This document shows positions 1-64,000 of a DNA stretch of 64,000 bases, piece after piece. The position numbers and the translations under genes are program-made. The stretch covers positions 74,501-138,500 of the forward strand of contig NZ_CP049742.1 in NCBI RefSeq assembly GCF_015482585.1. The letters run 5' to 3'. The notes beneath the pieces are model-generated. The model searched no databases. It worked only from the letters and a program-made list of their open reading frames with translations, and was not told where the DNA came from. This stretch comes from Mangrovibacillus cuniculi (GTDB lineage: Bacteria > Bacillota > Bacilli > Bacillales > R1DC41). Positions within the stretch are counted from its first letter, which is position 1. Each line of letters starts with the position of its first letter.

Positions 1-1167
1 GAAGACTTTGCATTTCAAGGAGTCGAAATTGCTGCAGTTCCTTCTAGTTTTCCGATTGACCTAGGAGATACAGATCAGTTGACGGGAGACATGGGAGAGT
101 TGTCCGACGGCATCAGTAAAGTGAATGACGGGATGACGGAATTGGAAGATGGTATCCGTCAATTACGTGATGGCGCTGCAGAGTTGGAGAAGGGGTCTGC
201 TCAGTATCAAAGAGGGGTTAGAGAGTTGAACGGATCTTCTGGAGACATTGTTGCTGGATCCACGCAGATTAAGAATGCATTGCAAACGATAAACGCAGGA
301 TTATCCGGCGGTGCTGGTGAGATGGATTTAGGTGCTTTGGCGGAGTTGCCAGCTGGGTTAGGGAAGCTTTCGGATGGTTTGAAGCAAACGAATGAGGGCT
401 TAACGACTTTTCAACAACAGTACAATCAAGCATATGCTGCGCTGAACGAAGCAATACGTGCCATTCCAACGGCGCAAGTAACGGAAGCGGAAATCGCTGC
501 GCTATATGAAAGTGGAGCAGATGCAGTAGTGGTGGATAAGTTGGTAGCATCTTATGCAGCAGCTCAAAAGGTTAGAGGCACGTATGAGTCTGTTCAAGGT
601 GCGTTTGCAGCGGTGGACCCAACGATGACACAAGTGAAAGGTTCTCTTACTACTATTAGTGGTCAGTTAGATAGCATTTCTGCCAACCTTGAGAAGTCTT
701 TAGCGCAGATGGATACAGGAAGTTTAGTCGAGCTGCAAGAAGGTATAGCTCAATTGGCATCTAATTACAATACGTTCCACAACGGAATTGTCAGCTATAC
801 GCAAGGTGTGGGACAGTTAGCGAACTCGTATAAAGAGTTGAACAAAGGTGTCACGGAAGTCTCCAACGGCTTAGGTGAGTTACAAAGTGGAGCTGGTGAA
901 CTGCAAGATGGGACACAAGAGTTGAGCGATGAAACGGCAGACTTACCAGAGCGTTTACAAGCGGAAATCAATGAGATGGTTGCACAGTTTGATAAGTCAG
1001 ATTTTGAACCAATTTCTTTCGTTTCTCCAGAGAACGAAAATGTGAAGTCTGTACAATTCGTTCTGAAGACGGAAAGCATTGAGAAGGAAGAGCCGAAGGA
1101 GAAGGAAGCGGTGGAGGAAGAGAAGAATGGTTTTTGGGAGTTGTTTGTTGGATTGTTTAAAAAGTAA
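1..1167 (+). CDS. C-terminal part of an X-X-X-Leu-X-X-Gly heptad-repeat protein (YhgE/Pip-like), 5' partial
   Basis: The frame is open from base 1, so the start lies outside the window; about 388 codons are visible. Residues run in a repeating pattern such as LSDGISKVNDGMTELEDG and LGELQSGAGELQDGTQELSD. This is the heptad pattern typical of YhgE/Pip-type membrane proteins and related surface proteins, which form long coiled coils outside the membrane. The visible part ends in a charged Glu/Lys tail followed by a short hydrophobic/basic FWELFVGLFKK, and no C-terminal membrane bundle is seen, unlike classical YhgE. Function is unknown; anchoring may lie in the missing N-terminus. A rho-independent terminator follows directly. 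Confidence 0.75.
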   Translation, partial: EDFAFQGVEIAAVPSSFPIDLGDTDQLTGDMGELSDGISKVNDGMTELEDGIRQLRDGAAELEKGSAQYQRGVRELNGSSGDIVAGSTQIKNALQTINAGLSGGAGEMDLGALAELPAGLGKLSDGLKQTNEGLTTFQQQYNQAYAALNEAIRAIPTAQVTEAEIAALYESGADAVVVDKLVASYAAAQKVRGTYESVQGAFAAVDPTMTQVKGSLTTISGQLDSISANLEKSLAQMDTGSLVELQEGIAQLASNYNTFHNGIVSYTQGVGQLANSYKELNKGVTEVSNGLGELQSGAGELQDGTQELSDETADLPERLQAEINEMVAQFDKSDFEPISFVSPENENVKSVQFVLKTESIEKEEPKEKEAVEEEKNGFWELFVGLFKK

Positions 1168-1175
1168 AGAGGAGG

Positions 1176-1201
1176 CCACCGCGGTTTGCGGTGGTTTTTT
1201 T
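1176..1201 (+). terminator. Rho-independent terminator
   Basis: Perfect stem CCACCGC/GCGGTGG with a 5-base loop followed by seven T residues, 9 bases after the stop of the heptad-repeat gene. It abuts the 3' end of the convergent GNAT gene. Confidence 0.85.
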
Positions 1202-1742
1202 AGATGTACTTTTGAACAGAAAGATTCCATATCATATGATCGCGGTCTTTTCCCCAATAGTCTTTCAGGTGAATAGTGGGAGCTCCAAATTTTTTGCACC
1301 AAACTTGCTGCGCAGCAATAAACCCACTGTCTAAATAGAATCGGGTCATTTGCTTAGCGTGAAGTTCTACCAACATGCTCTTTACTAAAAAACTACCGAC
1401 CCCTTTTTGTTGATAGGAAGGGTGAATGTAAACAGTTCCGACCTCTACAAATGTTTGAGGATCTTCTTCAACCCATTCTTGAATAAGCGAGTTTGGAGGG
1501 CCATATTCAATCGTTCCAATCAATTCATCATCAAGAAATGCTAATAAGAAAAAACGATCTTTTCCATTGCTCCGAAAATCGACTTCTAAGTATGTTTTCT
1601 TTTCTTCTATCTCCTGCTGGATGTCCTCTACCTTATCGCCAATCCCATCTTTTTCATATGTGTCGAAAATCATCAATTCGAAAAATCGATGTAAGATATG
1701 GACGTCAGTTACAGTAGGTCGACGAAGTGTAACAGGTAACAT
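1200..1742 (-). CDS. GNAT-family N-acetyltransferase
   Basis: 180 residues. It should transfer an acetyl group from acetyl-CoA to an unidentified amine. The acetyl-CoA binding motif A is visible as VGTVYIHPSYQQKGVGSFLV (Q/R-x-x-G-x-G/A type) in the second half, preceded by the beta strand ELIGTIEYG. The start is placed at an ATG 8 bases after GAGG; a GTG three codons upstream sits on the ribosome site itself. Monocistronic and convergent with the heptad-repeat gene. The substrate cannot be told from sequence. Confidence 0.8.
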   Translation of the reverse strand: MLPVTLRRPTVTDVHILHRFFELMIFDTYEKDGIGDKVEDIQQEIEEKKTYLEVDFRSNGKDRFFLLAFLDDELIGTIEYGPPNSLIQEWVEEDPQTFVEVGTVYIHPSYQQKGVGSFLVKSMLVELHAKQMTRFYLDSGFIAAQQVWCKKFGAPTIHLKDYWGKDRDHMIWNLSVQKYI

Positions 1743-1847
1743 TGGCTTCACCTCTTTTTAGTTCTACTATATCATTCTATTAACTAGTTTTTGAGTATCC
1801 TATTCGATACAATAAGAAAAAATGACAATCAAGAGAGGTGTAACGAA

Positions 1848-2150
1848 ATGAAAGAACTAATGGAAAAGATTACAGCATTTCGAGAAGCGCGTGGATGGGA
1901 TGCGAATTTAAGTGAAAAAGATTTAGCCATCTCCATATCGTTGGAAGCGAACGAGTTGCTAGAAAACTTTCAATGGAAGACTAGTGAAGAAGCCATTGCA
2001 GCAACATCTGAAAATATAAGAGAAGAGATGGCAGATGTATTTATCTACTTGTTGCAATTAGCAGATCGTCTTGGTGTGGATTTGGAAGAAGAAGCGCATA
2101 AGAAGATTGTGAAGAATGCGGTGAAATATCCTTTGCCTGTGCAGAAGTAA
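1848..2150 (+). CDS. MazG-like nucleotide pyrophosphohydrolase
   Basis: 100 residues in the all-alpha NTP pyrophosphatase superfamily (MazG/dCTPase-like), which hydrolyses non-canonical or excess NTPs to NMP and pyrophosphate. The metal-binding helix ISLEANELLENFQW and the second helix EEMADVFIYLLQLAD give the E-x-x-E ... E-x-x-D arrangement of the family. The length is typical of the single-domain house-cleaning type. The start is the ATG after AGAGAGGTGTAACGAA; an in-frame upstream extension has no ribosome site. It stands alone, followed by a tandem repeat array. Confidence 0.8.
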   Translation: MKELMEKITAFREARGWDANLSEKDLAISISLEANELLENFQWKTSEEAIAATSENIREEMADVFIYLLQLADRLGVDLEEEAHKKIVKNAVKYPLPVQK

Positions 2151-2188
2151 ATTGGTGACGGACGTTAAATGATGAGAAAAGAAAAGTA

Positions 2189-2590
2189 GAGAATCATCAG
2201 TGAGCGGAGACGGTCGTCAAAAGCGATGGAGAAGAAATTTGAGAACCATCAGAGAGCGGAGGCGGCTGTCAAAAACGATGGAGAAGAAATTTGAGGACCA
2301 TCAGAGAGCGAAGACGGTCATCAAACGCAATGGGAAAGAAATTTGAGGACCATCAGAGAGTGAAGACGGTCGTCAAACGCAATGGGAAAGAAATTTGAGG
2401 ACCATCAGAGAGTGAAGACGGTCGTCAAAAGCGATGGAGAAGAAATTTGAGGACCATCAGAGAGCGGAGACGGTTGTCAAAAGCGATGGGAAAGAAATTT
2501 GAGGACCATCAGAGAGTGAAGACGGTCGTCAAAAGCGATGGGAAAGAAATTTGAGAACCGTCAGAGGACAGTGACGGTTGTTAAACTGGA
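2189..2590. repeat. Tandem hairpin array A1: eight 52-bp units
   Basis: Units start at 2189, 2241, 2293, 2345, 2397, 2449, 2501 and 2553, an exact 52-bp step. Each unit has arms like GAGGACCATC and GACGGTCGTC (8 of 10 pairing) around an AGAGAGCGGA-type loop, then a purine-rich spacer ending AAAGAAATTT. Units differ by substitutions but not by indels. Lies between convergent genes. Not coding: 52 is not a multiple of 3. Confidence 0.9.
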
Positions 2591-2606
2591 AAGAAAGCAA
2601 AAAAGA

Positions 2607-2638
2607 GGACCGTCAACCCACGCAGCATCGGTCCTCCT
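2607..2638 (-). terminator. Terminator of the iron alcohol dehydrogenase gene
   Basis: On the minus strand the stem GAGGACCG/CGGTCCTC with a 16-base loop is followed by six T residues, just past the stop of the dehydrogenase. The arm GAGGACCGTC is the same as the left arm of the adjacent array A1 units. Confidence 0.75.
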
Positions 2639-2644
2639 TCCTTA

Positions 2645-3844
2645 TCACCCCGTAATCTTCTCAAACAACTCCACAAAATCCGCCCGACTCATGATTTTCG
2701 GAACTGGATAAAACGGATTAGCTTCCAGAAACGCGCGGTCCGCCATCTCCGGAATATCTGCCGCCTTAATTCCATCTATAACTTCTGGAATGCCAAGCTC
2801 CACATTCATTTCTCTCACCAACTCCACAAACTTTCCTGCCTTCACCTCCAAACTATCTCCTGGTTCTGCAATCCCCACCTCATCCGCCAATTCTCCCAAC
2901 GGTTTAAACACCGACTCTCCATAAAACTCTAGTACATGCGGCAGCACTACGGCGTTCGCCAACCCATGTGGAATACCGTAAAATCCACCCAGTGTGTGAG
3001 CGATGGCATGCACATTTCCCACGAACGCTCGAGTGAACGCACTTCCTGCCAAATAGGAAGCCTTCTGCATATTGGATCGCGCTGTCACATTGGACCCGTT
3101 TGTAAAAGCTTCTTTTAGGTTGGAGACAATGAGTTGCACTGCCTCCACACTTTGTTTTCTGGTGGTTGGTGTATTACTTCTTCCAATATAAGCTTCAATA
3201 GCGTGCGTCATCGCATCCATTCCTGTTGCAGCGGTGATATGAGGAGGTAGTCCAGTTGTTAAAAGTGGATCAAGCACCGCATAGTGTGGAATTAGAACCG
3301 TGTCGGTTATGGTATACTTCGTTCGATTTGCTGGATCTGTCACAACAATTGCAACCGTTGCCTCGCTCCCAGTGCCAGAAGTCGTCGGCACCGCTACTAA
3401 AGGTGGAATGCCTCTGCGAATCTTTAGAGAGCCTTTCATCTCTGCCAAAGACTTGTCCGGCCTCGCAACTCGTGCCGCGACTCCTTTCGCACAATCAATA
3501 GAAGAGCCACCGCCAAAGGCAACAATAACGTCGCATTGATGTTGATAATATAGCTTCACCGCATCCTCCATATTTTCTATCGTGGGATTAGGGACCACCT
3601 TATCATAAACAACGTGACTAGCGTTGTTAGCGGACAACACATCTAAAAAAGGCTGCATCAATCGAGCTTTCCCGATACCCTCATCGGTCACAATTAAGAT
3701 CTTCTTAAACCCAATATTCCGAAGTAAATCTGGTAACTTCAAAATACTGTTCTCTCCCTCCAATAAACACGGCTTGCGCCACTGAAGGAAATACAAACTA
3801 TATTTAAATACAAATTGATAAGCACGACAGTATAGGTTGTACAT
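2645..3844 (-). CDS. Iron-containing (group III) alcohol dehydrogenase
   Basis: 399 residues, the usual length of the family. NAD(P)-dependent interconversion of alcohols and aldehydes or ketones is expected. The nucleotide-binding motif GGGSSIDCAKG lies near residue 110, and PTTSGTGSEAT follows. The metal-binding part reads GMDAMTHAIEAY and then HAIAHTLGGFYGIPHG, supplying the conserved Asp and His ligands. The start region MYNLYCRAYQ matches the family. Monocistronic, flanked by tandem arrays on both sides. The substrate is unknown. Confidence 0.88.
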   Translation of the reverse strand: MYNLYCRAYQFVFKYSLYFLQWRKPCLLEGENSILKLPDLLRNIGFKKILIVTDEGIGKARLMQPFLDVLSANNASHVVYDKVVPNPTIENMEDAVKLYYQHQCDVIVAFGGGSSIDCAKGVAARVARPDKSLAEMKGSLKIRRGIPPLVAVPTTSGTGSEATVAIVVTDPANRTKYTITDTVLIPHYAVLDPLLTTGLPPHITAATGMDAMTHAIEAYIGRSNTPTTRKQSVEAVQLIVSNLKEAFTNGSNVTARSNMQKASYLAGSAFTRAFVGNVHAIAHTLGGFYGIPHGLANAVVLPHVLEFYGESVFKPLGELADEVGIAEPGDSLEVKAGKFVELVREMNVELGIPEVIDGIKAADIPEMADRAFLEANPFYPVPKIMSRADFVELFEKITG

Positions 3845-3937
3845 ATTTTTCCACCACCTTAGAGGTAAAAGCTTGTTCGTAGATATATATGGAGTGAATG
3901 GGAGGTTTAGAAGTGGGAGTTTTCTACTGTTTTTGGG

Positions 3938-4268
3938 GATAACGTGTGGTCAAGAAGGAGTAGTTGTGTTGCAGAGCACCCGTTAAATGGATAACGTGCG
4001 CTCAAGGAGAGGAGGAGAGATTGTAGAGCACACGTTAAATGGATAACGTGCGCTCTAGGAGGAGAGGAGAGGGTGTAGAGCACACGTTAAATGGATAACG
4101 TGCGCTCAAGGAGAGGAGGAGAGGTTGTAGAGCACCTGTTAAATGGATAACGTGTGCTCAAGGAGGAGAGGAGAGGTTGCAGAGCACACGTTAAATGGAT
4201 AACGTGCGCTCAAGGAGGAGAGGAGAGGTTGCAGAGCACACATTAAATCAATAGCATGCGCTCAAGAT
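3938..4268. repeat. Tandem hairpin array B1: six 52-bp units plus a half unit
   Basis: AGAGCAC starts fall at 3973, 4025, 4077, 4129, 4181 and 4233, exactly 52 bp apart, with a half unit before them. Arms GAGCACACGTTA and TAACGTGCGCTC pair at 11 of 12 positions over a six-base AATGGA-type loop. The spacer is almost pure purine (AAGGAGAGGAGGAGAG type). Located between the divergent dehydrogenase and galE, just upstream of the galE control region. Confidence 0.9.
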
Positions 4269-4311
4269 GAAGTAGTTAAACCCCAGACCACACCTCACAC
4301 GACAAATAAAA

Positions 4312-4325
4312 TGAAAACGCATACA
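4312..4325 (+). promoter_or_regulatory. cre-like CcpA site upstream of galE
   Basis: TGAAAACGCATACA fits the cre pattern TG-N-AA-N-CG-N4-CA. It lies about 90 bases before the galE start and just upstream of the paired palindromes, fitting carbon catabolite control by CcpA. Assignment is by pattern only. Confidence 0.5.
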
Positions 4326-4340
4326 TTTTACCATAGATTA

Positions 4341-4373
4341 TTTTACTAAAAAGTAGTAAAATTTTTAGTAAAA
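4341..4373. promoter_or_regulatory. Paired LacI-type operators of the galETM operon
   Basis: TTTTACTAAAAA at 4341-4352 and its exact reverse complement TTTTTAGTAAAA at 4362-4373. Each contains the odd palindrome TTTTA-S-TAAAA, and the centres are 22 bp (about two turns) apart. The same 11-mer occurs twice in front of the galactoside ABC operon at 7860-7903. The LacI-family protein encoded at 17072-18088 is the obvious candidate ligand. Confidence 0.65.
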
Positions 4374-4403
4374 CATATAGTGATTGCAAAGGAGGAGTTT
4401 GTT

Positions 4404-5405
4404 ATGGCGATTTTAGTTTGTGGTGGAGCAGGATATATTGGTAGCCATGCGGTCTGGCAGTTAGTGAAGCAAGGGGAAGAAGTGGTGGTGGTGGACTCCC
4501 TTCAGAAGGGTCACGCGCCGGCAGTTCATCCAGAAGCGACGTTGCACGTAGGGGATCTGCGCGATGCCACATTCCTAGATGGGGTGTTCAAAAAACACAA
4601 CATCGAAGCAGTTCTTCACTTCGCAGCGGATTCTCTTGTTGGGGAAAGTGTAACAGATCCGCTAACCTACTATGATAACAACGTTCACGGTGCGAACTGC
4701 TTGCTGAAAGCGATGGTGAAACACGATGTGAAGAAGATTATTTTCTCTTCTACTGCTGCGGTGTACGGTGAGCCGGATACGGTGCCAATCACAGAAACGA
4801 ATCGAGTACAGCCGACAAATCCTTATGGTGAGACAAAGTTAGCGATTGAAAAGATGCTTCATTGGTCGGAGCAAGCATACGGTATTCGTCACGTGGTTCT
4901 GCGTTACTTTAACGTGGCTGGGGCTGATACAGACGGTGTGATTGGGGAAGACCACACGCCAGAAACGCACTTGCTGCCGATTATCTTACAAGTGGCTCTT
5001 GGTAAAAGAGAGCAAATTCACATTTACGGAGACGACTATCCAACGCCGGATGGGACGTGTATCCGCGATTATATTCATGTAACGGATTTGATTCAAGCCC
5101 ATTTATTAGCGCTTACTCATTTGCGTGAGGGTAAAGGAAGCGACGTTTTCAATTTAGGGAATGGAAACGGCTTTTCTGTAAAAGAAGTGATCGAAGCTGT
5201 CCGTAAGGTTACTGGTCATGAGATACCTGCAGTTGTGTCCGAGCGACGAGGTGGCGATCCGGCTCAGTTAATTGCTTCTTCTGAAAAAGCGATGGCTGTA
5301 TTAGGGTGGGAACCGCGACACTCTTCCATGGAAGAAATGATTCAAAGTGCGTACGACTGGTTCCGCAACCATCCAACTGGTTATGGAAAGGTGGAGAGAA
5401 AATGA
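4404..5405 (+). CDS. galE: UDP-glucose 4-epimerase
   Basis: 333 residues, full length. Interconverts UDP-galactose and UDP-glucose in the Leloir pathway, using bound NAD. The Rossmann motif GGAGYIG lies at residues 7-13; the SDR catalytic residues are in SSTAAVYG (about 115-122) and YGETK (Tyr141, Lys145). The ATG is preceded by AAAGGAGG with good spacing. It is the first gene of galE-galT-galM; its stop overlaps the galT start (ATGA). Regulation by the operators and cre-like site just upstream is likely. Confidence 0.96.
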   Translation: MAILVCGGAGYIGSHAVWQLVKQGEEVVVVDSLQKGHAPAVHPEATLHVGDLRDATFLDGVFKKHNIEAVLHFAADSLVGESVTDPLTYYDNNVHGANCLLKAMVKHDVKKIIFSSTAAVYGEPDTVPITETNRVQPTNPYGETKLAIEKMLHWSEQAYGIRHVVLRYFNVAGADTDGVIGEDHTPETHLLPIILQVALGKREQIHIYGDDYPTPDGTCIRDYIHVTDLIQAHLLALTHLREGKGSDVFNLGNGNGFSVKEVIEAVRKVTGHEIPAVVSERRGGDPAQLIASSEKAMAVLGWEPRHSSMEEMIQSAYDWFRNHPTGYGKVERK

Positions 5406-6943
5406 ATACGGTGATCTTTTCACACGTAGAAAATCTTTTAACATATGGTGTACGAACTAATTTAATAGAAGAAACAGATAAGGATTATGTTCGGAATCGA
5501 TTGTTAGCGGTGTTGGATGTAGAACATTACGAAGTGCCTACCGAGATAGAGGAAGAGTCCAATCACCTAGTAATTTTAGAATCCATCCTTGATTGGGCTT
5601 ACGAACATGAACGTCTAGAGCATAACGATGTCACGCATCGAGATATTCTAGATACAGAAATCATGGGCTGCTTTGTGGCTCGCCCATCGGAAGTAAACAG
5701 AGTGTTTCGCACACTATATGAACAAGAGAGTCCTACAGCTGCAACGGACTATTTATATCGACTATCCAATGATTCCAACTACATCCGAACAGGACGTATT
5801 GCGAAGAATCAACATTGGCTGACAAATACAGATTACGGTGATATCGAAATTACTATCAATCTATCAAAGCCAGAGAAAGATCCTGCGACAATTGCGCTAG
5901 AGAAACAAGCGAAGCAATATGCGTATCCAACATGTTTATTATGTAAAGAAAACGTGGGATACAAAGGTCGCTTAACGCATCCTGCTCGCAGTAACTTACG
6001 TACAGTGCCGCTTACGTTACAAGAGGAAAAGTGGCAATTACAGTACTCTCCGTATGTGTACTACAACGAGCATGCGATCGTTTTCCGAGAAGAGCACACA
6101 CCAATGAAAATCTCGAAGCAGTCCTTTGCGAAATTACTAGATTTTGTGGAGCAATATCCACACTATTTCATCGGTTCGAATGCCGATCTACCAATCGTTG
6201 GGGGATCTATTTTGAGCCACGACCACTTCCAAGCTGGTAACCACGAGTTTCCGATGGCGAAAGCGGGCGTGTCACATACGTTTACCTTGGACGAATATAA
6301 AGATATCTCCATCGGAATTGTCGATTGGCCAATGTCTGTGTTGCGTTTAACGGGAACCGATGCAGCTAGTTTAGTAGAAGCTAGTGGGTATATTTTAGAG
6401 ATGTGGAAAGATTATTCAGATCCTGCTGTCGACATTGAAGCGTTCACAGGTGACACACCACACAACACCATTACGCCAATCGCTAGAAGAAGAGGAGACC
6501 AATTCGAACTGGATTTAGTACTTCGAAATAATAGAACGAGTGAGCAACATCCACTAGGAATCTTCCATCCACATGCGGAAGTTCACCCGATTAAGAAAGA
6601 AAATATCGGCTTAATCGAAGTAATGGGATTAGCTGTACTACCAGGTCGTTTAAAGGAAGAACTACAAAAAATCACAGAGTACGTGAGTGAGAACCAACTA
6701 GCGCAAGTAGCACAAGATCCACTTACAGCGAAGCATGCAGAGTGGGTACAGCAGCTTGTAAACAGCGTGGAGGAAGTGTCAGATTGGCAAGAAGTAATCC
6801 AGCAAGAAGTAGGAAGATTGTTCTCTATCGTCCTAGAGCATGCTGGTGTGTTCAAACGAGATAAAGAAGGACTAGAGGCATTTATTCGATTTACAAAAGA
6901 GTTGCAACAGGTAGGTGACCAGCATGAAGTACGAAACGTTTAA
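5402..6943 (+). CDS. galT: UDP-glucose--hexose-1-phosphate uridylyltransferase, class II
   Basis: 513 residues, typical of the longer Firmicute class II GalT rather than the roughly 350-residue E. coli form. Exchanges UMP between UDP-glucose and galactose-1-phosphate. The active-site stretch SHDHFQAG lies at residues 272-279, with His275 the likely nucleophile of the HxHxQ-like motif; a possible metal pair CLLC lies near residue 180. Translationally coupled to galE by a 4-base overlap, and its last 20 bases overlap galM. Confidence 0.95.
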   Translation: MNTVIFSHVENLLTYGVRTNLIEETDKDYVRNRLLAVLDVEHYEVPTEIEEESNHLVILESILDWAYEHERLEHNDVTHRDILDTEIMGCFVARPSEVNRVFRTLYEQESPTAATDYLYRLSNDSNYIRTGRIAKNQHWLTNTDYGDIEITINLSKPEKDPATIALEKQAKQYAYPTCLLCKENVGYKGRLTHPARSNLRTVPLTLQEEKWQLQYSPYVYYNEHAIVFREEHTPMKISKQSFAKLLDFVEQYPHYFIGSNADLPIVGGSILSHDHFQAGNHEFPMAKAGVSHTFTLDEYKDISIGIVDWPMSVLRLTGTDAASLVEASGYILEMWKDYSDPAVDIEAFTGDTPHNTITPIARRRGDQFELDLVLRNNRTSEQHPLGIFHPHAEVHPIKKENIGLIEVMGLAVLPGRLKEELQKITEYVSENQLAQVAQDPLTAKHAEWVQQLVNSVEEVSDWQEVIQQEVGRLFSIVLEHAGVFKRDKEGLEAFIRFTKELQQVGDQHEVRNV

Positions 6944-7853
6944 AGGGATAGAAGCCGTTGTTTTAGAAAATGAGGCCGTAAAGTGTACGTTTTTACCTAG
7001 TTACGGTGGAAAGCTCGCATCATTCTACGATAAGCGAAATGAGTACGAATGGCTGTTCCAAGCGGAAGAGGAGAATCTCCGCATCCCAGAGTACGGTAGT
7101 GACTTTTCCCTCTATGACTCTAGTGGATTTGATGAAGTGTTTCCTAGCATTGATGAAACCTTCCATCCGACAACAGGAGAAATAGTTCCAGATCACGGAG
7201 AAGTGTGGGCTCTCCCTTGGGAGGTAGAAGAGGTCGACCATGGACTACAGTTTACTGTGAAAAGTTCAGTCTTTCCTTATGAACTGATTCGTACGGTTAC
7301 GCTGGAGGAGGAAGGTCTCCAATTTGACTATCGTGCAGTCAATAACGGACCACTTTCCTTCCCGTTTATCTGGACACCTCATTGTTTACTAAACATGAAT
7401 GAGTATACGAAGATTGAGGTACCTTCTGGATTAGAGGAAGTAATAACCGTAGAGCACGGCACAAAGCATTTAGGAGAATGGGGCACTCGCCATACGTATC
7501 CTTTTACGAAATCTTTAAGCACTGGGGAAGAGATGGATTTATCTAAAGTTGCACCAATAGAGAGTGGGACGTGTGAGAAATTTTATTTTACTAAACCTCT
7601 CCCAGAAGGTTGGTGTGCAGTGAAGCAGCATGATCTCGGCACAACCCTTCGCTATGAGTTTCCTCATGAGAAAATACCCTACTTGGGTGTATGGAAGACG
7701 GAAGGTGGCTACAGAGGTCATTACAACATGGCGCTCGAGCCTTGTACGGGGATTTATGATGATGTGTATGTGGCGAAAAAGATTCGCAAAGTAACGGAAA
7801 TTCCGCCGAACGGAGAGTATACGTGGGAATTTCGTATGAAATTACTAAAATAA
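6924..7853 (+). CDS. galM: Aldose 1-epimerase-family protein (galactose mutarotase)
   Basis: 309 residues. It should convert beta-D-galactose to the alpha anomer used by galactokinase. The beta-sandwich epimerase pattern is present, with TPHCLLNM carrying the catalytic-type His in mid-protein and the C-terminal NMALEPCTG supplying the conserved Glu. The ATG lies 20 bases inside galT, after AGGTAGGTGA; a GTG three codons upstream is less likely. Last gene of the operon; no terminator is visible before the next promoter. The symbol is assigned from context as much as sequence. Confidence 0.85.
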   Translation: MKYETFKGIEAVVLENEAVKCTFLPSYGGKLASFYDKRNEYEWLFQAEEENLRIPEYGSDFSLYDSSGFDEVFPSIDETFHPTTGEIVPDHGEVWALPWEVEEVDHGLQFTVKSSVFPYELIRTVTLEEEGLQFDYRAVNNGPLSFPFIWTPHCLLNMNEYTKIEVPSGLEEVITVEHGTKHLGEWGTRHTYPFTKSLSTGEEMDLSKVAPIESGTCEKFYFTKPLPEGWCAVKQHDLGTTLRYEFPHEKIPYLGVWKTEGGYRGHYNMALEPCTGIYDDVYVAKKIRKVTEIPPNGEYTWEFRMKLLK

Positions 7854-7859
7854 TAAAAT

Positions 7860-7903
7860 ATTTTACTAAATATGATTGATTTGTTCTAAAATTTTTACTA
7901 AAA
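7860..7903. promoter_or_regulatory. Two TTTTACTAAAA operators of the galactoside transport operon
   Basis: ATTTTACTAAAT at 7860-7871 and TTTTTACTAAAA at 7892-7903, centres 32 bp (about three turns) apart. The second covers the -10 box of the likely promoter, so repressor binding would block RNA polymerase. Same motif as in front of galE. Confidence 0.65.
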
Positions 7904-7904
7904 T
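7876..7904 (+). promoter_or_regulatory. Likely SigA promoter of the galactoside operon
   Basis: -35 TTGATT at 7876-7881, 17-base spacer, -10 TAAAAT at 7899-7904. The -10 overlaps operator 2, and the cre-like site lies just downstream of the expected start. Confidence 0.55.
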
Positions 7905-7917
7905 CATAGATAGTTAA

Positions 7918-7931
7918 TGTAAACGCTTTCT
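7918..7931 (+). promoter_or_regulatory. cre-like CcpA site downstream of the galactoside promoter
   Basis: TGTAAACGCTTTCT matches the cre consensus TGWAARCGYTWWCW at every position. It lies just after the expected transcription start, a position where CcpA acts as a roadblock. Confidence 0.7.
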
Positions 7932-8017
7932 TTAATAAGATTATCTCATCTACGAACCAGGGGATTGCAAGTCAAGTGTTTACATAACCGTTCTAACAAT
8001 CTTAAGGGGGAAATAGG

Positions 8018-9310
8018 ATGAAAAGATTTGTTAAGGCATTAGGTTTAACAGCAGCAATGTCACTAGCTCTTGTTGGATGTAGCAACGACGAAGGATCTAG
8101 CAGTGACGGCGGCAAAGTAACATTAACTGCATGGGCATGGAACGTCAACGTTGGTGCACTAAACGATGCAGTAAAAATGTACGAAGAAGAAAACCCGAAC
8201 GTAGATTTAAAAGTAGAAGATATTGGACGCCTAGATGTATACGACAAGTTATCTACTGGTCTAGCAGCAGGTGGAGTTGGTCTTCCTGATATTGTATTAG
8301 TAGAGGATGACCGTATCCAAGGGTATGTAGAGGCATTCCCAAAAGGATTCTTAAATCTATCAGAAAAAGGATTTACAGAGCATGAAGATAAATTCCCAGA
8401 CTTCAAGAAAGAGTTAGCATCATTTGATGGCAACTTTTATGCAATGCCGTTTGATGCGGGTCCAGGTGGAATGTTCTATCGTCGTAGCCTATTCGAGCAA
8501 GCTGGTGTAAACGCAGAGGACATTAAAACGTGGGATGACTTCTTAGAAGCTGGTAAAAAGATTAAAGATGCTACTGGCTCGTACGCGATGCCACTAGATA
8601 AATTTAAAGATGACCCAACATTCCGTATGATGCTAAACCAACTTGGAGTGTACTACTTCGATGAAAATGGCAACATCGATTTAACGAGTCCAAAAGCGGT
8701 AGAAGCTATGGAAAAATTGAAAGCGTTTGCGGATGCAGACTTGATCAAAGATGTAGATGGATGGAACGGTGTTGTATCTTCTACAGTTGATGGTTCTGTT
8801 GCAACAATTCCGTTTGGTGCATGGTACTACGGTACTATCATCGACCAAGCGAAAGAATCTAGCGGTGACTGGGGAGTATTCTTACTACCAGGATTTGAAG
8901 AAGACGGAAACAGAGCATCTAACCTTGGTGGAAGTAGCTGGATGATTCCTTCTGCAGGTAAAAACACAGAGGAAGCGTATGACTTCATGGAGTTCTTCTC
9001 AACAGATCCAGAAGTACAAAACATGGCAATGAGCGATTACGGTTTATTCCCATCGTTAAACACAGCTTACGAGTCTGAACTATTCACTTCTGGTGATGAG
9101 TTCTTCGGCGGACAAAAGATTTGGGAGCTATTCGCTTCTGAAATGGAAAACATCCCAACAGCTTACTACACACAAGACTATTCACTTGGTCTTGATGAGT
9201 CGATCAAAGCACAAGCTGATGTCTTCAATGGAAAAGATGTAAAACAAGCTCTAGAGGAAGCGGCAAAACGTCTAAGCGACCGTTCTGGCCGTGAAGTAAA
9301 TTCGTACTAA
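8018..9310 (+). CDS. ABC transporter sugar-binding lipoprotein
   Basis: 430 residues, family 1 extracellular solute-binding protein. The N-terminus has a lipoprotein signal ending in LVGC (Cys21 lipidated), followed by a Ser/Gly-rich linker. The mature part starts VTLTAWAWNVNVGALNDAV and contains a PFDAGPGGMFYRRSLFEQAG segment typical of oligosaccharide binders. The ATG follows AAGGGGGAAATAGG. With the two permeases downstream it should import galactosides or galacto-oligosaccharides; the exact ligand is inferred from the GH36/GH42 genes. A partial terminator and repeats separate it from the permeases. Confidence 0.92.
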   Translation: MKRFVKALGLTAAMSLALVGCSNDEGSSSDGGKVTLTAWAWNVNVGALNDAVKMYEEENPNVDLKVEDIGRLDVYDKLSTGLAAGGVGLPDIVLVEDDRIQGYVEAFPKGFLNLSEKGFTEHEDKFPDFKKELASFDGNFYAMPFDAGPGGMFYRRSLFEQAGVNAEDIKTWDDFLEAGKKIKDATGSYAMPLDKFKDDPTFRMMLNQLGVYYFDENGNIDLTSPKAVEAMEKLKAFADADLIKDVDGWNGVVSSTVDGSVATIPFGAWYYGTIIDQAKESSGDWGVFLLPGFEEDGNRASNLGGSSWMIPSAGKNTEEAYDFMEFFSTDPEVQNMAMSDYGLFPSLNTAYESELFTSGDEFFGGQKIWELFASEMENIPTAYYTQDYSLGLDESIKAQADVFNGKDVKQALEEAAKRLSDRSGREVNSY

Positions 9311-9320
9311 GGAAAATAGA

Positions 9321-9354
9321 AGAGAGTTAGAAGATTGTTTCTAGCTCTCTTTTT
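9321..9354 (+). terminator. Hairpin with T tract after the binding-protein gene
   Basis: AGAGAGTTAGAA/TTCTAGCTCTCT pair at 11 of 12 positions, followed by a short T run. Such a leaky terminator would let the binding protein be made in excess over the permeases. Confidence 0.65.
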
Positions 9355-9447
9355 CTAAAATTAACTGTTACTTTTTAAAAATGACAATGGAACAGCTTAG
9401 TCTAAGTTTTACTCGTTACAACTAAGTCTCCTTTCTGCACATTCCTA

Positions 9448-9580
9448 GTTGCCCGGAGCGGAAGATGCGAAGACTCCTGAGGGATATAGCGGGAAGGCTG
9501 AGACCCTGGACTGAGCGAAGCGAGGGAAGCGGCTCAGCTCACGCCCCTAGGAAAGCGTAGCATCTGGAGCGCAGGGCAAC
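9448..9580. repeat. GC-rich dispersed Bacillaceae-type intergenic repeat
   Basis: About 133 bp bounded by GTTGCCC and GGGCAAC inverted ends. It contains GGAGCGGAAGATGCGAAGACT and, near the right end, GCATCTGGAGCGC. I recognise this GGAGCGGAAG...GAAGACTCC style as a repeat found between genes in many Bacillus-group genomes; the comparison is from memory. It interrupts the transport operon between the binding protein and the permeases. Confidence 0.6.
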
Positions 9581-9686
9581 GGGTTTTCCACTATCCAATT
9601 TTTTGAAAGTAACACAGAAGAAAACAGATTTTACTTAATCAGTAGCTACAGGCGCAAACGTGCGCCTTACGCTTTTCTTGATGTCT

Positions 9687-9926
9687 AGCTACAGGTGCGC
9701 AACCGCTCGGCAAACTCCAAAAGCCCTGTGGTGGTTGGAGAACTACCTCCTCGGTCTTCTGAAGTTTGCTGCCGCGACTGAACGCGCGCCTTACGCTTTT
9801 CTTGATGTCTAGCTACAGTTGCGCAACCGCTCGGCAAACTCCAAAAGCCCTGTGGTGGTTGGAGAACTACCTCCTCGGTCTTCTGAAGTTTGCTGCCGCG
9901 GCTGAACACGCGCCTTACGCTTTTCT
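9687..9926. repeat. Two tandem copies of a 124-bp repeat
   Basis: AGCTACAG starts at 9687 and 9811 (124-bp period); both copies run through GCGCAACCGCTCGGCAAACT and CTGTGGTGGTTGGAGAACTA to GCGCGCCTTACGCTTTTCT. A shortened copy with an internal deletion precedes them at about 9645-9686. Resembles the GTCTAGCT...GCGCTT...CTTTTC class of dispersed Bacillus repeats. Open frames through it are accidental. Confidence 0.75.
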
Positions 9927-9954
9927 AAATAGTAGTGGAAGAGAGTTGTTGAAA

Positions 9955-10809
9955 ATGAGAGTAAAAGCTCATGTACCATATTTATTTATCGCACCAGCTG
10001 TGATTCTTTTCTCCATATTTATGCTTTATCCCATCATTTCTTCCTTTATCTTGAGCTTCCAAACAAGTACAGGTGGAGAGATGGCCTTCAACGGACTAGA
10101 CAACTACACACGTCTATTCTCCGATGCAATCTTTTTAACAGCTTTAAAAAACACCTTCATCATCTTGATCATCCAAGTACCAGTCATGATGATTCTAGCA
10201 TTAATTGTTGCCACACTACTTAACTCTGCCTTGCTGAAATTAAAAGGTCTATTCCGCGTAGCATTCTTCTTGCCAGCGGTAACATCTTTAGTTGCTTACT
10301 CGATCATTTTCTCAATCATGTTGATGAATGATGGACTAATCAATCAGATTTTAGCAGCAGTTGGACTTGATGCAATTCCTTGGTTATCAAACCCATTCTG
10401 GGCGAAAGTATCGTTAATTATCGCCATGACATGGAGATGGGTTGGATATAACATGGTCATCTACCTTGCTGGATTACAAAACATCCCAGAGGAACTATAT
10501 GAAGCAGCGAGTATGGATGGAGCGTCGAAAATCCGACAGTTCTTCTCCATTACCATTCCTCAACTAAAACCAGTTATCTTGTTTACAGTGGTATTATCCA
10601 CGATCGGAACGCTTCAATTATTCGATGAGCCTTACACGTTAACAAAAGGTGGTCCAAGTGACTCCACACTAACGATCGGTATGTACTTATATCAAACAGG
10701 CTTTAGATACTTTGACTTCGGTTATGCATCCACTATTGCATACGTCATCGTAGTGCTAATCGCTATCTTAACAGCAATTCAATTTAAAGTGACGGGTGAT
10801 GACAAATGA
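9955..10809 (+). CDS. ABC sugar transporter permease (MalF/LacF type)
   Basis: 284 residues with about six membrane helices. The EAA loop reads EELYEAASMDGASKIRQFF near residues 180-200, the contact point for the ATPase. The start is the ATG after GGAAGAGAG; reading further upstream would run into repeat DNA, so the longer open frame is rejected. It overlaps the next permease by 4 bases (ATGA). Part of the galactoside importer with the upstream lipoprotein; no ATPase is encoded in the window's locus. Confidence 0.93.
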   Translation: MRVKAHVPYLFIAPAVILFSIFMLYPIISSFILSFQTSTGGEMAFNGLDNYTRLFSDAIFLTALKNTFIILIIQVPVMMILALIVATLLNSALLKLKGLFRVAFFLPAVTSLVAYSIIFSIMLMNDGLINQILAAVGLDAIPWLSNPFWAKVSLIIAMTWRWVGYNMVIYLAGLQNIPEELYEAASMDGASKIRQFFSITIPQLKPVILFTVVLSTIGTLQLFDEPYTLTKGGPSDSTLTIGMYLYQTGFRYFDFGYASTIAYVIVVLIAILTAIQFKVTGDDK

Positions 10810-11630
10810 AGAAAAACGCGCCTATCAGAAAAATAACTCTCTATATCGCATTAATTATTGGAGCACTTGTCTCTTTATTCCCGTTCTACTGGGCGGCAAT
10901 TGGAGCTTCTAACGAAAGTGGAAAGATGTTTTCAAAACCACCTACATTAGTTCCAGGTTCAAGCTTAATGGAGAACATCTCTAATTTAAATGCACAGATC
11001 GACCTTGGCAGAGTCATGTTCAACTCCTTGTTCACATCGATTACGTATACCGTGCTAAGTCTATTAATTTGTACGATGGCAGCGTATGCTTTTGCGAAAT
11101 ATCAGTTCCCTGGAAGAAAGACAATCTTCACGATTTTCCTTCTTTCCATGATGGTACCGTACCATGCAACGATTATTCCGTTGTTTAAAATGATGGCGAG
11201 CTTAGGATGGTTAAATACGTATCAAGCGGTTATCTTACCAAACTTGGCGTACCCATTTGCGATTTTCTTAATGAGACAAAACTTACTGGCATTCCCAGAC
11301 TCCCTGATTGAAGCAGCGAGAATCGACGGGGCAGGGGAGTGGAAGATCTTCTTCCGAATCGTACTTCCATCCATGCGTCCAGCACTTGCTGCAACAGCAA
11401 TTTTCTTATTCATGTATCAGTGGAACAGTTTCTTATGGCCATTGATTGCTCTATCTTCCACAGATATGTACACATTCCCAGTAGCGCTATCTAGCTTATT
11501 CGGACTGTCTCGTATCGACTATGGTCAAGTAATGGCGGGAGTGACCATCGCAACACTACCAATAATCGTGTTCTTCTTAGTGCTTCAGCGCCAGTTCATT
11601 TCTGGAATGCTTGGAAGTGCCGTGAAGTAA
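10806..11630 (+). CDS. ABC sugar transporter permease (MalG/LacG type)
   Basis: 274 residues, about six membrane helices, MalG-type. The EAA motif is DSLIEAARIDGAGEWKIFFRIVLP, in the C-terminal half. Translationally coupled to the preceding permease through a 4-base overlap. Together they form the membrane channel of the galactoside importer, powered presumably by a shared MsmX-type ATPase encoded elsewhere. The alpha-galactosidase gene follows after 15 bases. Confidence 0.93.
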   Translation: MKKNAPIRKITLYIALIIGALVSLFPFYWAAIGASNESGKMFSKPPTLVPGSSLMENISNLNAQIDLGRVMFNSLFTSITYTVLSLLICTMAAYAFAKYQFPGRKTIFTIFLLSMMVPYHATIIPLFKMMASLGWLNTYQAVILPNLAYPFAIFLMRQNLLAFPDSLIEAARIDGAGEWKIFFRIVLPSMRPALAATAIFLFMYQWNSFLWPLIALSSTDMYTFPVALSSLFGLSRIDYGQVMAGVTIATLPIIVFFLVLQRQFISGMLGSAVK

Positions 11631-11645
11631 AGTGGGGGGTACAAC

Positions 11646-13877
11646 ATGATCTTTGTAAACGAAGAGAAAAAGCAATTTCACTTACAAAACAAGACGGCAA
11701 GCTACATCTTCCAAGTCATGCAAAATGGACAGCTAGCACATCTATATTATGGAGAGAAAATTCGCCATCGCGAAGATTTCTCTCATCTGTTTCAGTTGCC
11801 AACGGAGCCACTTGGTAATGCCTGTTTTCCGTACGAGGGAGATCCATTCTTCTCACTAGAGTTCGTGAAGCAAGAGGCTCCTTCTTACGGAACAACGGAT
11901 TACCGCGAGCCGTTTGTGGATATCGAATCAGCAGACGGTAGTCGCTACACAAATTTTACGTTCCAGTCGTACAAGGTGCAAAAAGGGAAGCCGAGTCTTC
12001 CTGATATGCCAGCGACATATGTGGAAAACGAAGATGAAGCAGAGACTTTAACGATCACGCTGAAAGATGAACAAAAACAAACAGAATTAACCCTTTCCTA
12101 CACGGTCTTTGAACAGTTAGGGGTAATAACAAGAAACGCTTCCGTTCGTAATACAGGTGTGGTCCCTTTACAAGTGCATCGATTGTTGAGTGCATCAGTA
12201 GACCTACCGTCGAAAGAATACGATTGGATCACCCTAGACGGAGCGTGGATCAGAGAGAGACATATCTCATGCAATCGCTTGCGTAAAGGCGTGCAGATGA
12301 TTGATAGCAAAAAAGGAACAAGCAGCTCTTGGCATAACCCGTTTATGGCGTTGAAAAAACCAGAAACAACGGAGCATACAGGAGAAGTATACGGTTTTAA
12401 CTTAGTATACAGCGGTAACTTCTATGCAGGGGTAGAAGTGGATACATACGACACTTCTCGCGCAATGATTGGGATCAATCCGTTTCATTTCTCTTGGAAA
12501 TTAGAGAGGGAAGAAACATTTACTGCTCCAGAAGCAGTCATGGTTTACTCCAAAGATGGTTTGAATGGAATGAGTCACGAATTCCATGAACTATATAGAA
12601 CAAGATTAGCAAGAGGACCTTGGCGCGACAAGGATCGTCCTATTCTTATTAATAACTGGGAAGCAACGTACTTTACGTTTGATGAAGAAAAGATTCTAGA
12701 CATTGCAACGGATGCAAAAGAAGTAGGAGTCGAATTATTCGTGCTAGATGATGGGTGGTTTGAAGGAAGAAACGATGATACGACCTCTCTTGGGGATTGG
12801 GTAGCAGATCGTAAAAAGTTACCGAACGGCATCCCGCACCTTGGAGAAAAAGTAGTAGAGCAAGGTATTTCATTCGGTCTTTGGTTTGAGCCAGAAATGA
12901 TTTCAAAAAAGAGTAAGTTGTATGAGCAACATCCAGACTGGGTGTTAGGACATAAAGCGCACCACTTATCTAATGGAAGAAACCAGTTCGTTTTAGACTT
13001 AACAAAACAAGAAGTGCAGGATTACTTATACGACACACTTTCCGGAATTTTTGACACTGCGCCCATCTCCTATGTGAAGTGGGATATGAACCGTAACTTT
13101 ACGGAAGCGGGTACAGATTCTGTGTCAGCAGATCAACAAGGAGAAGTGTATCATCGCTATGTTTTAGGCTTATATCGTTTGTTGGAAAAGTTAACAACAA
13201 ACTATCCACATATCCTATTTGAATCCTGTGCAAGCGGTGGGAATCGCTTTGACCCAGGAATGCTCTATTACATGCCACAAACGTGGACGAGTGACAATAC
13301 AGACGCGGTAGAACGACTGAAAATCCAGTACGGCACGTCGCTTGTCTATCCGTTATCCACAATGGGGGCACATGTATCAGACGTACCGAATCATCAAACG
13401 GGTAGAATTACGTCGTTATCCACACGTTTCCACGTTGCGATGTTTGGCGTTTTTGGCTACGAGCTCGACGTAACGAAAATGTCGGAGGAAGAAAAAGCAG
13501 TGGTAAAAGAGCAAATTGCTTTTTATCAAGCGAATCGAGCGTTGTTACAAAGAGGGACTTTCCACCGATTACTTAGTCCTTTTACCTCCAATGATACAGC
13601 TTGGATGGTAGTAAATGAGGAGAAGACGGAAAGTGTTGTGGCCTTTTACCGAACGCTTGCTCAACCAAATCCATCTTTACAACGAGTGAAGCTAGCAGGA
13701 TTGGATCCGGCGAAGAAATACGAAGTCGAAGGAACAGAACAAGTGTATTACGGTGATGAGCTCATGAATGTTGGATTATTACTATCACCTATCTATAACG
13801 GAACCGTACACACGAATAAGACAACAATGGTGGGAGATTACGCATCAACCATTTGGAAGCTGAAGGAATGGACATAA
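11646..13877 (+). CDS. GH36 alpha-galactosidase
   Basis: 743 residues, the standard size of bacterial GH36 enzymes. Hydrolyses terminal alpha-galactosyl residues (melibiose, raffinose family). The N-terminal beta-sandwich is followed by the catalytic barrel with FVLDDGWFEGRNDD. The nucleophile is in YVKWDMNR (Asp480) and the acid/base in WTSDN (Asp550). No signal peptide, so it acts on imported oligosaccharides in the cytoplasm. The ribosome site GGGGGG precedes the ATG. Symbol left blank because aga, mel and raf names are all used for this family. Confidence 0.94.
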   Translation: MIFVNEEKKQFHLQNKTASYIFQVMQNGQLAHLYYGEKIRHREDFSHLFQLPTEPLGNACFPYEGDPFFSLEFVKQEAPSYGTTDYREPFVDIESADGSRYTNFTFQSYKVQKGKPSLPDMPATYVENEDEAETLTITLKDEQKQTELTLSYTVFEQLGVITRNASVRNTGVVPLQVHRLLSASVDLPSKEYDWITLDGAWIRERHISCNRLRKGVQMIDSKKGTSSSWHNPFMALKKPETTEHTGEVYGFNLVYSGNFYAGVEVDTYDTSRAMIGINPFHFSWKLEREETFTAPEAVMVYSKDGLNGMSHEFHELYRTRLARGPWRDKDRPILINNWEATYFTFDEEKILDIATDAKEVGVELFVLDDGWFEGRNDDTTSLGDWVADRKKLPNGIPHLGEKVVEQGISFGLWFEPEMISKKSKLYEQHPDWVLGHKAHHLSNGRNQFVLDLTKQEVQDYLYDTLSGIFDTAPISYVKWDMNRNFTEAGTDSVSADQQGEVYHRYVLGLYRLLEKLTTNYPHILFESCASGGNRFDPGMLYYMPQTWTSDNTDAVERLKIQYGTSLVYPLSTMGAHVSDVPNHQTGRITSLSTRFHVAMFGVFGYELDVTKMSEEEKAVVKEQIAFYQANRALLQRGTFHRLLSPFTSNDTAWMVVNEEKTESVVAFYRTLAQPNPSLQRVKLAGLDPAKKYEVEGTEQVYYGDELMNVGLLLSPIYNGTVHTNKTTMVGDYASTIWKLKEWT

Positions 13878-13892
13878 GGGAGTGGGGACGCA

Positions 13893-15053
13893 ATGCAACA
13901 TGCAGTAGCGAGCTTTCAGAAGATTTACGGAGGAACAGAAGAAGGTGTACGCACTTTCTTCGCTCCAGGTCGAGTGAATTTAATTGGGGAACACATCGAC
14001 TATAACGGGGGGAATGTACTGCCATGTGCATTAGAGATTGGAACGTATGTGGTGGCCAAAAAGCGAGATGATCAACGCATTCGGTTTTATTCAGAGAACT
14101 TTGCTGACCTTGGAGTGGTCGAAGTAGACTTAAAAGACCTTTCATATGATGAAAAGCACGACTGGGCGAACTATCCGAAAGGAGTGTTTGCTGCTATTAA
14201 GGAAGAGTATGAATTGCCAAACGGAGTGGACCTTTACTATGTCGGAAACATCCCAAACGGTGCAGGGTTATCATCGTCTGCATCCATTGAACTAGCAACA
14301 GCAGTGATGGTAAAAGAGCTATTTACTTTACCATACGAGACGTTGGATTTAGTGAAATTAAGCCAAGCGGTCGAGAATCGATATATCGGAGTGAACTGCG
14401 GCATCATGGACCAGTTCGCAGTCGGTTTCGGGAAAGCAGAACATGCCATTCTACTAAACTGTCAAACACTAGAGTATCAATATGTTCCTTTCTCCTTAGG
14501 AGAATATAAAATCGTCATTGCGAACACAAACAAGCGCCGTGGATTAGCAGATTCTGCTTACAATGAACGAAGAGCAACATGTGAAGCAGCACTAGCGAAA
14601 ATCCAAGGGACAATCGATGTGAAAGAACTGGCACATCTAACAGAAGACCAACTACCGACAGTATTACCGTTACTAACAGAAGAAGAACAACAAAGAGTTC
14701 GACACGTGGTAACGGAAAATGCGAGAACGTTAAAAGCCATGGATGCACTGACTGCAGGAGACATGGAACAGTTTGGTCAACTAATGAAAGAATCTCACCT
14801 ATCCTTGCGAGATGACTACGAAGTTTCCTGCAAAGAACTTGATACATTAGTAGAGGCAGCATGGGAGCAAAATGGTACACTCGGTGCAAGAATGACAGGA
14901 GCAGGATTCGGTGGCTGCACTGTCAACATCGTAAGAAGTGCAGACACAGACAAGTTCATCGAAGAAGTCGGTGCAACATACAAACAACAAATCGGATACG
15001 AGGCGGACTTCTACGTCATCAGCGTAGGGGAAGGCGCGCGAGAAATATATTAA
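13893..15053 (+). CDS. galK: Galactokinase
   Basis: 386 residues, GHMP kinase. Phosphorylates alpha-D-galactose at C1 with ATP. The galactokinase signature GRVNLIGEHIDYNGG lies near residues 27-41, the ATP loop NGAGLSSSAS near 122-131, and the third motif GARMTGAGFGGCTVN near the C-terminus. The start ATG is preceded by GGGAGTGGGG. It sits in the transport/hydrolase operon, apart from galETM, so both operons are needed for a full Leloir pathway, which fits shared operators. Confidence 0.96.
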   Translation: MQHAVASFQKIYGGTEEGVRTFFAPGRVNLIGEHIDYNGGNVLPCALEIGTYVVAKKRDDQRIRFYSENFADLGVVEVDLKDLSYDEKHDWANYPKGVFAAIKEEYELPNGVDLYYVGNIPNGAGLSSSASIELATAVMVKELFTLPYETLDLVKLSQAVENRYIGVNCGIMDQFAVGFGKAEHAILLNCQTLEYQYVPFSLGEYKIVIANTNKRRGLADSAYNERRATCEAALAKIQGTIDVKELAHLTEDQLPTVLPLLTEEEQQRVRHVVTENARTLKAMDALTAGDMEQFGQLMKESHLSLRDDYEVSCKELDTLVEAAWEQNGTLGARMTGAGFGGCTVNIVRSADTDKFIEEVGATYKQQIGYEADFYVISVGEGAREIY

Positions 15054-15062
15054 GGGGGAGGA

Positions 15063-15087
15063 AAGTGTACTTAAGCGAAGTACACTT
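15063..15087 (+). promoter_or_regulatory. Hairpin between galK and the GH42 gene
   Basis: Perfect 10-bp stem AAGTGTACTT/AAGTACACTT with loop AAGCG, 27 bases before the GH42 start. No T tract follows, so it is more likely an mRNA processing or stability element than a terminator. Confidence 0.55.
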
Positions 15088-15113
15088 CTTTCCGAATTCG
15101 GAGGAGAGATAAT

Positions 15114-18088
<2,975 letters not shown>

Positions 18089-18103
18089 ATAGGGGTGAGT
18101 GGG

Positions 18104-18134
18104 GACTGGAGCAGGGATGCTTCGGTCTTTTTTT
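18104..18134 (+). terminator. Terminator of the galactoside operon
   Basis: GACTGGAGC pairs fully with GCTTCGGTC (two G-U pairs) over a 6-base loop, followed by seven T residues, 15 bases after the lacI-type gene stop. Confidence 0.75.
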
Positions 18135-18137
18135 GTG

Positions 18138-18415
18138 GGGGTGGTTGTGAAAATGGGCGAAGCGGAGATTTGAGGACCATGAGCGAGTGGAGATGGTTGT
18201 GAAAAGTGTGTAAACGGATATTTGAGGACTGCGAGCGAGTGGAGGCGGTCGTGAAAAATGGGGAAGCGGAGATTTGAGGACCGTGAGCGGGTGGAGACGG
18301 TCGTGAAAAGTGTGGAAGCGGGGATTTGAGGACTGTCAGCGTCGTGGGATGGTCGTGAAAAGTGGGAGAGCGGAGATTTGAGGACCGCGAGCGAGTGGAG
18401 ACGGTCGTGAAAAAA
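18138..18415. repeat. Tandem hairpin array A2: five 52-bp units plus a half unit
   Basis: GAGGAC starts at 18172, 18224, 18276, 18328 and 18380, exactly 52 bp apart. Same family as A1: arms GAGGACCGTG and GACGGTCGTG around a GAGCGAGTGGA-type loop, then a purine-rich spacer ending GAGATTT. Located between co-directional genes, directly after the operon terminator. Confidence 0.9.
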
Positions 18416-18537
18416 GGTAGAGCAATAAATAGAGAGTAACCAGTGCTTGAAATTCTGACAGTATTTAGATGAAAAAGGATTTATAATACTAGTAAGTTGA
18501 TAGACCATTTTGGTAAAGGCGAAGGGAGCGAACAAAC

Positions 18538-18924
18538 ATGAACAGTGAGTTAAAGGAAACCTTGCAAAAACTAGAAGAAGCACACACTGGAATGAATGTG
18601 CGAAAAGACAGCGAGAAGCTTGGTGCCATATTGTCCGAAGACTTCTTTGAGATTGGTAGCTCCGGCTACAAGTACGGACGAAACGAATGTTTAGAACTCG
18701 GCATAGTGCAGACAGAGATGAAACTATACAACTACGAAATCTACCCATTGGCAGAAGGAGTTGTGTTATCTACATATTTTATAGTGGACTCTACCAGAAA
18801 CCGCAATACACTAAGAAGTTCTATCTGGAAGTTAGTAGATGATGAGTGGAGACTGTTCTATCATCAGGGGACCATTTCACCTTTGGAGTTAGAAGACGTG
18901 TTGGCAGGGAATCTTTCTAAGTAG
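18538..18924 (+). CDS. DUF4440/NTF2-like protein
   Basis: 128 residues. The pattern of an N-terminal helix with SEDFFEIGSSGYKYGRNECLE and a C-terminal strand WRLFYHQGT matches the NTF2-like DUF4440 fold, a small cone-shaped ligand-binding or enzyme scaffold. Function unknown. The ATG follows GAAGGGAGCGAACAAAC. Monocistronic, lying between array A2 and array B2. Confidence 0.65.
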   Translation: MNSELKETLQKLEEAHTGMNVRKDSEKLGAILSEDFFEIGSSGYKYGRNECLELGIVQTEMKLYNYEIYPLAEGVVLSTYFIVDSTRNRNTLRSSIWKLVDDEWRLFYHQGTISPLELEDVLAGNLSK

Positions 18925-18929
18925 ATTTG

Positions 18930-19158
18930 GAGATAACGTGTGTTCAAGGAGAGGTATGAGAGAAGTAGAGCACACGATAACTGAATAACGTGTGTTCAAG
19001 GAGAGGTATAAGCAGAGAAGAGCGCACGTTAAATGAATAACGTGTGTTCAAGGAAGGGTATTTGAGAAGTAGAGCGCACGTTAAATGAATAACGTGTGGT
19101 CAAGAATGGATTTGAGAGAAGTAGAGCACACATTAAATAAATAACAAGTGCTCTACAA
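18930..19158. repeat. Tandem hairpin array B2: four 52-bp units plus a half unit
   Basis: AGAGCRC starts at 18967, 19019, 19071 and 19123, exactly 52 bp apart. Same family as B1: arms GAGCGCACGTTA and TAACGTGTGTTC with a short AATGAA loop, then a GGAGAGGTA-type purine-rich spacer. Lies between convergent genes. Confidence 0.88.
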
Positions 19159-19181
19159 ATGAAGAGTCATGAGCGAAGTAT

Positions 19182-19637
19182 TTACTCTCCACTATTTTTA
19201 TCCACCAACTCAAACCTCTCACAAACTAGCATCATATCTTCTGTATACTCCAAGCCCAGTTCGGCTAGTTCTTTTGTGAAAAATTTTTCGTGTGCACTGC
19301 GCCAGTATTCATACGTTCGGTCTCCTTCGCCCTCAGAAATAGCGAAGTCCTCTGACACCTCGTTCATCGGCATGACTTCCACGCTAGTTGTCTTAATAAT
19401 CGCAACGGGTTCATCCTTACTGCTTAACACCACACTATAATCTCCCACAGCGGGAAGCGGCTCGTCCTCACCATAGAAAACATAACCGGAGCACGTCGCT
19501 GTTTTTATCCCATCAATCACTAGTTGAGCTAATTGATCTGGACTAGCCCCAAACTGCCACGCTGTAACGCTAGTAGGGGCAGTCTCTCCTTGCTTTTCCC
19601 AAAAACGATTCCAATACTCTTTTGATTTACTATTCAT
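19182..19637 (-). CDS. ASCH domain protein
   Basis: 151 residues. The segment WQFGASPDQLAQLVIDGIKTATCSG and PAVGDYSVVLSSKDEPVAIIKTTSVEV match the ASCH (PUA-like) fold, with the conserved GIKTAT and VGD motifs. ASCH proteins are thought to bind RNA or modified nucleosides; some are N4-acetylcytidine amidohydrolases. Whether this one has such activity is not clear. The start follows AGGAGTGAACAACA. Monocistronic. Confidence 0.75.
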   Translation of the reverse strand: MNSKSKEYWNRFWEKQGETAPTSVTAWQFGASPDQLAQLVIDGIKTATCSGYVFYGEDEPLPAVGDYSVVLSSKDEPVAIIKTTSVEVMPMNEVSEDFAISEGEGDRTYEYWRSAHEKFFTKELAELGLEYTEDMMLVCERFELVDKNSGE

Positions 19638-19737
19638 TGTTGTTCACTCCTAATCTTATGTATCTATTTAAGTATAACACTAATTATTTGAATATTTTGG
19701 TATAATAAAGATATCTATGGCGATAAGGAGAAAGAAG

Positions 19738-20202
19738 ATGATCAGACAAGCAGTAGGCGCAGTAATAGTTTCAAAGAATACGATTTTACTAGTACACAAA
19801 GTGAAAATCGGGGCAGTGAAAACTGAAGATATTACAATTCCAGGAGAGTGGGACTTTCCAAAAGGCGGTTTAGAAGCGGATGATGTGGATCTAGAATCTG
19901 CGCTTTTACGAGAGTTACAGGAAGAAACGGGCTCCACTAATTATGAAATCCTCAGCCAGCTTCCAGAGAAAATCTGCTTCTCTTTTCCACCTGCATTAGC
20001 AGCAAAATTAGGATTGGAAAGACAAGAGACGACCATGTTTCTAGTTCGTTACTGTGGTGATGGAACAGACTTACAACCTAATGATGAAGAGATTGACCAG
20101 CTGGCGTTCATACCTTTCGCTGAAATCTCAGAAAAACTAACCCACCAAGATACAAAGGATTTCTGGGCAAAAATCCACACTCTCTTACCGACAGACCAGT
20201 AA
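19738..20202 (+). CDS. NUDIX hydrolase
   Basis: 154 residues. The Nudix box is present as GGLEADDVDLESALLREL followed by QEETGS, close to G-x5-E-x7-R-E-U-x-E-E-x-G-U but with extra residues in the first loop. Hydrolyses a nucleoside diphosphate linked to another moiety; the substrate is unknown. The ATG at 19738 follows AAGGAGAAAGAAG; an upstream ATG has no ribosome site. A TGGTATAAT extended -10 box at about 19708-19716 is the likely promoter. Confidence 0.85.
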   Translation: MIRQAVGAVIVSKNTILLVHKVKIGAVKTEDITIPGEWDFPKGGLEADDVDLESALLRELQEETGSTNYEILSQLPEKICFSFPPALAAKLGLERQETTMFLVRYCGDGTDLQPNDEEIDQLAFIPFAEISEKLTHQDTKDFWAKIHTLLPTDQ

Positions 20203-20251
20203 GTAACAGCAACCATCTGCAACTACTCTCGCCGGTGAGGACATAAGAAAA

Positions 20252-20281
20252 CAGGTGCCGATACTGAGCACCTGCTTTTTT
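20252..20281 (+). terminator. Terminator of the NUDIX gene
   Basis: CAGGTGC/GCACCTG stem, 9-base loop, followed by a T-rich tail. Confidence 0.8.
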
Positions 20282-20333
20282 GGTTAGATAAAAAATGTCA
20301 GCAACCCTATTAATAGGAGTGGTGCGAATAGGA

Positions 20334-21374
20334 CTACATATCCAAGGGGTGAGCAAAATTTAGCGTAAATCCAATACCGAAGCGCTTTTCCACAAAGATA
20401 GATGGATCCTCCGAGTTAAAGTAGATTAGTCCGCCTTTCCAATAACGATCGTCGTCAAAATTAACTGTTGTTTCATCCACAACAACAATTACATCCGAGT
20501 CTAGATCAGAATCTTTCATTCCAACTTTCACGGCTAAAGCAATGGCTGCTATCGTCACCAGAGCAGAAAAGCCAAGCGGAGCAACAATCAGAGCAAGGCC
20601 GTCTATCTTTTCAGGATTCACGGTTGTATATTGCAAAAACGTAAACAAGATAGTGGTTGCAACGGAAACGAAAAACAGTAGCCAACTTGAATATTTTCGC
20701 AACTTTAGCTGACGTGCTTTGGACGCTGGGATATTCCCGGCACTCAGCTTAATACCAGAACGTTTTGTCATTTCGTTAATTCCAATAAACATGGCATTTA
20801 AGCATAGAGAAATGATTGGTAAGATCAGAACCGAAAGATATGTCTTATCCGTCCAAGCATCCGGTTGACCATCGGGACCCCAATGAGTCGGAAGCGGATC
20901 AGGAAATGCACCGAAGTTTACGACGGTAAAAGCAATTAAACCAAACGTAATAAGCATTGGAATGATGAAAATGCTTAGCGGCAACATCTCATCTTGTGCG
21001 CGGATATTTAGCTCCGTCACGTGCACTTGCTTCTGATCTTTAAACCATCTTTCCGCCTTCTTGAGTTTTGTAACTTTCGACTGGAAAAAGAAAAATAGTG
21101 CCATGGAGATGAACAAAATGATAAATGGTAAAAGAAGTGCTAGTAAAACTGGGTTTGTTCTAGTTGGTGAAAATAAGAAAGCGGCCAAAATCACTAATGA
21201 TAAACTGCTAGATAACACAGTGTACATAATCTTGTAACGCACAAGTTGTGGATTTCGTACTTCCGCAACAGGAACGGTAACTCCAAAAACTACTGTGCGC
21301 TTTACCATGAAAGGTAAAACGGCTTGTAGAATAACTAATATCCCCACTGTTAAAATAAGTATGGAAACATCCAT
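20334..21374 (-). CDS. DUF1648/DUF5808 membrane protein
   Basis: 346 residues with about seven to eight membrane helices. A DUF1648 segment with PDPLPTHWGPDGQPDAWTDK lies mid-protein, as in SdpI-like proteins, and a DUF5808-like tail DRYWKGGLIYFNSEDPSIFV ends the protein. It forms an operon with the GntR-type regulator upstream (one base between them), a common pairing in Bacillus. Role unknown; homologues are linked to envelope stress or peptide immunity. The start follows AAGGGGGATTAAG. Confidence 0.8.
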   Translation of the reverse strand: MDVSILILTVGILVILQAVLPFMVKRTVVFGVTVPVAEVRNPQLVRYKIMYTVLSSSLSLVILAAFLFSPTRTNPVLLALLLPFIILFISMALFFFFQSKVTKLKKAERWFKDQKQVHVTELNIRAQDEMLPLSIFIIPMLITFGLIAFTVVNFGAFPDPLPTHWGPDGQPDAWTDKTYLSVLILPIISLCLNAMFIGINEMTKRSGIKLSAGNIPASKARQLKLRKYSSWLLFFVSVATTILFTFLQYTTVNPEKIDGLALIVAPLGFSALVTIAAIALAVKVGMKDSDLDSDVIVVVDETTVNFDDDRYWKGGLIYFNSEDPSIFVEKRFGIGFTLNFAHPLDM

Positions 21375-21375
21375 C

Positions 21376-21759
21376 TTAATCCCCCTTTACATCTTCAATG
21401 ATTTTTTTAATTAGTTGTTGAATTTCCTCTTCCGAAAGACCAATGATGAGCGACTCCACAAGAGTAGGGCGGAGTGCTTCTGATAGTTGATGCAGGAAAT
21501 CTTCCGTCATATCTTCTTTTGAAAATTCTTCCACAACGGCTCCAGACTTCGGAACAATGCGGATAATGCCTTTCTTCTCCAACTCATGATAACTCTTGTT
21601 TACGGTATGCATATTTACGCTAAGGTCACCGGCTAAGGAACGAACAGACGGAAGAACGTCGCCGGGTTTCAAGTCTCCACGCACAATCCCTTCCATAATG
21701 CTATTGCGCAACTGTTCGTAAATAGGTACGTCAGATGCAGGATCTAGTTGAATAAACAA
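21376..21759 (-). CDS. GntR-family regulator, YtrA subfamily
   Basis: 127 residues: an N-terminal winged helix (VPIYEQLRNSIMEGIVRGDL, then LPSVRSLAGDLSVNMHTVNK) and a short C-terminal helical tail typical of the YtrA branch. Starts at a TTG after AGGAGGTGACC. First gene of a two-gene operon with the DUF1648 membrane protein, which it probably controls. Divergent from the DUF2975 gene across the 85-bp array. Confidence 0.88.
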   Translation of the reverse strand: MFIQLDPASDVPIYEQLRNSIMEGIVRGDLKPGDVLPSVRSLAGDLSVNMHTVNKSYHELEKKGIIRIVPKSGAVVEEFSKEDMTEDFLHQLSEALRPTLVESLIIGLSEEEIQQLIKKIIEDVKGD

Positions 21760-21894
21760 AAGGTCACCTCCTGATTGTTATAGTTTTAGTATAACAGAAA
21801 CTGTTCTATATAGTATATAACAAAGTGGTGGGGATGATACTATTTTTTCTTTTGGTTGGAGAAATGGGTGTGTGATGTGGGATCTATGCTGGCG

Positions 21895-22338
21895 GCTTAA
21901 GCGCTTAAGCCGCGGTGAAGGGAGAGAAGTCGCAGCGGCAAGTCGGAGAAGTCGAAGAAAAAATACCGCTGCGCCATGCACAAAAGCGCTTAAGCCGCGG
22001 GAGAAGAAGTGCAGTTTCGGCGGCAAGTCTGAAAAGCCGCCGAGAAAGCACCGCTGCGCCATGTGCAAAAGCGCTTAAGCCGCGAAAGAGGAAGAGGAGT
22101 CTGAGCGGCAAGTCGGAGAAGCCGCTGGGAAAGCACCGCCGTGCCGTGTACAAAAGCGCTTAAGCCGCGGGAGAGTAAGTGCAGTACCGGCGGCAAGTCG
22201 GAAAAGCCGCTGAGAAAGCACCACCGCGCCATGTACAAAAGCGCTTAAGCCGCGGGAGAGGAAGTGCAGTCCCGGTGGCAAGTCGGAGAAGCCGCCGAGA
22301 AAGCACCGCTGCGCCATGTACAAAAGCGCTTAAGCCGC
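21895..22338. repeat. Tandem array E1: six 85-bp-spaced GCGCTTAAGC motifs
   Basis: GCGCTTAAGC recurs at 21901, 21986, 22071, 22156, 22241 and 22326, exactly 85 bp apart. Each unit also holds GGCGGC...GCCGCC pairing across an AAGTCGGAAAA-type loop and a GAAAGCACCGCTGCGCCATG stretch. GC-rich and open in several frames, but 85 is not a multiple of three, so coding is unlikely. Lies between two divergent genes. Confidence 0.9.
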
Positions 22339-22505
22339 CAGGAGGAGAGGCGGAAGAAGGCGACAAACCGAGAAAGTCGCTAGGAGGAAAGGTGGAAGAA
22401 GGCGACAAAGCCAGAAAGTCGCCAGGAGGAAAGGCGGAAGAAGGCGACAAACCGAGAAAGTCGCCAGGAGAAAAGACGAAAGAAGCCGACAAACCGAGAA
22501 AGCCT
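22339..22505. repeat. Tandem array E2: four 42-bp units
   Basis: AGGAG starts at 22340, 22382, 22424 and 22466, exactly 42 bp apart; the unit reads AGGAGGAAAGGCGGAAGAAG, then GCGACAAACCGAGAAAGTCGCC, in which GCGAC and GTCGC can pair. Directly abuts array E1. It is about four helical turns long. Confidence 0.88.
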
Positions 22506-22602
22506 ACAAAAAGAAAAGTATACGAAATTAAATAATTATTTATTGTAAAACAATAAATAATATGCTATTTTCAATATATCAAACAATAAAGAGGTGCTTC
22601 CC

Positions 22603-23094
22603 ATGAACAGAGGGTCTACACTGTTTTTGAAAATTACGCTTTTCATCATTGGCTTACCCGTATTGATTTTATGTTTAACGGTCTTACCGAAAATTGGATT
22701 AGAAGCATTAGGCAATATTCAAAACCAAGATTCCATTGGATACCTTTTCCTTGCGATTCTAATCATCATGTATCTATCCGCAATCCCATATTTCTCTGCG
22801 CTATTCCAAGCTTTCCGCTTATTGCGCTTCATCGATCTTGGCGAAGCTTTCTCGGAATTATCGGTCGCATCCCTAAAGAAAATCAAGCAGTACGCGCTCA
22901 TCATCAGCGGTCTTTACCTAGCTGCACTGCCTCTCCTTTACCTAGTCGCAGAAAACGATGACGCTCCAGGCCTCATTCTCATCGGCTTCATCATCATGAC
23001 GGCATCCCTTGTCATCGCGATTTTCGCAGCGGTACTGCACCGCCTTTTACGACAGGCTATTGAGATAAAATCAGAGAACGATTTAACAGTGTGA
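22603..23094 (+). CDS. DUF2975 membrane protein
   Basis: 163 residues, four membrane helices in the DUF2975 arrangement with the loop FRLLRFIDLGEAFSELSVASLKKIKQYA between helices 2 and 3. The ATG follows AAAGAGGTGCTTCCC. It is followed 9 bases later by a small XRE regulator, the usual partner of DUF2975 proteins. The function of this pair is unknown; control of membrane or stress genes is often suggested. Confidence 0.82.
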   Translation: MNRGSTLFLKITLFIIGLPVLILCLTVLPKIGLEALGNIQNQDSIGYLFLAILIIMYLSAIPYFSALFQAFRLLRFIDLGEAFSELSVASLKKIKQYALIISGLYLAALPLLYLVAENDDAPGLILIGFIIMTASLVIAIFAAVLHRLLRQAIEIKSENDLTV

Positions 23095-23103
23095 GGTGAG
23101 ATT

Positions 23104-23319
23104 ATGGCAATTATTATTAATGTAGATGTGATGTTGGCAAAACGTAAAATGAGTGTGACGGAACTCTCGGAGAAGGTTGGTATCACAATGGCGAACTTAT
23201 CGATTTTGAAAAACGGGAAAGCGAAAGCTGTGCGGTTCTCCACTTTAGAAGCGATCTGTAAAGCGCTCGATTGCCAGCCAGGCGACATTTTAGAATATCG
23301 ACCGGATGAGGCAGAGTAA
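23104..23319 (+). CDS. Small XRE-family regulator (YozG type)
   Basis: 71 residues consisting almost wholly of one helix-turn-helix domain, with MSVTELSEKVGITMANLSIL as the DNA-binding part and ALDCQPGDILEY near the end, hallmarks of the YozG/Cro-CI group. Coupled to DUF2975 upstream and, by the shared base in TAATG, to the DUF817 gene downstream. Confidence 0.88.
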   Translation: MAIIINVDVMLAKRKMSVTELSEKVGITMANLSILKNGKAKAVRFSTLEAICKALDCQPGDILEYRPDEAE

Positions 23320-24137
23320 TGAGAGCCCTCACCCAGCTTCTTCACTTTGGATACCAGCAAGCGCTAGCGTGTGCATTTCCAGTAGCGATTTTTGGGGCAC
23401 TAGCTTTTACACAAGTAGTGTCACTTCCCTTTTTACCAAGGTATGATTGGCTCCTTCTCTTCTGTATTGCGGTGCAGGTCGTCATGGTCTATACGGGACG
23501 GGAAACAAAAGACGAGTTAAAAGTAGTCATGATGTTTCATATAATTGGCCTTACCTTAGAAATATTCAAAGTACACATGGGCTCATGGGCATATCCGGAA
23601 GAGGCATATACGAAAGTGCTCGGGGTACCACTTTATAGTGGGTTTATGTACGCGAGTGTCGCGAGTTACCTTTGCCAGGCGTGGAGAAGGATGGGTGTGC
23701 AACTCATTGATTGGCCTCCGTTATACATGGTGGTGATGCTCGCCGTAATGATTTACAGTAATTTTTTTACTCATCATTTCTGGTGGGACGTGAGGTGGGT
23801 TTTGATAGGAGCTGTACTACTTATTTTCCTGAAATCGGTCGTTTTTTATGAAGTAATTGGCACGCGTTACAACATGCCAGTGCCTCTCGCGTTCGCACTA
23901 ATTGGCTTTTTCATCTGGATCGCGGAGAACATCGCGACGTATTTCGGAGCGTGGCAATATCCGAATCAAGTGGATGCCTGGAGTCTGGTGCATCTCGGAA
24001 AGGTTAGTTCGTGGTTTCTGCTTGTAATTGTGAGCTTCTTTATCGTGGCTGCGTTGAAGCAGGTGAAGGAAGAAGAGGTAACTACCTCTTTTCCGTTACC
24101 CGATATGAAAATGAGATCGAACAAGAGTATAGATTAG
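23319..24137 (+). CDS. DUF817 integral membrane protein
   Basis: 272 residues with about eight membrane helices. The conserved segments HIIGLTLEIFKVHMGSWAYP and WIAENIATYFGAWQYPNQ, both with W-Y-P motifs, mark DUF817 (YoaT-like). No enzymatic function is established. The start overlaps the XRE stop by one base, so the three genes are co-transcribed. It converges with the DUF1801 gene, overlapping its 3' end by 4 bases. Confidence 0.85.
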   Translation: MRALTQLLHFGYQQALACAFPVAIFGALAFTQVVSLPFLPRYDWLLLFCIAVQVVMVYTGRETKDELKVVMMFHIIGLTLEIFKVHMGSWAYPEEAYTKVLGVPLYSGFMYASVASYLCQAWRRMGVQLIDWPPLYMVVMLAVMIYSNFFTHHFWWDVRWVLIGAVLLIFLKSVVFYEVIGTRYNMPVPLAFALIGFFIWIAENIATYFGAWQYPNQVDAWSLVHLGKVSSWFLLVIVSFFIVAALKQVKEEEVTTSFPLPDMKMRSNKSID

Positions 24138-24511
24138 CAAGATGTATCGATACCATTTCTCCATAAAGCGATCGCTTTTTCTATAAAAGCAGGAAGGTTA
24201 CTGGAGGTAATATCATTAGATTTTTTTAATCGTATACACCCTTTTCCAACGTTAAAACCTTCAAGAAGTTGTTGTGTAGGGTCAACCTTCTCGATATTTC
24301 CAACATATAAACTAACATAATTCTTTTGGGCATTCAGATGAAACAGATAATCATTGCCTTTTCCAAAAGCAAGCATCTTGTACTGAATGCCTTCTTCTAA
24401 TTCTGGAGCCAACGTTTGGATTAACTCGCGGATTGCTAGTAATTTATCTTTTCGCCAGTCATGTTCAAGCACTTCGATATATTCATGAGGCGTGGAGACA
24501 TCATATTGCAT
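24134..24511 (-). CDS. DUF1801 domain protein
   Basis: 125 residues. The pattern LAPELEEGIQYKMLAFGKGNDYLFHLNAQKNYVSLYVG and GKGCIRLKKSNDI is that of DUF1801, sharing the fold of the YdhG/iron-chaperone-like group. Function not established. The ATG at 24511 follows AAAGGGTGAGCCCT; a GTG at 24520 overlaps the ribosome site and is rejected. Confidence 0.8.
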   Translation of the reverse strand: MQYDVSTPHEYIEVLEHDWRKDKLLAIRELIQTLAPELEEGIQYKMLAFGKGNDYLFHLNAQKNYVSLYVGNIEKVDPTQQLLEGFNVGKGCIRLKKSNDITSSNLPAFIEKAIALWRNGIDTSC

Positions 24512-24542
24512 AGGGCTCACCCTTTCTATAAGTAATTAATCA

Positions 24543-24965
24543 TTAACTAGTTTTCATTTCCTCCAACAACTTCTTCTGTATGTTCACTAATTTGTCCATA
24601 CCTCGAGAATTTATTTCCTGGTTTTCCAAAAAAAACTCCGCAAAGTTCTGTCCTTCAAATCTAGGAATTATATGCATATGGAAGTGAGTGAGGTCATCAA
24701 ACTTCCCACCGTTCTGCAAGATGGTAATGCCGTCTGGTTTAAAGAGCTCTTTAAGCACTTTTGTTAAAAGGCCAGCTGCGTGCATAATCGACAGAGATGT
24801 TTGGTGATCCAAGTCATCGAAGTATCTAACGTGTTTTTTTGGGAGAATTAAAACATGCCCCTCATTGTATGGATCGATGTCTAAAATACAGCTGACATGT
24901 TCGTCTTCGTAGATTAGGTGTGTTGGAGCTTGATGGTTTGCGAGCAAACAGCCGACGCAAGTCAT
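24543..24965 (-). CDS. HIT-family nucleotide hydrolase
   Basis: 140 residues. The histidine triad HFHMHIIPR is near residue 92-100, with the EGHVLILPKKHV strand before it. A CVGC pair at the N-terminus may bind zinc. HIT proteins hydrolyse or transfer nucleotides from AMP-linked substrates. The start follows GGAGGAACCTTAT. Monocistronic; about 100 bases separate it from the divergent small pseudogene. Confidence 0.9.
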   Translation of the reverse strand: MTCVGCLLANHQAPTHLIYEDEHVSCILDIDPYNEGHVLILPKKHVRYFDDLDHQTSLSIMHAAGLLTKVLKELFKPDGITILQNGGKFDDLTHFHMHIIPRFEGQNFAEFFLENQEINSRGMDKLVNIQKKLLEEMKTS

Positions 24966-25080
24966 ATAAGGTTCCTCCTAGTAGATATTAGAGTAATTCT
25001 ACACTGTAGAAAAATTTTGGTAAAGGTAATGGTGGTTTTTTTGGGTATAATAGGCGCTGAAAAGGAGGCGAGTGATCAGC

Positions 25081-25356
25081 ATGAAACAGAAGTTACTAGA
25101 TTCTAAGATCTTCGCGAGAGGGTCTTTTCAATTCGCATAAATATGGATAGTATTCTCGCCAGCGTTTACTTCTTTGTTTAAAGAGAAAGTTGGATTGTAC
25201 CTTGGGATGCTACTTGCGAGTTTGGTAGTAAACTTGGTGATTGAGTGGGGAGCGAAAAAAGTAAGAGGGACGTCGGTGAAGAGGTATCTACCGGTGTTTT
25301 TAGTAGTGGCGTTGCCGGTGAACCTTGCGATGTTAAGTTACTTTTATTCTTTGTAA
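25081..25356 (+). pseudogene. Small membrane protein gene broken by a nonsense codon
   Basis: An ATG preceded by AAAAGGAGGCG begins MKQKLLDSKIFARGSFQFA, then TAA at 25138-25140. The same frame continues without a further stop to 25356, giving two to three membrane helices (YLGMLLASLVVNLVIEWG, YLPVFLVVALPVNLAML). The simplest reading is a 91-codon gene inactivated by one base change. A TTG inside it could start a 60-residue product, but no ribosome site is seen there. Confidence 0.65.
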
Positions 25357-25412
25357 GTTAAAATTCTCTCTTTTTTAATTTAGATACAAGGTACATAGAG
25401 TGAACTTTTTGT

Positions 25413-25816
25413 CGCGGACCACGAGAGGCAGGGAAATGCGATTTAGGTGTGCCGCAAGAGCGTCTCGCGGGCCACGAGAGGCAGGAAAATTCGGTTCAGG
25501 TGTCCCGCAAGAGCGTCTCGCGGACCACGAGAGGCAGGAAAATGCGGTTCAGGTGTCCCACAAGAGCGTCTCGCGGACCACGAGAGGCAGAAAAATGCGG
25601 TTCAGGTGTCCCACAAGAGCGTCTCGCGGACCACGAGAGGCAGGGAAATGTGATTCAGGTGTCTCGCAAGAACGTTTCGCGGACCACAAGAGGCAGAAAA
25701 ATGCTGTTCAGGTGTCCCACAAGAGCGTCTCGCGGACCACGAGAGACAGGGAAATGTGATTTAGGTGTCCCGCAAGAGCGTCTCGCGGACCACAAGAGGA
25801 AGGAAAATCTGGTTTA
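25413..25816. repeat. Tandem hairpin array D1: 53-bp units
   Basis: GGTGTC-type starts at 25446, 25499, 25552, 25605, 25658, 25711 and 25764, exactly 53 bp apart, with a half unit before. Arms GTGTCCCGCAAG and CTCGCGGACCAC pair imperfectly (9 of 12) over loop AGCGT, followed by a GAGGCAGGAAAATGCGGTTCA-type spacer. It continues into array C1 in the same register. Confidence 0.9.
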
Positions 25817-26745
25817 GGTGTCCTGCAAAAATCCGCCGCGGTATAGCAGAAGCGAGAAAACAGAGATCAGGTATACCAGGGGAAGCCGCCGCGGTATAGC
25901 AGAAGCAAGAAAACAGAGCTCAGGTATACCAGAGGAAGCTGCCGCGGTATAGGAGAAGCAAGAAAACGGAGCTCAGGTATACCAGAGGAAGCTGCCGCGG
26001 TATAGGAGAAGTAGGAAAATCTGGTTTAGGTGTCCTGCAAAAATCCGCCGCGGTATAGCAGAAGCGAGAAAACAGAGATCAGGTATACCAGGGGAAGCCG
26101 CCGCGGTATAGCAGAAGCAAGAAAACAGAGCTCAGGTATACCAGAGGAAGCTGCCGCGGTATAGGAGAAGCAAGAAAACGGAGCTCAGGTATACCAGAGG
26201 AAGCTGCCGCGGTATAGGAGAAGTAGGAAAATCGAGTTTAGGTATACCAGAGGAAGCCGCCGCGGTATAGCAGAAGCAAGAAAAGCGAGTTCAGGTATAT
26301 CAGAGTAAGCTACCGCGGTATAGCAGAAGCAAGGAAACAGAGTTCAGATATACCAGAGGAGGCCGCCGTGGTATAGGAGAAGTAGGAAAATCGAGTTCAG
26401 GTATACCAGAGGAAGCCGCCGCGGTATAGCAGAAGTAGGAAAATCGAGTTCAGGTATACCAGAGGAAGCCGCCGCGGTATAGCAGAAGCAAGAAAACAGA
26501 GCTCAGGTATACCAGAGGAAGCTACCGCGGTATAGCAGAAGCAAGAAAACAGAGCTCAGGTATACCAGAGGAAGCCGCCGCGGTATAGCAGCAGGTAGAA
26601 AACAGAGCTCAGGTATACCAGAGGAAGCCGCTGCGGTATAGCAGAAGCAAGGAAACAGAGTTCAGGTATACCAGAGGAAGTCGCCGCGATATAGCAGAAG
26701 CAAGAAAACAGAGTTTAGGTATACCAGGAGACCGAACCGTAATAT
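25817..26745. repeat. Tandem hairpin array C1: about eighteen 53-bp units
   Basis: From 25817 to 26718 the unit starts keep the same exact 53-bp step as D1, without any indel. Typical unit: GGTATACCAGAGGAAGCCGC, CGCGGTATAGCAGAAGCAAG, AAAACAGAGCTCA. TATACC and GGTATA pair over a 15-base loop, and GGTATACC is itself a palindrome. Units at 25817 and 26029 are D/C hybrids. Contains a perfect 212-bp duplication at 25801-26224. Lies between a pseudogene and a convergent lipoprotein gene. Confidence 0.92.
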
Positions 26746-26784
26746 AGCAGAACCCCAAAAATAGTCCAGCAGCCCCACCACCAT

Positions 26785-27201
26785 CTACTCCACTTCCAAA
26801 ATCTCCAGCAATCTATTCGTGTCTTCCGCCTTAACCGTATAGATAGTATGCGTATCTTCTACATTCATTAACGTACTTGTCTCACCTTCGTTACCAATCC
26901 ATAAATGGTAACGCCAAACATCACCATTTGAAAATATAACTTCCATATCATACTCAGGGTCAGCCATATCGACAATTCCACGTTTCTTAACTGCAGAGGA
27001 GATGATGCCTCGGATCGTATTTACTTCCCTGGGATCCTCGGTTTCAAAGAAAAAGTTAGTATCAATCCTGTCGAACTCTCTAGATTCAGAGACGCTTACT
27101 TTTCTCGCGACACTCTGTTTAACAGCTTCTTCAGATGTACATCCTCCAACGGATAAAACTATTAGCAAAACCGTGAAAAAAATCAATCCTCTTTTCCGCA
27201 T
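26785..27201 (-). CDS. Lipoprotein of unknown function
   Basis: 138 residues. A lipoprotein signal with basic MRKR, a hydrophobic core and the lipobox SVGGC (Cys21) is present. The mature domain includes DRIDTNFFFETEDPREVNTI and VWRYHLWIGNEGETSTLMNV; I do not recognise the family. Expected to be tethered to the outer face of the membrane. Divergent from the HemAT gene, with about 90 bases between them. Confidence 0.75.
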   Translation of the reverse strand: MRKRGLIFFTVLLIVLSVGGCTSEEAVKQSVARKVSVSESREFDRIDTNFFFETEDPREVNTIRGIISSAVKKRGIVDMADPEYDMEVIFSNGDVWRYHLWIGNEGETSTLMNVEDTHTIYTVKAEDTNRLLEILEVE

Positions 27202-27220
27202 TAATATGTCCCCTTCAACC

Positions 27221-27247
27221 TAAATTCTCTGCCTAACTTGACGATAG
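27221..27247 (+). promoter_or_regulatory. Possible SigD promoter upstream of the HemAT-like gene
   Basis: TAAA at 27221-27224, a 15-base spacer, then GACGATAG at 27240-27247, matching 6 of 8 bases of the SigD -10 (GCCGATAT). Motility and chemotaxis genes, including hemAT in B. subtilis, use SigD. Confidence 0.45.
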
Positions 27248-27292
27248 TATAGAAGAAAAGGTTACACATATATTCGCCTTAGGAGGCCCACC

Positions 27293-28510
27293 ATGTTTAA
27301 TCGTAAAAAGAAGATCTCGCTTCTAGAAATAGAACGCAATTCTGGTATTTTAGATATCCGAAATGATAGTGAACTACGAAAACAAGTAGATATGATTCAG
27401 CTTACACAAGAAGACTTAGATATCATCCGTGCCCTGCAGCCATATGTCATCGAACGTATTGATTCCATGGTCGACACGTTTTATAGCACGTTGAAATACG
27501 AACCATCTTTAGTGAGCATTATCCAAAATAATAGTTCTATTGATCGTCTAAAAGAAACGCTTCGTCAGCACATTATTGAGATGTTTAATGGTCATGTAAA
27601 TGAGACATTTATCCATAAACGTCTAAAAATTGCACAAATTCATGTGAAAATAGGACTGCAGACGAAGTGGTATATGTGTGCGTTCCAAGATTTAACTCTC
27701 TCCCTTATCACCATGATCCACGAAACAGTGAAAGATAGAGACCAACTATTCCAGGGCATACAGGCGGTCTCGAAAATGATGAATCTAGAGCAGCAGCTAG
27801 TTCTAGAAGAATACGACCGAGAAACTACGAGACTAAAAGAACTAGTAGAGTCACAAAAGCAACAAGTTCGTGAACAAGTCGCTAGCGCAACTCAAAACTT
27901 AGCAGCGATTTCAGAAGAAACAAACGCTTCGTTCCATCAACTAATGGGACAAGCAGATGATATTGTCCGAATGGCCAAAGATGGTACTGCTCAAGCCGAG
28001 TTGGCGAAGCAACGGGCAGAGGACGGCAAATCACAAGTGAAAGATCAAGCAGAGAACATGACTTCCATCCACAAATCTGTGGACCAAGTGTCAGCAGAAG
28101 TAAAAGATCTTTTAACCATCTCTGTTCAAATGAAAGACATCGTCAGCATCGTAACGGGGATTGCTGATCAAACCAACTTACTTTCTCTTAATGCAGCAAT
28201 TGAAGCTGCGCGTGCTGGGGAAGCGGGGAAAGGCTTTGCGGTTGTGGCAGATGAAGTACGAAAGCTATCGGAGCAAACAAAAGATTCCGTCTCTAACGTC
28301 TCATCGTTAATCCAAAATACGCAAAACAAAGTCGAACACTTAACTTCATTCTTGCAAAATATTCGTACAGAAGTGGATAAAGGTAACACGACAATGACAG
28401 AAACCGAACTTTCTTCTTTTGTTAATGTTGTAGAAGAGTTGGGGAAAGCATTTGATGAGGTTTCAAATTCGGCTGATCGATTAACATTAATCACGCAGGA
28501 TATGCAGTGA
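27293..28510 (+). CDS. hemAT: Heme-based aerotaxis transducer (globin-coupled sensor, HemAT-like)
   Basis: 405 residues. The N-terminal globin domain (about 30-185) has the proximal heme His117 in [17 protein letters not shown] and a Tyr64 in the distal pocket position used in HemAT. The C-terminal half is a methyl-accepting signalling coiled coil with the hairpin tip [39 protein letters not shown] (split across residues about 285-325). No membrane helices, so a soluble oxygen sensor that would signal to CheA/CheW. The start follows AGGAGGCCCACC. A terminator follows at 28551. Confidence 0.92.
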
Positions 28511-28550
28511 TATAAGTATTTAAAAGACATAGAAATGCAGAACATGAAGG

Positions 28551-28585
28551 GACCACATTCTCACAAAGGGGATGTGGTCTTTCTT
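28551..28585 (+). terminator. Terminator of the HemAT-like gene
   Basis: GACCACAT/ATGTGGTC stem with a 13-base loop, followed by a T-rich tail. Confidence 0.75.
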
Positions 28586-28656
28586 TATTTACCAAAAAAT
28601 TCTTATAAGTTATATAATGAAGAAAAAACCTCTTCAAAGGAGTCGGTGGTTATTAA

Positions 28657-29076
28657 ACCAGGTGGATTAAAACAATACCAAACGAAATCACTAACAAGAT
28701 TCCACCTGGCCACAAGAACAATATACTTTGGAATGCGGGACATATATTAGTAGGTTGGGATAATACCATTTACACGATTATTGGTGAAGCTAGAAAATTA
28801 GATCCGTCTTATCATCTAATGTTCCCCAGAGGTACTAGTCCGAAAGAGTGGACTGGCAATCCACCGTCGCTGAATGAAATTATTGAACTCCTGGAATCGC
28901 AAATTAGTAATATGGAAGTGGCTTGTAAAGGGAAGTTGAAAACTCCATTAAAACAATCTTTCTTAGGTATGGAAACAGTAGAGGAGATGATCCTTTTTCA
29001 TATGAACCATGAGAATTTCCACATGGGGATTGTGAAAGGGATGAGGCAGGCACTTGGTGTAGTTGATGAGATTTGA
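28657..29076 (+). pseudogene. N-terminally broken DinB-family gene
   Basis: The frame from 28657 reads IPPGHKNNILWNAGHILVGW then DNTIYTIIGEARKLDPSYHL and ends with the helix MILFHMNHENFHMGIVKGMR, the DinB/YfiT-like four-helix fold with its metal-binding His residues. There is no start codon between the upstream in-frame stop at 28654 and residue 54, and the N-terminal helix appears to lie in another frame (around 28617-28670). It is therefore probably a frameshifted remnant; the 85-codon ORF from the internal ATG at 28819 would lack the first metal-binding helix. Confidence 0.65.
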
Positions 29077-29103
29077 AGTACTATATGAATAGAAGAAAGT
29101 TTA

Positions 29104-29136
29104 GCGCAGTATGATACATTTTACATGTTACTGCGC
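29104..29136. terminator. Hairpin between convergent genes
   Basis: GCGCAGTA/TACTGCGC stem with a 17-base loop between the DinB remnant and the S41 peptidase 3' end; T-rich sequence follows on the plus strand. Confidence 0.5.
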
Positions 29137-29158
29137 GTCTTATCTTTTATATAACTTC

Positions 29159-30406
29159 TTATTTCTTAAGGATTAGCTCTATAGCCATCTCCAAATCCAC
29201 ATCCCTAGAAATATGCTCTGGCGTCCAAGGGATATAAATATCTGGAACAATTCCTGTACCATGGATAGGGTGTACCTCTGTTTTTCGAACCAATCTAGAA
29301 GTAGGATAGTGCAGTGAAAAGTCCTTATTCCACTTCATTGTAACTAAATCGCTATAATCGTTAACTCCTAACGTTGCACGCCCCATCACAGTAACCTTAG
29401 AAGACTGCTTACACATTTCCACGAAATCATCTCCGGCGCTCGCACAATAACAGTCTGATAAAACTACTATCTTTTCTATTTGATCGTTACTGTTGAAATC
29501 AGTGGTTACTTCTTTTGTATAAGGGGAGAAATCAAACTCTGTAAAACCCTTATTAGTTTGGAACATCTCATTTGCATAGGTCAGTAAAGGAAGACTCTCA
29601 TGATTGGGGTAAGATTCTTTAACATTTCTGTAGAGTTCGTTAAACAAAGCAGCATTCCGTTCCGTACAGTTAAACTCTTTTGCTTTCGCAATTGATTTAG
29701 GTTTTTCAGACGAAGGGAAAATAAAATCCAGTAGAGGATTGAAAGCAGCACTCAAACCACCGTTATTTTTCCTGACATCAATGATAAGTCTAGTGCTACG
29801 TTCAAGAACATCCTTATACTTTTGAAGTATATTAATTATTAAACTAGGGTTCTGGAAGTGCGGAAGATTCATGTAAACTAGGTCATCTTCCAAAACTTTG
29901 ACGACAAAAGAATCTTCATTTTGCTTACTAGGGTATTCTACAATCTCCAACACTCTGTTATCTTCTAATTCAATCGACTTAGCCCGCTGAATAAGGTAGT
30001 TCCAATTTTGTCTCTCCGTGTGTGCAACGGGAAGATGGTGTTCTCTTGAGATTACTTCGATACTTTTTCCATCAATGGAGACAATAGAATCTCCTTTAGA
30101 AAGAGGAGTTTCTTCTATAGTTTGAGTTACATATAATCTATCGCCGTATCTCCTAACTCCAAACCCTACATCCATGGTTTCTTCGCTATTACTTCGATAA
30201 GTAAAATACATATGAGGATCTAGAAACTGATGTAAATAGGTATTAACAATCTTCGAAAATAGTAAAGAGGAGAGAGTGTTTTTACGTTCAAGTTTAATAA
30301 CCATGTCCAAAAATGGCTGGAAGGCTACTAGTTTCCTATCTTCACAACCGGAATAATCTTGTTCTGTAATAGAGACAACTTCTCGGAAAATATCTGAAAG
30401 CTGCAT
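29159..30406 (-). CDS. S41-family (C-terminal processing type) peptidase-like protein
   Basis: 415 residues. A PDZ-like segment (GDSIVSIDGKSIEV) precedes the S41 catalytic domain with LIIDVRKNNGG and VVLSDCYCASAGDDFVEMCK, where Ser in ASAGD is the likely nucleophile, and ATLGVNDYSDL follows. No signal peptide or membrane helix, so it is probably cytoplasmic, unlike CtpA. The start is the ATG six bases after AAAGGAGG; an ATG two codons earlier directly abuts the ribosome site. Substrate unknown. Confidence 0.8.
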   Translation of the reverse strand: MQLSDIFREVVSITEQDYSGCEDRKLVAFQPFLDMVIKLERKNTLSSLLFSKIVNTYLHQFLDPHMYFTYRSNSEETMDVGFGVRRYGDRLYVTQTIEETPLSKGDSIVSIDGKSIEVISREHHLPVAHTERQNWNYLIQRAKSIELEDNRVLEIVEYPSKQNEDSFVVKVLEDDLVYMNLPHFQNPSLIINILQKYKDVLERSTRLIIDVRKNNGGLSAAFNPLLDFIFPSSEKPKSIAKAKEFNCTERNAALFNELYRNVKESYPNHESLPLLTYANEMFQTNKGFTEFDFSPYTKEVTTDFNSNDQIEKIVVLSDCYCASAGDDFVEMCKQSSKVTVMGRATLGVNDYSDLVTMKWNKDFSLHYPTSRLVRKTEVHPIHGTGIVPDIYIPWTPEHISRDVDLEMAIELILKK

Positions 30407-30464
30407 GTCCATCCTCCTTTCATATAAAAAGACCAGGCGCCAATCACACCTAATCATCAAAGTT

Positions 30465-30740
30465 TTACACTAAACTAATCAAAAATAAATCCACCACAAC
30501 CACGGAGACAAACGTTGCCAATCCAGCAAGACGAACTGGGTGAGTAAATTTGTATTCACTTAAAGGTTTCAGACGCTGAACAAGCTCACCGAATAACAGC
30601 GTCCCGACCACTACAATGGCAATATACATCATGTTTCCTGTTTCGTTCTGTAAACCGATATTGTGCGAAACAAACAAAATCCATAAATACGCCAAAAACA
30701 AATGCAACACAATGGATAAAGCTAGGTCTTTCTTTATCAT
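30465..30740 (-). CDS. Small integral membrane protein
   Basis: 91 residues with three predicted membrane helices (IVLHLFLAYLWILFVSH, MMYIAIVVVGTLLFGE, LAGLATFVSVVVVDLFLISL). Family not recognised. The ATG is preceded by TTGGAGGCAAATGT. It lies 58 bases upstream of the S41 peptidase on the same strand and could be co-transcribed with it. The last helix resembles the end of the small protein at 35695-35955 (ALVAAGVLVDYFL), suggesting a shared family. Confidence 0.7.
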   Translation of the reverse strand: MIKKDLALSIVLHLFLAYLWILFVSHNIGLQNETGNMMYIAIVVVGTLLFGELVQRLKPLSEYKFTHPVRLAGLATFVSVVVVDLFLISLV

Positions 30741-30858
30741 ACATTTGCCTCCAATAAAATCAGAATATATAGATAGTTTATCTTATTAACTATATTTTGG
30801 GAATTGTAGTTGCTTGTTTTTAAATAATTTGTAAGTTTACATAGTCTGTTAGTAAGAA

Positions 30859-30887
30859 TTGAATTGGTGGTATAGTTCCATTATAAT
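30859..30887 (+). promoter_or_regulatory. Promoter of the antisense antitoxin RNA
   Basis: -35 TTGAAT at 30859-30864, 17-base spacer, perfect -10 TATAAT at 30882-30887. No open frame follows; transcription would start near 30894 and end at the terminator 30979-31020. Confidence 0.7.
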
Positions 30888-30893
30888 TATCCT

Positions 30894-31020
30894 ATACTAA
30901 AAAAGATCAGGTGCGCTAACACCTGATCAAGACAGTCACATGCCGCTGTGGGCGGCTAACCAAGATTATAGGGTATCGAAATAACCGCAAACCGTGGTGT
31001 GGTGGCGGTTATTTCTTTTT
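30894..31020 (+). ncRNA. Putative RatA-like antisense antitoxin RNA
   Basis: About 127 nucleotides from the strong promoter to an intrinsic terminator (stem AAATAACCGC/GCGGTTATTT at 30979-31014, then CTTTTT). It begins with hairpin GATCAGGTG/CACCTGATC and is fully antisense to the 3' part of the minus-strand toxin mRNA, including the last 12 bases of the toxin gene. This convergent, 3'-overlapping layout is that of TxpA/RatA and BsrG/SR4 in B. subtilis. RNA existence is inferred. Confidence 0.65.
30899..30928 (-). terminator. Terminator of the toxin mRNA
   Basis: On the minus strand the 9-bp perfect stem GATCAGGTG/CACCTGATC (loop TTAGCG) is followed by six T residues. It would end a toxin mRNA starting near 31173. 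Confidence 0.7.
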
Positions 31021-31113
31021 GTAAGTGACATAAAGAGTTATTACGATATTAATGATACTAAGTAAAACCATGTTCGCTTCTAGTACCAAAGCAATCGCCT
31101 CGTATGTGGACAT
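31009..31113 (-). CDS. TxpA/BsrG-like type I toxin peptide
   Basis: 34 residues, beginning MSTYEAIALVLEANMV, then one hydrophobic helix (LLSIINIVITLYV) and the basic tail TYKKK. The MSTYE start and the single helix with a lysine end match the holin-like TxpA/BsrG toxins, which damage the membrane. The ATG follows AAGGGAGGTGGATAGA, a very strong ribosome site. An antisense RNA gene overlaps its 3' end. GTGGGCGGTTAGCC in the 5' leader can pair with the 3' end of the mRNA, as in other tightly folded type I toxin mRNAs. Too short for most ORF finders. Confidence 0.75.
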   Translation of the reverse strand: MSTYEAIALVLEANMVLLSIINIVITLYVTYKKK

Positions 31114-31179
31114 TCTATCCACCTCCCTTCAGAAGGGAAATGGCTAACCGCCCACCTGCTTTATGTAATTGTCTTCTTT

Positions 31180-31189
31180 ATTTTACCAT
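31180..31189 (-). promoter_or_regulatory. Likely extended -10 promoter of the toxin gene
   Basis: On the minus strand ATGGTAAAAT gives TG-N-TAAAAT, an extended -10 box; the -35 region is weak. Transcription would start near 31173, about 60 bases before the toxin start. Confidence 0.45.
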
Positions 31190-31271
31190 TAATGATAGAT
31201 TGAATGCGAAGGATATGCGAATGTGTGTTCTTTTTTTGTTTGTCCGATAGAGATGATTTGTAATTATTTTC

Positions 31272-31585
31272 TCGAAGACCACGAGAAGCGGAAAAAGTGA
31301 GTACAGGTGTCCCACAAGAACGCCCCGCGGAGCACGAGAAGCGGAAAAGGTAGTGTAGGTGTCCCGCAAGAGCGTCTCGCGAACCACGAGAAGAGAGAAA
31401 ACCGTTTTCAGGTGTCCCGCAAGAGCGTCTTGCGGAGCACGAGAAGCGGAAAAGGTAGTGTAGGTGTCCCGCAAGAGCGTCTCGTGGACCACGAGAAGCG
31501 GGAAAAGGTAGTGCAGGTGTCCCGCAAGAGCGTCTCGCGGACCACGAGAAGAGGGAAAACCGTGTTCAGGTGTCCCGCAAAAACG
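31272..31585. repeat. Tandem hairpin array D2: 52/53-bp units
   Basis: GGTGTCCC starts at 31306, 31358, 31411, 31463, 31516 and 31569, with alternating 52- and 53-bp steps. Same family as D1. The last unit passes into a short C-type stretch with GCGGTATAGCAG and GCTATACC at about 31590-31630. Confidence 0.88.
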
Positions 31586-31684
31586 CCCAGCGGTATAGCA
31601 GCCAAACAAAAGCAAAGCCAGCTATACCACAAGAATTTCGAACAAAGAAAAAAGCCGCTCGTGCACCACACAAACGACCAAGCC

Positions 31685-32083
31685 TCACATATATCTTCGC
31701 TTATAGAAAAACTCAACAATCGGAACTGTCACAAACGTCAATCCGACCACGATTAATAAAGGAATATTACTAATCTCGCTAAAGTTACCAGAGCCCTCCG
31801 AGATAAACAAGATCAATCCACTCAAGGCCATCAACACGTAATATCCAATTCTAGCACTCTGCGTTTGCACGTGCTCCACCAATTCATCTTTTTCCGTCGG
31901 CCCCTCGTGATTGCCCCAGTTTACCAAGTTCAACGTGAAAGATAAAAATAGAAAGAAACCAAAAATTAAATTGGCATCAATCGTATCCAACACCAACCAC
32001 TTATAAAGAAAATACCCCAACGCCCCAAGCGTAAACACAAACGACAATCCGGCCAACCATTTCTCCGTTTTCCCCACAAGCAT
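31685..32083 (-). CDS. Four-helix membrane protein paired with an XRE regulator
   Basis: 132 residues with four predicted membrane helices and a short charged loop (NHEGPTEKDELVEHVQTQSARI) in the middle. Resembles the small DUF2178-like membrane proteins often found behind XRE regulators; the family call is tentative. The ATG follows GGGGG. It lies 8 bases after the regulator gene and is presumably co-transcribed from the promoter containing the 24-bp palindrome. Confidence 0.7.
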   Translation of the reverse strand: MLVGKTEKWLAGLSFVFTLGALGYFLYKWLVLDTIDANLIFGFFLFLSFTLNLVNWGNHEGPTEKDELVEHVQTQSARIGYYVLMALSGLILFISEGSGNFSEISNIPLLIVVGLTFVTVPIVEFFYKRRYM

Positions 32084-32091
32084 CCCCCGTT

Positions 32092-32280
32092 CTAAGGTTT
32101 GAACAACTCTTCCATCGAAACACCAAGCACTCGCGCAATATCAAAAGCCAACTGCAAACTCGGGTCATACTTATTGTTCTCAATCGCGTTAATCGTCTGC
32201 CTGCTAACTTCACATCGCTCCGCCAGACTCCCTTGAGAAAGTCCGAGTTGTTCGCGATATTTTTTAATAGTATTTTCCAT
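32092..32280 (-). CDS. XRE-family regulator
   Basis: 62 residues, a single Cro/CI-type domain: REQLGLSQGSLAERCEVSRQ then TINAIENNKYDPSLQLAFDI. Similar to the small YgzD-like group. Start at the ATG giving MENTIKKYREQ, 7 bases after AAGGTGGA. First gene of a two-gene operon with the membrane protein. A perfect palindrome just upstream suggests autoregulation. Confidence 0.88.
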   Translation of the reverse strand: MENTIKKYREQLGLSQGSLAERCEVSRQTINAIENNKYDPSLQLAFDIARVLGVSMEELFKP

Positions 32281-32303
32281 ACATACATCCACCTTCGCCA
32301 AAG

Positions 32304-32327
32304 AGGTGTAAAACATGTTTTACACCT
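32304..32327. promoter_or_regulatory. 24-bp perfect palindrome, likely operator of the XRE operon
   Basis: AGGTGTAAAACA/TGTTTTACACCT, perfect dyad over 24 bp, ending 24 bases before the XRE start. A second dyad TGTCAAA/TTTGACA lies at 32353-32370, which also provides a TTGACA -35 box on the minus strand with TACCAT 17 bases on. The position fits repression by the XRE protein. Confidence 0.7.
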
Positions 32328-32371
32328 TAATGGTAATACTATCCACCTGAAATGTCAAACATATTTGACAG

Positions 32372-33229
32372 TCACTTCGCCAACAACCCACGCAAAATCC
32401 CCTCATTCTGCTCATAAAAACCCCTATGCTTCTCCAACCCGCGCTGCACACACCAACCCATACTATTAAACGCATCGGTAAATTGATAGAAAGGTAGCAC
32501 CACATCCAGTTCAATCATCGGCCGCACACTTTCGTAGCCCTTGCGAAACTCCTGCGTATTCATAGGATCTAAACTCAAAAAGTCGCGATGGATCTTCGTA
32601 AAGTCCACTTCCGTAGAACCAAACCGCACACTTTCGAAGTCGATTACACCAGTCACGACGTCGCCGTTAACCAGAATGTTCGCCGGACGGAAATCCATAT
32701 GTAAAAACGCTGGCCCATCCGGAGCGGGAAGCTCTTTTTTCCACGCTTCAAAAAGAGTAATAGATTGCCTGTACGTCTTCTCATCCAACACCTGCACAAC
32801 GGCTTCCGCGAATAAATAAAACTTCTCATCCACAAATTCCGCCCACTTATCAAACTCATTATCTATTGTTTCATTCACCCTCGGAGTCACGCTATGCAAA
32901 GAAGCATGCAGTGCCCCAACTTGGTACGCAAGACGAGGGTCCACACCCATCACCAGCGGTTCGCCCTCTACTTTCGACAGCAAAAAAGCCCCGGGAGAAT
33001 CATCATTCCCATCCCACACATCCAACAACTCTGGAATCGGCACGCGGCCTTCTAACAAACGGTAAGTCTCCAGCTCTCGTTCAAACTTCACTTTACTAAA
33101 CGGAATCTTCACAAACACTTGCTGGCCACTAGCTAAAGTACACTGATACACCGTCGAACTGTGCGAATCCTCCACACCCCGAATGTCCGTAACGTCTAGC
33201 TGCCACTGCGCTAAAATCTGCTGAATCAT
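32372..33229 (-). CDS. Aminoglycoside phosphotransferase-family kinase
   Basis: 285 residues of the APH/choline kinase-like fold. The catalytic loop HMDFRPANILV and the metal-binding VIDFES are clear near residues 190-220. N-terminal VFVKIPFSKVKFERE contains the ATP-binding Lys. Homologues phosphorylate small metabolites or antibiotics; nothing shows resistance activity here. The start is the ATG six bases after AAAGGAGG; an ATG two codons before abuts the ribosome site. Confidence 0.85.
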   Translation of the reverse strand: MIQQILAQWQLDVTDIRGVEDSHSSTVYQCTLASGQQVFVKIPFSKVKFERELETYRLLEGRVPIPELLDVWDGNDDSPGAFLLSKVEGEPLVMGVDPRLAYQVGALHASLHSVTPRVNETIDNEFDKWAEFVDEKFYLFAEAVVQVLDEKTYRQSITLFEAWKKELPAPDGPAFLHMDFRPANILVNGDVVTGVIDFESVRFGSTEVDFTKIHRDFLSLDPMNTQEFRKGYESVRPMIELDVVLPFYQFTDAFNSMGWCVQRGLEKHRGFYEQNEGILRGLLAK

Positions 33230-33311
33230 CGCCATCCTCCTTTTGGAAAATACTAGTTATTATTCTATCATGTGTGATACACTATAACTACAATTTCGAA
33301 AGGACTGATGG

Positions 33312-33365
33312 GTGAACGATGAAGTACTAATCTTATTCTCACTATTTGAAAATAACTTCAAATGA
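33312..33365 (+). CDS. Leader peptide of the ABC-F gene
   Basis: 17 codons from GTG, seven bases after AAAGGA: VNDEVLILFSLFENNFK in standard code, first residue Met. It lies within the leader of an ABC-F resistance-type gene. Its bases 33326-33332 (ACTAATC) can pair with GATTAGT at 33374-33380, so ribosome stalling on it should alter folding downstream. Small leader ORFs of this type occur upstream of several antibiotic-induced ABC-F genes. Translation is inferred. Confidence 0.55.
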   Translation: MNDEVLILFSLFENNFK

Positions 33366-33372
33366 CGAAATT

Positions 33373-33478
33373 GGATTAGTCTGCCCATTTTTACTTATAC
33401 AGAAATAGTTGTGCCCACGCACGGCTTATTTCGTTACGGCTTGACTAATCCTTCCATTACTAATGGGAGGATTTTTTT
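33373..33478 (+). promoter_or_regulatory. Transcription attenuator in the ABC-F leader
   Basis: Terminator: AATCCTTCCATT/AATGGGAGGATT at 33447-33473 with a 3-base loop and seven T residues, only 24 bases before the ABC-F start. Antiterminator: GGATTAGTC at 33373-33381 pairs perfectly with GACTAATCC at 33443-33451, which takes the terminator's left arm. GATTAGT can instead pair with ACTAATC inside the leader peptide gene. Three competing stems make a ribosome-controlled switch likely. Confidence 0.7.
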
Positions 33479-33501
33479 CTCCCTAGAAACGAGGGATTTG
33501 T

Positions 33502-35076
33502 ATGAACGAATGGCTAAAACTACACAATGTTTCCTACACCGTTGAGGGTGAAACGATTTTAGAGAATGTTAATTTGTCGGTGAAACAAGGAGATGTAGTA
33601 GGTCTCATTGGGAAGAATGGTGCCGGCAAGTCTACTCTTCTACGAATGTTGAAGGGCGATTTGCTGCCAACGAAAGGTGATCTATCCGAGGTTGTGTCCG
33701 GATTACAAGTGTACCTGGTGGAACAATTTACTGAGAAAAAGGGCGAGTTTCAACATCTTAGTGGCGGCGAAAAGCGAAAGATCAGCTTATCTAAAGGGTT
33801 CTCCAACAATGCAGATATCTTATTACTAGATGAGCCAACGAATCACTTGGATGAAAAAGCGCTGCAAGTTTTAATGGACCAGATTAAAAAATATGAAGGA
33901 ACTGTCATTATCGTTTCTCATGATCGGTTTTTCTTAGACCAAATAACAAAAACGATCTGGTCAATTGAGGATAAACGGATCCGTGAATACAAAGGAAATT
34001 ATTCGGACTTTGCACATCAGCGGAAGCAGGAAAGGCAGGCGCAAGCACGAGCGTATGAGAAGCAGCAGAAGAAAATTGCGCGGATGGAAGGGCAGATGAA
34101 TGAGCTGACGAATTGGTCGCACAAAGCGCATGCGCAATCGACGAAGCAGGAGGGATATAAGGAGTATTACCGCGTGAAAGCGAAACGGATGGATGCGCAA
34201 GTGAAGTCGAAGCGAAAGCGATTGGAGAATGAGTTGGCAAAGGAATCGGTCGATCGACTGCAAGCGGATTATGAAGTTTCGTTTGCGTTTTCTGCGAATA
34301 ATAAAGTTGGGAAGCGGTTCTTGCAGGTAACGAACGTGGCGAAGCGTTTTGGGGAGAGAGTCTTGTTTGAGAACCTAAACGAAACAGTAAAGTACGGAGA
34401 AAAGATCGGAATCGTTGGACCGAACGGAAGTGGGAAGACGACGCTCCTTCGAGGCATTCTTGGAAATGAGGAAATGGACGGAGACATCTGGATTTCTCCT
34501 GCAGCGAAAATTGGTTACATCTCGCAAGAAATTACAGATCTCCCACTGGATAAAACCCCTGCGGAATGGTTCTATCAAGAGAGTTATGAGAAAAAAGGGA
34601 AAGTACAAAACATGATGAAACACCTTGGATTCTCAGCGCGCCAGTGGGAAGAGCCGTTTGGCGAGATGAGCATGGGAGAGCGGATGAAGTGCAAGTTGAT
34701 GGAGCATCTGCTGGACGAAAAAGATGTGCTCGTGCTGGATGAGCCAACGAACCACTTGGACCTCGAGTCGCGGGAGCAGTTGGAAGAAACGTTGGAGCAA
34801 TACACGGGTACGCTTCTAATTGTCTCGCACGATCGCTACTTTATGGATAAAGTGACGACGGAAAAGTGGCTGCTGCAAGACGGGAGAATCGTGAAACAGT
34901 CGACGCTTGAGATTGCAAGTGTGGATGACGTGCAAGAGCGGAAGATGAGACTAGAAACGGAGAGGCAGGAAGTGCTAGGAAAGTTGAGTTTCGCCGCCCC
35001 AGGAAGTCAGGAATATCAAGCGTTGGATAAGCGATTTTCGGAGTTGATGGAAGAGTTGAAGGGTTTGAGTTTGTAG
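33502..35076 (+). CDS. ABC-F ribosomal protection ATPase (VmlR/Vga/ExpZ-like)
   Basis: 524 residues with two ABC domains and no membrane segment. Walker A motifs are GKNGAGKST and GPNGSGKTT; signatures LSGGEKRK and MSMGERMK; both Walker B motifs end DEPTNHLD. The interdomain linker with WSHKAHAQSTKQEGYKEYYR and KAKRMDAQVKSKRKR is that of the VmlR/Vga antibiotic-resistance group, which dislodges lincosamides, pleuromutilins or streptogramins A from the ribosome. Drug range cannot be predicted. Expression is probably switched on by antibiotic stress through the attenuator upstream. Confidence 0.9.
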   Translation: MNEWLKLHNVSYTVEGETILENVNLSVKQGDVVGLIGKNGAGKSTLLRMLKGDLLPTKGDLSEVVSGLQVYLVEQFTEKKGEFQHLSGGEKRKISLSKGFSNNADILLLDEPTNHLDEKALQVLMDQIKKYEGTVIIVSHDRFFLDQITKTIWSIEDKRIREYKGNYSDFAHQRKQERQAQARAYEKQQKKIARMEGQMNELTNWSHKAHAQSTKQEGYKEYYRVKAKRMDAQVKSKRKRLENELAKESVDRLQADYEVSFAFSANNKVGKRFLQVTNVAKRFGERVLFENLNETVKYGEKIGIVGPNGSGKTTLLRGILGNEEMDGDIWISPAAKIGYISQEITDLPLDKTPAEWFYQESYEKKGKVQNMMKHLGFSARQWEEPFGEMSMGERMKCKLMEHLLDEKDVLVLDEPTNHLDLESREQLEETLEQYTGTLLIVSHDRYFMDKVTTEKWLLQDGRIVKQSTLEIASVDDVQERKMRLETERQEVLGKLSFAAPGSQEYQALDKRFSELMEELKGLSL

Positions 35077-35173
35077 TATAGATTTCTTGAAAATGAAATA
35101 GTTTAAGTGCCGGACCACAGAATCTACTTAATTACACGCCGCTTTTTCCTTAGGGAGAAGCGGTATTGTTATC

Positions 35174-35660
35174 TGCAGTATAGGAGAAGTGGAAAAAGCG
35201 AGCTCAGTTATTCCAGAGGAAGCCGCCGTGGTATAGGAGAAGCGGAAAAATCGAGTTCAGGTATACCAGAGGAAGCTGCCGCGGTATAGGAGAAGTCGGA
35301 AAATGGAGTTCAGGTATACCAGAGGAAGCTGCCGCGGTATAGGAGAAGTCGGAAAATGGAGTTCAGGTATACCAGAGGAAGCCGCCGCGGTATAGGAGAA
35401 GTGGAAAAAGCGAGTTCAGGTATACCAGAGGAAGCTGCCGTGGTATAGGAGAAGCGGAAAAATCGAGCTCAGGTATACCAGAGGAAGCTACCGTGGTATA
35501 GGAGATGTGGAAAAATCGAGCTCAGGTATACCAGAGGAAGCTGCCGCGGTATAGGAGAAGCAGAAAAATCGAGCTCAGGTATACCAGAGGAAGCGCCAGA
35601 GGTATAGGAGAAGCGAGAAAAGTAAGTTTAGGTATACCGCAAGAGCGTCTCGTGGGACAT
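35174..35660. repeat. Tandem hairpin array C2: nine 53-bp units
   Basis: Unit starts at 35207, 35260, 35313, 35366, 35419, 35472, 35525, 35578 and 35631, exactly 53 bp apart. Same family as C1 with arms TATACC/GGTATA. The last unit turns into D-type sequence (GCAAGAGCGTCTCGTGGGAC), a C/D hybrid. Between the ABC-F gene and a convergent small gene. Confidence 0.92.
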
Positions 35661-35694
35661 GATATACAACTCTAAATTGAATGCCTTGCAATAA

Positions 35695-35955
35695 CTACCT
35701 CAAAAAATAATCCACCAAAACCCCAGCAGCAACCAACGCAATCCCAACCGAAAAATGAACCTTCTTTTCATTCACATGCGTTTTTTCAAAAATAGTAAAA
35801 AGAATGCCGATGAACCCAATATACAAGATGCTACTAAGTAAATACGTTACATCTCCCAAAACGTCACCCAACAACTGAAACAATCCAGATGTTGCTCCTA
35901 CCAAGAACAACAACAAAGGAATTCTTAGTTTCCAATACAACCTCAACACCCCCAA
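35695..35955 (-). CDS. Small integral membrane protein
   Basis: 86 residues with three predicted membrane helices (LRIPLLLFLVGATSGLFQLL, YLLSSILYIGFIGILFTIF, FSVGIALVAAGVLVDYFLR). Family not recognised; similar in size and ending to the protein at 30465-30740. Start codon uncertain: TTG at 35955 or an in-frame GTG/TTG a few codons later, near GGGGG. Confidence 0.6.
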   Translation of the reverse strand: MGVLRLYWKLRIPLLLFLVGATSGLFQLLGDVLGDVTYLLSSILYIGFIGILFTIFEKTHVNEKKVHFSVGIALVAAGVLVDYFLR

Positions 35956-36037
35956 TATTCGTAGTATAATCTACACATACGATTAACAGGTAGAAAAAGT
36001 TTCCATATATAATAATACTATTTACTAAGGAGGCCCC

Positions 36038-36592
36038 ATGCAACCATTCACACACCAAACCGAAACAGAGAGACTAATCATCCGACCATTACAAAAAGAC
36101 GACTACACCAACTGGCTAACCCAATTCGAAAACAGACTCCCATCCCAACACCAATACGACGAAGGCAAAATGGACATGAGTATCTGCACCGAAGAATGGT
36201 TTCATCAGCTGGTTGATAAATATCAAAAGCTAGCTGCCGAGGATAAGGAATATATCTTGGATGTCTTTCGAAAAGAAGACCAAGCGCACATTGGCACCAT
36301 CGACTTTTCCACCATTATGCGCTCCGACTTTCAGTGGGCTAGGTTTGGCTATACCATCCATAATCAGTTTTGGAGACAAGGATACGGCAAAGAAGCGGTG
36401 AAAGCTGCGCTAGACTTAGCGTTCCAGAAGCTGAACTATCATCGAATCGAAGCGCACATAAACCTTGATAATGAACCTTCTAAGCATCTAGCCGAGAGTG
36501 TTGGGATGCAGTATGAGTGCACAAGGAAAGGATTTATATATGAGGATGATGTGTGGACGGATCATCTGGTCTATTATATAAACTCTAAGTAA
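36038..36592 (+). CDS. GNAT acetyltransferase, RimJ/RimL type
   Basis: 184 residues. Begins with TETERLIIRPLQKDDYTNWL, the RimJ-type N-terminal strand and helix. The acetyl-CoA motif is QFWRQGYGKEAVKAALDLAF, followed by HRIEAHINLDNEPSKHLAESVG, typical of ribosomal-protein N-acetyltransferase-like enzymes. Substrate unknown. The ATG follows AAGGAGGCCCC. Confidence 0.88.
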   Translation: MQPFTHQTETERLIIRPLQKDDYTNWLTQFENRLPSQHQYDEGKMDMSICTEEWFHQLVDKYQKLAAEDKEYILDVFRKEDQAHIGTIDFSTIMRSDFQWARFGYTIHNQFWRQGYGKEAVKAALDLAFQKLNYHRIEAHINLDNEPSKHLAESVGMQYECTRKGFIYEDDVWTDHLVYYINSK

Positions 36593-36876
36593 CACCGTCC
36601 AGAGATGATGGTCTCTCAATCTTCTAATAAATTGGGATGAAAATGACCACTCCTCGACATACTCAATCAAGCACCACAAGCGTAAAACTAGGACAAAAAC
36701 TTTGTCGCATGCAATAGAAGAAACTCGAATTATAGTAATATAACAATAAATAGTATATTGGCACGATAAGATGTCTACCATAGTAGTGGTTAGGTCCTAC
36801 ATACCTAAACCCTACATAACCTCATGATTGGCAAACGAAGAATTTGTAGTAAAGTAAAAACCTATCTCAGGATAAA
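36593..36876. other. Gene-free stretch
   Basis: AT-rich intergenic DNA between the GNAT gene and the terminator hairpin. I see no supported open frame, repeat or control element here. Confidence 0.5.
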
Positions 36877-36924
36877 AAATACCCTATAGTTTTTGCCAGC
36901 AACGGCAAGCACTATAGGGTATTT
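36877..36924. terminator. Strong hairpin at the 3' end of the VOC gene
   Basis: Perfect 14-bp stem AAATACCCTATAGT/ACTATAGGGTATTT around a 20-base loop that itself contains TTGCC...GGCAA. A/T tracts on both sides allow termination in both directions. Confidence 0.75.
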
Positions 36925-36928
36925 GGTT

Positions 36929-37306
36929 TTACCTTACTTCCATCACCGCAAAGTAATTCTCCTGGTCATCGGCGAAATTGCACACTTTTCCTGTAGGGAA
37001 CTCCATCACATCGCCAACGAACACACCTTTCGCCTGCAAATCGCTGCGAAACGCTTCTATATCTTTCGTGACAAACATAAGAGAAGGTGTGCCGAGATGG
37101 ACATCAGGTGACATCTCCGCAACTTTTGCCTTATCATGGATCACAATCGATGTTTCGTTCTGTTCATCTGCTGCTAACTCATACCAGCGCATGCCATGAA
37201 ATGTTTCTTCTTTCACCAAACGAAATCCCATCTTCTCTTGCCAAAAAGCTAGAGCTTTCGCTTGGTCTGGTACATAGATATTCACTTGTCCAAGTTTCGT
37301 AATCAA
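36929..37306 (-). CDS. VOC-superfamily (glyoxalase/bleomycin-resistance-like) protein
   Basis: 125 residues in two beta-alpha-beta-beta-beta modules: VNIYVPDQAKALAFWQEKMG at the N-terminus and LMFVTKDIEAFRSDLQAKGV in the second module, ending in FADDQENYFAVME, which supplies the metal-binding Glu/Asn pattern. Function could be lyase, dioxygenase or drug binding. The TTG at 37306 lies 8 bases after AAAGGAG; a GTG three codons upstream overlaps that site. Confidence 0.85.
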   Translation of the reverse strand: MITKLGQVNIYVPDQAKALAFWQEKMGFRLVKEETFHGMRWYELAADEQNETSIVIHDKAKVAEMSPDVHLGTPSLMFVTKDIEAFRSDLQAKGVFVGDVMEFPTGKVCNFADDQENYFAVMEVR

Positions 37307-37367
37307 TTGAAACACTCCTTTCCATCTTGCTAAGAAAATTCGTGAAAAGAACGGAAATCACCTCTTT

Positions 37368-37859
37368 TTACACAAAAGATTTCACAATACCTTCCTGAAC
37401 CATCCGCAGCGCACAATACGCCGTCCGCTGCATCTGCTTCTCCAGCACCTCCACAGACTCCTGCAGAAACACCTCTTCGCCATTCTTAAACACCGCTTTA
37501 CTCTTACCGACTTTCTTCGTTTTACGCACGTGTGCAAATGTTTCAATATGTATGGGGAATAGCCAATGGCAGTCATAGTTTTCGGGTGACAAAGTAGGGA
37601 ATGCAAAGATGTGTTTGGTAGGGAGTATCGGGATCGGAACTTTTCGTTGATAGCCAGTTAAGAACATAATGGCTTTGCGTCTGCCTTCGTAGGTGGAGAA
37701 TCCGTGGATGCAGCCAGATTCAATAATCTCTAGAGGCGTTTTGCGGACATAGAGGGTACGGTTTGTTTCTTTGACCATGGTGTGATAATCCGCGTGGTAC
37801 ACGGGAATCAAGATCATGGTACGTTCGTTAATACGGTAGGAAGAGACAATGGGAATCAT
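37368..37859 (-). CDS. comK: ComK-family competence regulator
   Basis: 163 residues. The segments NRTLYVRKTPLEIIESGCIH and GFSTYEGRRKAIMFLTGYQRKVPI, then LPTKHIFAFPTLSPENYDCHW, are hallmark ComK sequences. ComK activates DNA-uptake genes by binding AAAA-N5-TTTT boxes. B. subtilis ComK has about 192 residues; this one stops about 30 residues earlier, in the region where MecA/ClpCP recognition was mapped. It follows an XRE regulator and a sigma factor gene on the same strand. Confidence 0.88.
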   Translation of the reverse strand: MIPIVSSYRINERTMILIPVYHADYHTMVKETNRTLYVRKTPLEIIESGCIHGFSTYEGRRKAIMFLTGYQRKVPIPILPTKHIFAFPTLSPENYDCHWLFPIHIETFAHVRKTKKVGKSKAVFKNGEEVFLQESVEVLEKQMQRTAYCALRMVQEGIVKSFV

Positions 37860-37934
37860 CAGAAAATAGGCTCCTTTAAAGTGGGCTTGGTAGATGGTTA
37901 CTTCTAGAGGGAGTAGAAGGGTCGAGCGAGAGGA

Positions 37935-38186
37935 TTATTTCTTTTTGGTGTTGTACCAGGTAGTAAGTTCACTCGGGTCAGGGAAGATGGTAGTCAAATC
38001 GGTAACTTCTAATGCTGTGATGATGTAGTAGATCGTTTCAATAGTAGGAGCTTTTTCCCCACGCTCTACGTTTCCAAGATACTTATCGTTCAATCCAGCT
38101 TTTTCTGCTAGCTGTTCAATAGAAAGTCCTTGGAGATTACGCAGATTTCGTACTTTTTGTCCAAATTCCATGCTTGCTTTTTTCAT
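37935..38186 (-). CDS. XRE-family regulator upstream of comK
   Basis: 83 residues with one helix-turn-helix domain: KVRNLRNLQGLSIEQLAEKA then GLNDKYLGNVERGEKAPTIE. The ATG is placed after AAAGAGGTAACGCT, giving MKKASMEFGQ. It lies 75 bases before comK on the same strand and may be co-transcribed. Possible role in controlling comK is inferred from position only. Confidence 0.85.
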   Translation of the reverse strand: MKKASMEFGQKVRNLRNLQGLSIEQLAEKAGLNDKYLGNVERGEKAPTIETIYYIITALEVTDLTTIFPDPSELTTWYNTKKK

Positions 38187-38279
38187 AGCGTTACCTCTTT
38201 TTGTTTCATTATCTAAAGAGAAAAAGAGAGTGAACACAGTCTATAAGCGGTATTTTGGTAATTAGAGGGAAAATAAAGA

Positions 38280-38304
38280 AAAAACCTCTCAGAATTTAGA
38301 GAGG
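38280..38304 (-). terminator. Terminator of the sigma factor gene
   Basis: On the minus strand CCTCTC/GAGAGG with an 8-base loop is followed by six T residues, 10 to 35 bases past the sigma gene stop. Confidence 0.75.
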
Positions 38305-38314
38305 CTTGGTTCAT

Positions 38315-38797
38315 CTATTCCAATTTCAGCTGACGGAGCTTCTCTTTAGCCCCTTTTCGCCACTTTTTCACGGCCGACTCCGACACATTTTCCACTTTGG
38401 CAATTTCGCTAAGTGTCAGCATATGAAAGAACGTATACTGGACCCATTTCTTTTGTTTCTCATTAAGGGATCCGCAGTGTGAAAGTAACATCTCCATTTC
38501 CAACGCGCCACTCGGATGACTGTCTGCAACCACAGCCCAGTAATCTTCATTAGGTGCCACATATCGCTCCCCATCTCGCACTTTGCGATTTAACTCGTGC
38601 AGCATTTTGCCTTTGATATAGGAGTAGGCATAAGGCGCAAAGTCTCCTTTGTCATCTTCAAAGCGTTCGTGGGCTTCCCAAAGAGCAATCAATCCAATTT
38701 GATAGTATTCTTCGTGATGTTGGTAGATTCGAAGTGTGTGAATGACTTTATGTATCATGTTCGTGTAGTTTTCTGCGAGTTCCGTAAATGGTTCCAT
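38315..38797 (-). CDS. Sigma-70 family factor (SigH/ComX-like size)
   Basis: 160 residues. Region 2-like sequence YYQIGLIALWEAHERFEDDKGDFAPYAYSYIKGKM and a C-terminal helix-turn-helix LTLSEIAKVENVSESAVKKWRKGAKEKL. Shorter than housekeeping sigma factors and unlike typical ECF factors in region 2. Lies upstream of an XRE gene and comK, a setting that recalls alternative sigma factors for competence in other Firmicutes. The start follows AAAGGATACAGGC. Confidence 0.82.
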   Translation of the reverse strand: MEPFTELAENYTNMIHKVIHTLRIYQHHEEYYQIGLIALWEAHERFEDDKGDFAPYAYSYIKGKMLHELNRKVRDGERYVAPNEDYWAVVADSHPSGALEMEMLLSHCGSLNEKQKKWVQYTFFHMLTLSEIAKVENVSESAVKKWRKGAKEKLRQLKLE

Positions 38798-39019
38798 GCC
38801 TGTATCCTTTGGAGCGACGCGTCGATCAGTTTTTCCTAGGTGAGTTTAGGATACTGGTATTTCGGGAGGGGGACGAGTTGGGGTAGGGGGAGTTTCTTTA
38901 GGGGAAACTGCGGGTTTTACAGTATTTAGGCTCTTTATATGCAATGAATAGAGAGTATAAGTGTCAAATAGTAAAAGTTCTAAAGCAGCGTCATAGAGGT
39001 ACCCTTTCTCTAAAAAACA
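38798..39019. other. Gene-free stretch upstream of the sigma factor
   Basis: Contains a G-rich run at about 38865-38900 and no convincing gene. An open frame at 38944-39171 runs over the terminator and into the antisense of the GNAT gene, and is not supported. Confidence 0.45.
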
Positions 39020-39052
39020 AAAACACGCTCAGAGTCTCTGATCGTGTTTTTA
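39020..39052. terminator. Bidirectional-looking terminator
   Basis: AAAACACG-c-TCAGAG pairs with CTCTGA-t-CGTGTTTT over a one-base-plus loop; T and A tracts on the two sides. It lies 50 bases past the stop of the minus-strand GNAT gene. Confidence 0.7.
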
Positions 39053-39102
39053 TTGGAAAGAACTATTTTTTACTTAATGACTCAGTAGAAAATAGTAATC
39101 TA

Positions 39103-39558
39103 TCAGTCGTTGATATATTTTATTACAGCCATCTCTCTACCAAACCTATCCCCCTGGTCTACGAATCCTAAGCTGGCATAAAGATGGTGTGCTCCCAAGT
39201 TTTCAGGATGATATCCTACGACAATTTTTTTCGCATTAGGTAGCTTAGCTATCTCTGAGATCATTAGTTTAGTTGCGGCTTTGCCTATCCCTTTACCTTG
39301 GTAGTCCTTATCCACCATGATTCTATAAACCCAGTAACCATCCAGTTCTTCTGGAACAGTATTGTACATTAAAAATCCAACTACTTTCTCATCAGCATAA
39401 ATAGCGAAGGGCTGAAGTGTAGGCTCAAATTTTGACTGAGCTATGGATATAGCATTTGGTTCCATGTATACCTGTTGATCTGGTAATAATGCTAAGTTGC
39501 AGCACTCATACCAGTTCTCTGTAGTTACTTCTACTAACTTTACTGTTTCAATGCTCAT
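39103..39558 (-). CDS. GNAT-family acetyltransferase (SpeG/PaiA-like length)
   Basis: 151 residues. The core reads VVGFLMYNTVPEELDGYWVY then RIMVDKDYQGKGIGKAATKL, with motif A Q-G-K-G-I-G, and NAKKIVVGYHPENLGAHHLYASLGF, the layout of spermidine/diamine acetyltransferase-like proteins. The substrate is a guess. The start follows GAAAGGGGTACAGA. Monocistronic. Confidence 0.87.
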   Translation of the reverse strand: MSIETVKLVEVTTENWYECCNLALLPDQQVYMEPNAISIAQSKFEPTLQPFAIYADEKVVGFLMYNTVPEELDGYWVYRIMVDKDYQGKGIGKAATKLMISEIAKLPNAKKIVVGYHPENLGAHHLYASLGFVDQGDRFGREMAVIKYIND

Positions 39559-39790
39559 TCTGTACCCCTTTCAATTTTCCTGGCCATATTAAATTAGATA
39601 ACTACTTTGACGTGATTCCCCTTGTACTAAATCAAAATATCTTGTTTGTGACTTATCCAAGTATACTATAAATTTTGGAAAATGGAGTAAGAAGGTAAGG
39701 AGAGTTTTGCCAATCAATTTAAAAGGAGAAAAGTTAACTATTGTAAAAATATGTTAGAATATGTGTTAGTTAGAAAAGGAGAATTCATTT

Positions 39791-40252
39791 ATGTATCTAT
39801 TTATGGTAATGACACAAGAACAAGCAGAGGAAATTGCTTACACCTGGCATTATGATGGGGTGTATTCCTTTTATAACATGGAAGCGGATGAAGAGGACTT
39901 GGCAGAGTTTCTAGATCCTGCTGTACGTAAAGGTTCTGTATACGCAGTAAGTATTGCTCAGGATTTAGTGGGATTTTTAAGTATGAATAGAGTAAGGGAA
40001 GATACGATAGACATTGGGCTAGGGCTTAAACCAGAGTTGACTGGAAGAGGAGCTGGTGCAGAGTTTATGACAGCTGGGCTGAACTTTATACAGAAAGAAT
40101 TTGGAGTAGATAAAGTGACCTTGGCGGTGGCTACATTTAATCAGAGAGCAATTAAGCTGTATCGAAATGTTGGCTTTGAGGATGTAGAAGTGTTTATGCA
40201 AGAAACGAATGGGAGTACGTATGAGTTTTTGCGGATGGAGTATTATTATTAA
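39791..40252 (+). CDS. GNAT-family acetyltransferase
   Basis: 153 residues. Motif A is in LKPELTGRGAGAEFMTAGLN (R-G-x-G), followed by VDKVTLAVATFNQRAIKLYRNVGFE, typical of RimI-like GNATs. The ATG follows AAAAGGAGAATTCATTT. Monocistronic; divergent from the GNAT at 39103 with an AT-rich control region between. Confidence 0.87.
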   Translation: MYLFMVMTQEQAEEIAYTWHYDGVYSFYNMEADEEDLAEFLDPAVRKGSVYAVSIAQDLVGFLSMNRVREDTIDIGLGLKPELTGRGAGAEFMTAGLNFIQKEFGVDKVTLAVATFNQRAIKLYRNVGFEDVEVFMQETNGSTYEFLRMEYYY

Positions 40253-40303
40253 AAAAAAGGAATACAGACCTCTATGAAACTCTTAACAAGGAAGGTGAAA
40301 GAT

Positions 40304-40417
40304 ATGTTTCATCTAACCATGACAATACTAGCTGCCTCTCCATGGTTAGGAGGGCGGTTATTTGTGTTCTCAAGATGGAAAACACGTAGTGACAATAGGA
40401 ATATTCTGCTAGAATGA
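40304..40417 (+). CDS. Possible small protein
   Basis: 37 codons from an ATG preceded by AAGGAAGGTGAAAGAT, a good ribosome site. The product begins MFHLTMTILAASPWLGGRLF and has a basic, polar tail. No family recognised. It lies between two plus-strand genes with no other feature in the gap; may be a chance frame. Confidence 0.3.
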   Translation: MFHLTMTILAASPWLGGRLFVFSRWKTRSDNRNILLE

Positions 40418-40447
40418 AATTACCAATTTATAAGCGAGGATATGGCC

Positions 40448-40780
40448 ATGCCGACATATAACAAATTAGTGCGAGATAGGATACCTAAGATTATTGAAGC
40501 GAGTGAGAAAGCTTATACGACAAGAATTTTGTCGGAGGAAGAGTATATAGATGCTTTGCAAACTAAGTGTTTAGAAGAGTTCGAGGAATATAGGAAGGCA
40601 GAGTCTAATCAAGAAGCTATGGAAGAATTAGCGGACTTGCTTGAGGTGATGAATGCTTTGTGTAAGGTTCATGGGGCTAGCTTGAAAGAAGTGGACGATT
40701 TACGCAAAGCGAAAGCTGCTAGACGTGGTGGCTTTGAGGAAAGGATATTTTTGATGGAAGTGGAAGACGATGAGTCATAA
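40448..40780 (+). CDS. MazG-like/phosphoribosyl-ATP pyrophosphohydrolase-like protein
   Basis: 110 residues of the all-alpha NTP pyrophosphatase group: YNKLVRDRIPKIIEASEKAY, then LEEFEEYRKAESNQEAMEELADLLEVMNAL with the E-x-x-E and E-x-x-D metal ligands. The start MPTYNKLVRDRIP is the usual one; the second ATG is used since GAGGA lies 7 bases before it. The last 11 bases overlap the HNH nuclease gene, so translation is coupled, suggesting a joint role. Confidence 0.87.
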   Translation: MPTYNKLVRDRIPKIIEASEKAYTTRILSEEEYIDALQTKCLEEFEEYRKAESNQEAMEELADLLEVMNALCKVHGASLKEVDDLRKAKAARRGGFEERIFLMEVEDDES

Positions 40781-41762
40781 GTTGAAGGTTGGAGAGTTGC
40801 AGGAGGCGTATCGTACAGATGAAGAGATCTGGCGTATATTTACCATTGTGCTCTCCACGAAATCGGTTAAGTCATCTACATATAAGTTTGCGTTGATGAA
40901 GGCGTTGATAGAGAACTTGTATAACGTTAATGAAGACTGTGAACTTACGTATAACCAGTTGGTTTATACGTTTGCGAAGATGTATTGGAATCTTGTTGTG
41001 AAAAACAACTTACTGGAACACAACAGTAACAAACAGAAGAAAGCAAAAGTAGTAACGGTTATTAAAGCTATTCAACAACGATATTTCATTCCAGATGATC
41101 TGATGTTTGACACCTTAGACGACAGTATCCAATTAGAGTTGACGAATAAGGTAAAGGCGGTAATGAAAGAGAATGTATTTGGTGCACTATATGGAGATAC
41201 AAACGGCGTGTTCTATGCGTTTAACCACCAGGTAGAAGTCCTGCGTCTTCACCCTACTGTTCATCAATTTATGATGAAGTATCAGAGATTGATTATCTAT
41301 TTGACGAACTACCACATGGCTAAAATGATAGATAGTCTAAATGAAGTGCCGGATACGAACGGTTTACTAAATAAAATAGAGAGTATTGCAAAAAGGACTT
41401 CTCTTAAGCCTTTTGAAAAACTATTACTCTCCTACTTTGATAGTTGTTGCTTCTATTGTCAGAAGCCCTTGAAGATGGGTATTCGAGAAACGCATGTAGA
41501 TCACTTTATTCCTTGGTCGTTTGTGCAGTCGGATCAGATTTGGAATTTGGTGTTGTCTTGTAATCAGTGTAATTTGAAGAAGAGTGATAAGTTGCCGTTT
41601 CGTGCTTTTGTGGATGTGATTATGGAGCGGAATGAAGTGTTGCGGGAGACTGGGGATTCGCAGGTGGCTCGGTGGATGGAGAATTATCGTAGGGATAAGG
41701 TTGGGTTGTTGTATGAGTATGCGGTTAGGAATGGGTTTGATGGGGTTTGGGGGCCAGGGTAA
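40770..41762 (+). CDS. HNH endonuclease domain protein
   Basis: 330 residues. The C-terminal HNH domain has CFYCQKPL, then THVDHFIPWSF, then LVLSCNQCNLKKSD: two C-x-x-C zinc pairs and the D-H...N catalytic core. The first 200 residues are helical and not recognised. Overlaps the MazG-like gene by 11 bases. Position beside a restriction-modification system suggests phage defence or DNA processing; not proven. Codon usage in its last part is unusually G/T-rich. Confidence 0.85.
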   Translation: MSHKLKVGELQEAYRTDEEIWRIFTIVLSTKSVKSSTYKFALMKALIENLYNVNEDCELTYNQLVYTFAKMYWNLVVKNNLLEHNSNKQKKAKVVTVIKAIQQRYFIPDDLMFDTLDDSIQLELTNKVKAVMKENVFGALYGDTNGVFYAFNHQVEVLRLHPTVHQFMMKYQRLIIYLTNYHMAKMIDSLNEVPDTNGLLNKIESIAKRTSLKPFEKLLLSYFDSCCFYCQKPLKMGIRETHVDHFIPWSFVQSDQIWNLVLSCNQCNLKKSDKLPFRAFVDVIMERNEVLRETGDSQVARWMENYRRDKVGLLYEYAVRNGFDGVWGPG

Positions 41763-41941
41763 AATATAGCCAGTTACATACCTGGAATGTAAAATAGATA
41801 TATTTAACAATGTACTAGTAAAAAGTCGTGAAAGAATTAGAAAATCAATAGGATTAAACGAGTTAGTACTAGTAGATAGAACACTCTCTATTCTATATAA
41901 GCAAATACATATATAAATAAATACAATTAAAAGGAGCAACT

Positions 41942-43411
41942 ATGACCTACAAATATGATGAATCAAATCCTTTAAGCATAAAGGATTACGCAGATAAGCT
42001 TATTGGAAAAACATTTTATGAGGTATTAGAATCTGCAAGAATTAATGTTGATGAAAAGCTAGGTATTATAACAAAGGCTAATAATCCTAGATATAAAGGG
42101 AGTATGGGCCATCTTATAGAGGAATATTATTTTGAATATAAGATTAATAGTGATCAAGAACCTGATTTTCCAAAAGCGGGAGTAGAGCTAAAAGTTACTC
42201 CGTATGAAGTTGGAAAAAAAGGGGGATATAAAGCTGGGGAAAGGTTAGTCATTACCATGATTAATTACAATCAACCAGTAGAAGATAATTTCTATTCTTC
42301 ACATGTATATAAAAAGTTTCGATATACTTTGCTAATTCACTATTTAAGAAACAGGAGTCTCAATAGGTTAGATTATCCTATTAATTATGTAACTTTGTTC
42401 TCTCCGCCAAAGGAAGATTTAGAAATAATTAAACAGGATTATGAAAAAATTATTTCTAAAATAAAAGAAGGGAAGGCACACGAACTTTCAGAAGGAGATA
42501 CTATGTATTTAGGAGCATGTACAAAAGGAGCTAATTCCATTAAAGGAAATGTTATTCAAGAATATTATGCTCCTAGTATAGAGGCCAGAACTAGAGCTTT
42601 TTGTTTTAAACAATCATATATGACGTATATATTAAACAAGTACTCTAGAGAGAAAATAGAAACCTATGAACCTATCATTCAGAATATTAAAGAACTAGAA
42701 GATAAGCGTTTTGAAGATATTATAGTAGATAAGATAAACTTATATAGAGGCTATTCAGATGGAGATTTATCAGAAATCTTTGATGTGAAAAAAGGTATCT
42801 TAAATTTTTGGAGTGCAATATCCTATAGAATTTTAGGTGTGAAATCAAACAGAGCAGAAGAATTTTTAAAGGCTGATATAGAAGTAAAAGCAATTAGAAT
42901 AGAAGAAAATGGAAGAATGCGTGAAAGTATCTCTTTTCCAACAGTTAGTTTTAAAGAATTTATTGAAGAAGAATGGGAAGAGTCACAACTTTACAATCAA
43001 TTAAGTTCAAAAAAATATTTGTTTGTACTCTTTAAAAAAGAAGGACTGACATATACGTTGAAAGGATGTCAGTTATGGAATATGTCTAACAAAGATTTAG
43101 AGGAAGCTAGTTTAGGTTGGTTAAGAACAAAAGAAATAGTTAAAAGAGGAGTAATCTTAAAGAAGAAATATAGGAAGGATGGCATAAACTTTGAAGTTAC
43201 TAATAACTTTCCTTCAAAAAAAGAAAATAGAGTTATTCATATTCGTCCCCATTCTTCTAAAAGATATTATAATCTAAATGATGGAGAAATTATAGGTGAG
43301 AACCGTAATCATGGTGATGAGTTACCTGATGGTAGAATAATGACAAAGCAATGTTTTTGGTTAAATAACTCTTACATTCTAACTCAAATAGATAATAAAA
43401 TACTTGATTAA
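41942..43411 (+). CDS. Sau3AI-family type II restriction endonuclease (GATC)
   Basis: 489 residues, the same length as Sau3AI as I recall it. The N-terminal MutH-like domain has KGSMGHLIEEYYFEYK and PDFPKAGVELKVTP, giving Asp75, Glu82 and Lys84, the D-x6-E-x-K spacing of MutH and Sau3AI. The C-terminal half is a second MutH-like module for DNA binding. Expected to cut at GATC unless the cytosine is methylated. Starts after AAAAGGAGCAACT. AT-rich compared with the sugar locus. Convergent with its methyltransferase. Confidence 0.9.
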   Translation: MTYKYDESNPLSIKDYADKLIGKTFYEVLESARINVDEKLGIITKANNPRYKGSMGHLIEEYYFEYKINSDQEPDFPKAGVELKVTPYEVGKKGGYKAGERLVITMINYNQPVEDNFYSSHVYKKFRYTLLIHYLRNRSLNRLDYPINYVTLFSPPKEDLEIIKQDYEKIISKIKEGKAHELSEGDTMYLGACTKGANSIKGNVIQEYYAPSIEARTRAFCFKQSYMTYILNKYSREKIETYEPIIQNIKELEDKRFEDIIVDKINLYRGYSDGDLSEIFDVKKGILNFWSAISYRILGVKSNRAEEFLKADIEVKAIRIEENGRMRESISFPTVSFKEFIEEEWEESQLYNQLSSKKYLFVLFKKEGLTYTLKGCQLWNMSNKDLEEASLGWLRTKEIVKRGVILKKKYRKDGINFEVTNNFPSKKENRVIHIRPHSSKRYYNLNDGEIIGENRNHGDELPDGRIMTKQCFWLNNSYILTQIDNKILD

Positions 43412-43426
43412 GTATCTAAATTAATA

Positions 43427-43458
43427 GAAAGCCCACAAGTCACAGCTTGTGGGCTTTC
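43427..43458. terminator. Bidirectional terminator between restriction and modification genes
   Basis: Perfect 13-bp stem GAAAGCCCACAAG/CTTGTGGGCTTTC with loop TCACAG, midway between the two convergent genes. Confidence 0.8.
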
Positions 43459-43470
43459 TGTTTCTAAGCA

Positions 43471-44718
43471 TTAATCGTTACTTAGAAACAATTCTTGTTG
43501 TATGCCCTGAATATTTTCACTTTCAATATTAATTATTCTTTGGGCCATACGTTCAATAAGACCTACTACTAGTGCATTACCCATACAAAAGTATCTCATT
43601 CTCTCAGGCATACCTTGTGTCCAATTATCTGGAAATCCATTTAAACGTTCACATTCAACAGGAGTTAGTGTACGCAATCTATTAGTTGTCGGATCTTCCA
43701 CAACATGTGTGCTACGATTTACTGTCCCTTCACTGGTTAACATGGTTCTACCCGGTTTATCCAAAGGTTCAGGAAAACTCATTCCACCTTCTGAGAATGT
43801 ATAATTGTGTCCAGTTGCTGATGTTCTCTCTATTTTCTTAGGACCTTTTAGGTATTTGAATTTTTCTATAGAAGATTCCTTCAAGTAATATTGCTCTGAT
43901 ACATCGTGTTCTAAAATATCTTTTAATGATATTGGGGTTTCTTGAATGGGTGTAACTTCTTCCGTGTAGACTACACTATCTCGCATTATGCCTGCATTGT
44001 AGTAGTTCATGGAAAAGTTATCAGATATATCAACAATGTCTCTTTTCATAATAAATGAATTGGGTTTCTTCTTTTCATGCAATTCATTTATTACAGGAAA
44101 TGCTTTTGCAAAAAAACCTTCTGTGCGAAGCATCTCTTCGTCTGGTACTTGCTGTCTATTTAATACAAAAGCTGTTTCGTTTTTTGTAGCAAAGATAAAA
44201 ACTCTTCTTCTTCTTTGGGCTTGTCCATAATCTGCAGCGTTAATAACTCTCCACTCGACAGTGTAATTTAAATCCCTTAAGCTAGCTAGCATGATAGAAA
44301 AATCCCTACCTCTTTGTTTGGAGGGAGACTTTAATAACCTATCAACGTTTTCTAAAAGAATATACTTAGGGTTAGTGCTTTGTGCTAGTCTTATTATCTC
44401 CCAAAACAATACTCCTTTTTTTCCTTGTATCCCTTTTTCACCACTTAAACTCCTTGCAACAGAGTAATCTTGACAAGGAAATCCTCCTACAATCATATCG
44501 ATGTTGTGGTTAGTGAAAATTTTAGTATCTACGGTGCTAATGTCTTCATTAGAATGGATGCCTTTGTTTTCAAAATTCCTTGCATAACATTCAAAAGCAT
44601 GTTGAGTTTTCTTGGATGGTTCCCATTGGTTCCCCCAAACTACGTTAAAGCCATTTGTAGCTTCTAGTCCTAAACGAAATCCACCAACACCTGCGAATAA
44701 TTCTATCACGTTAATCAT
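43471..44718 (-). CDS. DNA (cytosine-5) methyltransferase of the Sau3AI-type system
   Basis: 415 residues. Motif I ELFAGVGGFRLGLE at 6-19, catalytic motif IV GGFPCQDYS (Cys82), motif VI LLENVDRLL, motif VIII with QRRRRVFIFA, and motif X MGNALVVGL near the end. Size and neighbour match M.Sau3AI, which methylates the C of GATC, so it protects the host from the convergent nuclease. The start follows AAAGGATGTTCGGTC. No controller (C) protein gene is seen. Confidence 0.92.
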   Translation of the reverse strand: MINVIELFAGVGGFRLGLEATNGFNVVWGNQWEPSKKTQHAFECYARNFENKGIHSNEDISTVDTKIFTNHNIDMIVGGFPCQDYSVARSLSGEKGIQGKKGVLFWEIIRLAQSTNPKYILLENVDRLLKSPSKQRGRDFSIMLASLRDLNYTVEWRVINAADYGQAQRRRRVFIFATKNETAFVLNRQQVPDEEMLRTEGFFAKAFPVINELHEKKKPNSFIMKRDIVDISDNFSMNYYNAGIMRDSVVYTEEVTPIQETPISLKDILEHDVSEQYYLKESSIEKFKYLKGPKKIERTSATGHNYTFSEGGMSFPEPLDKPGRTMLTSEGTVNRSTHVVEDPTTNRLRTLTPVECERLNGFPDNWTQGMPERMRYFCMGNALVVGLIERMAQRIINIESENIQGIQQELFLSND

Positions 44719-45066
44719 GACCGAACATCCTTTCGGTTATATATTAATATCATTATAATAAAGATTGATGAAAAGATCAATGAGTTTATTTGAGAAATGA
44801 TGTTTTTGTACAATAAACCATTATAACAGAGAATCTACCTTAACATAAAAGGGACTTTAAGGTAACCAATTGTAACCGTCAATTAGAATTAAACAGTTTC
44901 TTCCTTTTATATAAAATTATGCTTAGATATTTCATACGAGTATTATCGAAAACACTAGAATAAAATTGACGCTTTTTGCTCAGTAAGGTTTTACACTTTT
45001 GCTCAATTAATCTAATACTTTAGTAGAACTTCACTTGTTAATCTGCCTCATGTTTATACTACACAA
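44719..45066. other. AT-rich intergenic DNA upstream of the methyltransferase
   Basis: No supported gene. A short dyad ACCTTAA/TTAAGGT lies at about 44836-44861. The methyltransferase promoter should be within the first 100 bases but no consensus stands out. Confidence 0.45.
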
Positions 45067-45176
45067 GAGACATAGGGACAGGAAGATTGTCTTACTTTCT
45101 TTTTAAATAAATCCAGTATGTAAAACTATTCGTTATTAAATAATTTCTTAAGACACGGTACCTGTCCCCGTGTCTT
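45067..45176. repeat. MITE-like element G, copy 1
   Basis: 110 bp. Left end GAGACATAGGGACAGG, AT-rich middle with TTACTTTCTTTTTAAATAAA and TTATTAAATAATTTCTTAAG, right end CCTGTCCCCGTGTCTT; the ends are imperfect inverted repeats. The right part AAGACACGG...CCGTGTCTT also folds on itself. No coding capacity. Other copies at 48606, 55474, 57413, 57655 and 62501. Confidence 0.75.
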
Positions 45177-45179
45177 AAA

Positions 45180-45344
45180 TTGATTACAATAGATGAAGAA
45201 AAATTCCCGCAAGGCACGGTGGAGGAGTTAATGCATCAACTTCTAGAAAATAGAAGGGAATTGGCTAATAATGTTATAGTGCCTTTTGATACTAAGGAGC
45301 TGCAGAGAGCTGTTGTTGGGGCTTTGATGGAGAGGGAAAATTAG
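45180..45344 (+). CDS. Small ORF, possible gene remnant
   Basis: 54 codons from TTG directly after element G copy 1: contains EKFPQGTVEELMHQLLENRR and FDTKELQRAVVGALMER. It looks protein-like but has no ribosome site and begins at the repeat edge, so it may be the C-terminal remnant of a gene cut by the element. A hairpin (AGCTTTCAGTTAG/CTAACTAAAAGCT, 45351-45383) follows. No family recognised. Confidence 0.3.
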   Translation: MITIDEEKFPQGTVEELMHQLLENRRELANNVIVPFDTKELQRAVVGALMEREN

Positions 45345-45383
45345 GAGGAAAGCTTTCAGTTAGTCTATTGCTAACTAAAAGCT

Positions 45384-45883
45384 TTATATATAAACCTTAG
45401 TGATAGTTCTTCAGTTGAAAAGGATAATTAGTACATCCAAGCACTTACAGTGGTTAAATTAAACAATTAAAACTGTAAAAAAATTTAGGATAAAATGAAC
45501 TATTTAGAAACTTGATAATAAGTTTCTAACAGAAGTAGCCAACTATAATGGATGTAACTGTTGGATATGATAGAAATATATAAAATTTTGTTTCATAATA
45601 CTAGATTTAAGTAATTCCAAATCAACAATCCTACATTTTGTGGTAGGTAAAATTTAAGGTTATTATCTGAACGAGTATTATGTGTGTTAAAGTATGAAGT
45701 TATTTGGTATTATTTACTATATGAGAATGTTGCTTGTTATTGAATTGTCAAGATTATTTTATCGACATATACCGGTAAGTGACAGGCACAAGCACGTCAG
45801 GACATATCTAGTAAAAAGTGTTATATTTTCTATAAGTAGTTTATTCAAATATGAAAAATTGTTTGGCATAATGAGGTGGAGAA
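45384..45883. other. AT-rich region upstream of the FRG gene
   Basis: About 500 bases without a supported gene. An open frame at 45694-45903 has no ribosome site and overlaps the FRG start. The promoter of the FRG-DUF262 operon should lie here; no clear consensus was found. Confidence 0.45.
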
Positions 45884-47083
45884 ATGTTAAAGACTTTAGG
45901 TAATATTTTTAATATAGAAGAATTGAAACATATTAATCTAACTGAGGATGAGGAAGAGCTTTCGAGAATAATAGACAAATATATTACAGAGATTACTTCA
46001 TTATCAAAGATGGATGATTCTCAAATAAAAGAGACTCTAAATGAATTAACTACATTAGTAAAGGACACTCCTGAATTTGATTTTTACTTAAATAATTTAA
46101 GGTATATTAAGCAATCATATTTTATTGATAAAAAGGAAGAAGAGTCAAGAATAATTGATCTAGACACAATAAAGCAATTAAGATTAGATGAACTAATAGA
46201 TCTTGAAGACTTTAGCGGTAATACAAACATAGAAATTACTAATGAGAAAATTGAGGAAATGGTAAATATAAAACGTGAGGAAGAGGAAAAATGGAAGGAT
46301 TATAATATAATAAGTACAATTTCTAATATAATTGGGGTACAGGAGTCAAATATCGAATACATTTCGAATCTTAGTGATTATATTTCGTTTGTAGCTAATT
46401 TAGAACCAGCAGTAAATTATGTCTCCAGAGGGCAAAAAAATTGTACATATGAATTATTACCTTCGTTACATAGAAAACATAAAAAAGATTATGAAATTCA
46501 TGCAGACAAATATGAGGCTGCATTTAAGCAAAAGATCGTATTTTATGATAGGGAAATAAAGGGTATATCTAATGAAGAACTAAGAGCTGAAGGACAACAT
46601 TTTGGGTTACCGACAGAATACTTGGATTTTACAGAAGCACATTTAATTTCACTACTATTCGCTATTGAAGATTACGAGTATGCAGAACAGCATTCTATCG
46701 TTTATTTTATTGATGCTTTATCGTATAATCTTGAAACTGTAGATTTAAAAGAGAAATTAATTAATTTCTCTGATTCTACTGTAGTTGAATCAGTAAGGAA
46801 ATTTTCATCAAGATCTTACTTTATCAAGTTAGGTAACTCTAATGAAAGAATACATTTTCAAAAAGGGTGTTTCTTAAAAGTTTCTACACAGGATAAAGAT
46901 GATTTTAAAGAAAAAATATCTAATCACGGTAAGGCGGTAATAATTAACAAGGCATCAAAAAAGAAAATTTTAAAAGAATTATTTAACTTAGGTGTTACAT
47001 TTGAAAACATATACCCTGACAAAGATAATGCGGTAAAGTCAATTAATTTTCATTATAAAGAAATGCAAGGAGAAAATGATTAA
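45884..47083 (+). CDS. FRG-domain protein
   Basis: 399 residues. The FRG domain occupies about residues 155-340: YVSRGQKNCTYELLPSLHRK at 179-198 and EGQHFGLPTEYLDFTEA at 236-252, the two conserved stretches of this family. The N-terminal 150 residues are helical, acidic and unrecognised. The FRG domain is of unsettled function and is common in defence-associated genes. The ATG follows GAGGTGGAGAA. Only 2 bases separate it from the DUF262 gene, so the two are surely one operon. Very AT-rich, unlike the left half of the window. Confidence 0.8.
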   Translation: MLKTLGNIFNIEELKHINLTEDEEELSRIIDKYITEITSLSKMDDSQIKETLNELTTLVKDTPEFDFYLNNLRYIKQSYFIDKKEEESRIIDLDTIKQLRLDELIDLEDFSGNTNIEITNEKIEEMVNIKREEEEKWKDYNIISTISNIIGVQESNIEYISNLSDYISFVANLEPAVNYVSRGQKNCTYELLPSLHRKHKKDYEIHADKYEAAFKQKIVFYDREIKGISNEELRAEGQHFGLPTEYLDFTEAHLISLLFAIEDYEYAEQHSIVYFIDALSYNLETVDLKEKLINFSDSTVVESVRKFSSRSYFIKLGNSNERIHFQKGCFLKVSTQDKDDFKEKISNHGKAVIINKASKKKILKELFNLGVTFENIYPDKDNAVKSINFHYKEMQGEND

Positions 47084-47085
47084 TT

Positions 47086-48363
47086 ATGAATACAAGATTT
47101 AAAGAATCTATGAAAAATATAAAATCAAGTCGCCCACTAATCTCTGTTCAAGATATAGTTACTTTTATTGATAAAGGAGAAAAATATTTAAAACTTTCTA
47201 TAGAGGAAATGACGGAAGAACAAGAGATGGAAATTCTACAAGGGATAGTTCTAAGTCCAGACTATCAGCGGAATTATAGGTCATCTATAAAGGAAGAAAG
47301 CTCTATTATTGAGTCATTATTAATAGGAATACCCATTCCAGAAGTATTCTTAGTTGTTTCTGGTAAAAACGATGCTCAAATTAGACATGTAATGGATGGG
47401 CAACATCGATTAAATGCAATATATAGGTACATAAATAATAAGTTTCCATTAAAGAACCTAGAGGTATTAGGAATTAATCCACAGTATGATAATAAAAAAT
47501 TCTCTGAACTAGATAAGAAAGATAAGATTAAGATTCTTGGAAGTCACTTATCAATCTTGGAATTTGAAAGTTTTGAGGACCCAGAAGTTGAAATTGAATT
47601 ATTTAAAAGATATAACAGGAATACTAAACCTCTAGAAATTCAAGAAATTGAAATGGCAACATATTTTTCAGAAACTAGTAAATATATTAGTAAGTTCGTT
47701 AATGTTTTAATTGAAGAAAGTGATAAAGTTAATGAAGATTTCTTTCGTATGGAAGAATCAAATTTAGAAAAATTATATAAAATATACAATATAACAAAAT
47801 CTCGTACTGATAAGCAAAAAAATCATCAAGAGATATGCATAATATTTAGTGTTATAGAAATAGGACTTCAAGAGAATGTTAGAGACGGTGTGACAGCTTC
47901 GAAGAAATTTCTAGAGAGAAAGTCAAAAAAATATAAGAATAATGAAAGTGAAAATCTAGATTCCTTAAAAACAGAGTTTGAGCAATTTAATAATTTGCTT
48001 TTAAAGATATCTGAGAAAGTAGAATTTCCTTTTTCTACAGGTATGGTGTCTGATGACAAGCAACGCTTGAGTAAATTTTTAATTGGAGTATCTATAGTAT
48101 TAGCAGCAATTTATTATTATTTTGAGATAGAACTCGAAAATGAGAATTTAGTAGAAGATTTAAAAAATGTTATATCCTATTCGCCAATAGCAGATATTGA
48201 GTATAAAGCATCCTCTACTAATATGAAGAACATTATGAATTACTTATTTATTAATAATGAAGTTCAGAATAAATCTTATAAATCTTTAAAAATCAAGATT
48301 GATAAATTAGATGAAATCAATTCTTTTATTCAAAGATCCCCTCATTTAGAAACACCACGGTGA
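47086..48363 (+). CDS. DUF262-domain protein (GmrS/SspE-N-like)
   Basis: 425 residues. DUF262 motifs: SPDYQRNYRS near residues 57-66, SLLIGIPIPEVFLV at 77-90 and VMDGQHRLNAIYRY at 102-115, the ParB-like NTP-binding core with the D-G-Q-H/Q-R-L motif. The rest is helical with a short hydrophobic stretch (LIGVSIVLAAIYYYFEIE). No DUF1524/HNH nuclease domain follows, unlike GmrSD and SspE. Partner FRG gene directly upstream. A role as sensor or NTP-dependent switch is inferred from family. Confidence 0.83.
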   Translation: MNTRFKESMKNIKSSRPLISVQDIVTFIDKGEKYLKLSIEEMTEEQEMEILQGIVLSPDYQRNYRSSIKEESSIIESLLIGIPIPEVFLVVSGKNDAQIRHVMDGQHRLNAIYRYINNKFPLKNLEVLGINPQYDNKKFSELDKKDKIKILGSHLSILEFESFEDPEVEIELFKRYNRNTKPLEIQEIEMATYFSETSKYISKFVNVLIEESDKVNEDFFRMEESNLEKLYKIYNITKSRTDKQKNHQEICIIFSVIEIGLQENVRDGVTASKKFLERKSKKYKNNESENLDSLKTEFEQFNNLLLKISEKVEFPFSTGMVSDDKQRLSKFLIGVSIVLAAIYYYFEIELENENLVEDLKNVISYSPIADIEYKASSTNMKNIMNYLFINNEVQNKSYKSLKIKIDKLDEINSFIQRSPHLETPR

Positions 48364-48552
48364 ACCGTATCACAAGTGATTGTAAATCGAAAATTTGAAC
48401 TTATTATTTAGAAATTAGTAATTATAATCAGAAGTGAAAAATGTTAATATGTATATGCCTGCTGCGCTCAAGCGAGAGATTGGGAAGTCAAGATGGTCTA
48501 CGGACGGACTGAGGGCTAAAAGTCTTTAAACACATTAATGGGGTGGTGCCTA

Positions 48553-48615
48553 TGATGGGAACTATTGGTGAAATAGCAACTATTATCGGTTTTGTTAGCC
48601 TTATTGAGACATAGG
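48553..48615 (+). pseudogene. Possible truncated toxin-like peptide gene
   Basis: Twenty codons: MMGTIGEIATIIGFVSLIET, then TAG. It is preceded by GGGGTGGTGCCT, a strong ribosome site, in a leader-like context. The hydrophobic stretch resembles the start of small holin-like type I toxins. The last codons and the stop (GAGACATAG) come from the left end of element G copy 2, so the gene seems cut by that element. Confidence 0.35.
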
Positions 48616-48656
48616 GACAGGTTCTCTTTCCTACTAATTATTTACATAATGTCAGC
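48606..48656. repeat. Element G, copy 2 (left half only)
   Basis: GAGACATAGGGACAGGTTCT then CTACTAATTATTTACATAAT, the same subtype as the copy at 62501. The right half is missing. It supplies the stop codon of the small ORF at 48553. Confidence 0.6.
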
Positions 48657-48768
48657 GGATATGTACATCAATGATGGTGGACTAGGTGCCTTCCTTCTAG
48701 AAATAAATCCTAACTCAGAGATAATCCAATATAAAAAAGGTGCATGTGTTAAAGATGCACCTTTTTAA
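48649..48768 (+). CDS. Short ORF ending in a terminator, probable remnant
   Basis: 39 codons: contains MYINDGGLGAFLLEINPNSE and IIQYKKGACVKDAPF. Protein-like composition, but the start lies inside element G copy 2 and its stop inside the terminator hairpin, so it is probably the tail of a lost gene. No family recognised. Confidence 0.25.
   Translation: MSADMYINDGGLGAFLLEINPNSEIIQYKKGACVKDAPF
48734..48766 (+). terminator. Rho-independent terminator
   Basis: Perfect 12-bp stem AAAAAGGTGCAT/ATGCACCTTTTT with a 9-base loop. May serve the FRG-DUF262 operon or the remnant ORF just before it. Confidence 0.75.
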
Positions 48769-48833
48769 AATGAAGTTTTGTTGGTATCTAAGACTACTTA
48801 ACTAAAAACCTACTCACCAAAACAAAAATAATC

Positions 48834-49076
48834 CTAAATCTCACGCTCCATCGCATCCAACTTCGACTTATATTGAGACTTAGGTAACTTAACAACCTTT
48901 TCATACTTGCACATGTAACAACTACAATTAAGATGTTGCTTCGATAGCCTACCAGGTTCTACAACCCATCTATGCTCATCTTCCTCAACAATACCCCATA
49001 CTTGTTTCACTACATATAATTTGTTCCTAATCACACGATTTCGATGATGACGACGATAACGCTTAGTTCGTTCCAT
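48834..49076 (-). CDS. Small basic protein with a C-x-C-x-x-C motif
   Basis: 80 residues, strongly basic N-terminus (RTKRYRRHHRNRVIRNK), then GRLSKQHLNCSCYMCKYEK. The RLSK...CSC-x-M-C motif is shared by a family of small uncharacterised proteins that I have seen in phages and bacterial islands; a metal-binding, nucleic-acid-related role is plausible but not known. The ATG is preceded by AGGGACGTGGTTAGGA. Monocistronic. Confidence 0.65.
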   Translation of the reverse strand: MERTKRYRRHHRNRVIRNKLYVVKQVWGIVEEDEHRWVVEPGRLSKQHLNCSCYMCKYEKVVKLPKSQYKSKLDAMEREI

Positions 49077-49266
49077 TCCTAACCACGTCCCTCCAGAGAT
49101 AGCGCACTATCCCGTAGAGAGACTCTGGAAAAGTTACATCTCTACAGGATAGCACTCAATGACGTAGTTAATAAAATAGGAACGATGATATGCATGGAAA
49201 ACATTCTATACCACTTCCTTTTGCTCTATAGTACCATAAAGTAGTTTACCATATTTGTGTATGTAC

Positions 49267-49902
49267 TCATTTATTCAAAGAACCCATCAACTCAAAAAAA
49301 TACACAGGCTCCTGAGTCTTATTCAGCTTATACCAGGACTCTAACACATCCGATGAAAACACATCTATCTTCCTCAATACCTCCACCGTAAATTCCAAAG
49401 GAGCTATCCCAGATGCAGTAACTATATTTTCATCAGATACCGCCACAGATCCCAACTCAAAAAACTCTTCTCCTTGATAGGTAGGACAAACCATTTTCGT
49501 ATAGTCTAAGTTATTACTCGTATGCCTTCTAGTATCTAAATATCCCATATTCGCAAGTGCCTCAACAGCACCACAGATTGCCGCCACAATAGTGCCAACC
49601 TTCAAAGCTTCCCCAACTCTTTCCAACATAGGCTGATGAATTTCATCGCTCCAAGTAGTTCCTCCAGGCAAGAGTAAAAGATCCTTACTTTCTAGCTTAC
49701 ATTCATCAAGAGAGATATCTGGTTTTATGCGGAGGCCACCCATGGTAGTAATTATTTCTTTAGGAGCTCCTACAGTAACTACCTTCAGAGGTGCTACACC
49801 TTCTTTGAAATAGCGTCCTGAGTTAAGTTCCGCAATCAGATAGCCATATTCCCAGTCCGACATGGTATCAAATACATATAGAAAAGCTTTCTTTGTTTGC
49901 AT
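49267..49902 (-). CDS. DJ-1/PfpI-family (class I amidotransferase-like) protein
   Basis: 211 residues. The nucleophile elbow reads IVAAICGAVEALANMG (Cys about 116), with LLLLPGGTTW before it, typical of DJ-1/PfpI proteins that act as glyoxalases, chaperones or amidase-like enzymes. The start follows GGAGTGTTATTCG. Downstream of the WYL regulator on the same strand; a terminator between them makes separate control possible. Confidence 0.88.
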   Translation of the reverse strand: MQTKKAFLYVFDTMSDWEYGYLIAELNSGRYFKEGVAPLKVVTVGAPKEIITTMGGLRIKPDISLDECKLESKDLLLLPGGTTWSDEIHQPMLERVGEALKVGTIVAAICGAVEALANMGYLDTRRHTSNNLDYTKMVCPTYQGEEFFELGSVAVSDENIVTASGIAPLEFTVEVLRKIDVFSSDVLESWYKLNKTQEPVYFFELMGSLNK

Positions 49903-49941
49903 CGAATAACACTCCCATCACCGTTGATAGTGCCAGTATAA

Positions 49942-49978
49942 AACAACTCCCCTGACAGGTAGCGTCAGGGGAGTTGTT
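49942..49978 (-). terminator. Terminator of the WYL regulator gene
   Basis: Perfect 15-bp stem AACAACTCCCCTGAC/GTCAGGGGAGTTGTT with a 7-base loop, overlapping the end of the gene; on the minus strand TTTTAT follows. Confidence 0.75.
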
Positions 49979-50939
49979 AAACTTGATGGAAATCGATTAA
50001 TTCCGTCAGAACGTCCACCAGCTTTTCCTTTAGGCTGATTGGCTCTATAACTTGAATCGATTTATTGTATGGTAAAAGTAAATAAGGTACATAGGTATGT
50101 AGGATATCTTTTTCTAGAAGAAACACGGCTTGAGTGGAAGTCAGCTCTTTTACATAATGTCCTAAAAACCAATGTTGGCATATATCCGCCAATACATTTT
50201 TATCCCCTTTAAGATCTAAAGAGATAACCTCTTCTGTATCTTCCATCGTCGGAAGGAGGCTGTCTGTAAAGTAGTCACGAGCGGAAAAATGCTCTGGTTG
50301 GGTAAACATATTTTCGGTTAGTAGTAGACGTTCGATTCGATCGACTCTAAAACTACGCATATCACTTCTAAGATGACAATATCCAATCACATACCACTTA
50401 TGATTCCAGTAGAGTAGTTTGTACGGGTCCATCACTCTATCCTTTACTTGCTGTTCGCCACTTTTTCGGTACCAAATGTTTACGGAGTTCCCGTCCACTA
50501 CGGCTTGCTGCAACTCTTTCAAAAAAGGTTCAATAGGGGAGGAGCTTACACGACTTATTACTTCCAGACTCGCTACATGTTGGTGTATCGTTGTTTCCTG
50601 TTCTGGGTTGGAGTAATTTCCTAGTTTAGTAACGGCCCTATCTAGTGCCTCGCCACCATAATATCCAGCTTCTTTGGCAAAAACAGCAGCGTGAAAGAGA
50701 GAAGTTTGTTCCTCAGAATCGAAAAAGAGAGGAGCATCCATAAAATTGTTCAACAATGTGTACCCACCGTTATGTCCTGGTTCTGAAATGATTGGTACGC
50801 CACTTGTGGAGATGGTATCCATATACCGATACACCGTTCGGATATTCATCTCTAGCTTTTCCGAAATTTCTTTTGCCGTCACTTTTTTACCTGAGCGAAG
50901 CATCCATAGAATTGCTAACATATTGTCCGTTTTAGGCAT
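49977..50939 (-). CDS. HTH/WYL-domain transcriptional regulator (YafY-like)
   Basis: 320 residues. The N-terminal helix-turn-helix (LWMLRSGKKVTAKEISEKLE, MNIRTVYRYMDTIS) is followed by a WYL domain with VNIWYRKSGE, the DPYKLLYWNHKWYVIGYCH strand and SFRVDRIERL. WYL regulators sense ligands or nucleic acids and often control stress or defence genes. Likely target: its neighbour, the PfpI-type gene. The start follows GGTGGACTCAC. Confidence 0.88.
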   Translation of the reverse strand: MPKTDNMLAILWMLRSGKKVTAKEISEKLEMNIRTVYRYMDTISTSGVPIISEPGHNGGYTLLNNFMDAPLFFDSEEQTSLFHAAVFAKEAGYYGGEALDRAVTKLGNYSNPEQETTIHQHVASLEVISRVSSSPIEPFLKELQQAVVDGNSVNIWYRKSGEQQVKDRVMDPYKLLYWNHKWYVIGYCHLRSDMRSFRVDRIERLLLTENMFTQPEHFSARDYFTDSLLPTMEDTEEVISLDLKGDKNVLADICQHWFLGHYVKELTSTQAVFLLEKDILHTYVPYLLLPYNKSIQVIEPISLKEKLVDVLTELIDFHQV

Positions 50940-51087
50940 GTGAGTCCACCTTTTTAGGAGATTTATAAATAACTAATGCATTGCATAATGTGTCCGTTGG
51001 AAAAAATTCTTATATGATAAAATAAATCTAGTATATTACTTATTTACCCAATAATAACATTACATTATAGCGAAAGCAGGTACTAAA

Positions 51088-51270
51088 ATGAATGGGAAAA
51101 ACTTAAATAGGAATGTCTTACTAACTCTATTAATTGGTGTTCCACTATGCACGTTAACCCCTCTGCTGGGTTTACCTACAGTATGGCAATTTATTCTTTT
51201 ACCAATAGGGATAGTATTATGCCTTATTGGAACAGCATCATCTATGTTAATGCTTCAACGTAAGAGGTGA
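51088..51270 (+). CDS. Small two-helix membrane protein
   Basis: 60 residues with two hydrophobic segments (VLLTLLIGVPLCTLTPLLGL and FILLPIGIVLCLIGTASSML) and a basic tail QRKR. Family not recognised. The ATG follows AAAGCAGGTACTAAA. Monocistronic; divergent from the WYL regulator. Confidence 0.6.
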   Translation: MNGKNLNRNVLLTLLIGVPLCTLTPLLGLPTVWQFILLPIGIVLCLIGTASSMLMLQRKR

Positions 51271-51436
51271 ACTAGATAATCTATAAAAACTTAAGAAATC
51301 AAGGGATAGGTCTACTGTATTACCTATTATTTACACTTAGATACAAGTAGTAACGTATCATATTTTTTTTTACAGTAGAAAATGGTCAGTCACTTTACCT
51401 GTTCTAGTGTCTCGGGAAAAATTATATCCAAGATAA

Positions 51437-51466
51437 AAACCTCTCCCATATAATCGAGAAAGGTTT
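51437..51466 (-). terminator. Terminator of the DUF3006/metallo-hydrolase operon
   Basis: AAACCTCTC pairs with GAGAAAGGTTT (two-base bulge); on the minus strand it is followed by TTTTTATC. Confidence 0.6.
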
Positions 51467-51470
51467 AAAA

Positions 51471-51722
51471 TTACTCCGTATTATTTTCTGAGAGCTTATT
51501 AAGCAAATCCTCATTTTTCTTCTTGAATTCTTTCGTTTCTTCCTTTAACAAAATGTATTTTACAACAATACCACTTTGATCAATATCAGCCGATATTCGG
51601 TCGCCATCTTTTATAGATTTATTGAAATCATTGAACGAAACAACTACTTTCTGCGCTTCGTTATCCGCTGAGAGAAGGGTCACTAACTGATTTTCAATAG
51701 AGTCAACGATGTATTTCTTCAT
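51471..51722 (-). CDS. DUF3006-domain protein
   Basis: 83 residues: IVDSIENQLVTLLSADNEAQ, then KVVVSFNDFNKSIKDGDRIS, the small beta-barrel DUF3006, ending in a charged helix. DUF3006 genes commonly sit behind ComEC-like metallo-beta-lactamase genes, as here: its ATG overlaps the stop of the upstream gene. Function unknown. Confidence 0.82.
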   Translation of the reverse strand: MKKYIVDSIENQLVTLLSADNEAQKVVVSFNDFNKSIKDGDRISADIDQSGIVVKYILLKEETKEFKKKNEDLLNKLSENNTE

Positions 51723-53263
51723 CAGTACATATCACCACTTATCATACTGTATCCATTATCATCAGTTTCTAATAAGATACTACCATCATAATAAGTGGAC
51801 CAAATTGTTGTATACATATTATTAAGACGCTGAACCACTTCAGAATCTGGATGACCGTATGAGTTATCACCATAAGAAAGAATAGCACTATCAGGTGTCA
51901 CAGATTTTAAAAAATCAATTGATGTAGAAGTGCTAGAACCATGATGACCAACTTTTAAAATATCTGCATCTACATTATACTTTTGCATCATATCTCTCTC
52001 ATTTTCCACAGTTGCATCACCTGTAAGTAAGATACTAACATCTTCGTGTATTACTTTTAGTACAACAGAAGACTCGTTTAAGTCACTACTAGCATTTGTC
52101 GAACTTAACACTTGAATAATCACATTATCATCAAAATCTACATGTTGTCCTTCTTGCGCAATTTCAAAGGAGATATTTTTTTGATCGATTAATGTCAGAT
52201 AATCATTGTACGTTTGTGTAGTATGTACCTTACCACTATCTAATACCTTTTCAACAGGGAATTCACTCAGTACGTCAATTAATCCTCCGATATGGTCAGC
52301 ATCTGGATGTGTACTAACCATCAAATCGATTTTTGAGACACCTCTTCTGTTAAGATGAGCAATTACTTCATCCCCAGCATAACGATGACCACCATCCACT
52401 AGCATCGTGTTACCGTTAGAGGTCTCGAGTAGAATGCTGTCTCCTTGACCGACATCAATAAAAGAGACGGCAATTTCGCCGCCTGCAATTTTCATATCTT
52501 CGTTTCTAATAATTCTAGCTAAGAATGTAGCAAATTCTGCTCGGTTTACATCATTACTTGGTTTAAATGTCCCATCAGGATATCCACCAGTAATTTTATT
52601 GTTAACTAGAACTTGAATACTGTTATAAGCCCAGTGCTTAGAAGACACATCAGAGAAAGATAAAGAACTCTTTCCAGATAGGTTATAAGCTCTTACAAGT
52701 AAAGCAGATAATTCCGCTCTTGTAATAGGTGCGTTCGGTTTGAAACTACCATCTTTATAACCACCCATTATTCCTGCCTTTTCTATAGCACCAATTGAGG
52801 AATTTGCCCAGTGTTTTGAAGAGACATCGGAGAAGGATGCTTTTGCACTGGATAAGCCTAAATGACGAGTAATAATCGTAGCTACTTCTGCACGAGTGAT
52901 ACTTTTTTTAACACCGAATGAACCATCGTTATAGCCACCTACAAGGGATAGATTATATAAGAAATCAATATTCGATTCTGCCCAGTGACCACCAGTGTCA
53001 GTAAAAAGTCCAGTTTGCCCAGTGCTACCTTGAGATGGTTTATATGATGGGTCGAAACCTGGTAAAGACTCACAAGCTACTCCATCACCATTTCTGTCTA
53101 ACCCATGAGGATCAGACTTGGGACCTCCTTGGGATTCAAAGAATTTCTGTGCTTCTTTCCAAGTAGAGAAATCACTACAGTTCTTGTCTGCTGCCTGCGT
53201 AGTTACGCCACTTGATAGAATAAGAGCTAAAATCATAAATAATGAAAAAAAATTTTTCAACAT
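51722..53263 (-). CDS. Secreted Excalibur-SLH-metallo-beta-lactamase protein
   Basis: 513 residues. Signal peptide ([18 protein letters not shown]...QAA) to about residue 24; Excalibur calcium-binding domain with [10 protein letters not shown] near 56-65; three S-layer-homology repeats (each with F-x-D-v/t-x-x-H-W-A and I-T-R-A-E) at about 85-255; then a ComEC/Rec2-type metallo-beta-lactamase domain with [12 protein letters not shown] and the zinc motif [10 protein letters not shown]. It should be anchored to cell-wall polymer and hydrolyse a phosphodiester or similar bond outside the cell, perhaps extracellular DNA. The start follows GGAGGGTAC. Confidence 0.9.
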
Positions 53264-53457
53264 GTACCCTCCTAATTTCAGGATATGTAAACCTATAACA
53301 GTATAAAATAATAAAAATAGGAAATAAACAGGGAATATGTGGTATGTATTATGAGAGCTAATATGTAAATCTTTCGCAAGATACTAAGCTAACATGTAAT
53401 TTTACCTTTTTAGAATCAATTAGCTGAAGAGGGAGGGGAGATGTATTAGATGAAAAA
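53264..53457. other. AT-rich intergenic DNA upstream of the SLH protein
   Basis: Carries the expected promoter region of the minus-strand SLH gene; no consensus stands out and no gene is visible. Confidence 0.4.
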
Positions 53458-53493
53458 GAGCCTTCAGCTAGCTTGTATGCTAACTGAAAGCTC
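53458..53493 (-). terminator. Terminator-like hairpin of the recombinase gene
   Basis: GAGCCTTCAGCTAGC/GCTAACTGAAAGCTC pair at 13 of 15 positions plus G-U pairs, loop TTGTAT; TTTTT follows on the minus strand. The arms are nearly the same as those of the hairpin at 45351-45383. Confidence 0.6.
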
Positions 53494-53575
53494 ATTAGTA
53501 AACGGTATATAAAATATAGAAACTAGTAATCAAAAGTATAGATTCACTCGTTTATTTAATTCTGCTATGAGATGA

Positions 53576-54184
53576 TTAATCTAACCCATTCTCCTTTTTA
53601 TACTCCTTAAGACGACGATACAAAGTAGCTTCCGTAATATAATCTTTCCCATTACTATCTTTACCGTATTTTTTTATTAATTCCTTAGTAGTAATGCCAC
53701 CTGCTAAGTATTCTTTCACAGCCTTTTCATACATCTCGTTTCCAACTTTAGGTCGTCCAAATTTCACACCCTTTTGTCGTGCTACTTCAATAGCTGGCTT
53801 CGTTCGCTCAACAATGAAATTGCGTTCCATTTCGGAGAACATAGTAAGTAAGTGAAACATTGCCTTTGTCATAGGAGAGTCAACGCTAGTGTCGATGTCA
53901 TCGTCAATTGCTTTTATCCCCACTCCTTTGGCAGCCAAATTATTCACTAAGTTCGTCACTTGTGATAAAGAGTTACCTAATCGATCGAGTTTCTTCACTA
54001 CGATTACGTCACCTTTCTCCACTAAGGAAAGCAACTCCTTCAACGAAGTTCTGTCTGCATTAGAACCCGTAATCATGTCTGTATATATTTCTTCCGCATC
54101 TACACCACTCTTCAATAGTGCTGCAATCTGTATCGGTAGATCTTGTTGTTTTGTTGAAATGCGTACATATCCGTAGCTAGCCAT
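53576..54184 (-). CDS. Serine recombinase (resolvase/invertase family)
   Basis: 202 residues. Catalytic domain YGYVRISTKQQDLP with Ser10 and Arg8; motif VVKKLDRLGNSLSQ holds the Arg of D-R but has Asn where resolvases carry the second catalytic Arg (DRLGR). The long E helix FSEMERNFIVERT and a C-terminal helix-turn-helix (TKELIKKYGKDS...TEATLYRRLKEY) complete it. The start MASYGYVRIS is preferred to an upstream in-frame codon. Could be a transposon resolvase or an invertase; no partner transposase or inverted sites were seen. Confidence 0.9.
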   Translation of the reverse strand: MASYGYVRISTKQQDLPIQIAALLKSGVDAEEIYTDMITGSNADRTSLKELLSLVEKGDVIVVKKLDRLGNSLSQVTNLVNNLAAKGVGIKAIDDDIDTSVDSPMTKAMFHLLTMFSEMERNFIVERTKPAIEVARQKGVKFGRPKVGNEMYEKAVKEYLAGGITTKELIKKYGKDSNGKDYITEATLYRRLKEYKKENGLD

Positions 54185-54402
54185 TCTGTCATACCTCACT
54201 TTGTAAACTTTCATGGATTTTAGAATAGCATTAATTTCTTCTTTTTACTGTGGAAATAGGATATTCCTTTATTTGCTAGAGAGGAATGGTGTCAGGTAGG
54301 AAATATGGAGAGAAATTTAGTAGAATTTTCATTTTCTTATTATTAAATTTTGGTAAAATTTATTTAGGTATTACTCGTAGGAAGATTGATAGGAGGATTG
54401 AA

Positions 54403-54807
54403 ATGCATAAATTCTATGTTGCATCCAGTTTTCAAAATAAAGAAGTAGTAAGACGTGTTAGCGATTGTTTAAAAGATAAAGGATATATTCATACATATGA
54501 TTGGACGAAAAACAACAGAGCATCGTCCAATAACGATTTAAGAGAAATCGGCCAAGAAGAGAAAAAAGCGGTATTAGATGCAGATTTTTTGCTAGTCTTA
54601 CTCCCAGCAGGGAAGGGAAGTCATATTGAGTTTGGAATTGCGTTAGGGCAAGGGAAAAAGATCTATCTCTATTGTGAGGATAATGAGGTAAATAACTTTG
54701 AAACGACGAGCACATTCTATCATTTACCTGAAGTAGAAATTGTCGTAGGGACGGTGGAAGAGTTAGTAGCAAAAGTAACAAACAGTGGTGTGTATAGAGT
54801 TAGCTAA
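54403..54807 (+). CDS. Nucleoside 2-deoxyribosyltransferase-like protein
   Basis: 134 residues. KFYVASSFQNKEVVRRVSDC at the start, LDADFLLVLLPAGKGSHIEF then GIALGQGKKIYLY match the nucleoside deoxyribosyltransferase fold, with the catalytic-type Glu in HIEFGIALG. May cleave or transfer (deoxy)ribose on nucleosides, or be a TIR/SLOG-like sensor relative. The ATG at 54403 follows AGGAGGATTGA; the longer frame upstream lacks support. Confidence 0.75.
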   Translation: MHKFYVASSFQNKEVVRRVSDCLKDKGYIHTYDWTKNNRASSNNDLREIGQEEKKAVLDADFLLVLLPAGKGSHIEFGIALGQGKKIYLYCEDNEVNNFETTSTFYHLPEVEIVVGTVEELVAKVTNSGVYRVS

Positions 54808-54852
54808 AAATAGAAACATTCCACTATTTTTAATAGAAGGAGCTGATACGGG

Positions 54853-55452
54853 ATGGACTCGATAAAAAGTGGCTTAAGAAAACTAAGCAAGAAAAATGTT
54901 TTTCTAACATTATCTGCAATCCTGCTTCTCTATATCGTATGGAATTATGAAGATATAAAGTTATATTTTCATACAGTTACTTCAGAAGGTGAGAAATATC
55001 AAAGTCTCCAACAGATTAGTAATGATTTAAATGTTGTTTATGAAGGCAGATATAAAATTGAAACAGTTGAGGAGTTTACCATTGATCAAGACTACCTTGT
55101 TACTTTATGGGATGATAGAAAAAGCGATTTGGTTAAATATTCTCACCCAGAAGGGAATAAAATACTGCAGATTACTTTTACAGATGTGAATGGAGTTAAT
55201 GGCATTAATTTAATGCCTAAAGAAGTAGTAACGCGTGAAGCGGTAAGTATGCTGTATTTTTTAACCCAAAGAAAATTAATGGATAATATTAAAGTGGTCC
55301 AATTTTATTATGAACCCAACTTCGGACCGATCGCCATGGTAGGGACCGAAAGTATACTTATTCCAATAGATGAGTTTGAAAATGAGCTGTCTATTAATAA
55401 AGGAAATTCAACTGAGGAAACTTTAGCAAAGATAACATTGAGTTATTATTGA
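54853..55452 (+). CDS. Hypothetical membrane-anchored protein
   Basis: 199 residues. One N-terminal membrane helix (VFLTLSAILLLYIVWNY) after a basic start, then a soluble extracellular-side domain with TVEEFTIDQDYLVTLWDDRK and VVQFYYEPNFGPIAMVGTES. Family not recognised. The ATG follows AGAAGGAGCTGATACGGG, 45 bases after the deoxyribosyltransferase-like gene, so co-transcription is possible. Confidence 0.65.
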   Translation: MDSIKSGLRKLSKKNVFLTLSAILLLYIVWNYEDIKLYFHTVTSEGEKYQSLQQISNDLNVVYEGRYKIETVEEFTIDQDYLVTLWDDRKSDLVKYSHPEGNKILQITFTDVNGVNGINLMPKEVVTREAVSMLYFLTQRKLMDNIKVVQFYYEPNFGPIAMVGTESILIPIDEFENELSINKGNSTEETLAKITLSYY

Positions 55453-55473
55453 TTACTGGCAGGATCTTAGCTT

Positions 55474-55574
55474 GAGACAGGGACCTTTCCTTACTTTCTA
55501 TTTAAATAAATTCAGGGTCTAAACCTTTGCATTATTAAATATTTTTTAAGACATGGTACCTGTTCCCATGTCTT
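55474..55574. repeat. Element G, copy 3
   Basis: 101 bp from GAGACAGGGACC to TGTTCCCATGTCTT with the shared AT-rich middle (TTACTTTCTATTTAAATAAA, GGGTCTAAACC). Lies between two plus-strand hypothetical genes. Confidence 0.72.
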
Positions 55575-55602
55575 CTCCAGAGAGAGAAAGGTGGAAAAGT
55601 GA

Positions 55603-56127
55603 ATGCGGAATAAATCGATAATAGTAAGTGTGATCATAGTATTTTCTTTCATCTCCTATTATCTCTATACCTCAAATAAATTATATGGAAATGACAAAGA
55701 ATCTATCGTAAAAGTGATTCTTTCTATTGAAGGCTATGAAGATATGGAGATTGAACTTCTAGAAATTAATGATACTAAGGATGATAGAATCGTGGGATTT
55801 TTAGCGGATAATAGTCCTTCTTATATTGAGTTTAATAAAGATAACAAGGGGAATTATGTGTGGAGACATATCGAATCATCAAAAGATGAATCCTTTGGCA
55901 TCTACATACTTACAAAAGAAAATCCAAAAATGATGTTCGTTACGAACTATGATAATGAAATTGCTAGGATGCAGGTAGATGTGAATGATTCCACCTTAGA
56001 ACAAACCTTTACACCATATCAAGCCACCGTTAGATTCTTGGATCTGCCTAAAACAAATCAAAACAGTTACGAGTATCGTAATTATAAATATTACGATACA
56101 GACGGCAATCTTATTAGAGAAGAGTAG
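55603..56127 (+). CDS. Hypothetical membrane-anchored protein
   Basis: 174 residues. N-terminal membrane helix (SIIVSVIIVFSFISYYLYT), then a soluble domain with IEGYEDMEIELLEINDTKDD and YVWRHIESSKDESFGIYILT. Family not recognised; similar layout to the preceding gene. The ATG follows GAAAGGTGGAAAAGTGA, just after element G copy 3. Confidence 0.62.
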   Translation: MRNKSIIVSVIIVFSFISYYLYTSNKLYGNDKESIVKVILSIEGYEDMEIELLEINDTKDDRIVGFLADNSPSYIEFNKDNKGNYVWRHIESSKDESFGIYILTKENPKMMFVTNYDNEIARMQVDVNDSTLEQTFTPYQATVRFLDLPKTNQNSYEYRNYKYYDTDGNLIREE

Positions 56128-56215
56128 GTTGCGAGATACTGTATCTTTTCACATGTCTTGGTAGTCAAGGTGAAAAATAGTAAGAGGTAATTGGGCAAAA
56201 TGGAGGTAGAGAAAA

Positions 56216-56689
56216 GTGATACACCTAATCAAAATGAACGAAAACCAATACAATAAATTCTTTGAAGAGACTGTCAAAGAGTACGCCGAAGAAAATGTAA
56301 AAGAAGGCAGATGGACATCTTCCGAAGCAATGGACCGAGCAAGGAAAGAAACACATGAGTTGCTGCCTGAAGGTATTCAGACCGAGGGGCATTATATATG
56401 TTCCATCCAACATGCAGTAAAAGGACAAGTAGGAACACTTTGGTATGCTATCAAAGAAAAAAAGGGCGAGAAAGTAGCTTTTATCTATAGTATTCAGCTA
56501 AAGGAAGCGTTTCAAGGAATGGGATATGGAAAGCAGGCTTTAACTGTATTGGAAGCGGGTCTCGTTTCTCAGAGTGTCAGCTCTATTGGATTACATGTTT
56601 TCGGTCATAATGAACGAGCATTTCAGTTATATAGAAAGATGGGGTATCTTGCGACTAGTATTAAGATGAAGAAGCAGCTGAAAGTTTAG
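56216..56689 (+). CDS. GNAT-family acetyltransferase
   Basis: 157 residues. The N-terminus MIHLIKMNENQYNKFFEETV and motif A VAFIYSIQLKEAFQGMGYGK (Q-G-M-G-Y-G), then IGLHVFGHNERAFQLYRKMGYLAT, are typical of RimI-like GNATs. The GTG start follows TGGAGGTAGAGAAAA. Substrate unknown. Confidence 0.87.
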   Translation: MIHLIKMNENQYNKFFEETVKEYAEENVKEGRWTSSEAMDRARKETHELLPEGIQTEGHYICSIQHAVKGQVGTLWYAIKEKKGEKVAFIYSIQLKEAFQGMGYGKQALTVLEAGLVSQSVSSIGLHVFGHNERAFQLYRKMGYLATSIKMKKQLKV

Positions 56690-56896
56690 GTAGACCTATA
56701 CATTACCGCGAGACAAGTGAAAAGGTATTTCGTCTTGTTGCTTGCAGAAACACAGTACATTTCCTATTGTCTTTTATTAAATACAACCCTTATTTTCAGT
56801 TTCTTTGTGGTATAAAATGGGTATAGTGTCAGCGGTCCTCTGCCTAGTAAATTGACGAAGCACGTACCATTATTGTTTGAAGTCTTGGAGGATTAT

Positions 56897-57421
56897 ATGA
56901 ATGTAAGAGATAGTAATGTCCAGAATATAAAACTTAGACCTTTAACCATAGACGATTTTTCATCCGTTTTAGAATGGAGTAAGGATGAAAAATTTTGTTT
57001 AGCAAGTAATTGGGAGTTACATAGAGATGAACAAGAAGTGAATAGCTGGTGGCAGCACTTTGTAAGTAGCCTACCTGAAGATTTTATTCGATTAGCATTG
57101 GAATTAGAAAATAAATTAATAGGTTATGTAGACTTAGCTTGTATGAAGGGAACTGAAGCCGAATTAGGTATTGCAATTGGTGATAGTTCACAATGGGGAA
57201 AAGGAATTGGTTTTAATGCTAGTATATCTATGATGGATTATGCTTCTAAGCAATTAGGTATAACAGTTTTTAATGCAGAGACACATGAGATAAATGTTCG
57301 TTCTAGAAGGATGCTAGAGAAGATAGGGTTTAGGGAAGTTAGTAGAATTGGCAGTGAGGTATATTTAGGAACAGAGAGCCAACTTATACAATATAGGTTT
57401 GAAATTTCATCCGAGACATAG
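56897..57421 (+). CDS. GNAT-family acetyltransferase, RimJ-like
   Basis: 174 residues. KLRPLTIDDFSSVLEWSKDE opens a RimJ/RimL-type fold; motif A is GDSSQWGKGIGFNASISMMD, followed by INVRSRRMLEKIGFREV. The ATG at 56897 follows CTTGGAGGATTAT; an upstream TTG is rejected. The last codons (Ser-Glu-Thr-stop, GAGACATAG) belong to the left end of element G copy 4, so the native C-terminus has probably been replaced. Confidence 0.85.
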   Translation: MNVRDSNVQNIKLRPLTIDDFSSVLEWSKDEKFCLASNWELHRDEQEVNSWWQHFVSSLPEDFIRLALELENKLIGYVDLACMKGTEAELGIAIGDSSQWGKGIGFNASISMMDYASKQLGITVFNAETHEINVRSRRMLEKIGFREVSRIGSEVYLGTESQLIQYRFEISSET

Positions 57422-57536
57422 GGACCGAGACATAGAGACAGGAACCTTGTATTACTTTCTTTTTAAATAAATTTAGGGTCTAAAACTTTGCGCTATTAAA
57501 TAATGTTTTAAGACACGGTGCCTGTCCCCGTGTCTT
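57413..57536. repeat. Element G, copy 4
   Basis: 124 bp with a doubled left end (GAGACATAGGGACC then GAGACATAGAGACAGG), the AT-rich middle, and right end CCTGTCCCCGTGTCTT. Overlaps the stop codon of the preceding GNAT gene. Confidence 0.75.
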
Positions 57537-57803
57537 AAAACATGTACATCTGCTCATCAATTCAATTCTAAGTAAACAAAAGTGGTAGACAGAGGAATAG
57601 TTCCTTTGTCTTCTAATCGTTGCCTAGAACTTTTCACCATCAAATTCTTTTCTTAAGACACGGTACCTGTCCCTGTGTCTTTATTCCCCAGTTTTTCTAC
57701 TTAACGAAAAAAGATTTTCCTCCCCTATTTAAAACTATTTTCACCCTATTAACGACTAAACAAATGAACGAGCAAACAATCAGGTAGAAACGGACGAGAT
57801 AAC
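57537..57803. other. Intergenic region with a right-end fragment of element G (57655-57681)
   Basis: AAGACACGGTACCTGTCCCT then GTGTCTT is the self-complementary right end of element G, standing alone. The rest should hold the promoter of the sigma factor operon; no consensus was recognised. Confidence 0.55.
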
Positions 57804-58382
57804 ATGTTGAATAAAGAGAAAAAATGGATCAAGTTGATTCAGAAAAGAGCAGACGAACAAGCGGCGAACGAACTTGTGTCGATGTACTATTCACACATAT
57901 ATGCGTTTGTGTACAAGCAAACAATGAACAAAGAATTGTCTCTCGATTTGACGCAAGAAATTTTTATCAGCATGCTCCAGTCTATTCAGCATTTTGAAGG
58001 AAAGCGAGCATCCTTTAAAACATGGCTGTACAAAATAGCGACAAATCGATTGGTGGATTACTATCGCTCTAAGCACTACAAGTACGACCGAACAACTGAT
58101 GACCTGGAAGTGGAGTGGGTGTCAGCGGAAGAGGACTTTACGGTGACTTTGGAGAGAAGAGAAGAGGTGGAAGAAGTAATCGCTCATATAAATGAGTTAG
58201 CTACATATCCACAACAAATTCTACGCTTAAAACTATTCGCTGACTATACGTTTGCGGAGATTGCAACTACGCTTAACGTACCTGAGTCCTCTGTAAAAAC
58301 AAAATACTATACGACCGTCCGAAGATTAAAACGAACGCTAACTGGAGGATCAAAGAATGAAAAAAGAAATATGGAACATTGA
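57804..58382 (+). CDS. ECF-type RNA polymerase sigma factor
   Basis: 192 residues. Region 2: YYSHIYAFVYKQTMNKELSL, DLTQEIFISMLQSIQHFEGK, FKTWLYKIATNRLVDYYR; region 4: LKLFADYTFAEIATTLNVPE then SSVKTKYYTTVRRLKRTL. It overlaps the next membrane gene by 26 bases and is followed by an ABC transporter, so it likely controls this operon, with the membrane protein as possible anti-sigma partner. Similar logic to the SigY operon of B. subtilis. Confidence 0.9.
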   Translation: MLNKEKKWIKLIQKRADEQAANELVSMYYSHIYAFVYKQTMNKELSLDLTQEIFISMLQSIQHFEGKRASFKTWLYKIATNRLVDYYRSKHYKYDRTTDDLEVEWVSAEEDFTVTLERREEVEEVIAHINELATYPQQILRLKLFADYTFAEIATTLNVPESSVKTKYYTTVRRLKRTLTGGSKNEKRNMEH

Positions 58383-59115
58383 CTATCCAGATGAACAAAT
58401 GACGAAATCACAGATTGATGAAATCGTCAGAAAAGGAGTGAAAAAACCACGCTCATTTCTTTCTACTATAAAAGAAATGTACCAGCAGGTGGGAGTACGT
58501 AATTTGTTTCATGATGCTATGGACCTCTCGTTTATCTTCATAATAGGATTTTCTCTTCTTCTAATAGGTTTGTTCTATACAGTTGAGCAAGTACATTCAA
58601 TGAATGAAATGTATACGATTCTGTTTATTTCATCGCCACTGCTTTATCTAGGGATGGCTGTTTTATCTTTCGTTCGTGCAAATGAGCACCGTACATTTGA
58701 AGTGGAAATGACCTGTAAATATCACATTCTTCAATTAGCCGCATTCCGCATGCTTGTTTTTGGCATAGGAGCAATTGTATGCAACGGCTTATTCATTGTT
58801 GCTCTGTCTTATTTTCATCCAACTCTTCACACTGTAGAAGCATTATGTATTTCCATGAGCTCACTCAGTATCTTTGCCACAAGCTTTTTATACATGTCAC
58901 AAAAAGTTAAAAGGAAATGGGGAAGTTATGCGTTTATTGGCGTGTGGGTAATAGGAAACATGACCGCTGTCTTCTATAGCGCAGAACTGTATACAATGTT
59001 TCTTCGACATATCCCTATGTATGCATATATGCTGATTTTCCTTCTGTTTGCGTATGGGTATGTCGAACGTCTTAAAGATATGATGTTCCATCAACCAGTG
59101 AAAGGGGTTTTGTAA
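58357..59115 (+). CDS. Six-helix membrane protein of the sigma/ABC operon
   Basis: 252 residues: a cytoplasmic N-terminal segment of about 65 residues (MTKSQIDEIVRKGVKKPRSF) followed by about six membrane helices. The start, after CTGGAGGATCAAAG, lies inside the sigma gene. An anti-sigma or transporter-accessory role is inferred from position; no zinc-binding anti-sigma motif is seen. Ends just before the ATPase gene. Confidence 0.72.
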   Translation: MKKEIWNIDYPDEQMTKSQIDEIVRKGVKKPRSFLSTIKEMYQQVGVRNLFHDAMDLSFIFIIGFSLLLIGLFYTVEQVHSMNEMYTILFISSPLLYLGMAVLSFVRANEHRTFEVEMTCKYHILQLAAFRMLVFGIGAIVCNGLFIVALSYFHPTLHTVEALCISMSSLSIFATSFLYMSQKVKRKWGSYAFIGVWVIGNMTAVFYSAELYTMFLRHIPMYAYMLIFLLFAYGYVERLKDMMFHQPVKGVL

Positions 59116-59988
59116 ATGCTAGTAGTACAGCACGTATCAAAAAACTTTGGGTCATTTCAAGCATTAAACGATGTTAACCTTGAATTTCATCATGGAGTAT
59201 ACGGTCTTCTTGCCCCTAATGGCGCGGGAAAAACGACGTTAATTAAAATGCTTACAACACTTTTATTTCCAACTAGTGGTGAGATACTGTACGAAGGGGA
59301 AGACATTATTAAATTAGACGAACGGTACCGAGATGTACTTGGATATTTGCCACAAGAATTCGGTTACTACAAACAGTATACGCCTACGAAGTATTTGCTT
59401 TATCTTGCAGCATTAAAAGGTTTAGACCGTAAAACAGCAACTGCAAGGGTGGAAGAACTTTTAAAATTGGTAGCCTTAGATGATGTAGCACATAAAAAGA
59501 TGAAAAAATTTTCAGGTGGAATGATCCAACGTGTTGGGATTGCTCAAGCCATGTTGAACGACCCAAAGATTTTAATCTTAGATGAACCAACAGCTGGACT
59601 TGATCCAAAAGAACGAGTTCGATTTCGGAATTTAATTACAGACTTAGCACGGAACCGTATTGTCCTATTATCCACACATATAGTCTCTGATGTGGAATCT
59701 ATAGCAAATGAAATCATCATGATAAAAGACAAACAGGTGTTATACAAAGATACAGTTTCAAACATTTGTCAAAAAATTAAAGGGCTTGTGTACGAAACGG
59801 AAGTGGCGTTTGATGAAATAGCTACTTTTCGGAAAGCGTATTTCTCTTTATCAGAAAAACAAGAAAATGGGAACATGTATGTGCGCTTCTTAACGCACGA
59901 ACCGGCACATAAGCATTGGAAAGCAGTAACTCCAAACTTAGAAGATGTGTTTCTTCACCTTTATCAAGACGAAGCGGTACAGGTATGA
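59116..59988 (+). CDS. ABC transporter ATPase
   Basis: 290 residues. Walker A GLLAPNGAGKTT at about 34-45, Q-loop GYLPQEFGYYKQYTP, signature FSGGMIQRVGIAQAM, Walker B ILILDEPTAGLDPKE and switch His in LLSTHIVSDVE. Belongs to the CcmA/BcrA-type group for export or membrane-function ABC systems. Its stop overlaps the next gene (ATGA). Works with the two permeases downstream. Confidence 0.93.
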   Translation: MLVVQHVSKNFGSFQALNDVNLEFHHGVYGLLAPNGAGKTTLIKMLTTLLFPTSGEILYEGEDIIKLDERYRDVLGYLPQEFGYYKQYTPTKYLLYLAALKGLDRKTATARVEELLKLVALDDVAHKKMKKFSGGMIQRVGIAQAMLNDPKILILDEPTAGLDPKERVRFRNLITDLARNRIVLLSTHIVSDVESIANEIIMIKDKQVLYKDTVSNICQKIKGLVYETEVAFDEIATFRKAYFSLSEKQENGNMYVRFLTHEPAHKHWKAVTPNLEDVFLHLYQDEAVQV

Positions 59989-61256
59989 TTACGCTGCTAG
60001 AGGTAAAGAAAATTGTAGCGTCCCCGATTGTGTGGATTCTCTTACTTCTATTTACTGCCTTTAATAGTTATCAAATATACATGCATGCCCCAATGAAAGA
60101 TAATATGCATCTAGTAAATGCTATTATCGACGAGCATGGGACTGTAATGGACGAGCAAGGACAAGCCAACTTAAAAGCAGATTATCTGGAAGAGATGCAA
60201 GCTTGGAATGAACTGTCAAAAAAGAAACAGGGACAAACCTATGCCACAATGCAAGATTTCTTTCAAGCTGAAAACTACTATTCTATTATGGATAATAATG
60301 TATATTCCGAAAAAGAAATGGTATATGCCAGTAATCTAGCAGTGAAAGAAACCTATGTTTTGGAGGCAGAAGAAATTGTACAGAGATATCACAATATCAA
60401 TGTAGAAGATCTAGCAACAAACTATATTCGGCTGTTTAGATTGAGTGGAGAAGCAGCTGAAGTTGTGAAAAAGCATTACCATTCGTTTCAACCACGATTT
60501 GATGAACTAAAGCAGAATGACGAGTATCTCTCCCTTTTTTTTAATGGAAAAGCATACGAGACTCATAGCTTCTTGTTTAGAAGCCTCTTCCTTTCTGTGA
60601 TGATTGAAGCGGCACTCTTAATTGCACTGGTAACTTCCTTTATTGTGAACTATGAATTTGATCAACGGACAGCGCTTGTTACGTATTCGACTAAACGAGG
60701 TAGACAGATTGTAAAAAATAAATTAAACGCTGCTATTATTGCATCTATGACAATGGTTGCTTTCCTTTTAAGTAGTACACTGTTCACGTATTTTCTTGTA
60801 TTTGATTATTCCAGACTGTGGCACGTTCCGATATCTTCAGGTTTTTTAACAGAATCCAACAATATGGCATTTATGAGCTGGTGGAAATTATCATTTCTTC
60901 AGTATGTTTTATTAAGTTGTGGGCTTGTATTTGTAACTCTATTTCTCGTTACATTGATGATATTTGTGTTATCAATGTGGATTCGTAATAGCTACGTGGT
61001 ATTTTTTCTTTTTTTCATTATCGCTGGACTGTTTATTCTTTTACCAGGGGAGATACCAAGAAATAGCGAGTGGATTATTTATGCGCATTATACGCCTTTT
61101 TCACTTATGCTGGGGGTGAAATATTGGTGGATGGAAAGCGGAGCATTTACGACGTACAAATATTATGAACTTGTAACCGTTAGCGTGTGGTTTGTGTTAT
61201 TTGCCACAACAAGTCTATTCTGCATAAAACGTTTTTATCAACAAAATTTATCATAA
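59985..61256 (+). CDS. ABC-2-type permease
   Basis: 423 residues. Membrane helix near the N-terminus (IVASPIVWILLLLFTAFNSY), a large extracytoplasmic domain of about 170 residues, then five more helices near the C-terminus (for example LIALVTSFIVNYEFDQRTAL). The start overlaps the ATPase stop. The long open frame upstream in this phase is only a shadow. Part of a transporter of unknown substrate, perhaps a peptide or antibiotic. Confidence 0.85.
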   Translation: MITLLEVKKIVASPIVWILLLLFTAFNSYQIYMHAPMKDNMHLVNAIIDEHGTVMDEQGQANLKADYLEEMQAWNELSKKKQGQTYATMQDFFQAENYYSIMDNNVYSEKEMVYASNLAVKETYVLEAEEIVQRYHNINVEDLATNYIRLFRLSGEAAEVVKKHYHSFQPRFDELKQNDEYLSLFFNGKAYETHSFLFRSLFLSVMIEAALLIALVTSFIVNYEFDQRTALVTYSTKRGRQIVKNKLNAAIIASMTMVAFLLSSTLFTYFLVFDYSRLWHVPISSGFLTESNNMAFMSWWKLSFLQYVLLSCGLVFVTLFLVTLMIFVLSMWIRNSYVVFFLFFIIAGLFILLPGEIPRNSEWIIYAHYTPFSLMLGVKYWWMESGAFTTYKYYELVTVSVWFVLFATTSLFCIKRFYQQNLS

Positions 61257-61268
61257 GGAAGCGAAAAA

Positions 61269-62399
61269 ATGATCATTTGGAATGAGTTAAAAAAGATATT
61301 CACGTTTAAAACAATTATTCTTTTAAGTCTTGTTACGTTTGTATTCTATCATTTGTTTATCCTGTTTGATATTGACTATTTTCCAAATGGTCGTCCTGCA
61401 ACAGATGAATTTAAAGTCGTGAAACAAATGATTGATGAGTATGGAGAATACATGGATGAAGCGGAATTTAGTCACTTTAAGGATATATATAATCGACAAA
61501 AGCAAGAAGCGGAAATGTACATAGGTGCACAAAAAGAGTTAGTAGATGCAGGAGTGGATACCTACGAAAAATTTAAAGCGTATGATATAAGCAACCAAAC
61601 CGTAAATAATGTTCGAGACCGCATTTTTCATGAAGAAGGAGTGGATGTTTTTTGGGAACTACAAGCAAGAGAGGGGATTATAGAGCGCTATGAACATCCA
61701 GAATATGTAGGTGATGCGATATTAATGGAAGAGCAGCAAAATCGCATAGATGAGTTACGACAAACCAAGCAATATACCTCGACAATGAGCTGGATTGTAT
61801 TTGAAAACTACAACAATCTCATCGGAAATGTCGCCTTGCTTATTTTCTTAAGTATCATGATTGTGGTCACCCCACTGTATTTACAAGATCGAAAAAATAA
61901 AGTAATGCTCCTTCAATATACGTCAAAGCTAGGAAGAAGATTGTTCTCCCACAAATTCGTGGCAGCATTAATCGCAACGACAGCTGTCCTCCTGTTACAG
62001 ATGCTGTTGTTTTTTTCACTATATAAAGGAAACGGAACATTCATGTTTCTACCGTTACAAATAAATTCTATCTTCAACTATATAATATCTTGGTACGACC
62101 TAACGTTTTTACATTACATCATTTTAACCATTATCGGGATTTATGTGATTGGGATCTCTATATTATTAATGGTAGCTTATATTTCAAGTATGACGCCAAA
62201 CTACATGACGAACATCGGTAGTCAAATTCCTTTAATGTTTCTACTAATCATTTTTGGAGTAGATTACTTTGTCAGAAACATAACAAGTTTGTATTTACCA
62301 CAACTCCTTTGGCCTATCCTATTAATCTGTTTTATAGGGGTAGCAGCTACTTTATTTATCGTTAAAGTGAAAAGAGAGCGAGTAAGAGATGTCCTATGA
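61269..62399 (+). CDS. ABC-2-type permease
   Basis: 376 residues with the same plan as the preceding permease: N-terminal helix (TIILLSLVTFVFYHLFILFD), a soluble domain rich in charged residues, then five helices (VALLIFLSIMIVVTPLYLQD ...). The shared EFxxVxxMIDEYGEYMDE-like segment and the preceding gene's IIDEHGTVMDEQ suggest the two arose by duplication. The ATG follows AAGGAAGCGAAAAA. Confidence 0.83.
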   Translation: MIIWNELKKIFTFKTIILLSLVTFVFYHLFILFDIDYFPNGRPATDEFKVVKQMIDEYGEYMDEAEFSHFKDIYNRQKQEAEMYIGAQKELVDAGVDTYEKFKAYDISNQTVNNVRDRIFHEEGVDVFWELQAREGIIERYEHPEYVGDAILMEEQQNRIDELRQTKQYTSTMSWIVFENYNNLIGNVALLIFLSIMIVVTPLYLQDRKNKVMLLQYTSKLGRRLFSHKFVAALIATTAVLLLQMLLFFSLYKGNGTFMFLPLQINSIFNYIISWYDLTFLHYIILTIIGIYVIGISILLMVAYISSMTPNYMTNIGSQIPLMFLLIIFGVDYFVRNITSLYLPQLLWPILLICFIGVAATLFIVKVKRERVRDVL

Positions 62400-62433
62400 G
62401 GAACGAATGATACATACTTGTTATGATATTGAT

Positions 62434-62478
62434 AAAACAGCTAAACTACTAATTCTACAGTAGTTTAGCTGTTTTTTT
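62434..62478 (+). terminator. Terminator of the sigma/ABC operon
   Basis: Perfect 17-bp stem AAAACAGCTAAACTACT/AGTAGTTTAGCTGTTTT with loop AATTCTAC, followed by more T residues. Confidence 0.85.
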
Positions 62479-62500
62479 GTAAAGGAAGACAAGCAAACTG

Positions 62501-62612
62501 GAGACATAGGGACAGGTTCACTGTCTTACTAATTATTAACATAATAGCAGCAGTTCCAATATCCTATTTTTTGTTGATATAGTAATTGTACGCTTCAATT
62601 TCCCTGTGTCTC
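62501..62612. repeat. Element G, copy 5 (variant middle)
   Basis: 112 bp: GAGACATAGGGACAGG at the left, TTTCCCTGTGTCTC at the right, but the middle (TTACTAATTATTAACATAAT, CAGCAGTTCC) differs from copies 1, 3 and 4 and matches the half copy at 48606. Two subtypes of the element therefore exist here. Confidence 0.7.
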
Positions 62613-62701
62613 TATTAAACTCTTTTGTGGAAAATTTAAGAACTAGTAGTTTTTATCTACGGTAATTATAATTTAGAAAATACAACTTTAGGAGATACAA
62701 T

Positions 62702-62944
62702 ATGTGGTTAAAGGTACTTTTAGCTTTGTTTGCAACATTAGGTTATTGGCTTATGTATTTTTCTGTTTTTGGAAAGAAAAAGCAAATTGACGATATGGAA
62801 GGCGGAGGTATTTCTTTTAGTTTCTTTGAACTAGTATTCGATATGATTTTAAACTTTTCACCTACAATGGTAAAAAGAATACTTTTGTTCCTTATTGGAT
62901 TATTACTTGCTGTAAGCTCTACGTTTGGTTTAATTTTTGCATAA
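62702..62944 (+). CDS. Small two-helix membrane protein
   Basis: 80 residues: N-terminal helix WLKVLLALFATLGYWLMYFS, a short polar loop with KKKQIDDMEGGG, and a C-terminal helix ILLFLIGLLLAVSSTFGLIF. Family not recognised. The ATG follows TTTAGGAGATACAAT. Monocistronic. Confidence 0.62.
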   Translation: MWLKVLLALFATLGYWLMYFSVFGKKKQIDDMEGGGISFSFFELVFDMILNFSPTMVKRILLFLIGLLLAVSSTFGLIFA

Positions 62945-63362
62945 TAAATAGTGCCTGTCACAACCCGAAAAATCTTGTTCCACAGAATGTTTCACAACTT
63001 TTGTTTCCAGTTAGGAGACAGCAAGACAGATACCTTGTCTGCCGCTATCCCGTAACATACTTCTTCCAACCTATGCTTGTCCAAATAGAAACAGGATGGT
63101 TCAAGAACCATTCAGTAAGAAAAAGAAACTCCTCCTCGCAGTGGAGGAGTTTGACTAAACATCAACCACGACTAATTTCGTCATTTAATTTCTTTGGTTT
63201 GAAGGAAGTAGAAGAAAATTTGTTAGTGTAGACCGAGAAAAAGAGAGGTATCTTGCTCTACAATCTATTTCCATTTACACACAAGTTGATTAGATTGTAG
63301 GTTGTTACCTAATGAGAAAGTCAAATGTAAAATATTCTCTTCGAAAAAGCTATGTACTAGAT
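62945..63362. other. Intergenic region with a terminator-like hairpin
   Basis: AAACTCCTCC/GGAGGAGTTT at 63126-63152 (loop TCGCAGT) is the only clear structure. An open frame at 63001-63231 runs through this hairpin and has no ribosome site. No gene is supported. Confidence 0.5.
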
Positions 63363-63404
63363 AAACCAAAACAGATCAAGTTGCCGATCTGTTTTGGTTT
63401 TTTT
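63363..63404 (+). terminator. Strong terminator-like hairpin
   Basis: Perfect 15-bp stem AAACCAAAACAGATC/GATCTGTTTTGGTTT with an 8-base loop and a T tail. Lies 30 bases past the stop of the minus-strand oxidoreductase; A/T flanks permit either direction. Confidence 0.75.
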
Positions 63405-63433
63405 ATAGAAATCAAAATAAAGATGCTACAAGA

Positions 63434-63994
63434 TTACTTCATGAATACATCTTGTAAATGTTTTTTCAGTTCGCTTCTATATTTTTCGATATCTGGATTT
63501 GCCACTACGTCGTGAGCACCAAATGTTTTTAGAGGTACCATGTTTACATAGCGTTGCATGTGATGTAAGTGTGCAATAGCATCCTCGATATCTTTACCTT
63601 GTAGGAAGGAGCCCTCATTAGTATCATTAAAGGCCGTTTCTGGTGCATTCCATGTAGTGGAAAACATATATTTTTTCCCTTCCATCAATCCACCGTCTCC
63701 GTATTGGTTTATAGCAGGTCCAAAGAACACTCCGTATGCATAGACTTGGTCAATATATTTTTTCATTGCAGCAGGGAGAGAGAACCAATAAATTGGTGTT
63801 TGGAAAATTACAACGTCTGCCCATTGGAATTTTTCTTGCTCTTTTTTAACATCATATCCTTCTTCTACAATCGTTGTTTTTACTTCAAATTTATCGGAAA
63901 GAGTCGATACAATGTCCTCGAACAATGTCTTATTTAACTGACCTTTCGCGAAATCATAGTACTCATGTCCATTAATTACTAAAATGTTTTTCAA
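63434..63994 (-). CDS. Flavodoxin-fold NAD(P)H oxidoreductase (MdaB-like quinone reductase)
   Basis: 186 residues, the usual length. ILVINGHEYYDFAKGQLNKT at the start, the FMN-binding VVIFQTPIYWFSLPAAMKKY and IDQVYAYGVFFG, and the TTWNAPETAF segment match MdaB-type NAD(P)H:quinone oxidoreductases. The start is a TTG near the window edge; the ribosome site is not convincingly visible, so a longer N-terminus outside the window cannot be fully excluded. Confidence 0.87.
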   Translation of the reverse strand: MKNILVINGHEYYDFAKGQLNKTLFEDIVSTLSDKFEVKTTIVEEGYDVKKEQEKFQWADVVIFQTPIYWFSLPAAMKKYIDQVYAYGVFFGPAINQYGDGGLMEGKKYMFSTTWNAPETAFNDTNEGSFLQGKDIEDAIAHLHHMQRYVNMVPLKTFGAHDVVANPDIEKYRSELKKHLQDVFMK

Positions 63995-64000
63995 CGTGTG

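Follow-up and report, generated by a model that had tools for sequence, protein, structure and literature searches.

The leader of about 215 nt that precedes a 524-codon ABC-F gene on the plus strand of the window (the whole 64,000-nucleotide stretch of Mangrovibacillus cuniculi DNA that we analysed) is very probably a vmlR-type, ribosome-dependent transcription attenuator, a reading to which we assign a probability of about 0.93. Its sensor is a three-codon upstream open reading frame (uORF), not a 17-codon leader that begins at GTG. A sequence-only reading of this DNA had proposed a three-way attenuator that controls an ABC-F resistance gene. The proposal, taken as a switch between anti-antiterminator, antiterminator and terminator, is supported by the folds of the leader, its match to the Rfam family RF02452, and pairing that is kept across homologues. 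Here, we describe the anatomy of the leader, its family membership, its two folds, and its conservation. The mechanism itself was already published for Bacillus subtilis vmlR in 2022 (PMC9226507).

When the 64 kb of the window were scanned against all 4227 Rfam families, RF02452 (ncr1575) was the sole match over its gathering threshold. The name ncr1575 reportedly goes back to Irnov et al. in 2010. A permissive-filter Rfam search of the leader likewise returned RF02452 alone, with no riboswitch and no T-box. The leader is present as a single copy in the window's genome, and among 14 control genomes, RF02452 was detected in B. subtilis only. A simple scan for a promoter near the leader gave only 9-of-12 matches, and the −10-like TATACT of homologues aligns, as read by eye, with a poor GATACA-like stretch in the window. 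Across the window's order, RF02452 was found at an E-value of 0.001 or better in 151 of 397 genomes and over the cut-off in 96; the window's family is represented in this set by the window's genome alone. We read 91 loci, comprising the best 30 matches, 60 chosen down the list, and the window's own. Lying outside these loci are the matches over the cut-off from 13 genomes (G228, G097, G178, G314, G335, G193, G114, G374, G273, G373, G293, G182, and G297) and most of the matches below it. A separate protein scan of the genome contigs yielded, among the matches listed, ABC-F genes 27-35% identical and mostly from Bacteroidota, and its 80 loci (L032-L111) were excluded. The features of the window leader and its gene are as follows.

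33286..33478, plus strand: whole leader element, RF02452 (ncr1575), model positions 1-212 of 212; cmscan 123.4 bits, gathering threshold 60
33299..33304, plus strand: putative Shine-Dalgarno sequence of the uORF, AAAGGA, 14 nt before the AUG
33307..33389, plus strand: SL-1, anti-antiterminator hairpin, from folding and pair counts; basal helix 33307-33312:33384-33389, core 33326-33333:33373-33380, apical helix 33343-33350:33357-33364
33319..33330, plus strand: uORF AUG AAG UAC UAA (Met-Lys-Tyr), proposed drug sensor, aligned to AUG AUU AAC UAA of RF02452
33326..33332, plus strand: segment 1, ACUAAUC, 5' arm of the anti-antiterminator core, containing the uORF stop codon
33373..33381, plus strand: segment 2, GGAUUAGUC, common to the anti-antiterminator and the antiterminator
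33407..33426, plus strand: SL-2, corresponding to the pause hairpin of the B. subtilis leader
33426..33431, plus strand: TTATTT, fitting the NusG pause motif TTNTTT; putative pause function by analogy with B. subtilis (PMC9226507)
33443..33451, plus strand: segment 3, GACUAAUCC, 3' arm of the antiterminator, overlapping the left arm of the terminator
33447..33478, plus strand: SL-3, intrinsic terminator; stem 33447-33473, U tract of seven T at 33472-33478
33480..33496, plus strand: SL-4, hairpin hiding the gene's Shine-Dalgarno sequence GAGGG (33491-33495); counterpart of SL-4 in B. subtilis (PMC9226507)
33502..35076, plus strand: ABC-F ribosome protection protein, VmlR group, 524 aa; NF000355 at 464.2 bits, cut-off 380

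The gene starts 24 nt past the end of the element. The three segments had been placed by the sequence-only reading as ACTAATC at 33326-33332, GGATTAGTC at 33373-33381, and GACTAATCC at 33443-33451, and both letters and coordinates proved exact. Segments 1 and 3 are both complementary to segment 2, giving two mutually exclusive pairings, and segment 3 overlaps the terminator stem (33447-33473) by five bases. Segment 1 does not lie within a 17-codon leader peptide as had been suggested; it spans the last sense codon and the stop codon of the three-codon uORF and two further bases. When the 193-nt leader was shuffled 5000 times with its dinucleotides preserved, the exact three-way complementarity of 9 nt plus 7 nt appeared in 3 shuffles and the 9-nt pair alone in 252. 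The claim that these segments give a complete model stood as far as the three-way switch is concerned and took no account of two hairpins, SL-2 (the pause hairpin, with a TTNTTT motif) and SL-4 (over the Shine-Dalgarno sequence of the gene).

Loss of pairing in homologous leaders, which had been named as evidence against the model, was looked for in an alignment of 62 VmlR-type leaders (the window's own plus 61 drawn from the other 90 loci), and the pairing is kept instead. The 29 loci left out of this alignment, including L169, have more distant ABC-F or MFS genes behind the leader or no gene. In the 62 sequences, 98.2% of the cells of the SL-1 core (8 pairs) are paired, with one core pair broken in eight sequences. 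The antiterminator (segments 2 and 3) is paired in 98.7% of cells, and in at most 55.6% when slid by one to three columns. Because the sequence hardly varies, neither helix shows compensatory changes in these sequences (none in the nine antiterminator pairs, where 500 of 500 shuffles scored as high, and none in the eight SL-1 core pairs). Such near-invariance would be expected where one segment matches two partners, one of which carries a stop codon. Changes on both sides occur in six of the seven SL-2 pairs counted (33408-33425), in four of the eight pairs of the apical SL-1 helix, and in 4 of 12 terminator pairs. TTNTTT is present in the SL-2 region of 51 of the 62 sequences and missing from 11, and a crude pattern search for SL-4 gave matches in 45 of the 91 loci.

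We then modeled the folding of the switch. Left free, the window leader folded into SL-1, SL-2, SL-3, and SL-4, with a pairing probability of 0.94-1.0 for segments 1 and 2 and of 0 for segments 2 and 3. The minimum-energy fold of the window sequence itself pairs the base of SL-1 in a different register from the basal helix listed above, which is the one kept in the alignment. When positions 33286-33335 were blocked to mimic a ribosome sitting on the uORF, the pairing of segments 2 and 3 rose to 0.94-1.0 and the terminator opened. In this blocked fold, 33465-33471 pairs with 33477-33483, which releases SL-4. The idea that stalling frees segment 2 for the antiterminator holds in the blocked-uORF fold, and only its designation of the 17-codon leader as sensor fails.

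Folds were also computed for 90 loci. In free folds, the outer left arm of the terminator paired with the right arm at a probability of at least 0.8 in 81 of 90 loci. When the RNA was blocked and cut at the terminator loop, upstream pairing of the left arm reached at least 0.5 in 86 of 90 loci; in full-length blocked folds it did so in only 35 of 90, and a control block in the full-length fold gave upstream pairing of this arm in 0 of 90. An earlier terminator measure registered a switch in 5 of 90 loci; it was unsuited because it included the upper part of the stem, which persists in the antiterminator fold, and the outer-left-arm measure took its place. In window RNA cut before the right arm of the terminator, with no ribosome, the antiterminator reached 0.8-0.9 and SL-1 0.1. 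The off state must therefore rest on SL-1 forming first, since the antiterminator is favored at equilibrium even without a ribosome. In B. subtilis, a pause has been proposed to let SL-1 form first during transcription (PMC9226507).

Two frames were compared as candidate sensors. A tripeptide uORF of the form AUG-NNN-NNN-stop occupies the same place in 90 of the 91 loci (the window included; the exception is L169), a conservation that is partly circular because uORF bases are part of the model used to find the loci; the contrast between the three-codon and GTG frames is free of this circularity. The encoded peptides (n = 90) are MIN in 34, MKN in 17, MDN in 12, MKY in 7, MYN in 4, and others, and the stop codon is UAA in 87, UGA in 2, and UAG in 1. 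The putative Shine-Dalgarno sequence lies 14 nt from the AUG in 55 of 90 loci and 12-16 nt in 89, the same geometry as that of the sequence mutated in the B. subtilis vmlR leader (PMC9226507). We consider it very unlikely that the same attenuator is instead governed by the 17-codon leader from GTG 33312, as the sequence-only reading had it. That frame is open in the window (VNDEVLILFSLFENNFK), and the 7 nt between AAGGA and its GTG are a more typical distance than the 14 nt before the AUG. In the fold, a ribosome stalled at the GTG would likewise free segment 2 (0.63-1.0). However, the length of the frame is not conserved: a start codon occupies the GTG position in 75 of 90 loci, where the frame has 4 codons in 47 of the 75 and 17 in the window alone. 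A ribosome at the end of the 17-codon frame would also cover segment 2, leaving no antiterminator in the fold. Finally, in B. subtilis the start codon was placed by toeprinting, and this result and a start-codon mutant point to the three-codon AUG; mutation of either the Shine-Dalgarno sequence or the AUG virtually eliminated VmlR expression (PMC9226507). A second tiny frame at 33308-33322 (AUG GGU GAA CGA UGA in the window) overlaps the start of the uORF. Its AUG is present in 73 of 90 loci and it encodes MGGR in 32, but it may be incidental because it coincides with the basal arm of SL-1.

With the three-codon uORF as sensor, the switch would operate as follows. Without drug, ribosomes would pass the uORF (33319-33330), and SL-1 would form from segments 1 and 2; the terminator SL-3 would then close, and transcription would end before the gene. 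A drug that arrests ribosomes at initiation or immediately afterwards would hold one on the uORF, with segment 1 covered. Segment 2 could then pair with segment 3, so that the terminator could not close and the polymerase would continue, while the freed right arm of the terminator would pair with the left arm of SL-4 and open the ribosome-binding site of the gene. Judging from B. subtilis and from the group to which the protein belongs, the stalling drugs would be lincosamides, pleuromutilins, and streptogramin A, and a NusG pause and induction would be expected as well. Two other accounts of the element have to be weighed against this one. That SL-4 over the Shine-Dalgarno sequence is the main switch, with translation attenuation only and an incidental terminator, is extremely unlikely in our view. 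SL-4 and its alternative partner are present in the window leader, and translational attenuation alone keeps C. difficile cplR off without antibiotic (PMC10201436). Nevertheless, the terminator is strong and nearly invariant, and repression in B. subtilis depends critically on SL-3, whereas an SL-4 mutant has a moderate induction defect and no leak (PMC9226507). The transcriptional and SL-4 layers probably work together. We give least credence of all to a trans-acting small RNA, the role implied by the typing of RF02452 in Rfam as Gene; sRNA. Termination would presumably let a leader RNA of about 190 nt accumulate, and at L022 the element has no ABC-F gene behind it, but 89 of 91 loci have the element ahead of an ABC-F or MFS gene (the others being L022 and L020, which ends at a contig edge). 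The element also carries a uORF and a terminator with exclusive partners, and regulation in cis was demonstrated in B. subtilis (PMC9226507). The L022 leader (1501-1704, minus strand) is complete and scores 148 bits; the next long frame lies 376 nt on and, in our own reading, resembles a lipid kinase. This leader is possibly an orphan left after gene loss.

The product of the downstream gene is of the ABC-F resistance type, as had been proposed from the sequence. It scores above the cut-off of NF000355, an NCBIfam model for ribosomal-protection ABC-F proteins. Among PDB sequences, B. subtilis VmlR/ExpZ (6ha8) matches it best at 586 bits, with VmlR2 (8buu) at 389 bits. The linker stretch KAHAQSTK-EG-KEY-RVKAKR is kept. 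Between VEQ and LSGGE, the first nucleotide-binding domain of the protein is short by about 20 residues (residues ~70-90; 33700-33760), a gap found in none of 61 aligned relatives, two of which lack 4 residues there. Because these residues are missing, the activity of the protein is not certain.

Elsewhere, the window contains several tandem arrays. Arrays with a 53-bp unit lie at 25833-26727 and 35178-35638, with other 53-bp arrays at 25412-25828 and 31270-31580, and arrays with a 52-bp unit of other sequence lie at 2195-2566, 3937-4266, 18138-18413, and 18933-19145. The core GGTATACCAGAGGAAG of the 53-bp unit has 66 copies in the genome (at most one mismatch), and the reversed control has 0. 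The 54 forward copies lie at 0.01-0.69 and 3.06-3.09 Mb and the 12 reverse copies at 1.75-2.97 Mb, as if the copies were oriented with replication.

At the 91 loci, most of the genes that follow the leader are VmlR-like; VmlR2-like, Lsa-like, and Vga-like genes also occur, and two loci have an MFS transporter. The protein at L153 scored best with the Lsa model, and that at L167 is Vga-like; the label VmlR2-like denotes 36-43% identity and sequence resemblance, with no model match. At nine loci with genes that are Lsa-like by eye (L028, L112, L113, L117, L135, L145, L147, L150, and L159), the leader ends about 150-220 nt upstream, and several of these have a second Shine-Dalgarno-like site between leader and gene, perhaps marking a second small frame. 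More distant leaders have a different terminator arm, and its partner around segment 2 is shifted, namely to GAGAATAGG in L162 and L164, the shorter AGAATAGG in L155, L158, and L161, and, as read from printed folds, CTGGATAGG in several MFS leaders.

A search with the MFS protein of L166 gave a match at an E-value of 1e-120 or better in 63 of 299 genomes, and the 30 MFS loci returned by this search were scanned for the leader. An RF02452-like element (E-value of 0.01 or better; 41.7-58.1 bits, all below gathering) lies upstream of the MFS gene in 8 of 30 loci and a uORF-GGATTAGTCT motif in 9 of 30, together 11 of 30 (L172, L175, L176, L177, L179, L181, L183, L184, L186, L187, and L200). Nine MFS leaders were read, and their three-codon uORFs encode MIN, MKN, MNN, MIY, MIF, MII, and MIK. 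With the uORF blocked, upstream pairing of the terminator arm went up in eight of the nine motif-bearing MFS leaders, sometimes little, and down in L177. A scan of the 397 genomes for the motif gave matches in 80, as against 2 for a control pattern, and turned up Vga-like genes (assigned by eye) and other ABC-F genes (L234, L235, and L237). We judge it somewhat better than an even chance that one homologous sensor cassette, AUG-NNN-NNN-UAAUC ... GGAUUAGUCU, fronts VmlR, VmlR2-like, Vga-like, and Lsa-like ABC-F genes and MFS genes across the order, with a near-fixed sensor half and a terminator half that changes and re-matches around segment 2 (AGGATT, GAGAATAGG, or CTGGATAGG). The stop codon of the uORF would be locked in such a cassette because it is also a pairing arm. 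Should this wider cassette be real, leaders that sense drugs could serve in the search for inducible resistance genes of unknown kind, and initiation-stalling drugs would be predicted to switch on the MFS pumps that carry the leader. A limited literature search, covering open-access full texts only, found no report of such a leader before MFS genes, and the wider cassette is the only part of our findings that might be new.

The closest known system is the vmlR leader of B. subtilis (Takada et al. 2022, PMC9226507). There, the three-codon uORF lies in SL-1, which acts as the anti-antiterminator, SL-2 is a pause hairpin carrying the NusG motif TTNTTT, SL-3 is the terminator, and SL-4 covers the Shine-Dalgarno sequence of the gene; a ribosome stalled on the uORF lets the antiterminator form. 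The evidence also includes SL-1, SL-3, and SL-4 mutants and NusG (PMC9226507). All four hairpins have counterparts in the window. In both leaders the antiterminator is closed over SL-2, and both belong to RF02452 and precede a VmlR-group gene. The two differ in the uORF, which encodes Met-Lys-Tyr in the window and Met-Ile-Asn in B. subtilis; the variants tested there are MIN, MDN, MDK, and MRK, a set that does not include MKY (PMC9226507). Unlike B. subtilis VmlR, the 524-aa window protein has the gap of about 20 residues in its first nucleotide-binding domain. Very short uORFs also precede the ARE ABC-F genes VmlR2 of Neobacillus vireti and cplR of Clostridioides difficile (Obana et al. 2023, PMC10201436). 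The VmlR2 uORF consensus MK[L/Q] resembles the MKY of the window (PMC10201436), whereas the window protein is closer to VmlR than to VmlR2 by bit score. In C. difficile cplR, unlike in the window, the terminator stem itself hides the Shine-Dalgarno sequence of the gene (PMC10201436). Rfam describes RF02452 as a Bacillus sRNA; the evidence here makes the element a cis-acting leader and suggests that the label should read accordingly. To the published mechanism, the window adds an organism and the MKY variant of the uORF, and the sensor first proposed for it is corrected from 17 codons to three.

Follow-up and report, generated by a model that had tools for sequence, protein, structure and literature searches.

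Two genes on the same strand, 2 bp apart, encode an FRG-domain protein and a DUF262 protein in the window, the whole stretch of 64,000 nucleotides of Mangrovibacillus cuniculi DNA analysed here. An earlier note made from the sequence alone had described the pair in these terms, and both open reading frames and their Pfam domains were confirmed. The genes each have a GC content of 27.5%, against 43% for positions 1-40000 and 40% for the whole window, which bears out their description as AT-rich, and the restriction-modification (R-M) system said to adjoin them is found upstream as genes for a C5-methyltransferase and a Sau3AI-family endonuclease:

41942-43411, + strand: Sau3AI/MutH-family restriction endonuclease (NCBIfam restrict_Sau3AI, E=4.9e-158)
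43471-44718, - strand: cytosine-C5 DNA methyltransferase (Pfam DNA_methylase, E=2.7e-75)
45873-45879, + strand: ribosome-binding-like GAGGTGG preceding the FRG start codon, read from the sequence
45884-47083, + strand: FRG-domain protein, 399 aa, candidate effector (Pfam FRG, PF08867, E=1.9e-13)
47086-48363, + strand: DUF262 (GmrSD_N) protein, 425 aa, candidate NTP-dependent sensor or switch (Pfam PF03235, E=9e-12)

The spacer of 1,165 bp between the methyltransferase and FRG genes contains no listed open reading frame of at least 80 aa, and a promoter scan gave matches at chance level only. Comparison with the nearest relative indicates purifying selection on the FRG gene (dN/dS 0.18/1.95) as well as the DUF262 gene (dN/dS 0.125/2.54), dS being saturated in both, and the DUF262 protein is the only PF03235 protein of the genome. 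Just upstream of the endonuclease gene, positions 40770-41762 encode an HNH protein (HNH_4) resembling the HNH parts of Cas9/IscB and PtuB, which possibly belongs to the Sau3AI R-M island. A palindromic repeat (arms GGGACAGG / CCTGTCCC; fold z=-3.7) at 45067-45179 recurs at 48606-48649, 55466-55574 and 57427-57539, so that several copies of this MITE- or REP-like element lie near the operon and few elsewhere in the genome.

The FRG protein consists of an N-terminal extension (approximately residues 1-150) followed by the FRG domain (approximately residues 155-395). Membership of the FRG family (PF08867), defined by a score above the curated cut-off together with conserved R-G, QHxGxPT and R...Q motifs, is supported by all of these features (51.6 bits against a cut-off of 25), and the PADLOC model PDC-S15 also matches the protein (E=2.3e-33). 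Identity is 40-72% to nine other long orthologues and 26-28% to three short ones, and alignment of 34 FRG proteins places the conserved motifs as follows:

46427-46432, + strand: R182-G183 within the 'FRG' motif, both residues invariant (34/34)
46595-46633, + strand: FRG motif 2, QHFGLPTEYLDFT, residues 238-250, with Q238, H239, T244 and D248 in 34/34
46847-46873, + strand: FRG motif 3, RIHFQKGCF, residues 322-330, with R322 and Q326 in 34/34 and F330 in 33/34

The residues invariant in all 34 proteins are R182, G183, Q238, H239, T244, D248, F259, R322 and Q326, a polar set compatible with enzymatic activity. Frg was assigned by Iyer and colleagues to the ADP-ribosyltransferase (ART) superfamily, with a suggested NADase or effector activity (PMC9503650); in a literature search that covered mainly open-access papers, this proposal was the only relevant discussion of FRG, and no experimental study of the domain was found. 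Following the published superfamily assignment, ART/NAD chemistry of the FRG protein is a serious possibility, if one of somewhat less than even likelihood. In hhalign, FRG matched shallow KptA and RES profiles, built from few sequences, with a probability of 0.1-0.2%, comparable to negative controls. AlphaFold2 models of the FRG and DUF262 proteins are of low confidence (pLDDT 47 and 61), and Foldseek searches with these models returned no match below E=1. Searching the PDB by sequence found no solved relative, and the FRG protein contains no recognisable nuclease signature and has no Pfam nuclease match.

The second gene product belongs to the DUF262/GmrSD_N family (PF03235) by its profile match (Pfam GmrSD_N score of 46 bits against a cut-off of 33.2) and by the three motifs DGQ[QH]R, QR and FxxxN, each of which is present in 13/13 paired DUF262 proteins:

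47257-47271, + strand: 'QR' motif, PDYQR, residues 58-62
47395-47409, + strand: DGQHR at residues 104-108, corresponding to the NTP-binding DGQQR motif
47602-47616, + strand: FxxxN motif, FKRYN, residues 173-177

The 'QR' motif takes its name from work on GrwAB, in which the QR, DGQ.R and FxxxN motifs are conserved and mutations of NTPase residues abolish defence (PMC12137116), and DUF262 has been described as an NTP-dependent regulator (PMC10952713, PMC12137116). The C-terminal part of the window's protein is predicted to be helical and is NsnA-like, not nuclease-like, because the best PADLOC model, NsnA (E=9.1e-35), spans residues 52-388. A Pfam search gave no DUF1524 or HNH match, in agreement with the claim of the earlier note that this nuclease part is missing.

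Scanning peptide patterns from the FRG protein against ~85,000 species genomes yielded seven relatives (four in Lachnospiraceae, one in Clostridium, one in a further Clostridia MAG and one in Bacillus), and a DUF262 gene lies immediately downstream in 7/7. FRG and DUF262 profiles built from these relatives were then used to search the order to which the window belongs: the FRG profile detected three further relatives among 199 genomes, and the DUF262 profile detected the window's own protein and five others among 397, with FRG upstream in 6/6, including two genomes (G501 and G612) first detected through DUF262 only. FRG is thus directly upstream of DUF262 in 13/13 loci (the window and 12 relatives in other Bacillota genomes), with gaps ranging from -11 bp (an overlap) to +18 bp, and the 13 neighbourhoods share no third conserved gene. 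Two architectures occur: ten loci encode a long FRG protein (~390-420 aa) with the N-terminal extension and three a short one (257-264 aa). In a sample of 398 genomes of the phylum, FRG matches were found in 20 and DUF262 matches in 17, the own genome being counted in each, and no FRG and DUF262 genes were neighbours besides the window's own pair; since the other FRG and DUF262 genes in these genomes are never adjacent, the pairing is lineage-specific and not a chance outcome of two abundant domains.

The two families also share a history. Paired proteins fall on one side of a branch in the DUF262 tree (support 100/99) and in the FRG tree (support 89/84), the branching order of the two trees is nearly identical, and pairwise FRG and DUF262 distances are correlated with r=0.98 over the 13 pairs and 0.966 over the ten long pairs. 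FRG and DUF262 form a real two-gene module that is conserved and co-inherited. The pairs of an uncultured Clostridia genome (L008) and of L059, a genome from the window's order, group as sisters in the FRG tree and in the DUF262 tree alike, and the two genes have apparently moved horizontally across classes as a unit. Viral contigs contained no close relatives of either protein; phages and plasmids contained only distant standalone FRG genes, distant DUF262 genes and one decayed DUF262. The last of these is a remnant on Sarcina sp. JB2 plasmid p3 (L049, 6001-6949), 51% identical to the window's DUF262 and spread across short open reading frames, with no recognisable FRG gene beside it.

R-M or defence genes lie within ~8 kb of the operon at 9/13 loci:

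Window: Sau3AI R-M
L002: C5-methyltransferase
L003: YhcG
L005: HpaII R-M and AbiJ
L007: Shedu
L008: type III R-M and a TIR protein
L058: DNA methyltransferase and a Schlafen-group helicase with GIY-YIG
L060: type I R-M
L062: Roco protein and a Schlafen-group helicase

The other four (L004, L006, L059 and L061) have no clear defence neighbour. At E<=1e-25, operon flanks (110 proteins) matched 129 PADLOC models compared with 35 for 13 control regions (144 proteins), where the matches are largely helicases, GlgB and other cross-hits; the comparison is crude, dominated by methyltransferases and with several models per gene, and serves as support, not as a statistic. With this qualification, the pair is a conserved operon enriched among defence genes, and the repeated co-occurrence near such genes that the earlier note had named as a check was found. 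At L062 (5347-8136) a bacterial Roco protein (LRR-Roc-COR) is encoded directly upstream of the operon and the Schlafen-group helicase downstream. In L007 (region 3895-9983) and L062 (region 4368-10396) the operon follows, at a few kb downstream, genes that were identified by eye as yycJ-htrA-rlmH. SCCmec attaches at rlmH in staphylococci, and the position of two operons downstream of this gene suggests a shared insertion hotspot.

Outside the pair, FRG is widespread, being found in 354 plasmid records in addition to the phylum sample, and it is commonly encoded alone, with no DUF262 gene. In three loci (L018, L022 and L026) an FRG gene is placed between hsdS and hsdR of a type I R-M operon, overlapping or a few bases apart, with Methylase_S and HSDR_N in the flanking genes confirmed by Pfam, and in two more (L024 and L011) FRG follows hsdS; the embedded FRG may serve type I R-M as an additional effector. 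Standalone FRG genes also occur in accessory regions of temperate phages. Those of Peduovirus P2_2H1 (L079), phage Tritos (L074) and PhiR11_1 (L082) encode proteins of ~450 aa in coliphage accessory positions, that of the P2-like phage lying at the right end near a replication gene. Its presence beside hsdS and in temperate-phage accessory regions indicates that FRG has been repeatedly recruited to defence settings. Further DUF262 genes that the search detected have HEPN or AAA/OLD genes as neighbours.

Among known systems, Menshen (NsnABC), of which NsnA is a component, shares the DUF262 length class, and all paired DUF262 proteins tested match NsnA better than any other PADLOC model (E 1e-32 to 1e-49). 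The NsnA partner, however, is an OLD/ATPase protein, whereas the FRG-DUF262 unit has no ATPase or OLD gene. L034, with an NsnA match (E=1e-143) beside AAA_15, has the Menshen-like arrangement and is consistent with NsnA belonging to Menshen. Membership of Menshen was rejected, as an NsnA-type DUF262 is present but the adjacent OLD/ATPase partner is absent and FRG stands in its place in 13/13 loci. GmrSD, BrxU, SspE and GrwAB likewise have an N-terminal DUF262 with QR, DGQ.R and FxxxN motifs but carry a DUF1524 His-Me nuclease, which is replaced here by a separate FRG partner gene; assignment to GmrSD (type IV restriction) or SspE was rejected, neither protein containing DUF1524. PDC-S15, a name that marks a single-gene candidate, matches the window's FRG protein as a single-gene entry, in contrast to the consistent pairing with DUF262, and the paired FRG proteins mostly carry an N-terminal extension. 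The candidate operon ptuXYZ (PMC11980606) also combines a DUF262 protein lacking DUF1524 with a toxin-like effector, but has three genes, including a PtuA-like ATPase and a BECR-fold RNase, and no FRG. Pairs of DUF262 with HEPN (MAE_28990) at L041, L042, L045 and L048 resemble the module in that DUF262 adjoins one effector-like gene, but the HEPN RNase-type partner is downstream and their DUF262 proteins form a separate tree branch. The literature search described above found no paper in which FRG and DUF262 appear together, an absence that is not proof, and neither it nor PADLOC contained a named system of exactly this two-gene pair. The earlier note likewise knew of no such system, but FRG is already listed by PADLOC as PDC-S15 and Frg as an immune effector has been proposed in print (PMC9503650). 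Both families were previously suspected of a role in defence, and the coupling of DUF262 to an effector is already known.

The pair very probably has a defence function, and by analogy DUF262 is probably the sensor and FRG the effector. This division of labour is supported by the DUF262 genes beside HEPN or AAA/OLD genes, by ptuXYZ and by Menshen and Dazbog, in which DUF262 is essential (PMC10952713). The two genes would then constitute one horizontally moving antiphage module, in which DUF262, as a nuclease-free NTPase of the GmrSD_N/ParB-Srx type whose motifs are intact, may serve as a sensor or allosteric switch. An infection cue, phage DNA or a nucleotide, would change the NTP-bound state of DUF262, and this change would release or activate the FRG protein, which would consume NAD+ or ADP-ribosylate a target and so stop growth of the infected cell. 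Such NAD+/ADP-ribosylation activity is favoured because of the published ART assignment. The model as a whole, a mobile two-protein module with a DUF262 switch and an FRG effector likely acting on NAD+ or by ADP-ribosylation, is judged slightly more probable than its negation.

The strict co-inheritance, tiny gaps and position in an AT-rich island would also be compatible with a toxin-antitoxin style pair in which DUF262 keeps an FRG toxin inactive and which as a pair stabilises a mobile island, any phage defence being incidental, and the Sarcina plasmid remnant without FRG is what would be expected if the toxin gene were lost more readily. A DUF262 gene as large as FRG and with NTPase motifs in 13/13 proteins is, however, unusual for a simple antitoxin, and the common standalone FRG genes do without DUF262, so this explanation is considered unlikely. 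Slightly less likely is type IV-like restriction, in which DUF262 would recognise modified phage DNA and FRG would be a nuclease-like or DNA-acting effector in place of DUF1524: DUF262 does work with modified-DNA recognition in GmrSD, BrxU, SspE and GrwAB (PMC10952713, PMC12137116), and DNA methyltransferases or R-M genes lie near several operons (the window, L002, L005, L058 and L060), but the C-terminal His-Me nuclease is absent, and in FRG no nuclease signature can be recognised and no Pfam nuclease matches. The four loci lacking defence neighbours, and the two operons that follow rlmH, where insertions of many kinds are frequent, would fit a module that has an accessory regulatory or housekeeping role with no relation to phage and is near R-M genes only because both accumulate in AT-rich islands. 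The pair is nevertheless rare and patchy (6/397 same-order genomes), has apparently been transferred across classes (L008 with L059) and unites two families independently tied to defence, which makes this explanation improbable.

To return to the sensor-effector module, its most specific form would be an antiphage system in its own right: infection is sensed by a GmrSD_N-type NTPase devoid of a nuclease, which activates an ART-fold FRG enzyme, leading to NAD+ depletion or to ADP-ribosylation of a cell component. This form is advanced tentatively, as about one chance in three. If it is correct, DUF262 would be a general, exchangeable sensor for effectors acting on DNA, RNA or NAD+. FRG joins DUF1524, OLD/ATPase, HEPN and BECR RNase among the effectors found with DUF262, supporting the idea of a modular infection sensor, and an operon this compact, in which the regulatory partner is well understood, offers a direct route to the function of FRG.
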